A stretch of 34,240 bases of DNA from a virus: positions 1-34,240 of IMG/VR virus record IMGVR_UViG_3300044678_000812; one strand, given 5' to 3'. The notes below the pieces were generated by a model that saw only the letters and a list, made by a program, of their open reading frames with translations, had not been told where the DNA came from and did no database searches. The position numbers and the translations under genes were made by a program. This document shows positions 1-34,240 of the stretch, piece after piece; within the stretch, counting starts at the first letter, position 1, and the number at the start of each line of letters is the position of its first letter.

Positions 1-1020
1 CAAATCATATGCTGATTTACGTTCTGCTTTTTGAGAATCAAGGTTTGCTTGGTATGTAGTATAAGCATCAGGACTTGAGAACTGTCTTCCATCAGATGCT
101 GTATATGCCATATCTCTAGCACTGCCAGTTGCTTTAGTAGCCATCGCCCTATCGTAGTCTGGAGAGCCTGGAGTAGCGTAAGACATTGCGTCTCGTGCTT
201 GCTCTCGTCTTAGCCAAGACGGGTCATTTTCAAAAATAAATATAAGTTGTTTGTTTGCATTACCTTGCTGAGGGTCTCCAGGATTGGAAGATATTTTAGC
301 AAGTGCAAGTATGTCTGATTCAGTAATTGCACGACTGCCTCTGGCATACGGGGTTGGACCTGTTCCACCGTATTCGCCCGTACCATATCCTTTACCACCA
401 GGTGTAGAAACATTACTAGAATATACGTCATATACAGCGTTGATTCCATAACCAGCACCAATGACACCTTCTTTGTTTACACCACCAACAAATCCAATAA
501 TTTCTTCATCTGATGCTGCTGCTAGGGCTTCTTTGAATCCTGGTCTATCTGGCATATAGAATCCTGAAGCCGCACTAAATGCAGTATTTTGATTCCACTC
601 ACGACCAGCCTTAAGATTTGCTCTAACTGCTTCAGCAAGTTTTTTTTCTGCTGCAGGGTCACGAACAAATTGTGAACCACCTGTACCAACTGGAGTTCTT
701 ATACCAAGGGTAGCAAGTTCTCCCTTAATATCACTGTAATTAAAAGTATGACCAGCCTGGGCTTGCTCTGGAGATACTTCAACTCCATTTTCGTAGAGTT
801 TGTTATTGATAAGACCTTGGGCGTATTGTCCATCTTTGTAAAGTCGCTCAACGATATCTCCTGGTTTATTTCCATAATATCCAACATCGGTATCAACAAT
901 TGGTTTACCGCTAGAACGATGTATTGGAACTAAAGTTAAGCCAGTGCTTCTAGGTCTTTCGGCTTTTACCACATCGCCATAGTATGCTTTTGAGTATGCA
1001 CCAAATCTTATATCAGCCAT
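1..1020 (-). CDS. Hypothetical virion-module protein (C-terminus beyond window)
   Basis: The frame is open from ATG at 1020 to the window edge: 340 residues with no stop, so the gene is cut at its 3' end. It begins MADIRFGAYSKAYYGD and is hydrophilic, with Gly/Pro/Tyr-rich stretches around residues 190-215 and no signal peptide or membrane segment. It lies 5 nt after the stop of the 608-aa gene and is co-directional with terminase and portal, so it is probably a late virion component. I recognise no family. Minor capsid or internal virion protein are possibilities, without proof. Confidence 0.75.
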   Translation of the reverse strand, partial: MADIRFGAYSKAYYGDVVKAERPRSTGLTLVPIHRSSGKPIVDTDVGYYGNKPGDIVERLYKDGQYAQGLINNKLYENGVEVSPEQAQAGHTFNYSDIKGELATLGIRTPVGTGGSQFVRDPAAEKKLAEAVRANLKAGREWNQNTAFSAASGFYMPDRPGFKEALAAASDEEIIGFVGGVNKEGVIGAGYGINAVYDVYSSNVSTPGGKGYGTGEYGGTGPTPYARGSRAITESDILALAKISSNPGDPQQGNANKQLIFIFENDPSWLRREQARDAMSYATPGSPDYDRAMATKATGSARDMAYTASDGRQFSSPDAYTTYQANLDSQKAERKSAYDL

Positions 1021-1025
1021 TTTAT

Positions 1026-2852
1026 TTACCCCTGGAATCCGAAGTCACGAAGTACATTGAGTGTAATGTCACCGACTTCTTGACGAGCGCTTTGTGTGTA
1101 CTGCCAGCGAGAATCCTTACGGAGTTGTCTCTGAAAATCATATAGATTTGTTTCACCTTTATCAGATATAGCAGAGCGTAGTGTTGGATCGTTTAAGTCA
1201 ATCTGTTCTGCGTTTAGTTCTAGAACGCTAGCCATAGTATTTCTGTATGGAGCGTAGACTTGATCTAGATCATAACCTTGATTTAGTAAACCACGAACAA
1301 ACTCTGGTTGACCAATAGCTGCCATCATACGAGCATCTTGGGAGATACGATTTACGTCTAGTTCTCCAAGGGCAATCTTCTCAAGGACTGCTTCTTCTAA
1401 ATCTCCACCAGTTGTGGTTGCAGAAATACCAGGAAGAATCTGAGACAAACTAAAACCATTGGCCTTAGCAATACTTTGCAGTGTCTGGTAGTCTTTGAGC
1501 GCCTGACCACCAAAGCCAGTCATTGTCTTGCCACCGACAATTGATGTGGTCTTACCAATCAATGGAACGAGGAATGCACGAATAGCATTTTCATCATCAT
1601 CTAAAAATCCAAGATAAATCTTTTTAGCAATCTCATCTGCTTGTTGGTCTGTAATTGCCACACCTGCAAGAGTTTGAGCATCGGCCTTAAGCTGGCCTTT
1701 CTTTTTACTTAGCCATAGACCATAGTCAGATTTGCTGACATCTTGTCCTTGACCTTGTAGGTCTGAATAATTGCCAAATGAAACTAAACGCTTACGAACG
1801 CTGTCGCTATTCTTGCGCCACCAGTTGGTTGTTTCAATTTCTTTGCTCCAGCGATCTTCTGTCCATTTCTCATTTACAGCACGGACAAGTAAGTTACTTA
1901 AGTCTTTATCAAGTTTGAAGATGTAATCTGGTAAATCAAAGTAATTCTGAACATCGCCAAGAATGCTTTCAAGAGTTCTAGTACCAGTGGTTGTTTCTGC
2001 TGGAGTTACACCTACTGGAGTTACACCTGCTGGAGTTGTAGCACCCATAGATGCTTCTTCACCCATACGAAATCTTCCTGGGTCAAAAGAACCTGGTACT
2101 ACATTTCCTTTTTTACCGCTAGAAGGAAATGTAGGCATACTGCCTTTTGCTGGAGTACTTGGAGTAGTAACAGCAGATGGCGTTGTTGCTGTAGCAGGAC
2201 CAGTTGGGCCTGTAGTAGGTGTAGTTTTTATGGTTGCAGTTGAAGCGGCTGGAGTTCCTGTCGGACCAGCGGCTGCAGCAAGAGGGGTCTTTTCTACTTT
2301 GCTTTTCTTTTGATTTGGATAAATTGTTTCAAAAATATCTTGTTGCACTTCCTTGATAGTATTCATCAAAGAGGCGTAATTCTTCTGAGCATCTGTAAGT
2401 TCACGTTGCTCAATGCTGTCAAGTTCATCTCCGCGAGCAACCTTGGTTGCATAGCGTTCAATAACATCCTCATAGCGAGGCAAAGAGTTTCTAAGTGCTT
2501 CAATATAACTTTGTTTGTTATTTACAGTAGCGCGAAGTTCAGCACGGGTTCTCTCATCACCTGCAGATTCTAGGGCTTTATCTGTCTCAGCACGCTCAGC
2601 GTCCATCTTTTCATTTTGAGCAGCAACAGAAGCAGCAAAATCAGAACCAAATTTTTTAGGGTCTGTTCCTTGTTTTGTTGTCTTCTTACCTTCTGGCTTT
2701 TTTCCTACTTCGTAAAACTTGTCATCTATTTCGTAACCAGCAATAGATCCGTCTTTATTATAGACAACATCTACGAAACCAATAGGCAATCCATTGCCAG
2801 GAAAGATATTAAATATCTGAGCAACCCAAGTTGATTTAGGACGTTTTGCCAT
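1026..2852 (-). CDS. Hypothetical 608-aa virion-module protein with Thr/Pro-rich linker
   Basis: The start ATG overlaps the upstream stop as TAATG. Residues 1-60 form a short beta-rich segment with a Lys-rich tail, about 70-180 look helical and coiled-coil-like, and about 185-285 are a low-complexity Thr/Pro/Ala linker with GPTG and GVTP repeats. A mostly helical C-terminal half follows (about 295-608). The modular plan of globular part, Thr/Pro linker and helical part suits an internal or structural virion protein, but I recognise no family and see no catalytic motif. Its place between the 1549-aa protein and the truncated 340-aa protein supports a virion role. Confidence 0.75.
   Translation of the reverse strand: MAKRPKSTWVAQIFNIFPGNGLPIGFVDVVYNKDGSIAGYEIDDKFYEVGKKPEGKKTTKQGTDPKKFGSDFAASVAAQNEKMDAERAETDKALESAGDERTRAELRATVNNKQSYIEALRNSLPRYEDVIERYATKVARGDELDSIEQRELTDAQKNYASLMNTIKEVQQDIFETIYPNQKKSKVEKTPLAAAAGPTGTPAASTATIKTTPTTGPTGPATATTPSAVTTPSTPAKGSMPTFPSSGKKGNVVPGSFDPGRFRMGEEASMGATTPAGVTPVGVTPAETTTGTRTLESILGDVQNYFDLPDYIFKLDKDLSNLLVRAVNEKWTEDRWSKEIETTNWWRKNSDSVRKRLVSFGNYSDLQGQGQDVSKSDYGLWLSKKKGQLKADAQTLAGVAITDQQADEIAKKIYLGFLDDDENAIRAFLVPLIGKTTSIVGGKTMTGFGGQALKDYQTLQSIAKANGFSLSQILPGISATTTGGDLEEAVLEKIALGELDVNRISQDARMMAAIGQPEFVRGLLNQGYDLDQVYAPYRNTMASVLELNAEQIDLNDPTLRSAISDKGETNLYDFQRQLRKDSRWQYTQSARQEVGDITLNVLRDFGFQG
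2001..2045. repeat. 15-bp in-frame tandem repeat, 2.5-3 copies
   Basis: Two near-identical 15-bp units (2001-2015 and 2016-2030) and a degenerate third (2031-2045) lie inside the Thr/Pro linker of the 608-aa protein. On the minus strand they encode the GVTP(A/V) pentapeptides. The length is a multiple of three, so copy-number change would lengthen or shorten the linker without a frameshift. Confidence 0.75.
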
Positions 2853-3535
2853 TACAAACCTAGCTTTCTCATAAATGCCTGGTAATAATTCAAGACCTCT
2901 CCAGCCTTTGCTTCATCTGTTTCAGCAATTTGGTCAACAAGATATTGCTCTGCTCTGCCAGTAGTAAATCCTGGCTCAGTCTTTATCTTAGTTCTCTTGC
3001 CACTTGTAGTAGTGGTAGTAATAGTAGGTTTAGCCGCAGCCTTCTTCTTGAAAGTAGCTGTGTATCTAGCAAGTTCATCGTCGGTAGCAGAGCGGCCTAG
3101 TTGATCTTCAAATACTTTGTTAATAATGTTCTTAGCGTTAGCCTTGGTGATTACAGACTCTCGCTCAGTTATAGATGTACCATCTCTACCAGTTCCTGTG
3201 CCGTAAGCTGCTGCTTCATTAGTAAGGTAGTTAGTAAAGAAAGTACTTGAGAATTGTTGACCAATTTGAGCAGCCTGTAATTGAGCAGACTGCAAAGCGG
3301 TATTATAGGCACCCAAAAGACTGTCAGAAAATGTGCCATTAGTTGGAACTCTGTAGCCTGCGCTCTTTAGTGCAACAGCAATTTGTTGACGCTGGCGCTT
3401 ATCCATATTGTAAAGTTCAACGGCAATTGGATTGGTACCGCCTGTGCTTACAGCATTATTAGAGACAGTCTGATTGGTCTTGATAATCTGGCTCTGCCAG
3501 TTGGGTATCTCCGTTGGTCCTGGAGCACTCTTCAT
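2852..3535 (-). CDS. Hypothetical 227-aa virion-module protein
   Basis: I use ATG at 3535, 10 nt after the upstream stop. An in-frame TTG at 3556 would add seven residues and overlap the upstream gene, but neither start has a good ribosome site. The protein has an Ala/Gln-rich helical middle (about residues 45-100), a helical segment near 120-160 ending in FEDQLGRSATDDEL, and a Thr/Lys linker near 165-190. The stretch SAGYRVPTNGTFSDSLLGAY weakly resembles the start of a peptidoglycan-binding repeat, which is not enough to assign function. It is probably a virion or ejection-complex component. Confidence 0.7.
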   Translation of the reverse strand: MKSAPGPTEIPNWQSQIIKTNQTVSNNAVSTGGTNPIAVELYNMDKRQRQQIAVALKSAGYRVPTNGTFSDSLLGAYNTALQSAQLQAAQIGQQFSSTFFTNYLTNEAAAYGTGTGRDGTSITERESVITKANAKNIINKVFEDQLGRSATDDELARYTATFKKKAAAKPTITTTTTSGKRTKIKTEPGFTTGRAEQYLVDQIAETDEAKAGEVLNYYQAFMRKLGL

Positions 3536-3545
3536 CTCTGCCAAT

Positions 3546-6500
3546 TTACTCTCCAATCAATCTAGCAAACAGGACATCGTATGCTGCTTGAGCATTTGCG
3601 TTGCCCTCTGCTAACTGTTGTAACTTAGTCTTGATATTCATTTGCAAAAGGTCTTTGTAATTTTGAGCTGTTTCTGTATTGCCATAAATGGCATCTCTGG
3701 CATTCTGGTACTCATCAAAAGCTAGGCTCATCTGAGTTAGAACTGCTTTAGTCTTGGGTGATGCTGTAACTTCTTTGTCGTTTAGCATCTTACGCAAGTC
3801 ATCATAAGCACGGATACGACGAATCCTGCTTTCTGCACCCTTACCTAGTTCTTCCTGAAGCATTGGGCGTGAGCCTAAGAACTGCTCTTTCCAGATTGAG
3901 AACTGATCGCGTAGTTGACGCTTGCCTATATCTGTGTAGGTACTAGCAAGTTGAGTCTCAAACTGGTCACGAGTTGTGTAGTAAACCTGCTCATCTTTAG
4001 CGGTACTGATTTCGCGTAGGAAATCTTGCAAGGTTTTGTTCTGTTTCAAGCCTGAGTTATACAGTAACTTGTAAGCATCGAAGTTGAAGTCACCTTCGCG
4101 TGGCATTAAGAATACGCCACCCTCACGGTACTTCTTGAGTAAGCCTTCATTCTCTTGAATCCAGCCCACAGACTTATCTACTGAACGGGCTGCAAGTACA
4201 GATACGTTGTCAGATTCAGAGATGGTATATGGCATCTCATCTGGGAAGAGGCGAATCCACTCTTCCATTGCCTTATCAATACTGCCATACTGATTGATAA
4301 GTTGATTGAATACCTGCTTGTAAGATGTGCGCTCATTATCACGTACCCACTTTGATAGGTCACTCTTGAGTGTAATCTGTGGTGAAGCAGGTGCAATAAA
4401 TCCAAATAGTGCTCGCACTGCAAGAACAGAGATAGTGGCTGATTGTATTCTATCTTGATATTCTGCTAATTCTGCTGGGCTTGGCGGAATCTCTAAGCCA
4501 GTTTCTGGGTCAATCTTTGGTTTAATTCCGTGGCCTGATGCTTCTAGATATGTAGCAGCCTTACGGAATGCTGAGGCGTACTGAGAGTTGCGCTCGTCCT
4601 TGTTTAATGCTGCAAGAATACGGTTTACGTGACCTGGCAATGCTGCGTTAATCATTGGTTGATCTACGCCATAGGTACCAAGGAATGTTTCTTCAATAGT
4701 CTTTAGTTGTGGGACTACGTTGAAAATCATCTTCATTGGAACCGAAGCTAATGGACCAGCAAAGGTAGGAAACAGTGAGTCTGGGTTCATTGAAGGTGTA
4801 ATCATCTTCAACTTACCACCGAACTCAACAGGCATTGGAACCTGGAATGCAGTAGGTACGCCAAATGCCTTCATAATACCGTTCATTACTTTGTAAACAG
4901 GTGTTAGTCCTGGGTAGAAAAAGTATTGATCGCCATTATCATCTGTCTGTACAAAGCCTGAGTGTGCTACACCTTCATAAGTAAGTGATGCACGCGTCAA
5001 TGCTTCTGGGTTATACTTGACAGTACGGTAAACGCGGCGATAAAAGTCTTCGGTAGCGCGATAGAAACGCGCAAAGTTACGAGCAGACATAGCTAACTGG
5101 CTACGAACTGCAGGGTTATCTACAAATGCTAGAACGCGATCCTTGGCTAGGTCTTCTGCGATAGAAACAATATGGGCTTTGGCTGCATCTTCTGCAACTT
5201 TTAACTCATCACCAACTTTACCTCTGGTGAATTGCTCCATAATGCGCTTCTCAAAACCAGTAGCACGCATATCTTTACGAATACGAATCATTGAATCAAT
5301 GACTAGCGGCTCACGCGAGAAGCGAGCATTAGCTTCGCCCATATAATCCCAAGTCTTATCTACTAGAGATGCAGCAAAGTTATCGCTATCTGATACTGGC
5401 ACAAGCGTTGGACCAGATACCCATTCGGGTGCTAGGTCTGGGTTATTCTTATTAGGCAAGTCCTCTAGGCGAAACTCTTTGGTTGAAATAACCATATCGC
5501 CTTTTTCGTTGCGCTTACGAATCTTGCTTAGTAATTCGTCATTTACTTGACCATTACGCTTTGAGACTAGGTTCTTTGTAGATTCAACTACACGCTCTGC
5601 GTGTACACGGGTAGATGCACCTGTGCTGTATAGCGAGAATCGCTCACGCTCTTTTAATGACAGTTTATCTAGATAGTCCTGCACCGCGTTAATAGCGCGA
5701 GTTCCATCATCATCTAGATTCATCAAGGCAATACGGCCTAGTTCATCTTGAGATATGATACCAATTTGAACCATCCAGCTAATGCGTGCATCATCTGAAG
5801 CAATTGGGTTGAATTCTGAGTAAGCCTTTAGACCTGTAGCCTGCTTTAGTTTCTTGCCATTGACTTCAATAGCGCCCATCTTGCCAAACTTAGATACATC
5901 TCTAGTGGCATTGAAGTATTGGTCGCCGCCGCGAATAGCGTTCTTTCCACCTTCTGCAACAGCCCTTAGTGTGTCATCAAGATAACCAAACTCTGCAATT
6001 TCTTTAAGGAGTTCTGCGCCTTCAGCATCTAATTTAGAAATTACCTTTGATTCAAGGATGGCCTCAGCCAGAACCTTCTGTGCTGCACGTGGATTACCAG
6101 AAGCAATAGCATCTTCCATAGCCTTCTGATACTTAGCAGTCTGATTACGGTATACAAGTTTGTTAATAAAGCCTAGATTGCCTTGACCTTGTGCTTGGCG
6201 TAGTTTTGTAGAAAGCAAACGCGCTTTGGCTACACCCCAAGGTGAATCACCTACTGCTAAATGTAACATCAAGTCTTCTGCTGCGTTACGAACTGGAAAA
6301 CGTGGACCCGCAAGAGTACCGATTGACCAATATGAAGTCATTTTTTCAGCCCAGCTTTGGTGTGATACACCCATAACCCTGTCAATAATTCCAGAGCGAG
6401 CAGCAAGTCTGTCAAGATCTACAATAGATGGAACTGCCATATTAGGTGACAGTTGATAAGCAAAGATAGCCATTTGCTGACCATCAAATTCTGCAGGATT

Positions 6501-8195
6501 TGTGACTTCATTTACTTCGTCACCAAATTCATTTACTTTGCGCTTAATAACTGAAGCAGCATACTGCTTGTTTCTACCAGAACCTGCAAACTCATCCATA
6601 TAGGACTTGCCTGCTGCAGACTTTGATACACCACGTACCTCAGCTACGGTATTCCATAGTCCTGCAAAGATTTGCTTGCGCTGACCCTCTCCACCTGCAG
6701 CAAAAGTCTCAGCAATAATGCGAGAGTGGTAACGAGAGTTACCTAGACGTGCTAAGCGATAGACCTGAGTAGCAGCATCTGCTGCATTTACATCAAAGAA
6801 TCCATCTTTGAAGTATGGAATCGTTGTAAACTTACGAGCAAAGCGGTCAATACGTCCTTGGATTTGTGACAATGGCATACGATATGCGCCATCTGCGCCC
6901 TTAAAACGACCTACTTGCTTCTCTTGCTTGGCAATATCTTCAACACGGGTAGTAATACCTGTAACAATATCTTCGTATTGTGCGCTAGTACCATACAAAG
7001 CCTGGACAACTCTCTGTCCTACCTTGTCTATATTGAAAACTTTGTCAGTTGCTGTAAAGAAATTTACGCGAGCTTTACGTGCTGCATCTAAACGTGGCAC
7101 AAGTGGAGTCTTACGTGCAGATTGTCCAGCAAGAATAGTCTTGACATCCGCGTGATTTTGTAAATAAGCCTTAGCGGTATCAGCATTATTGACACCAGCA
7201 CGGATAAACTCATCTGTAGCTGCTGGTCCAAACTCTGGAGCTAAGCGACGTAAAGTAGATGATGCTTTTTCTGCAGCAACAATGTTGTTATTAGCACGAG
7301 CAACCTTGAGATTCTCAAGTTCCTTACCGTAAGTATTAAAGAAACCTACTACATTCTTGTTTTGAAATACTTTATCTACAGCGCCTGCATCTCCTGCTAT
7401 TTTGAATAGGGCATAGTTAGCAGCATCGTAGGCTTTTTTAGCTTTACCTAGTAAAAGTGTAGGATCTGCAAAGACTCTATATCCAGCATCTACAAAACCT
7501 GAGATACCTTTGTATAGAAACCCTGAACCTTCCAAACCTTCTGGAAGCAATAGGTTTGCTAATTGACGACCAGGTGAATACTTAGCAGCTTGTACTTTGT
7601 CAAGTGCATCTTGAAAGAGTTTATCTTGACCCTTTGCTGCTTCTGCAGCAATCTGCTTTTCAGCATCTGTACCACCAGCGATAATCTGGTCTAATGGGAC
7701 ACCTTGTGCAACCTTAACTGCTACGTTAATACGGTCTGAGCCATACTTGTTACGAGCATCTGCAAGGCGAGTAGGGCTAAATACTTGGTCACCTTTATCG
7801 TTTGCTATCTTGAATGCCTTGTCAAGGTCTACGCCTTGGTCAACAGCGATAGCGCCCGTACGATAAACACGGGTCATAAAATCTGATACTTCGTTTAATC
7901 CGCTAAATACACGACCTATAGTTTGCTTAACACCTTGACCTGCATAGTGAATAGCACCACCAAGCCAACCGCGCTTTTGCTCTGGAGCTTCATTATCATC
8001 TCCACCGAACAATGCAACGTGTGCAGTCTGTTGTTCTTGTGGTAATGATTGAAACTTTTGTTGAGCAGCAGGTGCAGGCAGCGATAATAGACCCTTATGA
8101 GAGTCTAATAACTTTTGTAAACCATCAACCTGAGCCTTTTGTTTTGCAGTAAGGCCAGCTTGCGCTGCTGAAGATGTGATTGAATTTTGTGGCAC
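3546..8195 (-). CDS. Very large (1549 aa) virion protein, candidate internal/ejection protein
   Basis: This is the largest gene in the window. GTG at 8195 shares its G with the upstream TAG. The protein is mostly helical with charged segments. It has no long hydrophobic heptad repeat as a tape measure would, and the neighbourhood lacks the tail-tube genes a siphovirus needs. Podoviruses often carry one or more large internal virion proteins encoded near the portal that are ejected with DNA, such as the T7 gp14-16 class, and this is the natural candidate. A conserved-looking stretch around residues 1010-1200 (for example FARFYRATEDFYRRVYRTV, YFFYPGLTPVYKVMNG) carries several Phe/Tyr/Pro/Gly-rich hydrophobic patches that could be membrane-active. 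I see no clear lysozyme or protease motif. Confidence 0.8.
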   Translation of the reverse strand: MPQNSITSSAAQAGLTAKQKAQVDGLQKLLDSHKGLLSLPAPAAQQKFQSLPQEQQTAHVALFGGDDNEAPEQKRGWLGGAIHYAGQGVKQTIGRVFSGLNEVSDFMTRVYRTGAIAVDQGVDLDKAFKIANDKGDQVFSPTRLADARNKYGSDRINVAVKVAQGVPLDQIIAGGTDAEKQIAAEAAKGQDKLFQDALDKVQAAKYSPGRQLANLLLPEGLEGSGFLYKGISGFVDAGYRVFADPTLLLGKAKKAYDAANYALFKIAGDAGAVDKVFQNKNVVGFFNTYGKELENLKVARANNNIVAAEKASSTLRRLAPEFGPAATDEFIRAGVNNADTAKAYLQNHADVKTILAGQSARKTPLVPRLDAARKARVNFFTATDKVFNIDKVGQRVVQALYGTSAQYEDIVTGITTRVEDIAKQEKQVGRFKGADGAYRMPLSQIQGRIDRFARKFTTIPYFKDGFFDVNAADAATQVYRLARLGNSRYHSRIIAETFAAGGEGQRKQIFAGLWNTVAEVRGVSKSAAGKSYMDEFAGSGRNKQYAASVIKRKVNEFGDEVNEVTNPAEFDGQQMAIFAYQLSPNMAVPSIVDLDRLAARSGIIDRVMGVSHQSWAEKMTSYWSIGTLAGPRFPVRNAAEDLMLHLAVGDSPWGVAKARLLSTKLRQAQGQGNLGFINKLVYRNQTAKYQKAMEDAIASGNPRAAQKVLAEAILESKVISKLDAEGAELLKEIAEFGYLDDTLRAVAEGGKNAIRGGDQYFNATRDVSKFGKMGAIEVNGKKLKQATGLKAYSEFNPIASDDARISWMVQIGIISQDELGRIALMNLDDDGTRAINAVQDYLDKLSLKERERFSLYSTGASTRVHAERVVESTKNLVSKRNGQVNDELLSKIRKRNEKGDMVISTKEFRLEDLPNKNNPDLAPEWVSGPTLVPVSDSDNFAASLVDKTWDYMGEANARFSREPLVIDSMIRIRKDMRATGFEKRIMEQFTRGKVGDELKVAEDAAKAHIVSIAEDLAKDRVLAFVDNPAVRSQLAMSARNFARFYRATEDFYRRVYRTVKYNPEALTRASLTYEGVAHSGFVQTDDNGDQYFFYPGLTPVYKVMNGIMKAFGVPTAFQVPMPVEFGGKLKMITPSMNPDSLFPTFAGPLASVPMKMIFNVVPQLKTIEETFLGTYGVDQPMINAALPGHVNRILAALNKDERNSQYASAFRKAATYLEASGHGIKPKIDPETGLEIPPSPAELAEYQDRIQSATISVLAVRALFGFIAPASPQITLKSDLSKWVRDNERTSYKQVFNQLINQYGSIDKAMEEWIRLFPDEMPYTISESDNVSVLAARSVDKSVGWIQENEGLLKKYREGGVFLMPREGDFNFDAYKLLYNSGLKQNKTLQDFLREISTAKDEQVYYTTRDQFETQLASTYTDIGKRQLRDQFSIWKEQFLGSRPMLQEELGKGAESRIRRIRAYDDLRKMLNDKEVTASPKTKAVLTQMSLAFDEYQNARDAIYGNTETAQNYKDLLQMNIKTKLQQLAEGNANAQAAYDVLFARLIGE

Positions 8196-8602
8196 TACAT
8201 ACCTCGCGCTAATGCACGCTGATAGAGAATCTCTACCTCACCTGATTGATCGTAAGGAAGCATCTTTGCTAAGATGTCTGATAGTTTTTCTGTTTGAATA
8301 CCTGTCATTGCAAGTGCTTCTGGACCTGCTCCTGCACCCATAGCAATACCTGTAGTTACAGGCTCGCCTAGATTTGCAGATGGTGCAAATAAATCTGTCT
8401 TGCCAGATAATTGACTTGGAGCCATACCCATCTCTGAACGAGATGTTGCACGTACATCTGGAGTTGTTGCTAGTGGAGCTCCTGCTTTATTAGCAGTGTT
8501 CTCTACACCTGAGCCATACTCTGTGGACTGGAATGACATTCCATCTGTCCTCTTGGAGAATTTGCCTGGGCCTGCTGCTCCTGCGAGTGGGCCTCTAGCC
8601 AT
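8195..8602 (-). CDS. Hypothetical 135-aa protein
   Basis: ATG at 8602 has a strong ribosome site, GGAGG, six bases upstream. The first 90 residues are Gly/Ala/Ser/Thr-rich and look disordered. The last 35 look helical (EKLSDILAKMLPYDQSGE). It is joined by 1 nt to the 1549-aa gene and overlaps the 71-aa gene by 8 nt, so the three are probably coupled. It could be a small scaffold-like or minor virion protein; no family is recognised. Confidence 0.7.
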   Translation of the reverse strand: MARGPLAGAAGPGKFSKRTDGMSFQSTEYGSGVENTANKAGAPLATTPDVRATSRSEMGMAPSQLSGKTDLFAPSANLGEPVTTGIAMGAGAGPEALAMTGIQTEKLSDILAKMLPYDQSGEVEILYQRALARGM

Positions 8603-8810
8603 TTGGATCCTCCATCTTTTCTAAATCTGATGTAAATTGTTCCCACACTTTGGAAACCTTCGTTGTTCTATTTGCGTTATACACTGCTAAATCTAAAAGT
8701 TCTGATGCGAGCATCTCTACAGCTCGGACTATATTCACAAAGAAACCTGATACGATTACAAAAAAATCTGCGAGAGTGACAGAGCGTGGTACGTAATCTT
8801 TATCTTCCAC
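8595..8810 (-). CDS. Hypothetical 71-aa protein with one hydrophobic helix
   Basis: GTG at 8810 has GAGAGG seven bases upstream. Residues about 11-30 (VTLADFFVIVSGFFVNIVRA) form a hydrophobic or amphipathic segment that could be membrane-associated, followed by a charged helix. It lies in the virion operon between a tiny basic protein and the 135-aa gene. No family is recognised. Confidence 0.65.
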   Translation of the reverse strand: MEDKDYVPRSVTLADFFVIVSGFFVNIVRAVEMLASELLDLAVYNANRTTKVSKVWEQFTSDLEKMEDPNG

Positions 8811-8832
8811 GCTCTATCCTCTCACTATAAAA

Positions 8833-8964
8833 CTAAGCCTTCTTGCCTTTACGAGCTTTGCCAGCATAGCCAAAAGCAACTTTGCCTCCTGCTGGTTTCT
8901 TCATATCCTTCTTGCCCTCAGTTGGCTTTGCCATTGGAGCCTTTGCACGACCACCTTTTTTCAT
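8833..8964 (-). CDS. Small Lys/Gly-rich basic protein (43 aa)
   Basis: This short frame has a very good ribosome site (GGGAGG, 5-6 bases before ATG) and fills the gap between portal and the 71-aa gene. About a third of its residues are Lys or Arg, with hardly any acidic ones (start MKKGGRAKAPMAKP, end KARKGKKA). It belongs to a group of four highly basic small proteins flanking the portal. Such a composition fits nucleic-acid binding or a disordered virion-interior peptide; this is inference. Confidence 0.7.
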   Translation of the reverse strand: MKKGGRAKAPMAKPTEGKKDMKKPAGGKVAFGYAGKARKGKKA

Positions 8965-8975
8965 TTTACACCTCC

Positions 8976-10712
8976 CTACCCTGCAATAGATGCGAGTAAT
9001 GTAGCAATATCTGGACGAGAGCCAGCAGCAGGGGCCGCACCCATTTGTTCTGGATTTGGCTGCGAGGCAGGAACGGGGGCCATACCTGCTGCTGGAACTT
9101 GTTCGCCCATCATTTCTGTTGGGACTTCTGGAGCTGGCTCTGGAGCAAATACTTCTTCAACTATCGTCTCAAGTTGTTTACCCTTTTGGCGACCCTTAAT
9201 AACCTCGGCGATTCTAGAAACAATCTGAGAAGGATCTTGACCTTGGGCTGCAAGTGCTGGAATGGTCTGAGCATACTGAGCAACAGCAAGACGCAAAGAA
9301 TCACGCATCTCTTCAATATCCACACGCTGCTCTTCTTGAGTGACATTTAACTCCATAGGAATTTCTCTGCGTACATAATCTCTTGATACAAGTTTGTCGC
9401 TTCGCATCTGTAGTAAAGCAATAATGGCATTGTTTGGATTCATACCAGACATAATGCCGTAACGAACATCTACACCATACTCGCCAGCAATCTGACGACT
9501 TGGTACATACTTCATATTAAACGGAGTACCGTCATCTACTCCCTTGATTTCCTTGGTCATAGAACCAAAGATTTTCTCATCCACTTCAAAGCAGAGAGAT
9601 ACTAGCTCAGTAAATAGTCTTGCAAACTGTGCTTGCGCTGCACGAACTTGAGTATCAAAGCCAGCTTGTAGGGCTTGTACACCGCGACCTGTAATGATTG
9701 AAGCATCAACGTTACCGCTACGTACTTCTGGATAGCGTGAACCTAAACGTAGTTCTCGCTCTAGAACGCTTGACTCAGTAAAGACTCCAGGTGGAAGTTC
9801 TAATGGAACACGGCGGATACCTTGCGGATTAGCAGAACGCATAATCGCATCAGGACCAAGTGCTAGTTCTTGTACATCTTGCGGAATAGCAATAGGTGCT
9901 TGGATAGACTTCTCTGCTGCTTGAATCTGTAATACTGCAAAGCGAGCACGAGCAAGTTGTACTGCTAGAACATCATCAAATTGACCGCGTGCTTCTCCGT
10001 CTAGGGATGAACGCATTGCAACGCGGGCTAAACATTTACCAATGGCATTAGGTAGGTTTAATAAAACTAAGTTGTTACGATCTGGAACATAGATTAAATC
10101 TTGGTCCTTATCGTGGTAGCGAATCATTGTGATATAAGGAGAGCTACTTGCATAGTTCCTATTTGTAATAATTTGATTATAGAACTCTGGATACTGCATT
10201 GCTAGAGTCTCTGCATCAGTATTCATTACTTGAGTAATTGAGATACAGCGACCAAAGCGGTCCATCTCAGGATAGACACCAAAAGGATTTAGCAAGCGGA
10301 TTCTAGGATTGTTTGTTTCATAATCCATCTCTACCATTGCTGGTAGTAAGCCGTAGGTGTTAAACCAGTCAGCGCCCTGATACATCTGAATCTGTAACTC
10401 TGAGCCTGATACAAAGTAGTTTGCGATACGAGTTCTAGTATCTGCTGCCTTGCGTGCAGAGTCAGAAACCATATTGGTAGCAGCGCAGTTAAAGGATGGC
10501 AGTGGTGCCATTACCTCTGCTAGGTCGCGTGCAGCTACATCTACAAAGTTAGCAACCAGAGGCTTTGGGTATTCCTCAGAGAACATAGCAGGATAGACCT
10601 TGCTTATATCTCCTTGGCGCACAGATAGCACGTCACGCATACGTTGATCACGCGCTGAGTACTTAGTCTGTAGCCGTGATACCTTAGCAATAACCTCTTT
10701 GGTTGTAAGCAT
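8976..10712 (-). CDS. Portal protein
   Basis: A 578-aa protein immediately downstream of the terminase block, the expected size and place for a dodecameric portal through which DNA is packaged and ejected. Seen in the sequence: an N-terminal alpha/beta part (VANFVDVAARDLAEVMAPLP, about 52-71), an NPFGVYPEMDRFGR segment (about 141-155), a central helical region, and a C-terminal stem/crown-like helical part (about 330-520) followed by a Pro/Ala/Met-rich disordered tail (about 525-565). The GVQALQAGFDTQVRAAQAQF stretch resembles the long portal helix of actinophage portals. Family assignment is by pattern and synteny, not a search. The start ATG lies 6 nt after the stop of the 54-aa basic gene. 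Confidence 0.85.
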   Translation of the reverse strand: MLTTKEVIAKVSRLQTKYSARDQRMRDVLSVRQGDISKVYPAMFSEEYPKPLVANFVDVAARDLAEVMAPLPSFNCAATNMVSDSARKAADTRTRIANYFVSGSELQIQMYQGADWFNTYGLLPAMVEMDYETNNPRIRLLNPFGVYPEMDRFGRCISITQVMNTDAETLAMQYPEFYNQIITNRNYASSSPYITMIRYHDKDQDLIYVPDRNNLVLLNLPNAIGKCLARVAMRSSLDGEARGQFDDVLAVQLARARFAVLQIQAAEKSIQAPIAIPQDVQELALGPDAIMRSANPQGIRRVPLELPPGVFTESSVLERELRLGSRYPEVRSGNVDASIITGRGVQALQAGFDTQVRAAQAQFARLFTELVSLCFEVDEKIFGSMTKEIKGVDDGTPFNMKYVPSRQIAGEYGVDVRYGIMSGMNPNNAIIALLQMRSDKLVSRDYVRREIPMELNVTQEEQRVDIEEMRDSLRLAVAQYAQTIPALAAQGQDPSQIVSRIAEVIKGRQKGKQLETIVEEVFAPEPAPEVPTEMMGEQVPAAGMAPVPASQPNPEQMGAAPAAGSRPDIATLLASIAG

Positions 10713-10718
10713 TTGTCC

Positions 10719-10883
10719 TTACTTCTTTTTAATTTTCTTTGGTTGTTTCTTCTTGGTAGGCTTGGTGTATCCCATACCAGGTAGAATCACATCGTAATCT
10801 GGTGGAACAGAACCTTTTTTATTCTTAGAAGGAACTTTCTTCTTCTTAGCAATAAAATCATCAAGCGTTGGCTTATTTGGCAT
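10719..10883 (-). CDS. Small Lys-rich basic protein (54 aa)
   Basis: It starts with TAATG coupling to the 120-aa gene and ends just before portal. It has Lys-rich ends (KKKKVPSKNKK near residues 13-23; KKKQPKKIKKK at the C-terminus) around a short PPDYDVILPGMGY core. The neat overlap and the absence of any other frame in the gap support it. It is probably a disordered nucleic-acid-binding or virion peptide; no family is recognised. Confidence 0.7.
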   Translation of the reverse strand: MPNKPTLDDFIAKKKKVPSKNKKGSVPPDYDVILPGMGYTKPTKKKQPKKIKKK

Positions 10884-11245
10884 TACTTACCTTTCTTAGC
10901 AACACGCTTGGCAATACCAGCAGCGCGAGATGCAGAACGACTACGGTCTGATACGTTTTGTGAAAGGACTCCGCGCTCTGCCTTTTTTCTAGGCATTGCT
11001 TCAAGAGCATAATATGTAACATTTTCGCCGTAAGTTTTTTCTAAATTTTTATTACCCATATTTTGTGCTGCTCTTTGATTTTTTGTATTTCTAGCAATAG
11101 TTTTTTTTGTTTGCTTTATTTCTTTATTTTTTTTTGCTAGTGCTTCTTTAGCAACACGAACTTTATTCTTGGTATTATAGGCAGCAGTTCCTGCTTTTGT
11201 GTTTGACTTACTAAAAGAAGATCCTTTTGTTTTTTTGGCTGGCAT
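10883..11245 (-). CDS. Basic Lys/Ala-rich helical protein (120 aa)
   Basis: Coupled by TAATG at both ends. The protein is very basic: Lys/Ser/Thr/Ala-rich from 1-30, a Lys/Gln/Asn-rich probable helix at about 31-70 and an Arg/Ser/Ala/Lys tail (SRSASRAAGIAKRVAKKGK). This resembles lysine-rich histone-tail-like composition. It sits between terminase and portal, where small terminase or packaging-accessory genes can occur, but it shows no HTH motif. A role in binding packaged DNA is inference. Confidence 0.7.
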   Translation of the reverse strand: MPAKKTKGSSFSKSNTKAGTAAYNTKNKVRVAKEALAKKNKEIKQTKKTIARNTKNQRAAQNMGNKNLEKTYGENVTYYALEAMPRKKAERGVLSQNVSDRSRSASRAAGIAKRVAKKGK

Positions 11246-11352
11246 TATTTCTTCTTGCCCATCTTCTTCACAGCAGCTTTCTTCTTAGCCAACTTAGCGG
11301 CCTTCTTACCTTTTGGCGTATATGGAAATTCCATTTTTCCTACTTTTGGCAT
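11245..11352 (-). CDS. Small Lys-rich basic protein (35 aa)
   Basis: A short frame filling the gap between the terminase and the 120-aa gene, with GGGAGA upstream of ATG and TAATG coupling downstream. Almost half of its residues are Lys, mainly in the C-terminal two thirds (GKKAAKLAKKKAAVKKMGKK), which would form a very basic amphipathic helix. It resembles the C-termini of actinobacterial histone-like proteins in composition only. Confidence 0.65.
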   Translation of the reverse strand: MPKVGKMEFPYTPKGKKAAKLAKKKAAVKKMGKKK

Positions 11353-11361
11353 TATGTCTCC

Positions 11362-13161
11362 CTAGATGAATTGACGTTGTTGTTCTGCTAACAGCTCGTC
11401 TATGTTTATTACTAGACGCTTGCCTCGCTCGTGACGAGACAAAAATGGATTCTTCATATGGTGTGTGGTATGTATTCCGTTATTAAGCCATTCTCTAGCT
11501 TTAATCTCACAGAACCATAGAGCCATCACCATATCGGTCTTACCCTTAGTAGTAGGTGACCAGGTAATAAGTTGTTCTATTAAAGCCTTGACATTCTCGG
11601 TCTGATCTGATGGGAGATGAATAATGTTATCTCTGTGGTGCTTACCATCGGCTTGCTTAGTTCCAAAGAGGGTTGACATAGAAGCTACACCAAAGCCTGC
11701 ATCCCATTTGTTATTACCAGTATGATGTTCTCTAAGGACTGTTCCCTTAGATGCTAGGAACTGTCTGATACCTTCATCCTGAGTTAGGAAAGACTGGAAA
11801 GCGTTACGCTCTACAACCCACTCAGCAGGAGCATAGACGTTGGTCCAATCAATAATCAACTGTCTAATCTGAGCAGGTGTTGGTCTAGTAATCTTGATAG
11901 CATCTACAATGTAGCGCTTATGAGTAACACGATCTACGCCGTAGCAGATAGCGGCGGTATCACCAACCATTGCAGGGTCTAGTCCACATACAAAAGAAAA
12001 ACCAGTTAAATCTTTAGGATGGCCTGGGGCTCCCATCTGGAGCCTACCTGCCTTACGCATACCATCAATAGAACCCTTTACACAAACAGGGTCAAAGGTG
12101 GCATCATCTGAAACATCTTGCTGCTGATAAACTAAAGCCCAAGTCTGAGCATCCATAGCTTGACGTTCTGCATAGAGATGCTTACCGTTCCAGCGAGGAT
12201 ATAAACCCTCTTCTGTCTTATCAGAGTCTTTCTGCCCATCAAAGGGTTGGTCTGAGTTAGGCCAGAGAGTTACCCACTTGGTGGGGTCCTCATTGGTTTC
12301 AAGTAATGCTGGCATTGCCAGATATGTCCAAGGGACCATACCACCAGGGTATCTATCAGGAGAGCGTAGTTCTTTGTATAAGTCTACAGAGGCAACGCGG
12401 GTTCCGATAACAATTAACTTACCAGTAGGGTTAAGACGTGATCTAACATCTTGGGTAAGCCATCTGATTTGCTTTTCAAATTCATTTGCATTCTTTAAGG
12501 TAACAGCATCATCAACAATAATCATATCGGCACGCTTACCGTATATCTGACCGCCAATACCTACAGCTTCTAGGTTTGGGTCCTTCTCAGATGATTCTCT
12601 GAGCTCATCACCAAAGGTAACTCTAGTAGTAGTCCAGGTAGCAGACTTAGAGTTAAAGCCGACTCCAGCAGCATAGGCTTGCTGTAGGGTCTCATACATC
12701 GGATGGGTAAGGCGCTGCTTGATGGCATATAGGAAGTCTGCTGCAAGCTGCTGAGTCTGGGATACTATCAAGACTCTAAAGTTAGGATTCTGGACTATCT
12801 TCCAAGTTACATAATCTACGGTAATCGTAATTGACTTGGCGTGGTTCGGAGGGATATTGATAAGGATACGGTTACTTGCTAGACCCTTTTCAAACTTCAT
12901 AGCGGGATGGTGCCAAGAAGGGTCTCTACCCTCTATAACATCTGCTAGGTTCTGCTGGTGAGGGAAGGTAGTCTGATGAAGGAACTTCTGGCGGAACTCG
13001 GCGAAGCCGAGGTCGTGGACATCGGTAGCTGCAAAGTTCTTGGAACGTAACCCTAGGCGGGTTCTATCAACTTTATCTGCGAAGACCTTATCGGATCTGC
13101 GGTAGTATTCATAAGTCTTCATAGACTTACCAGCTTCACCGCAAGCCGTCTCTATAGTCAT
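11362..13161 (-). CDS. Terminase large subunit, with HTH-like N-terminus
   Basis: The ATP-driven DNA-packaging motor and nuclease. Seen: a Walker-A-like P-loop PPNHAKSI at 104-111, Walker B MIIVDD at 213-218, a coupling motif GTR at 253-255, and a C-terminal RNase-H-like nuclease with GLDPAMVGDT at about 393-402 (candidate metal ligand Asp395) and VVERN at about 449-453 (candidate Glu451). Residues 1-40 look like the second half of an HTH domain (MTIETACGEAGKSMKTYEYY) of the kind found in small terminases. The first half is readable only upstream of ATG 13161 as ISNNTADIAKRVILNAVAEG. No ATG, GTG or TTG exists there, but ATT at 13221 has AGGAG six bases before it, so the true start may be 13221. 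The protein may therefore join small- and large-subunit functions. Confidence 0.92.
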   Translation of the reverse strand: MTIETACGEAGKSMKTYEYYRRSDKVFADKVDRTRLGLRSKNFAATDVHDLGFAEFRQKFLHQTTFPHQQNLADVIEGRDPSWHHPAMKFEKGLASNRILINIPPNHAKSITITVDYVTWKIVQNPNFRVLIVSQTQQLAADFLYAIKQRLTHPMYETLQQAYAAGVGFNSKSATWTTTRVTFGDELRESSEKDPNLEAVGIGGQIYGKRADMIIVDDAVTLKNANEFEKQIRWLTQDVRSRLNPTGKLIVIGTRVASVDLYKELRSPDRYPGGMVPWTYLAMPALLETNEDPTKWVTLWPNSDQPFDGQKDSDKTEEGLYPRWNGKHLYAERQAMDAQTWALVYQQQDVSDDATFDPVCVKGSIDGMRKAGRLQMGAPGHPKDLTGFSFVCGLDPAMVGDTAAICYGVDRVTHKRYIVDAIKITRPTPAQIRQLIIDWTNVYAPAEWVVERNAFQSFLTQDEGIRQFLASKGTVLREHHTGNNKWDAGFGVASMSTLFGTKQADGKHHRDNIIHLPSDQTENVKALIEQLITWSPTTKGKTDMVMALWFCEIKAREWLNNGIHTTHHMKNPFLSRHERGKRLVINIDELLAEQQRQFI

Positions 13162-13262
13162 ACCCTCTGCTACAGCGTTAAGGATTACCCTTTTAGCTAT
13201 ATCAGCAGTGTTATTAGAAATAGCAGGCTCCTAAATTATAGATAGATTACACCCAACTAAAT

Positions 13263-13300
13263 GAGGCGACTTGCGCCTCGTCATCGGGCTTGAGCGCCCG
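13263..13300. repeat. Two adjacent small stem-loops
   Basis: Stem GAGGCG/CGCCTC (13263-13268 with 13274-13279, 5-nt loop) is followed by CGGGC/GCCCG (13285-13289 with 13296-13300, 6-nt loop). They lie in the leader of the terminase gene, but no U-run follows on either strand, so they are not simple terminators. Confidence 0.6.
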
Positions 13301-13415
13301 AACGAGTCACAACGAAGTGAGGGGTAAAGCAGCTCCACCCCTTCTAGGGGCGTAGCGTGAGCGTAGCCCGCAGTAAGCTACAACCATTCCGCTTACTGCT
13401 CCTATACTGTATTAG

Positions 13416-13440
13416 GCGGGAAAAAATACTCATTTCCCGC
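13416..13440 (+). repeat. 8-bp perfect inverted repeat followed by a T-rich run
   Basis: GCGGGAAA at 13416-13423 pairs with TTTCCCGC at 13433-13440 across a 9-nt loop. TTTCTTTCT follows at once on the plus strand, so it could end rightward antisense transcripts arriving from the packaging operon. Alternatively it is a dyad for a regulator. The GC content of the stem is modest. Confidence 0.55.
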
Positions 13441-13742
13441 TTTCTTTCTAAAAATCTTTATTTTGTGGTAAACATCACAATTAAATACGGACAAACTAGG
13501 ACACTAGATGATCAAGGTTCACTTTAGGAAAAAAACTTTGTTGGGGTACATAACACCACCCGCGCGCGCGTTTAACACCCCCGTGTCCCTCTTTCGCACG
13601 CTGGCAAACCTGCGCGGGATAGTGCTGGCGCGTGCTGGTTGTGGGTAATTTTTTGAGGGCTTGCTACCACTCTGGCACTATCTAGCGCTCCCTCTCCCCT
13701 AATAATTCTCCGAGCCTTATTTAATAAACCGCTATCCGATAG

Positions 13743-13772
13743 CCCTGCCCTGCCTTGCCCTGCCTTGCCCTG
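13743..13772. repeat. Six tandem CCYTG pentamers
   Basis: CCCTG, CCCTG, CCTTG, CCCTG, CCTTG, CCCTG in direct succession, with more degenerate copies at about 13791-13800. The CCCTG/CCTTG alternation gives a 10-bp period, about one helical turn, which would suit a protein binding one DNA face. It may be an iteron-like origin element or simple slippage. Confidence 0.6.
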
Positions 13773-13935
13773 CCCTATCTGCTGGCCCGTTGCCCTGCCT
13801 GGATCTATTGCAGGAGCCAGGCCTTAGATCCTGCCAGGCCTTGCGATACTTGGAGAGCTGTTAGAGCCTGGACCCTGGACCGATAAGGCCGACAGCTCCA
13901 GGCCGACACGCTTGAAAAATTTATCCCTGGCCTAC

Positions 13936-13965
13936 TTGACGGGATAGATTAGCCTCGTCTATTCT
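13936..13965 (+). promoter_or_regulatory. Probable promoter of the plus-strand operon
   Basis: TTGACG at 13936-13941 and TATTCT at 13960-13965 are separated by 18 bp, close to the housekeeping sigma consensus. They lie about 45 bp upstream of the ATG at 14010, which has a strong GGAGG at 13998-14002. Confidence 0.5.
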
Positions 13966-14009
13966 CTCCCTGTGAGCTCAGATCGGGCTCAATTATTGGA
14001 GGTAAAGTA

Positions 14010-14576
14010 ATGAATAAGACACTTTCAACAGATACACCTAACGCTTGGATCGGCTGCCTAAGCTGCTACAACAGCGGGACCCTATTCGGTAAGTGGATCG
14101 AAGGGACACAGGCGGCAGATCTAGAAGCTGCAGGCCTGGCTAAGGTTGAAACGGTAGGAGAATACACCGCTGCGCGTTGCGTGCGTTGCTTTGGTGATGA
14201 ATTCTCGGTGTTAGATCACGAGAATTTCCACGGGTTTATTAAGGGAGAATGCTCCACAGTAGAAGCGCAAGAAGCGGCGGAGCTAATCGAGAGCATACAG
14301 CGCCAGGGAATAGATATCGCTGCCGCTAGCGCCTGGATCTCTTTCACGGGCCAGGAATGGGATCTAAACAGCTTCGAAGACAGCTACCAGGGAGAGCGCG
14401 ACAGCTTCCAGGACTATGCGGAGGAGCTAGCGCGAGAGCTTTACGGGGATCAATTAGACGCGGCCCGCTGGCCCTTCTCCTGCATTAATTGGGAGCACGC
14501 TGCGCGAGAGCTCTCCTACGATTACCACACAGAGGAAGCTCCAGGCGGCGGCGTGTTTATATTCAGGAATTGCTAG
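14010..14576 (+). CDS. ardA: ArdA-like antirestriction protein
   Basis: ArdA proteins are acidic DNA mimics that block type I restriction enzymes, so an early phage copy would protect entering DNA. Seen: an N-terminal SCYNSGTLFGKWIEG motif (18-32) like the family's YNxGxxxGxW, DEFSVLDHENFHGF (63-76) matching the EEWxxxDYExF element, and a C-terminal acidic half with SYQGERDSFQDYAEELAREL and a GGGVFIF ending. The length of 188 aa is near the usual 165-190. It is strongly acidic. Odd: CxxC pairs at 16-19 and 57-60 could form a zinc site. The start is fixed by GGAGG seven bases upstream. It is the first gene of the plus-strand operon. Assignment is by motif, without a search. Confidence 0.82.
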   Translation: MNKTLSTDTPNAWIGCLSCYNSGTLFGKWIEGTQAADLEAAGLAKVETVGEYTAARCVRCFGDEFSVLDHENFHGFIKGECSTVEAQEAAELIESIQRQGIDIAAASAWISFTGQEWDLNSFEDSYQGERDSFQDYAEELARELYGDQLDAARWPFSCINWEHAARELSYDYHTEEAPGGGVFIFRNC

Positions 14577-14587
14577 GCCTGGACTAT

Positions 14588-14651
14588 GGCCCACGGTATC
14601 CCGTGGGCTGTGGCCTAAGCCTAGCGGCTAGGCCCTGGCAGATCGCCAGGG
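14588..14651 (+). repeat. Three consecutive stem-loops between ardA-like and clamp-like genes
   Basis: Stem 1 is GCCCACGG/CCGTGGGC (14589-14596 with 14601-14608). Stem 2 is GCCTAG/CTAGGC (14619-14624 with 14628-14633, loop CGG). Stem 3 is CCCTGGC/GCCAGGG (14633-14639 with 14645-14651). All are perfect, and no T-run follows, so this looks like an RNA processing, stability or attenuation element rather than a terminator. A protein dyad array is an alternative. Confidence 0.65.
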
Positions 14652-14676
14652 AATTAGAAAGAGAGAGCAAGAGAGT

Positions 14677-15288
14677 ATGAAAACAATTACAGAAAGCGAC
14701 ACCGCTACAATTACAGCCAGCGCCGAGAGTGTTAGAGAGCTATTAGCTGGAGCTGCAACACAGGCCCACGCTAAGGAGGATCTACCTGCGCTTAATTGCG
14801 TGAAGCTCTACAGCGAGGGAGGCAGGCTCTACGCTGTTGCCACAGATCGCTATCGCCTAATTGAAGGCAGCATAGAGGCAGAGATAGAGGGAGAGCTGGC
14901 GGCTACTGTGCTGCGCCTGTCTGATGTTAAGCGTATCCTGGAGCTATTGAAAGAAAAGCGCCTGGACCGTGTGCCTGTGCAGATTAACCGCGTGGGAGAT
15001 CTGATTAGCGTGGCTATTGCTGGCAATAGCGCAACCGTGCAGGCGTGGGAGTGCAGCTACCCGCCGCACGCTCAACTATTCCAGGCGGGCGATACTGTCC
15101 CTGTCGGTGAGATAGCGTTTAACCCTGGCTTTTTTGCAGATTACTCTAAGATAGAAAAGCTGGCAGGCAGAAAGTCCAGCGCTGGCGTGAAAGTATCTTT
15201 CTATGGAGAGAGAAAGCCTATCGGGATCCACTTGAACGGGGATAAAGTATCCTGGCGGGCCTTGCTTATGCCTATGAGAACAGCTTAG
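14677..15288 (+). CDS. Short DnaN-like sliding clamp
   Basis: Bacterial sliding clamps (DnaN, about 370-390 aa, three domains) encircle DNA and tether the polymerase. This 203-aa protein shows ALNCVKLYSEGGRLYAVATD (39-58), matching the clamp pattern of a beta strand, a turn and VATDRYRL, and a C-terminal part with AFNPGFFADYSKI and a SWRALLMPMR ending, equivalent to DnaN's FNPxYL and final MPxR strand. About two clamp domains would fit, so three copies might be needed for a ring, as in PCNA. It could also be a partner that modifies the host clamp. No polymerase gene is seen, so it may work with host enzymes. Confidence 0.72.
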   Translation: MKTITESDTATITASAESVRELLAGAATQAHAKEDLPALNCVKLYSEGGRLYAVATDRYRLIEGSIEAEIEGELAATVLRLSDVKRILELLKEKRLDRVPVQINRVGDLISVAIAGNSATVQAWECSYPPHAQLFQAGDTVPVGEIAFNPGFFADYSKIEKLAGRKSSAGVKVSFYGERKPIGIHLNGDKVSWRALLMPMRTA

Positions 15289-15333
15289 GGCCGTGCTGTC
15301 GCGCTCTTTCTTTACGGGGAGAGCGCGGCGGCC
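15289..15333 (+). repeat. Nested hairpin between clamp-like gene and tiny-gene chain
   Basis: Inner stem CGCGCTCT/AGAGCGCG (15300-15307 with 15320-15327) is perfect. Outer stem GGCCG/CGGCC (15289-15293 with 15329-15333) closes it across an uneven internal loop. No T-run follows. It begins right after the clamp-like stop codon and may be a stability or attenuation structure. Confidence 0.6.
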
Positions 15334-15369
15334 TGGATCTAATTGGATACCAGGAGAGAGAGGGAGAGT

Positions 15370-15525
15370 ATGACGATAGATAAGGTGGGCAACGGTGCGT
15401 GGCGTATCTGTGGCGTGGTAGAGGGAGATGATCACTATTTCCTTACCCGCGTGTATTATGGCTACACCAAGCGCCAGGCTATTAGGTTATGGAATAAGCA
15501 AGTGAGAGAGGAGGCGGGCAAGTGA
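15370..15525 (+). CDS. Hypothetical small protein (51 aa)
   Basis: I use ATG at 15370, preceded by GGAGAGAGAGGGAG; an in-frame upstream ATG at 15343 has no better site. The protein starts MTIDKVGNGAWRI and reads as a small beta-rich domain with a helical basic tail (TKRQAIRLWNKQVREEAGK), resembling small DNA-binding or accessory phage proteins. Its stop overlaps the next GTG (GTGA). First gene of the overlapping chain. Confidence 0.65.
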   Translation: MTIDKVGNGAWRICGVVEGDDHYFLTRVYYGYTKRQAIRLWNKQVREEAGK

Positions 15526-15683
15526 TAAAGTGTGAATTACAGGACTTGGAGGATATTATGACTAAAGCTGGCGTGCTCTTAACAGGGGAGGCCTACGATA
15601 AGGCGCAAGATTACTTGGAGGAGAATTGCCCCTGCTCCACTTATAGTTATCTATTGGGCTACGAGATAGGGAGGGGAAAGTGA
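15522..15683 (+). CDS. Hypothetical small protein (53 aa)
   Basis: GTG start in a GTGA overlap with the preceding gene; ribosome site GAGGAGGCGGG lies within that gene's last codons. Mostly helical and acidic, with a CPC pair near residue 35 (ENCPCSTYSYLLGYEIG). No family recognised. The repeated coupling pattern supports it. Confidence 0.55.
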   Translation: MIKCELQDLEDIMTKAGVLLTGEAYDKAQDYLEENCPCSTYSYLLGYEIGRGK

Positions 15684-15826
15684 GAGAGGTTAGAGAGCTG
15701 ACCTATTGCGAGAGGTGCACTAGCTCGCTAGATGATGAAGGCTTTGATTACCGCTTTGAGTATCCGATCTGCTTTAAGTGTGTCTATAAGTATCACTTGG
15801 AGCCAATAGAGGAGGAGAGCAAGTGA
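15680..15826 (+). CDS. Small zinc-ribbon-like protein (48 aa)
   Basis: GTGA overlap start. Two CxxC pairs at residues 10-13 and 31-34, spaced 17 apart, form a typical four-Cys zinc knuckle. The C-terminus EEESK is encoded by the GGAGGAG ribosome site of the next gene. Function unknown; small phage zinc ribbons often bind nucleic acid or RNA polymerase. Confidence 0.6.
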   Translation: MREVRELTYCERCTSSLDDEGFDYRFEYPICFKCVYKYHLEPIEEESK

Positions 15827-15978
15827 GCCTTGACTTTATACTAGAGCGCCTAACTAGCGTGCAGGTGGGAGGCTTTTGGGCCTTAATACAAGTCTTAATC
15901 TATGCCCTAGTAATCTATCTAGGGCTAGTAATCATAAGCAAGATAACCGATAAGAGGGAGAGAGAGGGCAAGAGATGA
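15823..15978 (+). CDS. Small single-span membrane protein (51 aa)
   Basis: GTGA overlap start. A hydrophobic stretch at about residues 17-39 (GFWALIQVLIYALVIYLGLV) forms one membrane helix and is followed by a very charged tail (SKITDKREREGKR). Possible holin-like or host-membrane-modifying peptide. No family recognised. Confidence 0.6.
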   Translation: MSLDFILERLTSVQVGGFWALIQVLIYALVIYLGLVIISKITDKREREGKR

Positions 15979-16274
15979 AGGTCGCTGATCTATTAAGTAA
16001 TAACGCCTATAAGGAGGCGTTAGAAGGCTGGTCTAAGGTGGAAGATAGCGTAAGACTAGGGCAGAAGATACGCATAGAGCGCGAAAACTTACCTATAAAG
16101 ACAGGATACGCCTATAAGGAGGAGGGTGCTTGGCTTGGTATTAGATACACCTGGCGCAGTATGCGTTGGTGGAGCTTACTTAATTACAATAACCCTCTAA
16201 TAAAGTTAGAGGCGCAGGAGTTAGACGGAGAAGGCAACGCCTATTGGATAACACTATGGGAGAGAGGGAGATAA
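15975..16274 (+). CDS. Hypothetical protein (99 aa)
   Basis: ATG at 15975 overlaps the upstream stop (ATGA). The protein has a helical N-terminus (KVADLLSNNAYKEALEGW) and an aromatic-rich beta part (YTWRSMRWWSLLNYN; AYWITLWERGR). The many Trp residues suggest a compact beta fold. No recognised family. The next start overlaps its stop as TAATG. Confidence 0.65.
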   Translation: MKVADLLSNNAYKEALEGWSKVEDSVRLGQKIRIERENLPIKTGYAYKEEGAWLGIRYTWRSMRWWSLLNYNNPLIKLEAQELDGEGNAYWITLWERGR

Positions 16275-16354
16275 TGAGTAAGATAAAGTATGAAAGAGAA
16301 ATAGACGATATTGTGAAAGAAATCGAGGAGGAGGAAGGTAATGAGAACGCCTAA
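16274..16354 (+). CDS. Possible micro-protein (26 aa)
   Basis: ATG at 16274 is in TAATG overlap; the frame gives an acidic 26-aa peptide (MSKIKYEREIDDIVKEIEEE). Its end carries the GAGGAGGAAGG ribosome site of the next gene. It may be a leader peptide that exists mainly for coupling. Confidence 0.4.
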   Translation: MSKIKYEREIDDIVKEIEEEEGNENA

Positions 16355-16493
16355 CCTATACACCTGCGTAAAGTGCTACACCGACATAGAAGAAGATGAT
16401 GTTGTGTGGGCAGATAGCAAGGGAAATGTGGAGATACACACTTACGCATACTGCGTGGGGTGCTTACCAAATCAGGAGGAAGCAAGTGAATAA
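16341..16493 (+). CDS. Small zinc-ribbon-like protein (50 aa)
   Basis: ATG at 16341 has GAGGAGGAAGG directly upstream. CxxC at 9-12 and 38-41 make a four-Cys zinc site around an acidic loop. The C-terminus EEASE contains the next ribosome site. Function unknown. Confidence 0.6.
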   Translation: MRTPNLYTCVKCYTDIEEDDVVWADSKGNVEIHTYAYCVGCLPNQEEASE

Positions 16494-16671
16494 GGTAATG
16501 GAGTGCGAGTGCGTTGATGTGTGTGGTTGGAGTAAGGATCACACACTAAAGAAGCAGGGTGAGTGGTGGGTTTGCTCTAACTGCGGAACTGAGATGTGGA
16601 ACCCTGACGAGAAGGAGCATTTGATTTCGTTTAATTGCTCTACTCACGGAGAACAGAATTGGATACGATAA
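16486..16671 (+). CDS. Small Cys-rich protein (61 aa)
   Basis: GTG at 16486 has AGGAGG upstream and overlaps the previous gene by 8 nt; ATG at 16498 is an alternative. Cys at 7, 9 and 13, His19, and a CSNCG pair at 30-33 form a likely zinc-binding fold. The WWVCSNCGTEMWNPDE core is typical of short phage zinc ribbons. TAATG coupling to the next gene. Confidence 0.6.
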   Translation: MNKVMECECVDVCGWSKDHTLKKQGEWWVCSNCGTEMWNPDEKEHLISFNCSTHGEQNWIR

Positions 16672-16817
16672 TGAATAAGGTTATAGAGCCCGCCCTACTG
16701 CGGGAGCTTCAAGGACTTATCGGCAACGCATACTGCTCCAACAAGTTATCGGAGGAAGCCTTTAATCATTGGCTTAAATTGGCAAATCTTAATCAAGAGG
16801 AGGAAGGTAATGGCTAA
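16671..16817 (+). CDS. Hypothetical small helical protein (48 aa)
   Basis: ATG at 16671 in TAATG overlap. All-helical, amphipathic sequence (ALLRELQGLIGNAY, EEAFNHWLKLANL), ending with the Glu-rich residues that encode the next ribosome site. No recognised family. Confidence 0.55.
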   Translation: MNKVIEPALLRELQGLIGNAYCSNKLSEEAFNHWLKLANLNQEEEGNG

Positions 16818-16974
16818 TTATCAGATAGACTTAAACTTTAATGCTATTCTATCTATTGAGGCAGATAGCAAGCAGGAGGCTATAGAGAAGGCCATAGAGA
16901 AGGCAAGAGATAACTATGGCTCAGAGGTAGCAGACTACGGAAACTTTACTTACAGGGAGGAAGCAAGTGAATAA
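16810..16974 (+). CDS. Hypothetical small protein (54 aa)
   Basis: ATG at 16810, ribosome site GAGGAAGG, 8-nt overlap. A beta strand (YQIDLNFNAILSIEADS), a helix (KQEAIEKAIEKARD) and a final strand resemble a small phage DUF with a sensory-like alpha/beta fold; function not assigned. Confidence 0.55.
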   Translation: MANYQIDLNFNAILSIEADSKQEAIEKAIEKARDNYGSEVADYGNFTYREEASE

Positions 16975-17140
16975 AGAATACTATCAAGCTAAGGCAGATC
17001 TATGCCGAGGACTTGCAATAAAGCAAATGGTGGAGGGGGAGGCTGGCGAGGCAGGTAAGAACCTAATTCGTATGGTCAATGCCCTAAATCAAATCAACTT
17101 AATCAACTATAAGGAGGAGAAGGGTAATGAAGCCAGTTAA
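16967..17140 (+). CDS. Hypothetical small helical protein (57 aa)
   Basis: GTG at 16967 overlaps the previous stop region by 8 nt, with AGGGAGG upstream. Helical throughout, with one Cys (residue 13). Its last 14 nt overlap the next gene, and its C-terminal EEKGNEAS encodes that gene's ribosome site. Confidence 0.5.
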   Translation: MNKEYYQAKADLCRGLAIKQMVEGEAGEAGKNLIRMVNALNQINLINYKEEKGNEAS

Positions 17141-17357
17141 GTTCTATGAGATAACAGAGAAAGAAGGCCAAGATGCGGTGTGGGGTGGCGTTAGTGCTAC
17201 TGAAGCGGTGGAGTGGTTCAGAAGGGGGCTAGATAGGAGGGTCTTTGTATCTATTTGGAACGAGGAAGATCCTGAAGAGCCCGTTTTGATGGTTGATAAA
17301 ATTGAGGTTAGCACCTTAATCCTAGCTACCATAATAAGTGAGAGGGAGAAGGCGTGA
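17127..17357 (+). CDS. Hypothetical protein (76 aa)
   Basis: ATG at 17127 follows AAGGAGGAGAAGG. Alpha/beta pattern: KFYEITEKEG strand, SATEAVEWFRRGLD helix, RRVFVSIWNEED strand, then a hydrophobic C-terminal helix (STLILATIIS). It resembles small actinophage accessory proteins; no function is assigned. GTGA coupling downstream. Confidence 0.65.
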   Translation: MKPVKFYEITEKEGQDAVWGGVSATEAVEWFRRGLDRRVFVSIWNEEDPEEPVLMVDKIEVSTLILATIISEREKA

Positions 17358-17521
17358 TTAAAGCAAATCTACCTAAAAAAGAATATACCTTATCTGAAGA
17401 TGACTTACTGCGTATGATGTCGGGGTATGTATCTAGCAAGCGAGGGATAGGCGTTGCTCCCAAGTTTTGGTTTGATAGAGGAGATTACATATTGACCCTA
17501 GAAGTGGAGGAGAACAAGTGA
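17354..17521 (+). CDS. Hypothetical small protein (55 aa)
   Basis: GTG at 17354 in GTGA overlap, with GAGAGGGAGAAGG upstream. Basic N-terminus, a helix EDDLLRMMSGYVSSKRG and beta strands at the end (KFWFDRGDYILTLEVE). C-terminal EENK encodes the next ribosome site. No family recognised. Confidence 0.55.
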   Translation: MIKANLPKKEYTLSEDDLLRMMSGYVSSKRGIGVAPKFWFDRGDYILTLEVEENK

Positions 17522-17604
17522 TATTTCTAGGCGTAATACTTATGACTATCCTTGCCTACCTGCTCATAGTATGGGAGGATAAGCTCAATGAAAACGATAG
17601 ATAA
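17518..17604 (+). CDS. Tiny membrane peptide (28 aa)
   Basis: GTGA overlap start after GGAGGAG. It is almost wholly one hydrophobic helix (VIFLGVILMTILAYLLIVW) with a charged end. Immediately upstream of the lysis-like gene pair, it could be a small holin or pinholin-like peptide; this is inference from position and hydrophobicity. Confidence 0.5.
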   Translation: MIFLGVILMTILAYLLIVWEDKLNENDR

Positions 17605-17893
17605 ACGCAGAGCCTACTCTGAGAAGCGAGCTGTATGGCTACGCAACTATCAGAGGGCTAGGGCAAGGGCTTTAACACGCCTTGCTCAGCAGTATCCCGA
17701 CCAATACAAGGATTTACTTGAGCAGGAGAGGTTAGCTGATGAGAGTATGGCAAAAACGTGGCTGGACATTACTGGCGCTACCAGTATTAGCTCTAGTCTT
17801 GGTGTTCTTACAGATAGAAACAACGACACATCTAGATCCGAGCAAGCCAACGGAGATGAACAGAACGAAGGCAACGTGGGAGGAGAAGGGTGA
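17588..17893 (+). CDS. Hypothetical basic helical protein (101 aa)
   Basis: ATG at 17588 overlaps the membrane peptide by 17 nt; TGGGAGGATAAG lies upstream. Residues 1-60 are a basic helical domain (RRAYSEKRAVWLRNYQRARA, ALTRLAQQYPDQYKDLLEQE) of a type seen in actinophage small proteins. Residues 60-101 are Ser/Asn/Gly/Glu-rich and look disordered, and this part overlaps the transglycosylase gene by 155 nt in another frame. The disordered end is what would be expected where the second frame dictates the bases. Confidence 0.65.
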   Translation: MKTIDKRRAYSEKRAVWLRNYQRARARALTRLAQQYPDQYKDLLEQERLADESMAKTWLDITGATSISSSLGVLTDRNNDTSRSEQANGDEQNEGNVGGEG

Positions 17894-18167
17894 GAACAGA
17901 AAACTGGCAAAGCAATACGCGTGGGTTGCGTTTGGTTGGAGAGGGAGAGAGTGGGAGTGCCTTCACTTTCTTTGGACCCGTGAGAGCAGGTTTGACCACC
18001 TCGCAAGCAACCAGCAAGGAAGCTCAGCTTTCGGAATTGCTCAAATGCTTGGAGAAAGAAGTAGAGAACCTGCGATCCAAATACTGCGAGGCTTACGTTA
18101 CATTGATAAGCGTTACGGAACACCTTGTAAGGCTAAACGCTTTGCTATTAAACATAAACACTACTAA
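17739..18167 (+). CDS. Membrane-anchored lytic transglycosylase-like protein
   Basis: Predicted to cleave peptidoglycan glycan strands. Seen: Lys/Arg start, a membrane or signal-anchor helix at 9-25 (WTLLALPVLALVLVFLQ), a linker, and an SLT-like domain with WTRESRFDHLASN (79-91, catalytic Glu82) and SSAFGIAQ (95-102). RGLRYIDKRYGTPC follows, matching the GLxYIxxRYGxPC end of actinobacterial transglycosylases. The domain is short. Start ATG 17739 has AGGAGAGG about eight bases upstream, inside the 101-aa gene, which it overlaps by 155 nt. A second cell-wall enzyme (M15-type) lies in the tail operon, so this one may act at another stage or at another bond. Confidence 0.75.
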   Translation: MRVWQKRGWTLLALPVLALVLVFLQIETTTHLDPSKPTEMNRTKATWEEKGENRKLAKQYAWVAFGWRGREWECLHFLWTRESRFDHLASNQQGSSAFGIAQMLGERSREPAIQILRGLRYIDKRYGTPCKAKRFAIKHKHY

Positions 18168-18214
18168 ACTAAAGGACAGCTAAGGGTTACTTATCCTTTC
18201 ACTTAGCGTAAGAG

Positions 18215-18256
18215 GCCCCGCAGATCAAGAGTGCTAACTGCGGGGCTTTCTTATTT
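18215..18256 (+). terminator. Rho-independent terminator of the plus-strand operon
   Basis: A perfect 9-bp GC-rich stem GCCCCGCAG/CTGCGGGGC (18215-18223 with 18238-18246) is followed by TTTCTTATTT. It lies 48 nt after the transglycosylase stop and faces the converging minus operon. The minus-strand side lacks a good U-run. Confidence 0.85.
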
Positions 18257-18424
18257 ATCAGTTGAATAGAAGCCTGGTCCCCTGAAAGAGAGAGGGGGTG
18301 AGGACCAGACCCTATTCATTACTTTGCCGCAGTCAGTGCAGGAGGGCGCACTTTCTTTGGCGTGGATAGAACGCTCAACTGAAAGGGTAGTTAAGCAGTT
18401 CAGACACTTATAGGGGTAGAGCAT
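18251..18424 (-). CDS. FmdB-type zinc-ribbon protein (57 aa)
   Basis: Start MLYPYKCLNCLTTLSVERS overlaps the end of the upstream gene by 17 nt. CxxC pairs at 7-10 and 29-32 flank a short strand, followed by the family ending VWSSPPLSFRGPGFYSTDK, matching the FmdB pattern of (I/V)xxPxxxFxGxGFYxTD. FmdB-family proteins are proposed regulators, with uncertain mechanism. It is the last gene of the minus replication operon, and its end meets the plus-strand terminator. Confidence 0.8.
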   Translation of the reverse strand: MLYPYKCLNCLTTLSVERSIHAKESAPSCTDCGKVMNRVWSSPPLSFRGPGFYSTDK

Positions 18425-18785
18425 AGTCTAGGTGTAGGAAGCCGACAAGTTTCATAATCTTTCTAGTATCAGAGAACTCAGTAGTGGTAGGCATCCACTT
18501 CTCAGACCAGCTTGGCTCTGGAACTCTTGATAAATCAAAGGCATAGATACCCTCTGGTGTGGAGTTAATGTAGTAAGGGGTCATACTTTCTGCTTGGTTG
18601 ATAAGCCTGCGATACTTCATCTCTTCTATCAGCAAGTCTGGATAGTGACTATGCCTACACTTGAGTTCAATGTATAGATTCTTTTCAATGGTAGTGCAGT
18701 CAAAGGAGTCGAAAGCGCCTTCAGATTTCTCAAGGTCGGGGAAGTGTTTATCTTTTAGATAATCGAAGAGCTCGGATTCTTTCAC
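18408..18785 (-). CDS. PD-(D/E)XK-fold nuclease-like protein
   Basis: A 125-aa protein with SEGAFDSFDCTTIEKNLYIE (21-40) followed by LKCR: an Asp, a hydrophobic strand and E-L-K form the PD-(D/E)XK metal site of restriction-like nucleases. GTG at 18785 overlaps the sigma-like gene (GTGA). Substrate is unknown; small phage proteins of this fold act as Holliday-junction, flap or host-DNA nucleases. It lacks an obvious HTH. A second such fold, the resolvase-like gene at 21115, lies upstream in the same operon. Confidence 0.65.
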   Translation of the reverse strand: MKESELFDYLKDKHFPDLEKSEGAFDSFDCTTIEKNLYIELKCRHSHYPDLLIEEMKYRRLINQAESMTPYYINSTPEGIYAFDLSRVPEPSWSEKWMPTTTEFSDTRKIMKLVGFLHLDYALPL

Positions 18786-19414
18786 TGGTATGGACTCTCC
18801 CCACCCACATTGTTCTGCAACTTACGCAAAGAACTCTGACATCTACGATCAGCAGTAGATACAGCGCAACCTAGATACTCTGCCAAAGCCTCAAGGGTAA
18901 GGCTCTCGTGGTATCTCTTGATAAGAATATCTTTATCTGTTATCTCTAGCTTTAGATAAGCCTTCTTTATATCTATCAGGGTAGCAAGTAGGTTGCCACC
19001 TTCTGCTGGAGCTGACTGCTTACGTGGCTGACCATCGTTAATGAGGTTCTGTGCCTGTTCTAAGACTGTATTATCTACGATGGATGCAATTACGTGAGGC
19101 AGTAGCTGGGCTATCACTGCTGAGTCATAGAAGGCTTCATCGCCTATGCGATAGCCAGCCTTAGCAGCCTTCTCCTTGCGAGCATAGCGCTCACAGTGGC
19201 GCTTCATCTGCCAAGCAATACGCTTCTCATTGATTACCTTTTGGATAGGATTAGTTTCATTTAATAGTCCATCTAGATGTTCTACTCTTGTTAGATACCA
19301 GGCGTAGCACTCCTGCTTTACATCGTCTCTATCTACATAGTTGCGAAACCTACGACAGATAGTATTGGCTACGCTGGGAGCTATATCAAGTATAGCTGGG
19401 TGGATATCAGTCAT
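18782..19414 (-). CDS. Sigma-factor-like protein (region 2 and region 4 fold)
   Basis: A 210-aa protein. Residues about 10-45 (SVANTICRRFRNYVDRDDVK) resemble sigma region 2, and about 158-200 form a region-4 type HTH (SLTLEALAEYLGCAVSTADR, then RRCQSSLRKL). The RGN linker is long and variable. Phage ECF-like sigma factors redirect RNA polymerase to phage promoters; autonomous DNA-binding regulators of the same fold are the alternative. ATG at 19414 overlaps the 55-aa gene by 8 nt, and its stop is coupled to the nuclease gene by GTGA. Confidence 0.7.
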   Translation of the reverse strand: MTDIHPAILDIAPSVANTICRRFRNYVDRDDVKQECYAWYLTRVEHLDGLLNETNPIQKVINEKRIAWQMKRHCERYARKEKAAKAGYRIGDEAFYDSAVIAQLLPHVIASIVDNTVLEQAQNLINDGQPRKQSAPAEGGNLLATLIDIKKAYLKLEITDKDILIKRYHESLTLEALAEYLGCAVSTADRRCQSSLRKLQNNVGGESPYQ

Positions 19415-19574
19415 TAGGTTTCTTCTCGAAGAACATACTAGAGTTCATACATTCAGCAGATAGATAACGCGCTTCATTAAGGTCAATAATCTTAGCCTTG
19501 TATAGTTCAATGACATCATAGACATCATAAGGATAAACTTCTCTAGCAACTTTTCTTATCTTAAAAGGTTTCAT
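19407..19574 (-). CDS. Hypothetical small protein (55 aa)
   Basis: ATG at 19574 in TAATG overlap with the upstream gene. The sequence MKPFKIRKVAREVYPYDVYD continues as a helix (VIELYKAKIIDLNEARYLSA) and a charged tail. It fills the gap between two firm genes exactly. No family recognised. Confidence 0.6.
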   Translation of the reverse strand: MKPFKIRKVAREVYPYDVYDVIELYKAKIIDLNEARYLSAECMNSSMFFEKKPND

Positions 19575-19993
19575 TACTTCTCCTTTGGCATCTCAGGCCA
19601 AGTCTTATCAAGGACCATCATTGCAATAGCAGAGTAGTTAAGTAGATCTAGGAAACTGTCCCGAAGTGATTCGTTTGAGGGAGCGACTTCACTATCAACG
19701 AGGTGATTGATTCTAGCCACCTTGTCGTGCATACGCACTCGTAATCCGTTGAGTGCTCCACCTGGACTGTGAGAGATGTTCTTTGGACCATAATCTTTAT
19801 GTTTGCGGATGAGCAAATTACCTGCTGTGTCAAGGATTCGCCACACATTAGCAACGAACTCCGAATCTAACTTCTTGTCGGAATCGGTTTGACTGTAATA
19901 GTACCATTCTTGAAGTCTATGGAAACTATTACCATCCCCAATTCCTTCAGATACTCTGCCATCTGAGTCAATTCCTTCTTTGTAGTCACTCAC
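19574..19993 (-). CDS. Nucleotide-modification-associated (Nmad1/DUF1599-like) protein
   Basis: The 139-aa protein has RKHKDYGPKNIS (63-74), then GGALNGLRVRMHDKVARINH (78-97) and a C-terminal SFLDLLNYSAIAMMVLD helix. This dYG...GLRxRxxDKxxRI...DxxxYAIxA pattern is that of the Nmad1/DUF1599 family, related to all-alpha NTP pyrophosphohydrolases and proposed to act in phage nucleotide metabolism or modification. Start GTG at 19993 shares its G with the primase stop. The substrate is not known. Confidence 0.72.
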   Translation of the reverse strand: MSDYKEGIDSDGRVSEGIGDGNSFHRLQEWYYYSQTDSDKKLDSEFVANVWRILDTAGNLLIRKHKDYGPKNISHSPGGALNGLRVRMHDKVARINHLVDSEVAPSNESLRDSFLDLLNYSAIAMMVLDKTWPEMPKEK

Positions 19994-20649
19994 TATACTC
20001 CTCCTACTAGGTTGGCTGTTGCTTCTTGTCCATTCACCAGATAGAAGTCTGTTATGTCCATACCTGGTGGTAATTGTACGATTTGTGAGTTGATTAACTC
20101 ACCTGCGACACGCCTAGAGAACTCAGCTCCAGGGTTAGTCCCATCTTCTTTAACATCATTGTCACCGACTACATAAACCATATCAAAACCATTGAATAAC
20201 TTTGAATAATAAGGCTTCCAAGCAGCAACACCAGGCACTCCTACTGCTGGCACTTGGCAATTAGCTTCCATAACTATCGCATCAAACTCACCCTCACATA
20301 CAACTACCCTGCTGGTATTAGACATAGTTGAAATGACATTAAACAGGTGCGACTTCTGACCAGTAGGCGCTCCATACTTAGGCTTACCATCATCAAGTCT
20401 TCTAAACTTAAAGCCAACACAGATATCTAAGGCAGTGAAGTAAGGTATAGATATCCAACCTTGATAGCCTTGGTGTCCCTCTATCGGATCTGTGATAGAA
20501 CCAAGACGATACCTAGCTGCTATCTCCTCAGATATTCCACGTCCTTCTAGATATTGCAGAGCTTCTGGGCTTATCTCCTGTGCGTAGTGATGAGCCGCTT
20601 CCTCCAATAATTTCGCCTGCCCTTGCGAGAGCATCTTTGAACCCCACAT
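19993..20649 (-). CDS. Primase TOPRIM-domain protein (second half of a split DnaG-like primase)
   Basis: A 218-aa TOPRIM protein: VVVCEGEFDAIVME (115-128, catalytic Glu119) and VYVVGDNDVKEDG (158-170, acidic DxD 163-165). The N-terminus, YLEGRGISEEIAARY (33-47), is the typical phage-primase bridge before TOPRIM. The zinc-finger domain that DnaG has at its start lies on a separate overlapping frame upstream. Start candidates are ATG 20649 and ATG 20634, neither with a strong ribosome site. Primase synthesises RNA primers for the lagging strand with the helicase. Confidence 0.85.
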   Translation of the reverse strand: MWGSKMLSQGQAKLLEEAAHHYAQEISPEALQYLEGRGISEEIAARYRLGSITDPIEGHQGYQGWISIPYFTALDICVGFKFRRLDDGKPKYGAPTGQKSHLFNVISTMSNTSRVVVCEGEFDAIVMEANCQVPAVGVPGVAAWKPYYSKLFNGFDMVYVVGDNDVKEDGTNPGAEFSRRVAGELINSQIVQLPPGMDITDFYLVNGQEATANLVGGV

Positions 20650-20905
20650 TCTCTAGTTCCATAATTACATTAACAGCGTTGCCACCCTTGCCACAGGTAT
20701 GACAGAAATATAAATTGTTATAGGTGTCAATGACTGCGCTCTTGCGAGCATCATCGTGCATACAACAACGTACAGATATGTTGCGACCTTCTTTTACTTC
20801 GCCTCCGAAGTGTCTAACTACATCTGCTATGGAGACTGTGTTTGCATCAGAGTCGCCTTTTGACCTTTTCTTACGAACCACCCTGGACCAGTCTTGTGTT
20901 GGCAA
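20528..20905 (-). CDS. Primase CHC2 zinc-finger protein (first half of split primase)
   Basis: 125 aa: DVVRHFGGEVKEGRNISVRC (28-48, with Cys48), His50, then YFCHTCGKGG (66-75) with C68 and C71 make the CHC2 zinc ribbon of DnaG. It continues as FKDALARAGEIIGGSGS. TTG start at 20905 (GGAGA upstream). Its last 122 nt overlap the TOPRIM gene in another frame (+1), so full DnaG-like product would need a frameshift or two chains working together. Confidence 0.8.
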   Translation of the reverse strand: MPTQDWSRVVRKKRSKGDSDANTVSIADVVRHFGGEVKEGRNISVRCCMHDDARKSAVIDTYNNLYFCHTCGKGGNAVNVIMELENVGFKDALARAGEIIGGSGSSLRTGDKPRSSAISRRTWNI

Positions 20906-21003
20906 GCGCAGTCTCCTTTACAGTATCCGTGCATCTCTTCAGCCTTATCGTACTGGCCTCGTGAGTTAAACTCACCAGCCACCTTGCAGTCCACGCACAT
21001 CAT
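20827..21003 (-). CDS. Small CxxC protein (58 aa)
   Basis: MMCVDCKVAGEFNSRGQYDK starts with CxxC; a second Cys group CKGDCACQH at 28-36 makes a likely zinc site, followed by a basic tail. This Cys/His arrangement recurs in small actinophage proteins next to primase. ATG at 21003 overlaps the upstream stop (ATGA). It overlaps the CHC2 gene by about 79 nt, part of a dense overlapping block. Confidence 0.65.
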   Translation of the reverse strand: MMCVDCKVAGEFNSRGQYDKAEEMHGYCKGDCACQHKTGPGWFVRKGQKATLMQTQSP

Positions 21004-21122
21004 TTCTTTTTAGGTTCTTCTTCTGCTACTACTTCTTCCACCTTCGGTTCTTCTTTAACTTCTGGTGTAGCAAATATCTCACTGCTAGTTATCTTTCCTT
21101 CTGGTACTGGCATTTTAGTCAC
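21000..21122 (-). CDS. Small acidic-tail protein (40 aa)
   Basis: I choose GTG at 21122 (GGGGAAAG upstream); ATG at 21113 or a distant ATG at 21215 are alternatives. The protein is low in hydrophobic residues and ends in an acidic/Lys tail (VKEEPKVEEVVAEEEPKKK). It overlaps the resolvase stop and is coupled downstream by ATGA. The start is uncertain and function unknown. Confidence 0.45.
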   Translation of the reverse strand: MTKMPVPEGKITSSEIFATPEVKEEPKVEEVVAEEEPKKK

Positions 21123-21552
21123 TGTTACTTTCCCCCATCTCTGGGACTGTGTTAGATATTTCTTCTTCCAAGCTGTTTTTTTCCACCGCTTTAGCGGTTT
21201 TATTGTTGAGGCCATTTAACCACTCCTCTAGATTTTGTATTACCCAAGCATCTTCTATGCTGGCTCTACGCCTCTTAACTATAACGAAGGCGGGAGGCTC
21301 AACCACAAGACCCCGCGCCTTCGCATAGTTGGCTGCCTCAACCTGAGCTTCCGCCCAGAACTGAGGAAGATCTAATGACTTTCTATTCTTACATTCCAGA
21401 ATATAGGTCTGACCTGCGATTATGGTGACAATATCACCCTCGTCATTGGCTCCTGCCTTAGCAAGTCTTTCAGCAAAGTGGCCTAGTTTGCGTAGATACT
21501 TCATCACATCTGTCTCAAACTTAGAACCCTTAGCCTTATTGTAACTAGACAT
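21115..21552 (-). CDS. Hjc-like Holliday-junction resolvase (PD-(D/E)XK)
   Basis: About 145 aa with GSKFETDVMKYLRKLGHFAE, KAGANDEGDIVTI and YILECKNRKS in order: the Glu in FE, Asp in EGDI and ECK are the Glu/Asp/ExK metal ligands of archaeal-type Hjc and related phage resolvases. Start ATG 21552 has AGGTGG upstream; GTG 21558 is possible. It resolves branched DNA for packaging. Start overlaps the helicase stop by 8 nt. Confidence 0.75.
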   Translation of the reverse strand: MSSYNKAKGSKFETDVMKYLRKLGHFAERLAKAGANDEGDIVTIIAGQTYILECKNRKSLDLPQFWAEAQVEAANYAKARGLVVEPPAFVIVKRRRASIEDAWVIQNLEEWLNGLNNKTAKAVEKNSLEEEISNTVPEMGESNSD

Positions 21553-22378
21553 AGCCACCTACATTAGAACGAAGAACAGATCTACCATAAGAATCAGAGT
21601 CAGATATCTGGCAGGTAGCAAAGTTCACAAAGAGCCCTACATAATCCTTACCATCTGCTTGATGCTTTCCAAAACGATTCTTTACTGGTGCAACTCTTAA
21701 AGTATTTTCTATTGGGCTATAGCCAAGAGTAAGTATCATCGCAGGTAGCTGACTTACCTTTCCGTGAATAGCACGGCGAGCTGAAGGTTCAGTTGGATTA
21801 CCATACTCACTCTGTTCTGATACGTGATGCAGTACTAACACACAGGCTTCAGTCTTCCTAGACATATCGTGCAACTCAACCATAATCTGGCGCAGTCCTG
21901 CCCATTCATTATCAGATTCAGCAACAACATTCATTAAGTTATCTATTACGATTAGCTCTGGAGCCAACCCATATAGTTCTATGTAGGCTTTGATTTCCAT
22001 TTCTATATCATCAAGATTAGGACTGGAGTCAAAGACCCATTGTATATGCGACATACTCTCCAAGTACTTATCATAGTAACGAGGATTCTCAGTAATCATT
22101 TTCTCAACTGTCTGCTGAGTATGACCTGCTGTATGTGCAGATGCTCGCATCATTACTGTAGCGGTATCAGTATCTGCTGAGAAGAATAAAGTAGGAACCT
22201 TTGCCTGAATGGTATAGACCAGAGCGAACATAGACTTACCAGCATTGGGCGCAGCAGCGACCATACATACTTGGCCTCGTCTAAACTTTATATCTTTCTT
22301 CTCTAGATCTTTCCATACTGTAGGCAGGGGTTGTGCTGTAGTACGAGAAGACTTCCAAGCTCTATCTAGTCTAAGCAT
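21545..22378 (-). CDS. RecA/DnaB-fold helicase or ATPase
   Basis: 277 aa with Walker A AAAPNAGKSMF (41-51), Walker B ELIVIDNLMN (141-150), a CVLVLHHVSEQSEYG motif and a RecA-fold C-terminal hairpin (TLRVAPVKNRFG). This is the core of the DnaB-type helicase (SF4), without the DnaB N-terminal domain. It probably unwinds DNA beside the split primase; RecA-like recombination function cannot be ruled out. ATG at 22378 overlaps the WhiB stop region by 8 nt. Confidence 0.85.
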   Translation of the reverse strand: MLRLDRAWKSSRTTAQPLPTVWKDLEKKDIKFRRGQVCMVAAAPNAGKSMFALVYTIQAKVPTLFFSADTDTATVMMRASAHTAGHTQQTVEKMITENPRYYDKYLESMSHIQWVFDSSPNLDDIEMEIKAYIELYGLAPELIVIDNLMNVVAESDNEWAGLRQIMVELHDMSRKTEACVLVLHHVSEQSEYGNPTEPSARRAIHGKVSQLPAMILTLGYSPIENTLRVAPVKNRFGKHQADGKDYVGLFVNFATCQISDSDSYGRSVLRSNVGGYV

Positions 22379-22643
22379 TATGCCCCTCCCTTGGCAGTAT
22401 TACATTTCTTTTTCTTCTAGCTTCTTTTAGGTCAGCCCCTGTGAGGCCACCCCAGATACCAAATCTTTCGTTCTGTATACCCCATTCAGCGCATTCGGAT
22501 TTATGGACACATCTTCCACAGATAGTTTTTGCAAAACTTGTATGGTAACGAGAACTACTGTCTGTCCCAGTAACCTCTGGGAACCAATGGTCTCCTCCGA
22601 CTTGTGCACATAGCGGAGCCTCGTATTCACGCGGCTCTCGCAT
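22371..22643 (-). CDS. whiB: WhiB-family Fe-S transcription regulator
   Basis: WhiB proteins carry a [4Fe-4S] cluster and bind sigma factor region 4 to alter transcription. Start ATG 22643, just after the upstream stop, gives a 90-aa protein of normal size. Cys12, C42, C45 and C51 match the C...CxxCxxxxxC cluster pattern, and GIWGG (62-66) is the family's diagnostic motif. A short basic tail (ARRKRN) could contact DNA. Some in-frame sequence upstream overlaps the 151-aa gene and was not used. It is the main sign of an actinobacterial host. Phage WhiB in known cases affects host regulation or superinfection immunity; the role here is unknown. Confidence 0.93.
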   Translation of the reverse strand: MREPREYEAPLCAQVGGDHWFPEVTGTDSSSRYHTSFAKTICGRCVHKSECAEWGIQNERFGIWGGLTGADLKEARRKRNVILPREGHNA

Positions 22644-22647
22644 TGTG

Positions 22648-23103
22648 TTACGCCCAAATCGTTGCCGCTTGTTGGTCCTTTGGAACTTTAGCACCAGTCC
22701 ACTTAGGACCAGTAGCAGGATCAAACCAACCCTTGTATGGCTTGCCAGTTGCTTGTGCCTTGCCGTGCTTTAGAACCATCTTTCCACGAGAGCACTCTGG
22801 TGCACTTGGGTGGTTGTATACCCAGATGTTGCCGTACTTATCGTTGATAGTTTCTTCTCCGCCAGCAGATACTGGTGCTGATGCTACTGCTGGTGCACTA
22901 GCGTAAACGGGAGCAGCAGGTGCAGCGCTTCCATACGCTTGACTTGTGCTTGTAATAAGGGCAGAAAAGTCAGAAGCTGCTGTTAGCAACCCTTCCAATT
23001 CCTCCTTGCTTGTAGCATAAAGGTTAATGAGAGTTCCATCTGGTGTCTTAAAATTGACTTGGAACTTTGTTGATTCTGGTGCAGCCACTTTACTTACCTC
23101 CAT
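22648..23103 (-). CDS. Hypothetical protein in replication operon (151 aa)
   Basis: N-terminal segment of about 55 aa (TKFQVNFKTPDGTLINLYAT) looks like a beta-rich domain followed by a helix. A Pro/Ala/Ser linker is at about 60-85, and a C-terminal aromatic/Lys domain contains KYGNIWVYNHPSAPECSRGK and GKPYKGWFDPATGPKW. The layout of globular part, linker and small C-terminal domain, next to nuclease and WhiB, might suit an ssDNA-binding or recombination-mediator role, but I recognise no family. ATG at 23103 overlaps the nuclease stop by 14 nt. Confidence 0.6.
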   Translation of the reverse strand: MEVSKVAAPESTKFQVNFKTPDGTLINLYATSKEELEGLLTAASDFSALITSTSQAYGSAAPAAPVYASAPAVASAPVSAGGEETINDKYGNIWVYNHPSAPECSRGKMVLKHGKAQATGKPYKGWFDPATGPKWTGAKVPKDQQAATIWA

Positions 23104-24031
23104 TATGTTTAATTGAAAGGCGCAGACTATCCTTGCCTTTTAGAGTTGGTACGAATCCAAGGATCTCTTGGACTTTTTCTTTATCTACTTGCTTAGGTCC
23201 AGCTACCTCTGTCCATCTAACTTCAACACCTGTAGCTGTAACCCCAACAATACCAGTCAGTGCTTCCTTGATTGCATCCTTCTGAGTTGTTAATTCTTTT
23301 ATCTTGTTATCTATCTGTAGATATTCCAAAGCCTGATTACTTGCCTCATCATTATCAATGAGTGGTAGTTCAGTCTTTGTACGTTCTTTTTTTAGACCAA
23401 CGCATCCAATCTCACCAGATGCGTCAAAGTATTTACAATAGAACTTGCAGTAGCTCTCATCCTTTTCAGGTTCAGGAGCAACCTCACTGGTCTTAATAGC
23501 CTCTAACCAAGAGAGGGCTTCGAGCGCAACAGCAGGGTCATACTTCTCCGTATGGACCTTGACATCGCGCTCGTCACCATCTCGCGGTATTGCTACCAGA
23601 TGAACATTAGTAACCTTCCCCAAGCCACTTTGTTCTATCAGGTATCCGTAAGTTTGTATTTGCCAGCGTTGCTGCTGACTTGGAAAGTAAGTGAGGTTCT
23701 TCAACTTCACTGTCTTCCAATCCACTACATCGCCTGTCCCAGGAATGTAGAGATCTACGTGAGCTTTCATTCCGTTATGTTCTACTGTTTGCTCTAGCAA
23801 AACTTCTTTGTTATTAGATAAAGCATTCTCTATAGAGTTATGGATAGCAGTACCCATAATAGCTGCGAGCTTTAGCTCTCCGCCATTGGTCTTCTCTTGT
23901 CCGTTTAATTTATACCAGACCTTACGCCGACAGCCACCTAACTCTGATGGACCTATCTGTGTCTGGAGCGACCTACCTCTACTGTTCTCTTTCTCGTAGA
24001 GAGCCTTAACTAATAAATCTTTTATATCCAT
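23090..24031 (-). CDS. Cas4/RecB-like exonuclease with 4-Cys site
   Basis: 313 aa. GTAIHNSIEN (60-69, His64), AHVDLYIPG (90-98, Asp93), GDVVDWKTVK (100-109, D104/K106) and QIQTYGYLIE (124-133) are the ordered motifs of the Cas4/AddB/RecB nuclease family. Cys34 and C195, C199, C210 match the four-Cys Fe-S site of Cas4-type nucleases. The last ~100 residues are a helical extension. It could process DNA ends for recombination. No CRISPR genes are near, so a CRISPR role is not indicated. Confidence 0.85.
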   Translation of the reverse strand: MDIKDLLVKALYEKENSRGRSLQTQIGPSELGGCRRKVWYKLNGQEKTNGGELKLAAIMGTAIHNSIENALSNNKEVLLEQTVEHNGMKAHVDLYIPGTGDVVDWKTVKLKNLTYFPSQQQRWQIQTYGYLIEQSGLGKVTNVHLVAIPRDGDERDVKVHTEKYDPAVALEALSWLEAIKTSEVAPEPEKDESYCKFYCKYFDASGEIGCVGLKKERTKTELPLIDNDEASNQALEYLQIDNKIKELTTQKDAIKEALTGIVGVTATGVEVRWTEVAGPKQVDKEKVQEILGFVPTLKGKDSLRLSIKHNGGK

Positions 24032-24201
24032 TTATGCTTTTCCCACCTAGTTATTGTGAAGCGGAATACTATCAGATTTATTACTAACATTCTAGCAATT
24101 AACCTGTATGGCATAGTGTCATAGTCGTGAAAGTAATCAATACCAAAGCCCCAGTTATTCAAACTACCAAAACTGAAATGAATTGAATAGTCTCGTATCA
24201 C
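24022..24201 (-). CDS. Hypothetical small protein (59 aa)
   Basis: GTG at 24201 overlaps the proteasome-like stop (GTGA), and its end overlaps the nuclease start by 10 nt. It is aromatic-rich (SIHFSFGSLNNWGFGIDYF) with a hydrophobic basic C-terminus (LIARMLVINLIVFRFTI) that could be amphipathic or membrane-associated. It fills the gap between two firm genes exactly. No family recognised. Confidence 0.65.
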   Translation of the reverse strand: MIRDYSIHFSFGSLNNWGFGIDYFHDYDTMPYRLIARMLVINLIVFRFTITRWEKHKWI

Positions 24202-24764
24202 GTTATTATCCTTCCTTGAGAGACTAATTGAATCGGAGGACAGGTATTGATGTCAAGGATGCTGGCTATTTGAACAGCGCGTTCGGCGTGTTGGTCAACA
24301 TTACCTAGCGTAAGACGATTAACGCGACCATAGAGATAGCCGAGAGCATAAGCGCCACCACTACCCAAGCCGTAAATACCTTTGTCGGACTGGATGAACG
24401 AGAGGTCAGTTGCAATATGGAATAGGTTGCCATCAAACGCGACAAGGTAGTCGAACCCTGTTTCTTTATCTTTGGTTGCTTCATACGGGTCGTATCCATT
24501 CTCTTTGAAAGCCTTCAGGATTGAAGGCATAACTTTCTTACCCATCCACTGCACGGGATCAGCTCCCTTGTAAGGTGGCGGGCTCCAGTTGTAAGCCAAG
24601 ATATCAGCAGGCCTGGAATCTCCTACCAGTCCTATCAAGTATCTACCAACGTTAATAATCTTAGGTGTGGTACTACTTATAGTCCGTAAATTATCTTCAG
24701 TAATCTGGCTATCAGCAGCCAGTATCACCATATCTTCAATCTGAATTCCTACCAGTGTCGTCAT
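24198..24764 (-). CDS. Proteasome beta-subunit/HslV-like Ntn hydrolase
   Basis: The 20S beta and HslV subunits form rings with an N-terminal Thr nucleophile for proteolysis. Read from ATG 24764, the protein is M-TTLVGIQIEDMVILAADS: Thr1 after Met removal, the GI strand, Asp17 in AADS and a Lys at about residue 34 (TPKIINVG; Lys33 in the family). GLGSGGAYALGYLYGRV near 125 fits the conserved glycine turn. 188 aa, close to HslV and beta subunits, with no propeptide. An upstream in-frame ATG (24821) would add 19 residues and hide the Thr, so I reject it. It heads the early minus operon. A hijacked or decoy host-proteolysis role is possible, and an unrelated Ntn role cannot be excluded. Confidence 0.82.
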   Translation of the reverse strand: MTTLVGIQIEDMVILAADSQITEDNLRTISSTTPKIINVGRYLIGLVGDSRPADILAYNWSPPPYKGADPVQWMGKKVMPSILKAFKENGYDPYEATKDKETGFDYLVAFDGNLFHIATDLSFIQSDKGIYGLGSGGAYALGYLYGRVNRLTLGNVDQHAERAVQIASILDINTCPPIQLVSQGRIIT

Positions 24765-24790
24765 AGCAGAGAAATATACCTTCACTCGGC

Positions 24791-24811
24791 GTGTCGTACC
24801 AGTAACGACAC
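24791..24811. repeat. Perfect 7-bp inverted repeat upstream of the proteasome-like gene
   Basis: GTGTCGT at 24791-24797 and ACGACAC at 24805-24811 flank a 7-nt loop. The arm-centre spacing is 14 bp, suiting a dimeric regulator, or it forms an RNA hairpin. It lies 27-47 nt upstream of the preferred ATG at 24764. Confidence 0.6.
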
Positions 24812-24862
24812 ACCTTGTCATTAAACTATGAGCGGAGCGAATAAATAGTAACAGCGTTCCGA

Positions 24863-24878
24863 GCCGCCTAGGGGCGGC
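24863..24878. repeat. GC-rich stem-loop GCCGCC/GGCGGC
   Basis: A 6-bp perfect stem with a TAGG loop in the divergent intergenic region. The 4-nt loop is flanked by CCG/CGA bases but no T-run follows, so this is not a canonical terminator. Confidence 0.5.
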
Positions 24879-24915
24879 GAGAGGCGACTGACATCAGGAA
24901 GGAGCCGTGAACTGA

Positions 24916-25143
24916 GTGTTGTTCCGTCTACTTCGGCTGCTTAGATTACCACCTATCAAAGCAGCAGATCTCAGGTCCCTTGGACCTACCCACGTCTGTA
25001 GCTGTGGCTGTACTATGTTTAACATTATGGCTCAGTTCCAAGACTATGAGATATCTTGGTACTTTCTTGATGCTACCTGTGTTAACTGCGGTAACCTAGT
25101 TCGTATCCCTTGTCCTGTTGATAACAGCGAGAATAGTTTTTAG
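24916..25143 (+). CDS. Lone plus-strand zinc-ribbon protein (75 aa)
   Basis: GTG at 24916 has AGGAAGGAG about 11 nt upstream. VCSCGC (27-32) and CVNCG (55-59) supply four or more Cys for a zinc site around a beta segment (MAQFQDYEISWYFLDAT). Isolated on the plus strand between two minus operons and followed by a strong hairpin. Small CxxC proteins of this type are frequent in actinophages, but I know no function. Confidence 0.65.
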   Translation: MLFRLLRLLRLPPIKAADLRSLGPTHVCSCGCTMFNIMAQFQDYEISWYFLDATCVNCGNLVRIPCPVDNSENSF

Positions 25144-25147
25144 GCAT

Positions 25148-25190
25148 AAAAAAAGAAGCCCCCACCCCGTTAGGGATGAGGGCCTTTTGC
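25148..25190. terminator. Bidirectional Rho-independent terminator
   Basis: An 11-bp stem (25158-25168 with 25173-25183, GTTA loop, two G-U pairs when read as RNA) is followed on the plus strand by CTTTTGCC and on the minus strand by TTCTTTTTTTATG, a very good U-run. It ends both the lone plus gene and the minus lysis/tail operon, which stops at 25212. Confidence 0.85.
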
Positions 25191-25211
25191 CTCGCGCTTG
25201 CTACAAACTAT

Positions 25212-25433
25212 CTACTTTACAGCGTCGTACTTTCTTCCGAAGTCTGCTTCAGTCTTATCAGCCCACTTGACTATAGGGGCAGTAAGACCACCGATAAGGA
25301 TTGCATACTCAGGAGCTAGGTCTGTTGCCAAGGCAATTCCCATAGTCGCTGCTGATGCAAGGACAGCACGGAGATAAGACTTGAAAGCAGCCTTAAACTC
25401 TTTGCTCTTGATTTTCTTTGCTAGTTTCTTCAT
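25212..25433 (-). CDS. Holin-like membrane protein (73 aa)
   Basis: Basic start (KKLAKKIKSKEFK), two hydrophobic helices (LRAVLASAATMGIALATDL, EYAILIGGLTAPIVKWA) and a charged end (ADKTEADFGRKYD). This two-helix layout with a final DFGR-type tail is like small actinophage holins that permit endolysin release. It sits beside the M15-type lysin. TAATG coupling at 25433. Confidence 0.72.
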   Translation of the reverse strand: MKKLAKKIKSKEFKAAFKSYLRAVLASAATMGIALATDLAPEYAILIGGLTAPIVKWADKTEADFGRKYDAVK

Positions 25434-25963
25434 TACTTTCCTCTCTTGAATAAGGACACAAACAAGGACTTCTTCCTAAGAGATTGATTCTTAGTAGCAG
25501 CCTTGGCTGTCTTCTTCTTAGGTTTAGAGGTCTTCGACTTTGCCACAGTAAGGGCATCCTTCGGAGTCCTCTTAGCCTTTTCCAACCAGGGAAACCAAGG
25601 ACTGGTGTCCTTATCGTGCTCTTGCCTGATTGAAATGTGCAGATGACTTACGTGTTTATTTGGTCCTTCGTAAGCGCGGTCACCGTGTTCCTTAGACCAG
25701 ATGCGCCCACTAAATATCAGGTATGAGACTCGCTTATCTTCCTTGAGTTTCTCATAGATTTTGCTGCAATCAATTCCGTTATGTGGATCGTGGGTCAAAT
25801 CTACTGCGTGACCTGTGTTATGGTCAGAGTTAGGATTTGCCTTGATGTGAACCTTGCTTGGCAGGAGTCCATCCGATACCTTCTTGCGCTTTGGAGCAAG
25901 CGCAGTTGCCTGTCTTAGAACGGCACTTGCTGCAGGTGTTGCACTCTTTGCAACAGGTTTCAC
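25433..25963 (-). CDS. M15-type zinc peptidase endolysin
   Basis: SDHNTGHAVD (46-55) is the SxHxxGxAxD motif, and HVSHLHI (104-110) gives the HxH zinc ligand of the M15/VanY/L-Ala-D-Glu peptidase group, which cuts peptidoglycan cross-links. GTG at 25963 has AGAGGA upstream. The C-terminal 45 aa are Lys/Thr-rich, likely to bind the cell wall. It is a good endolysin candidate between a holin and a membrane protein. Confidence 0.82.
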   Translation of the reverse strand: MKPVAKSATPAASAVLRQATALAPKRKKVSDGLLPSKVHIKANPNSDHNTGHAVDLTHDPHNGIDCSKIYEKLKEDKRVSYLIFSGRIWSKEHGDRAYEGPNKHVSHLHISIRQEHDKDTSPWFPWLEKAKRTPKDALTVAKSKTSKPKKKTAKAATKNQSLRKKSLFVSLFKRGK

Positions 25964-25966
25964 TTG

Positions 25967-26164
25967 TCATCCTCTTTCTGCCAGAATCTTGTAGATTTCG
26001 TCAACGCGTGTCTCTAGTCGAGCCACTGTGTCTTTGATGCTGGAGCCACCATTAGGTCTAAGTTCATAAAGAAATGAATGGACTATCCAACGCAGTCCCA
26101 TAAATAAAGTTGATGCTATTCCAAGAACTGTGGCAATAAGAATTGCCCATTCAGAAGGGGTCAT
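25967..26164 (-). CDS. Small membrane protein with coiled coil (65 aa)
   Basis: A single hydrophobic helix (WAILIATVLGIASTLFMGLR, 6-25) then an amphipathic helix (IKDTVARLETRVDEIYKILA). Typical of the second holin/antiholin or spanin-like gene of phage lysis cassettes. No signal peptide cleavage is expected. It lies between the tail nozzle and the endolysin. Confidence 0.65.
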   Translation of the reverse strand: MTPSEWAILIATVLGIASTLFMGLRWIVHSFLYELRPNGGSSIKDTVARLETRVDEIYKILAERG

Positions 26165-26173
26165 TGCAGGCTC

Positions 26174-28084
26174 CTATACGGATCTAATAGTGACAAGTAA
26201 GGTTCCGCCAAAGCCTGTGAACCTTTTGTCTTGCGGTGTACGGTTGATAAAGTCCATCTCTTCTATCAGGCCAATAAAGGATTCTCCTGTGCGGAAGTCC
26301 TCTACTCGGATGGTATCGCCTACGTTTTCTACTGCTTCGAGTTGTTGCATACGGTCCCAAGCAGAACCTTCATAGCCTACTTCCACTCCGAACTTATCGC
26401 TCTCGTGGTCATAACAGAATAATGGATATTGAATTAGTCTTTGACGAGGTACTGAAGGTAGAGACTTCAACTGGTAGCCAGTAAATAGTGGTCCAAGAGT
26501 GCTGTCATTGACATCACGGCTAAGTGTAAACTTGAAGGCTAAGTATTCTTGAGGTCCTTGCGGATAAGGAATACCGATTTCAGAAACAGTAGACTCTTCA
26601 GCAAAAGAACCGATTGCATATTCGGTATAGTCATAGCCGATAGATGAGATACTCAAGCTACCATTAGTGGTATCAATACGCGGGGTAAGTAGTTTGAATA
26701 GCTTACCTTCAAGAGTGTTATAGCGGATAAAGCCAGTCTTTAGATAACCAGATGCAACCTTAACTCCGTATGATTCAACCCATACACCATCACCTGGAAC
26801 ACAGAAAGCCACACGATCTGTGCCACCAAGAAAGGCTACTGAGTTACTGGTAGTAGTCTCGCCAGAGGCGCATACATCCCAAGCATAGGCAAAGGCAAGG
26901 CTGTTAGGAACTACTGGCTGTGATAAATCAATACGAACTAAACCTGATTCGCTTCCCTGCTTGGTAGATACATAAGCAAACTTGTCTCTAAAGGACACAT
27001 CAGTACACTCTGTTTCAAATAGTAGCGGTCCATAGGAGACATCTCCTTCATTACCTATAGCACCCACTCGAACACCTTTGTTAGTGCATAGTATCGCGTA
27101 GGCACCAAGGTAGGTATCAAAGGTATTGATGATTTCACCTTCAGGTAGGTCTATAACTACCGAAGGAACGCTAAGTTCTGGGAAGCCAAGAGCATTAGCA
27201 TTAGCCAAATCTAAAGTAATCTTATAGATAGATGAGTTCTTACGGCTATAGCCACCTACATAGATAGCATTAGGACCTTCTGAGATAGTAGTCCAAATCC
27301 AGTCACTCTGTGGATGGGTATAGTGGTCTGATGGTAGAGCGCCACCGCCAGTATGAGTAGAACTTAATTCATAAAGTTTATTATTAACGCTGGCAATAAG
27401 GCGTTGTTTAATGTATTTAATTCTGGCACTTGTGGTACTGCTTGCGTTATAGATTTCATTGCTACTACCTGATGTGATATTTCCTCTATGAACGTGAGTT
27501 CCATTGATAAACCAGTATCTGATTCCATCTGTGGTTAAATCAAGAATAGTAGATGGAGTTCCTGCTTGGGTATAGGTAGAGTCAGTAGGAGTATCATTAC
27601 TCATCGTAACTTTCTTCAAGGCAGAGCCATCTGCTACAACTAAACAGTCATTAGTACCATCATTAGCTCCAATAATTATCGGGGTATTGGCGCTAGTTAA
27701 AGCCCTGACTGTAGTATTTAGCAGGGTAGCCTGACCTTTAGTCCAGACATCCAAGCCTTTAGATTCTGTGTATTGGAATCGCAGTGACTCATCTTGAGCA
27801 GGCTCAAAGTATTTAATTCCTTGACCTAGATGAAATGATGACTGAGATCTAAACCACCAACCAGTCAGCGATTGCTCGCCTGCTTCTCTGGTCTGGTCAT
27901 ACTGTTGCTTACGATACTGCGCCGTTACACGGCGATAAGGTGAATCATCACTGGCAGCCAAAAAGAATGGCAGCCCATTGATGGCTATATCGTAAGAAAC
28001 TCCTGTGGCTTGATAGTTAGTCGAGCCAGCAGGGTTTGACAGGGTATAGGGAATACCCTCGGTTACATCTGATCCGTAGGACAA
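26174..28084 (-). CDS. Tail nozzle/tubular protein (beta-propeller-like, 636 aa)
   Basis: A beta-rich protein with repeated blades of hydrophobic strands: FWFINGTHVHRG, AIYVGGYSRKNSSIYKITLD and KFAYVSTKQGSESGLVRI are examples. A propeller-like core (about 90-460) and a C-terminal domain follow. Podoviral nozzle proteins such as T7 gp12 have this scheme, and the neighbours are tail fibres, so it is the best candidate. TTG start at 28084 has AAGGAG upstream. Fold assignment is by pattern only. Confidence 0.65.
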   Translation of the reverse strand: MSYGSDVTEGIPYTLSNPAGSTNYQATGVSYDIAINGLPFFLAASDDSPYRRVTAQYRKQQYDQTREAGEQSLTGWWFRSQSSFHLGQGIKYFEPAQDESLRFQYTESKGLDVWTKGQATLLNTTVRALTSANTPIIIGANDGTNDCLVVADGSALKKVTMSNDTPTDSTYTQAGTPSTILDLTTDGIRYWFINGTHVHRGNITSGSSNEIYNASSTTSARIKYIKQRLIASVNNKLYELSSTHTGGGALPSDHYTHPQSDWIWTTISEGPNAIYVGGYSRKNSSIYKITLDLANANALGFPELSVPSVVIDLPEGEIINTFDTYLGAYAILCTNKGVRVGAIGNEGDVSYGPLLFETECTDVSFRDKFAYVSTKQGSESGLVRIDLSQPVVPNSLAFAYAWDVCASGETTTSNSVAFLGGTDRVAFCVPGDGVWVESYGVKVASGYLKTGFIRYNTLEGKLFKLLTPRIDTTNGSLSISSIGYDYTEYAIGSFAEESTVSEIGIPYPQGPQEYLAFKFTLSRDVNDSTLGPLFTGYQLKSLPSVPRQRLIQYPLFCYDHESDKFGVEVGYEGSAWDRMQQLEAVENVGDTIRVEDFRTGESFIGLIEEMDFINRTPQDKRFTGFGGTLLVTIRSV

Positions 28085-28095
28085 TTACCTACTCC

Positions 28096-28320
28096 TTACT
28101 TAGAAAGGGCTGCGATTTCTTCTGCGGTTAGACCGAGCGCTGCAAGTTTGGATTCTGCTGATGCCTTAGCATCTGCCTTAGCCTGTGCTGCTGCTTCCTC
28201 TGCTGCTTTTGCTACAACTGCTGCTGCTGCATCTGCCTCACGCTGAGCAACTTCTTCGGCAGTTAGTTCTACCTCAGTAGTTACTCCAGTTGAGCAGTCT
28301 ACGATTAGTTTGGTTGGCAT
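28096..28320 (-). CDS. Ala-rich coiled-coil protein (74 aa)
   Basis: Begins MPTKLIVDCSTGVTTEVELT, then an Ala/Glu/Lys-rich helix (AQREADAAAAVVAKAAEEAA). This ELTAEE-helix format is common in small tail-fibre-associated phage proteins. GAAAGGAAAA lies upstream of ATG at 28320. It could be a fibre chaperone or trimerisation subunit. Confidence 0.65.
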   Translation of the reverse strand: MPTKLIVDCSTGVTTEVELTAEEVAQREADAAAAVVAKAAEEAAAQAKADAKASAESKLAALGLTAEEIAALSK

Positions 28321-28332
28321 TGTTTTCCTTTC

Positions 28333-28842
28333 TTATGAGTTCTTGATTCCGTATAGGGTGGCGGTGGAGTATTGGGCAAAGGTTCCTGATCCATTTCCAG
28401 CACTTACTGTTATTGAAGTAATGGCTGCAGTATTGCTCCAAAGGTGAGCACGCATCACTGTATCTCCTGCTGCTGCATTGTTTTCTGTAACGCTTTCAGT
28501 ACTGAAAGATTTATATGTGCTACCTGCATAATTAGGAATGTATATTTCATTTGATGCCCAAGTGGTGGCTGTGTATCCTGTTCCATTAGCAAGTACAACA
28601 TTTAGGTTGTCAGTACGGGTTGCGCTGTAAGCAGATGAACCATCACTTCCAATTTGTCTTTGCGAAAAGTCAGAGGTTGAACTATTAAAAGCAATAGAAC
28701 AGTTTTGTGTTGCACCTGTTGTTCTTAGAGATAATTTAACTGCTAAGTCCGTATAAGTCCCAGGGATGCTAGTGAAATCAACACTGCTTGCCCCACCACT
28801 ACCTACGGTTGTTGTCGCTATTGCCGTATATGTGTTAGCCAT
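28333..28842 (-). CDS. Beta-sandwich fibre-tip paralogue C (169 aa)
   Basis: It begins MANTYTAIATTTVGSGGASS and continues SVDFTSIPGTYTDLAVKLSL. Its Y-IATTTVGSGG-ASV-F-SIPGTYTDL pattern recurs in the two following genes. The end is YSTATLYGIKNS. It is one of three tandem paralogues with a shared lectin-like beta pattern, probably fibre tips that contact the host surface. TAATG coupling at 28842. Confidence 0.75.
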   Translation of the reverse strand: MANTYTAIATTTVGSGGASSVDFTSIPGTYTDLAVKLSLRTTGATQNCSIAFNSSTSDFSQRQIGSDGSSAYSATRTDNLNVVLANGTGYTATTWASNEIYIPNYAGSTYKSFSTESVTENNAAAGDTVMRAHLWSNTAAITSITVSAGNGSGTFAQYSTATLYGIKNS

Positions 28843-29348
28843 TATGCCGCCTTTATGCCGTAAAGTGTGAAGGTTGAGCCTGTAACAAAAGAGTTAGCAG
28901 CAGGAAATATAGTGATTGAAGTTATGGCTGAGGTACTTCTCCATAAACCAACAATTGCATCTACACCCCCTGATGCTCTATTTGCACGAGAAAGAAATGT
29001 TTTGTATGTAGTTGCGTTAGAATAATTCATTATTGATAAATTTATTTGCGCATAATCTGCGGTTGTTGTAACCCACGAAGCCTCATAAGTAAGCCGTGCA
29101 TTAGTACCGTTTGAATCTCTTGTTGAACTTGTAGAGGTTCCATTACCTGATAATTGCGTATTACTGTAATTGCTTGCGGTATCGCCATTGAATTGTATGC
29201 GAATACCTTGACCACCAGTAGTAATATACCCATTGGCTACTAAAACCAAATCGGTATAATTTCCACTAATAGTAGAAAAGGTTACAGAAGCAGTAGCGCT
29301 TCCTAGCGTATTCGTTGCTATTGGCTCGTATGTTGGTCCTGCTGGCAT
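28842..29348 (-). CDS. Beta-sandwich fibre-tip paralogue B (168 aa)
   Basis: It begins MPAGPTYEPIATNTLGSATA and continues SVTFSTISGNYTDLVLVANG. It is similar to paralogues A and C in the first 60 residues and in the ending TFTLYGIKAA. The middle differs strongly between copies, as expected for receptor-binding loops. TAATG coupling at its end. Confidence 0.75.
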   Translation of the reverse strand: MPAGPTYEPIATNTLGSATASVTFSTISGNYTDLVLVANGYITTGGQGIRIQFNGDTASNYSNTQLSGNGTSTSSTRDSNGTNARLTYEASWVTTTADYAQINLSIMNYSNATTYKTFLSRANRASGGVDAIVGLWRSTSAITSITIFPAANSFVTGSTFTLYGIKAA

Positions 29349-29351
29349 TGG

Positions 29352-29945
29352 TTACGCTCCCTTGATTCCGTATAAAGCGAAGTGTGAATACTGCTTGAAA
29401 CTTGAACCCAAACTTGAACCGTAACCCCCAGTTGCTGAATAAATGCTCACTTGATTTACAGCGCTTGTTTGATACCAAGCACCTGAAGCAAAAACCACTC
29501 GATTCTGCGCTGCTGCTCCGTTTGAATCTACACCACCAAGAACACTGAAGGTAGTATTTTTATTAGTATCGGCATAATCCAAAATGTCCAAGACAAAAAC
29601 AGTTGGATAAGTTGTTGCATCTTGAGTATAGATAATTCTCATACTTGTTGGATTTGTGCTGGCATCATTTTGTGCTTCAACCCCAGCACCATTACCTGCC
29701 AAAGTATGCTCAGAATAGTCATTAGCAGTAGAACTACCATTGAGACGAAGCACAGAAGAAAAATCTGTATTATTCGCTATGTAAAGTCCTCTAATTTGAA
29801 GATGCTTGTAAGTGCTAGGTATTGAAGTAAAGTCAATTTGACTACTTCCACCAGAGCCAACTGTTACAGTAGAAATAGATTCGTAAGATGTTACTCCTAC
29901 TGACTGATTAGCAGATGCAAAAATACCAAGGGATATAGGTGTCAC
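29352..29945 (-). CDS. Beta-sandwich fibre-tip paralogue A with short anchor (197 aa)
   Basis: I prefer GTG at 29945 (GTGA overlap with the preceding stop) to the upstream ATG at 30011, which lies inside the previous gene. Product starts VTPISLGIFASANQSVGVTS and continues with the Y-ESISTVTVGSGGSSQIDFTS domain shared with B and C, ending HFALYGIKGA. The extra N-terminal 25 aa could attach the domain to the fibre. Confidence 0.72.
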   Translation of the reverse strand: MTPISLGIFASANQSVGVTSYESISTVTVGSGGSSQIDFTSIPSTYKHLQIRGLYIANNTDFSSVLRLNGSSTANDYSEHTLAGNGAGVEAQNDASTNPTSMRIIYTQDATTYPTVFVLDILDYADTNKNTTFSVLGGVDSNGAAAQNRVVFASGAWYQTSAVNQVSIYSATGGYGSSLGSSFKQYSHFALYGIKGA

Positions 29946-30295
29946 GCTGAGGTATCTCCAATCACTACCCACGTATCGGTAGCGCGTTTGACAAGGGATG
30001 CTGCAGCCCATTGCGCTCGCAGTTTTAACCCTGGAGTTCCATTGACTGTCACACCGCCAGCACCAGCAACGGTGACCTGACCTGCACCTGTCTGAAGGAT
30101 ATTGACCTGAGCACCAACAGGAAATGCAGTAGTTGCATTTGTCGGGATAGTCAAGGTAATTGCCGAAGCATTGTTAAGTTCGACCAGAGTATTGTTCGCA
30201 TCTGTTAGTACAACGGTATATGTAGTTCCAGTTAGAGCATTAGTTGTATATGCTGTTGATGGACTAACTGAGCCACCAATAATCGCTACGCTCAT
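29942..30295 (-). CDS. Fibre domain protein, paralogous to the C-terminus of the 277-aa fibre (117 aa)
   Basis: Residues about 20-117 (TGTTYTVVLTDANNTLVELN ... GAGQVTVAGAGGVTVNG ... RAQWAAASLVKRATDTWVVI) match the end of the 277-aa protein nearly position for position. A duplicated beta-structured fibre domain, ending with GD-SA. It starts at ATG 30295 (TAATG). Confidence 0.75.
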   Translation of the reverse strand: MSVAIIGGSVSPSTAYTTNALTGTTYTVVLTDANNTLVELNNASAITLTIPTNATTAFPVGAQVNILQTGAGQVTVAGAGGVTVNGTPGLKLRAQWAAASLVKRATDTWVVIGDTSA

Positions 30296-30615
30296 CAGTT
30301 ACCTTCCGATCCGAATGCTGAGAATGAAGTATTGCCAGTTGTTGAATAAACTGTTAGCACATCTGTATTAGCAAGAGTGATTCCACCTTGGATACTAAAG
30401 ACAGCACCTGCAGCCAGTGGAACTCCATAAGCAATGTAGTGCTGATTAGCCAAGGTTGCACCTGCTGGACGTACAGCAATGCGGATAGTGTCTTGAGTAC
30501 CACCAATGTTTGACGCATTAAGCGTAGAAACAATCGTGGCATTAGTTGCTGTGTATAGCGTAGTTGCAGTAGCAGCGCTAGGTGCGCTCTGCGCTAGGAC
30601 TTTATATGTAGGCAT
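30295..30615 (-). CDS. Small beta-rich tail protein (106 aa)
   Basis: Start ATG 30615 (TAATG with the 277-aa gene). Beta-rich, Ala/Thr/Val-rich: TLYTATNATIVSTLNASNIG, IRIAVRPAGATLANQHYIAY, NTDVLTVYSTTG. The pattern resembles short phage fibre/needle-associated proteins. No firm family. Confidence 0.65.
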   Translation of the reverse strand: MPTYKVLAQSAPSAATATTLYTATNATIVSTLNASNIGGTQDTIRIAVRPAGATLANQHYIAYGVPLAAGAVFSIQGGITLANTDVLTVYSTTGNTSFSAFGSEGN

Positions 30616-31448
30616 TAGGCGCTTAGATCTCCAATCAGTGTCCAAGAATCGGTGCCAGTCTTGACTAGAGCAGCAGCCGAATACTGTGTTCGCAACTTAG
30701 TTCCAGTACCTGTGACGGTAACTCCGCTTGCTCCAGCCACCGTTACCTGACCTGCACCAATCTGTTGAATGTTAACAACTGCGCCAGTGGCGAATGCGAC
30801 AGATGAGTTAAGTGGCACAGTAAGTGTTATGGCAGCAGCATTACTCAAGGTAACTAAGCGACCATTGTCGGTTAGCACCAAGGTGTATGTAGTACCAGTC
30901 TGGGCATTAAGAGTTAGATTCTGTCTAGCATCATTGATTGTTGGTGTATTCAATGTTGGGCTAGTTAATGTCTTGTTAGTCAGCGTATCTGTTGTTGCTT
31001 TACCTACCAAGGTATCTGTTGCTGCAGGAAGTGTAAGCGTGGTTGTTCCTGCTACTGCAGTAGCCTGTACTGTGGTGCTACCAGAGGTAGAGCCAGCAAA
31101 ACCTAAGTTAGTTACAGGCGAGATAGATGCTTTGAAAGCATTAAGATCATCGCTAGTAAGTACGTGTTTGACTGTTGCACCTGCTGAGTGTTGCACTCCA
31201 GATGTTCCAGAACGCGCTCTTACGATTGTAAAAGTATCGGTAGAACTTGCAGTAACAAATATAATTTCTTCGTTTGTGGTATCAGGGTCAATAGCAACGG
31301 TGAACTGGTCAACGTTGCCTGCGGCAAGTGTCACTCCGCCAAGCAAGGCAGAGCCAGTTCCTGCTGCCACTGTCATTGTTGTGGCGCTAGACGATATTGT
31401 TGAGGCTAGTGTCGTCTCAACGCTAATCGAGGAGTATTGTCTGGTCAT
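30615..31448 (-). CDS. Tail fibre protein (277 aa)
   Basis: N-terminal beta domain (ETTLASTISSSATTMTVAAG, IDPDTTNEEIIFVT; 10-75), a low-complexity helical or shaft segment with LTNKTLTSPTLNTPTINDAR (about 155-175), and a C-terminal beta domain also present in the 117-aa protein. The TNKTLTSPT repeat is a frequent phage fibre shaft marker. It stands directly after the tail adaptor-like gene. Confidence 0.8.
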   Translation of the reverse strand: MTRQYSSISVETTLASTISSSATTMTVAAGTGSALLGGVTLAAGNVDQFTVAIDPDTTNEEIIFVTASSTDTFTIVRARSGTSGVQHSAGATVKHVLTSDDLNAFKASISPVTNLGFAGSTSGSTTVQATAVAGTTTLTLPAATDTLVGKATTDTLTNKTLTSPTLNTPTINDARQNLTLNAQTGTTYTLVLTDNGRLVTLSNAAAITLTVPLNSSVAFATGAVVNIQQIGAGQVTVAGASGVTVTGTGTKLRTQYSAAALVKTGTDSWTLIGDLSA

Positions 31449-31457
31449 TAGCCTTCC

Positions 31458-32372
31458 TTATTTTGTGTAGTGGATACGAATTGGATATTTGTCTGCCAAC
31501 TTCAACGATTCCTCTTGTAGTCGTTGTTGATACAGAGCAAAGACATAACGAGATGCAGAAGCGCCAGAGTTGTACGGATTCTTGGTGTCATTAAGGTCAG
31601 CCTCAGCACTAGTAAGATTGATACGACCAGTGTCAAGGAATGATAGAAGTTTGTAGCAGGCACCGAGGATGGTTACATCTACTGTGCTTGCAGGCAGACC
31701 AGTGACATCTGCATAGTCATCGGTACTAGCATCAAGGGTATTACCTTCTGTTGTATACCAGACCTGAACGGTACGACCAGGTTGTATGTTTTCATAGATG
31801 TTCACCGTATTGTTAGTATTAAAGGTCGCAGCATTTGCCATTGGGTCTGCTCTCCAGCGATTGACTGGTAACCATTCTTTAGATGAACCTGTGGTCTGCC
31901 ACGATATAAACAAGATACTCTCTAAATCATCAGGTAGAGCATAGGTAGTCTGTGATGCGTTGAATGTAAAGGTAGTTGAACTTACTGCCCAGAGTTTAGG
32001 GAAGTAACTGTTGATAGTATCGTTGATAGCCTTCTTTATGCTGATACGTGGAAAGGTTGGGGATAGTGTTACTTGAGCATACTGTGCGTGTGGTGATGCT
32101 GTGGTTCCTTGGAAGCCACGACCAATCGGGTTAGTCGGAGCACCCATAACGTTGAGAGTATTGTTTGTCTTGTTGAAGGAATCAATCCAAATCAACTCAT
32201 CATCAATTTCAATCAAACCTTTGGCAAGGTTATCTCCTGAACCAACCTGAATTGACAAACTAGAAGTCGTCAGACCAGCCGAGTTATTTACATAAGTGAT
32301 GCGATCTTGACGAAGAGAATAACCCTGTAGGTTAGTCCGTACCTCGTCTATCATCTCCGACAGTGTTGGCAT
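31458..32372 (-). CDS. Tail adaptor/tubular-like protein (304 aa)
   Basis: ATG at 32372 has GGAAGGAAA upstream, better than the earlier in-frame ATG at 32396. The first 20 residues form an amphipathic helix (MPTLSEMIDEVRTNLQGYSL), then a beta-rich middle and helical end with LYQQRLQEESLKLAD. Upstream of the fibre genes and similar in layout to phage tail adaptor proteins. The specific function is inferred; it overlaps the glycosyltransferase gene by 41 nt. Confidence 0.65.
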   Translation of the reverse strand: MPTLSEMIDEVRTNLQGYSLRQDRITYVNNSAGLTTSSLSIQVGSGDNLAKGLIEIDDELIWIDSFNKTNNTLNVMGAPTNPIGRGFQGTTASPHAQYAQVTLSPTFPRISIKKAINDTINSYFPKLWAVSSTTFTFNASQTTYALPDDLESILFISWQTTGSSKEWLPVNRWRADPMANAATFNTNNTVNIYENIQPGRTVQVWYTTEGNTLDASTDDYADVTGLPASTVDVTILGACYKLLSFLDTGRINLTSAEADLNDTKNPYNSGASASRYVFALYQQRLQEESLKLADKYPIRIHYTK

Positions 32373-33432
32373 TGTTTCCTTCCGTATACCAGCCATCTCC
32401 CCACAGAGTTTCTAATCTGCGGAAGTATTTCTCATATTGTTTCGCAATAACATCTACGGAGTAGAGCGATACTGCTCTCTCTCGTATTGCATTGCGATCT
32501 AAGTTCTTGACATTCTGAGTTGCCAAGACGAATTCTTCAACGTTGCGACATCTAAAGCCTGTCACACCTTCTATAACAGTTTCAGTAAATGCACCCCAGT
32601 CTGTTGTGATTACTGGAGTTCCACAGGCTTGTGATTCAATGTTCACATTGCCAAAGGGTTCTAGGTATAAAGTCGGTACAAATGTAGCTATTGCTCCACC
32701 CATCAACTCTGCTCGCTTCTCAGGTCCAACAGGTCCGATATACTCACCATAGTTCGGGATATGTGGGCCAGGTCCTGCAAAGATTAAACGAGCACCGATA
32801 AGTTTGCAGATATGCGCTGCGATATCTATGCCTTTACGTGGAACCATTCTGCCTATGTAAAGGTAATAATCTCCATCGCCTTTACCTAGCGGGAACATAT
32901 CAGGATCTAAGTAACCTGGAATGACCGCATCAAAGAATGAACCATCTACTTGCGCTGCGTTCTGATGTTGAGCATAGACTGCGTGCATCCAGGCATATGA
33001 TTCAAATACTCGATACTTAGAAAAGATACCTGAGTATCCAACACCGAACTCCACTGTCATCATATGTGGCAGTGCATCTGAGATTGGCTTATGACTTGCT
33101 CCGCCAATGACACAGATAAAATCTGTCTTCTCTGCTCGCTTGCGTATCTCGTTAGCAGCTTTCTTATTAAACTTCTGCCAGTGAGGTAAACGGTAATCAA
33201 ACGGAGCTTCTACATAAGGCTTGTTACCTACAACAATACGTCGTTGCGTTTCAGTGATACAAGGAATAAGTTCATCTACTTCGGCTTCATTCTTTTCGCC
33301 TGCGTAGAGATAGACTGTATGGCCTAAGCCCTTCATCATATTGCAGAACCTGCGTACCTTTTCAGTGTACGCACAGCCTGCGAAATCTTTAGTTGTGTTA
33401 GTATGTGGTAGTGCTACGACGTGGAATCTCAT
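32332..33432 (-). CDS. GT4-like glycosyltransferase
   Basis: GT-B fold enzyme of 366 aa. YLYIGRMVPRKGID (190-203), RLIFAGPGP, and LEPFGNVNIESQACGTPVIT (257-276) with the EX7E pair Glu258/Glu266 are the family's sugar-nucleotide motifs. It transfers an activated sugar to a so far unknown acceptor. It stands next to a GT25 and a collagen-like gene, so a virion-protein acceptor is possible; host-wall modification is the other option. Confidence 0.85.
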   Translation of the reverse strand: MRFHVVALPHTNTTKDFAGCAYTEKVRRFCNMMKGLGHTVYLYAGEKNEAEVDELIPCITETQRRIVVGNKPYVEAPFDYRLPHWQKFNKKAANEIRKRAEKTDFICVIGGASHKPISDALPHMMTVEFGVGYSGIFSKYRVFESYAWMHAVYAQHQNAAQVDGSFFDAVIPGYLDPDMFPLGKGDGDYYLYIGRMVPRKGIDIAAHICKLIGARLIFAGPGPHIPNYGEYIGPVGPEKRAELMGGAIATFVPTLYLEPFGNVNIESQACGTPVITTDWGAFTETVIEGVTGFRCRNVEEFVLATQNVKNLDRNAIRERAVSLYSVDVIAKQYEKYFRRLETLWGDGWYTEGNNANTVGDDRRGTD

Positions 33433-33441
33433 ACCACAATT

Positions 33442-34240
<799 letters not shown>

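Follow-up and report, generated by a model that had tools for sequence, protein, structure and literature searches.

The window, by which we mean the whole stretch of viral DNA analysed (34,240 bases), carries a WhiB gene and comes from a virus of freshwater actinobacteria. On its minus strand lies a gene encoding a proteasome-like Ntn-hydrolase, flanked by a conserved leader repeat and a small divergent open reading frame on one side and by a nuclease gene on the other. Residues are numbered from the threonine that follows the initiator methionine, and the features discussed below are as follows.

24198-24764, minus strand: proteasome-like Ntn-hydrolase gene, 188 aa
24762-24764, minus strand: start codon, followed by the catalytic Thr1 codon at 24759-24761, without propeptide
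24711-24713, minus strand: Asp17 codon, conserved in 66 of 66 distinct proteins
24660-24662, minus strand: codon of Lys34, counterpart of proteasome Lys33, conserved in 66 of 66 distinct proteins
24360-24362, minus strand: codon of Ser134 in the GSGG turn, presumed counterpart of Ser129 (Ser in 64 of 66, Thr in 2)
24243-24254, minus strand: Asp170-x-x-Thr173, presumed counterparts of Asp166 and Ser169 (Asp in 66 of 66; Thr in 64 and Ser in 2)
24791-24811, minus strand: inverted repeat conserved in the 5' leader (GTGTCGT-N7-ACGACAC), 26 nt ahead of the start codon
23090-24031, minus strand: RecB/Cas4-like exonuclease (PHROG), the next gene downstream
24916-25143, plus strand: divergent small ORF that has paired cysteines (CSCGC and CVNC) and a homologue in phage LanE43-AprE7 (E7)
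In E7 (L143:5698-8036): portal gene at 5698-7482 and homologue of the proteasome-like gene at 7500-8036

The initial annotation placed the gene at 24198-24811. An open reading frame does exist there, but its start lies at 24764, and the dyad at 24791-24811 is therefore upstream of the gene. The frame listed by program is longer still (24198-24821, minus strand, 207 aa, with an ATG at 24821). Judged from related sequences, the start codon in use is almost certainly 24764, giving a 188-aa product whose N-terminus, MTTLVGIQIEDMVILAADSQ, reads Met-Thr-Thr (MTTLVGIQ...). Comparison of 107 loci, which reduce to 82 distinct close loci, finds ATG at the aligned start position in 56, GTG in 23 and ATA in 3. 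No in-frame ATG, GTG or TTG occurs upstream in 41 of the 82 (one of them, L041, ends at a contig edge), and the other 41, the window's type included, have an in-frame upstream start. Among distant homologues, read in E7, DSL-LC01, L140, L141 and L142 with F5 left out, the frame is closed by a stop 4 to 9 codons upstream, and no start codon intervenes. The 24821 start is rejected because half of the distinct relatives lack an upstream start and because the extra stretch holds the conserved repeat. With the start at 24764, removal of Met alone exposes Thr1, and the protein thus has no propeptide, as had been proposed. Most proteasome beta subunits carry an N-terminal propeptide, according to the family survey (PMC8665760); a propeptide of the PrcB type is missing here, as judged from the 41 distinct loci and the five distant homologues.

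The leader repeat is an exact inverted repeat of 7+7 bp and the sole mismatch-free copy in the window. After five of 108 loci had been dropped for short flanks, 63 distinct upstream stretches remained, and 59 of these contain the repeat. Of the other four, L127 differs by a single mismatch, and in L021, L033 and L034 a gene has been inserted, which the repeat precedes. Across the 59 stretches, the repeat has a total span of 18 to 21 nt and a loop of 3 to 9 nt, and 23 to 30 nt separate its end from the start codon; at the seventh stem position, 18 have a C-G pair, 13 a T-A pair and 28 no pair. Because the spacing varies, a leader RNA hairpin would fit better than a protein-bound DNA dyad. At gathering score, Rfam detects no family in the window, L021, L033 or L034. 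Between 24000 and 25400, no sigma-70-type promoter was found (2.5 are expected in shuffled sequence), and three terminator-like sites occur where 1.0 is expected; the one at 24868-24850 lies directly upstream of the repeat.

A separate observation concerns the inserted gene, which encodes a 138-aa protein resembling recombination endonuclease VII (Pfam, from the L021 copy). It sits at the start codon in L021 (3013-3429) and at the same place in L033 and L034, capturing both the leader and the ATG, and the proteasome-like frame then opens with an ATA that overlaps the stop codon of the insert. This gene may be a free-standing homing endonuclease that targets the region of the Thr1 codon.

The encoded protein is a proteasome-like Ntn-hydrolase, as supported by Pfam, PHROG 1040 and an AlphaFold model, and the original assignment to a phage-encoded subunit of the proteasome/HslV type is borne out to that extent. 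Pfam Proteasome (PF00227) matches residues 2-44 only, at 26.9 bits against a cut-off of 22.4, and PHROG 1040, "peptidase HslV family", covers residues 1-184 (E 1.3e-23). The model of the 188-aa protein, built on an alignment of 34 sequences (A2), reaches a pLDDT of 88.7 and a pTM of 0.86. It has 10 strands of at least three residues and main helices at 51-59, 70-88, 137-145 and 156-170; that is, it has the beta core and two flanking helix pairs of the Ntn fold. The top Foldseek match is BPH (5ovs, E 4e-12). In VIA-align, BPH 5ovt scores Z 20.2 (2.7 A over 174 residues), 20S beta up to Z 19.4, E. coli HslV (4g4e) Z 18.7 and M. tuberculosis 20S (3hfa) Z 18.6, so that the scores of the three families lie close together. 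Against the viral library, 39 proteins reach E 0.001 or better. The model may lean mildly toward BPH because A2 included three BPH-like bacterial rows.

Profile A3, made of 24 phage sequences without bacterial rows, likewise finds BPH chains at the top among solved structures (9.8e-10 and 1.5e-9), followed by HslV (from 1.8e-8) and 20S beta, a ranking that would favour BPH narrowly. A single-sequence phmmer search of solved proteins yields only a weak match to 5ovu (E 0.002), behind a short, spurious one at 0.0014; transglutaminase matches were disregarded as short and local. A weak hint of BPH kinship comes from the loop after the helix pair (residues 89-103), where one pairwise alignment matches a DPYE stretch to C. 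metallidurans BPH; the profile alignment puts the stretch elsewhere. A chance match to the proteasome family is ruled out by the Pfam, PHROG and fold matches together with the conserved residues. In the tree, the window group forms a clade separate from BPH; only 8 of 27 inner branches are well supported and branches are long, and the tree is therefore used for the close clade alone.

Residue conservation was assessed in 66 distinct proteins, obtained from 108 loci after three partial ones had been dropped. Thr1, Asp17, Lys34, Gly44, Gly47 and Asp170 are invariant in all 66, and the first three also appear in 24 of 24 rows of A3. The initial annotation had named a Thr directly after the first Met, Asp17, a Lys near 33-34 and a late GSGG turn. 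Each is present, with Ser134 in the turn, and no homologue among the 66 has lost Thr1, Asp17 or the Lys; the exact position of the latter is 34 after Met removal rather than 33, and as a full active-site set the list had missed Asp170 and Thr173. We take Ser134, Asp170 and Thr173 to correspond to proteasome Ser129, Asp166 and Ser169, and Lys34 to stand one residue later than the Lys of HslV and the 20S proteasome. Thr1, Asp17 and Lys33 are given as the proteasome active-site residues in PMC8665760. Three bacterial rows of A2 (L084, L089 and L090) carry Ser instead of Thr at position 1. Of 400 sampled pairs, 327 were usable; their dN/dS has a median of 0.12 and a maximum of 0.29, indicating that the gene is under purifying selection. 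Together with the invariance of the catalytic residues, this selection makes the suggested decoy unlikely; the protein looks like an enzyme under selection and not like a dead decoy.

After a gap of 166 nt, the gene is followed by the exonuclease, WhiB and replication genes. In 103 of 107 close loci the exonuclease is the immediate neighbour, the remaining four being too short to tell, and it is absent from that place in all six distant loci tested. The gene therefore heads the replication operon and holds a fixed place in the close clade, and the initial annotation, which had it lead an early-type operon, is correct in position; synteny in related phages extends to these close loci but not to the six distant ones. 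The divergent small ORF has no Pfam match. Of 113 loci, 97 have it as the adjacent gene and 3 have it elsewhere; in 5 it was not found, and 8 are too short. More distant phages carry the homologue among PhoH, ribonucleotide reductase or thymidylate synthase genes, and others among small genes of no assigned role or beside WhiB about 5 kb before the terminase. A PADLOC defence search (E 0.1) returned no match for the proteasome-like protein.

E7, a phage isolated on 'Ca. Planktophila' LanE-43 (PMC10202952), has terminase (46%), portal (51%), tail and replication genes in common with the window. This kinship and the WhiB gene agree with the proposed actinobacterial host. The record is probably a fragment, since no convincing major capsid match is found in it and several relatives, at 38-41 kb, are longer. 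Compared with the major capsid protein of Streptomyces phage Immanuel3, which E7 does match, the best score in the window is E 1.8. The frame at 31458-32396 was rejected as a capsid gene, as it matches Immanuel3 23057-23986, annotated hypothetical. Elsewhere in the window, an ArdA-type antirestriction gene lies at 14010-14576 (Pfam, 65 bits) and a glycosyltransferase gene at 32332-33432. The top phage-record matches of the latter, at about 40% identity, are Synechococcus phages ACG-2014f, and its 56 matching records comprise 51 titled Synechococcus and 5 titled 'Bacteriophage'.

Relatives of the proteasome-like protein are encoded on at least 578 IMG/VR stretches in the broader of two scans and on 278 confirmed ones in the narrower, 80 loci being kept from each. 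In a set of 84,980 bacterial and archaeal species, one genome per species, 10 loci were confirmed at 22-37% identity, none titled Actinobacteria. That scan is pattern-based and misses distant members; because it would reveal close ones, the close clade looks viral. More distant homologues occur in the isolated actinophages LanE43-AprE7 and F5, DSL-LC01, Microbacterium phage Pumpernickel and Arthrobacter phages Hum25 and Pitbull, where they are annotated as 'protease' or HslV or lack annotation and occupy genomic places different from that in the window. Those of E7, F5 and DSL-LC01 show 27-32% identity to the window protein, depending on method, and those of Pumpernickel, Hum25 and Pitbull are matched only with E7 or L140 as query. 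In the cultured 'Ca. Planktophila' phages E7 and F5, whose records are both unannotated, the homologue adjoins the portal gene. Homologues also occur in phages of Vibrio, Pantoea and Pseudoalteromonas.

The reading we favour, with a probability of about 0.55, is that the gene encodes an active, homo-oligomeric threonine peptidase of a BPH/HslV-like branch, which works without an unfoldase, is made with the replication genes and serves host takeover. As a compact proteasome relative lacking a propeptide, the protein would become active once host Met aminopeptidase had stripped the initiator Met and bared Thr1. The subunits would then close into a homo-oligomer, most likely a double ring; BPH and HslV are both described as double rings (PMC8665760). 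Such a peptidase could act on unfolded or small proteins unaided. Takeover, the weakest step, is suggested because the enzyme would be made together with the replication genes, and it might consist in removing particular host proteins or in recycling amino acids in a nutrient-poor host. This timing argument fails for E7 and F5, in which the homologue lies beside the portal gene, outside the replication operon. Independence from an unfoldase is favoured because AAA_2 (PF07724, the Clp/HslU type) is found in none of 18 phage records, some of them fragments, with the control positive in 14 of 14 genomes, and because BPH apparently works without an unfoldase (PMC8665760). Counting against it, AAA (PF00004) matches occur in 4 of the 18 records. 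Those of E7 and F5 fall on the DnaB-like helicase gene and on an equally long frame, respectively, and those of DSL-LC01, at two places, and of the L140 contig fall on ATPases of no assigned role. A more specific version remains tentative, namely that a widespread freshwater actinophage lineage has placed a virus-specific, self-sufficient proteasome at the head of its replication operon for early, unfoldase-free degradation of host or defence proteins or for amino-acid recycling.

The absence of PF07724 from the 18 phage records can also be read the other way, since HslV needs HslU: the peptidase might depend entirely on a host AAA+ protein (ClpX, ClpC or Mpa), which would choose its substrates. 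Actinobacteria generally lack HslUV. We consider this dependence rather unlikely, given the unfoldase-free behaviour apparent for BPH (PMC8665760). Recruitment into the host's own machine, the subunit joining or plugging the 20S proteasome (PrcA/PrcB) and redirecting or poisoning it, was raised by the initial annotation and is no longer favoured; it now seems very improbable. Actinobacteria commonly have a Pup-proteasome, and the predicted fold aligns with the M. tuberculosis 20S (Z 18.6). Nevertheless, the profile is nearest to BPH and then HslV, the curated cut-offs of HslV and archaeal beta fail, and no PrcB is recognised among the best 60 of 95 profile matches, which include BPH, HslV and archaeal or eukaryotic beta subunits. 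The invariant active site argues against a dead plug, and the homologues in phages of Vibrio, Pantoea and Pseudoalteromonas argue against dependence on a host 20S proteasome, which these hosts are not known to have.

Prohead proteases often sit beside the portal gene, as the homologue does in cultured E7 and F5, and the enzyme could accordingly stand in for one during morphogenesis, maturing a capsid protein or an internal protein of the virion. This is quite unlikely: in the window clade the gene precedes the replication-operon exonuclease at 103 of 107 loci, the other four being too short, and distant homologues lie with nucleotide-metabolism genes, among small genes or beside WhiB. Moreover, Immanuel3, which has terminase, portal and tail genes in common with the window and the major capsid protein in common with E7, lacks any match to the family profile (E up to 10, frames of at least 60 aa). 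About as improbable is a role in which Thr1 serves transpeptidation or ligation instead of proteolysis. The family does include a ligase, connectase (PMC8665760); the S3-S4 insertion that marks connectase (PMC8665760) is not seen, however, in the predicted model, where strands 20-23, 26-29 and 36-39 follow closely (the S3/S4 numbering is our own reading). The unfoldase-free threonine peptidase thus remains the preferred reading.

The clade is of interest for its frequency in viral metagenomes (the IMG/VR stretches above), its invariant active site and its fixed gene place. Distant homologues occur in two cultured 'Ca. Planktophila' phages and in Microbacterium and Arthrobacter isolates, and because cultured phages carry them, the role of viral proteasome relatives is testable in laboratory phage-host pairs. 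If the proposed function is true, a viral proteasome relative would, as far as we are aware, have a defined role for the first time; we know of no phage member with an established activity, oligomer or substrate.

Whether the system had already been described was left open initially. Its kind had been: phage proteasome homologues (PPH, AAH) were described by Fuchs, Alva and Lupas in 2021, with no function given and no activity, oligomer or substrate of phage members reported (PMC8665760). For this clade, no paper was found in the open-licence literature searched. That literature yielded nothing on 'phage-encoded proteasome' and, on proteasomes in the hosts, nothing for Nanopelagicales and only NirBD work, judged unrelated, for Planktophila. 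Like PPH, the window protein is viral, caudoviral and proteasome-like; PPH, however, has about 140 residues and lacks helix H2 (PMC8665760), and membership is ruled out by the 188-residue length and the predicted second helix (70-88, read as H2). With HslV (ClpQ) it shares the fold, Thr1/Asp17/Lys, GSGG and the lack of a C-terminal extension, but HslV identity is ruled out by the curated cut-offs, which it misses widely (NCBIfam NF003964, 28.1 of 137 bits; TIGR03692, 27 of 157.75 bits). The archaeal 20S beta model TIGR03634 is likewise not reached (28.7 of 224 bits). BPH (5ovs, 5ovt, 5ovu) is, narrowly, the nearest solved structure by profile and by fold and shares Thr1, Asp17 and GSG, although identity over the fold is only about 24%, BPH is bacterial rather than viral, and the Lys at 34 in the window protein is at 36 in C. 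metallidurans BPH (5ovu), as read from the pairwise alignment. The 2021 survey detected AAH in no phage specific to Actinobacteria (PMC8665760). By description, AAH resembles the window protein in being a compact group I member without propeptide and without S12/H5, a build common to other group I families as well, and it occurs in both phages and Actinobacteria (PMC8665760).
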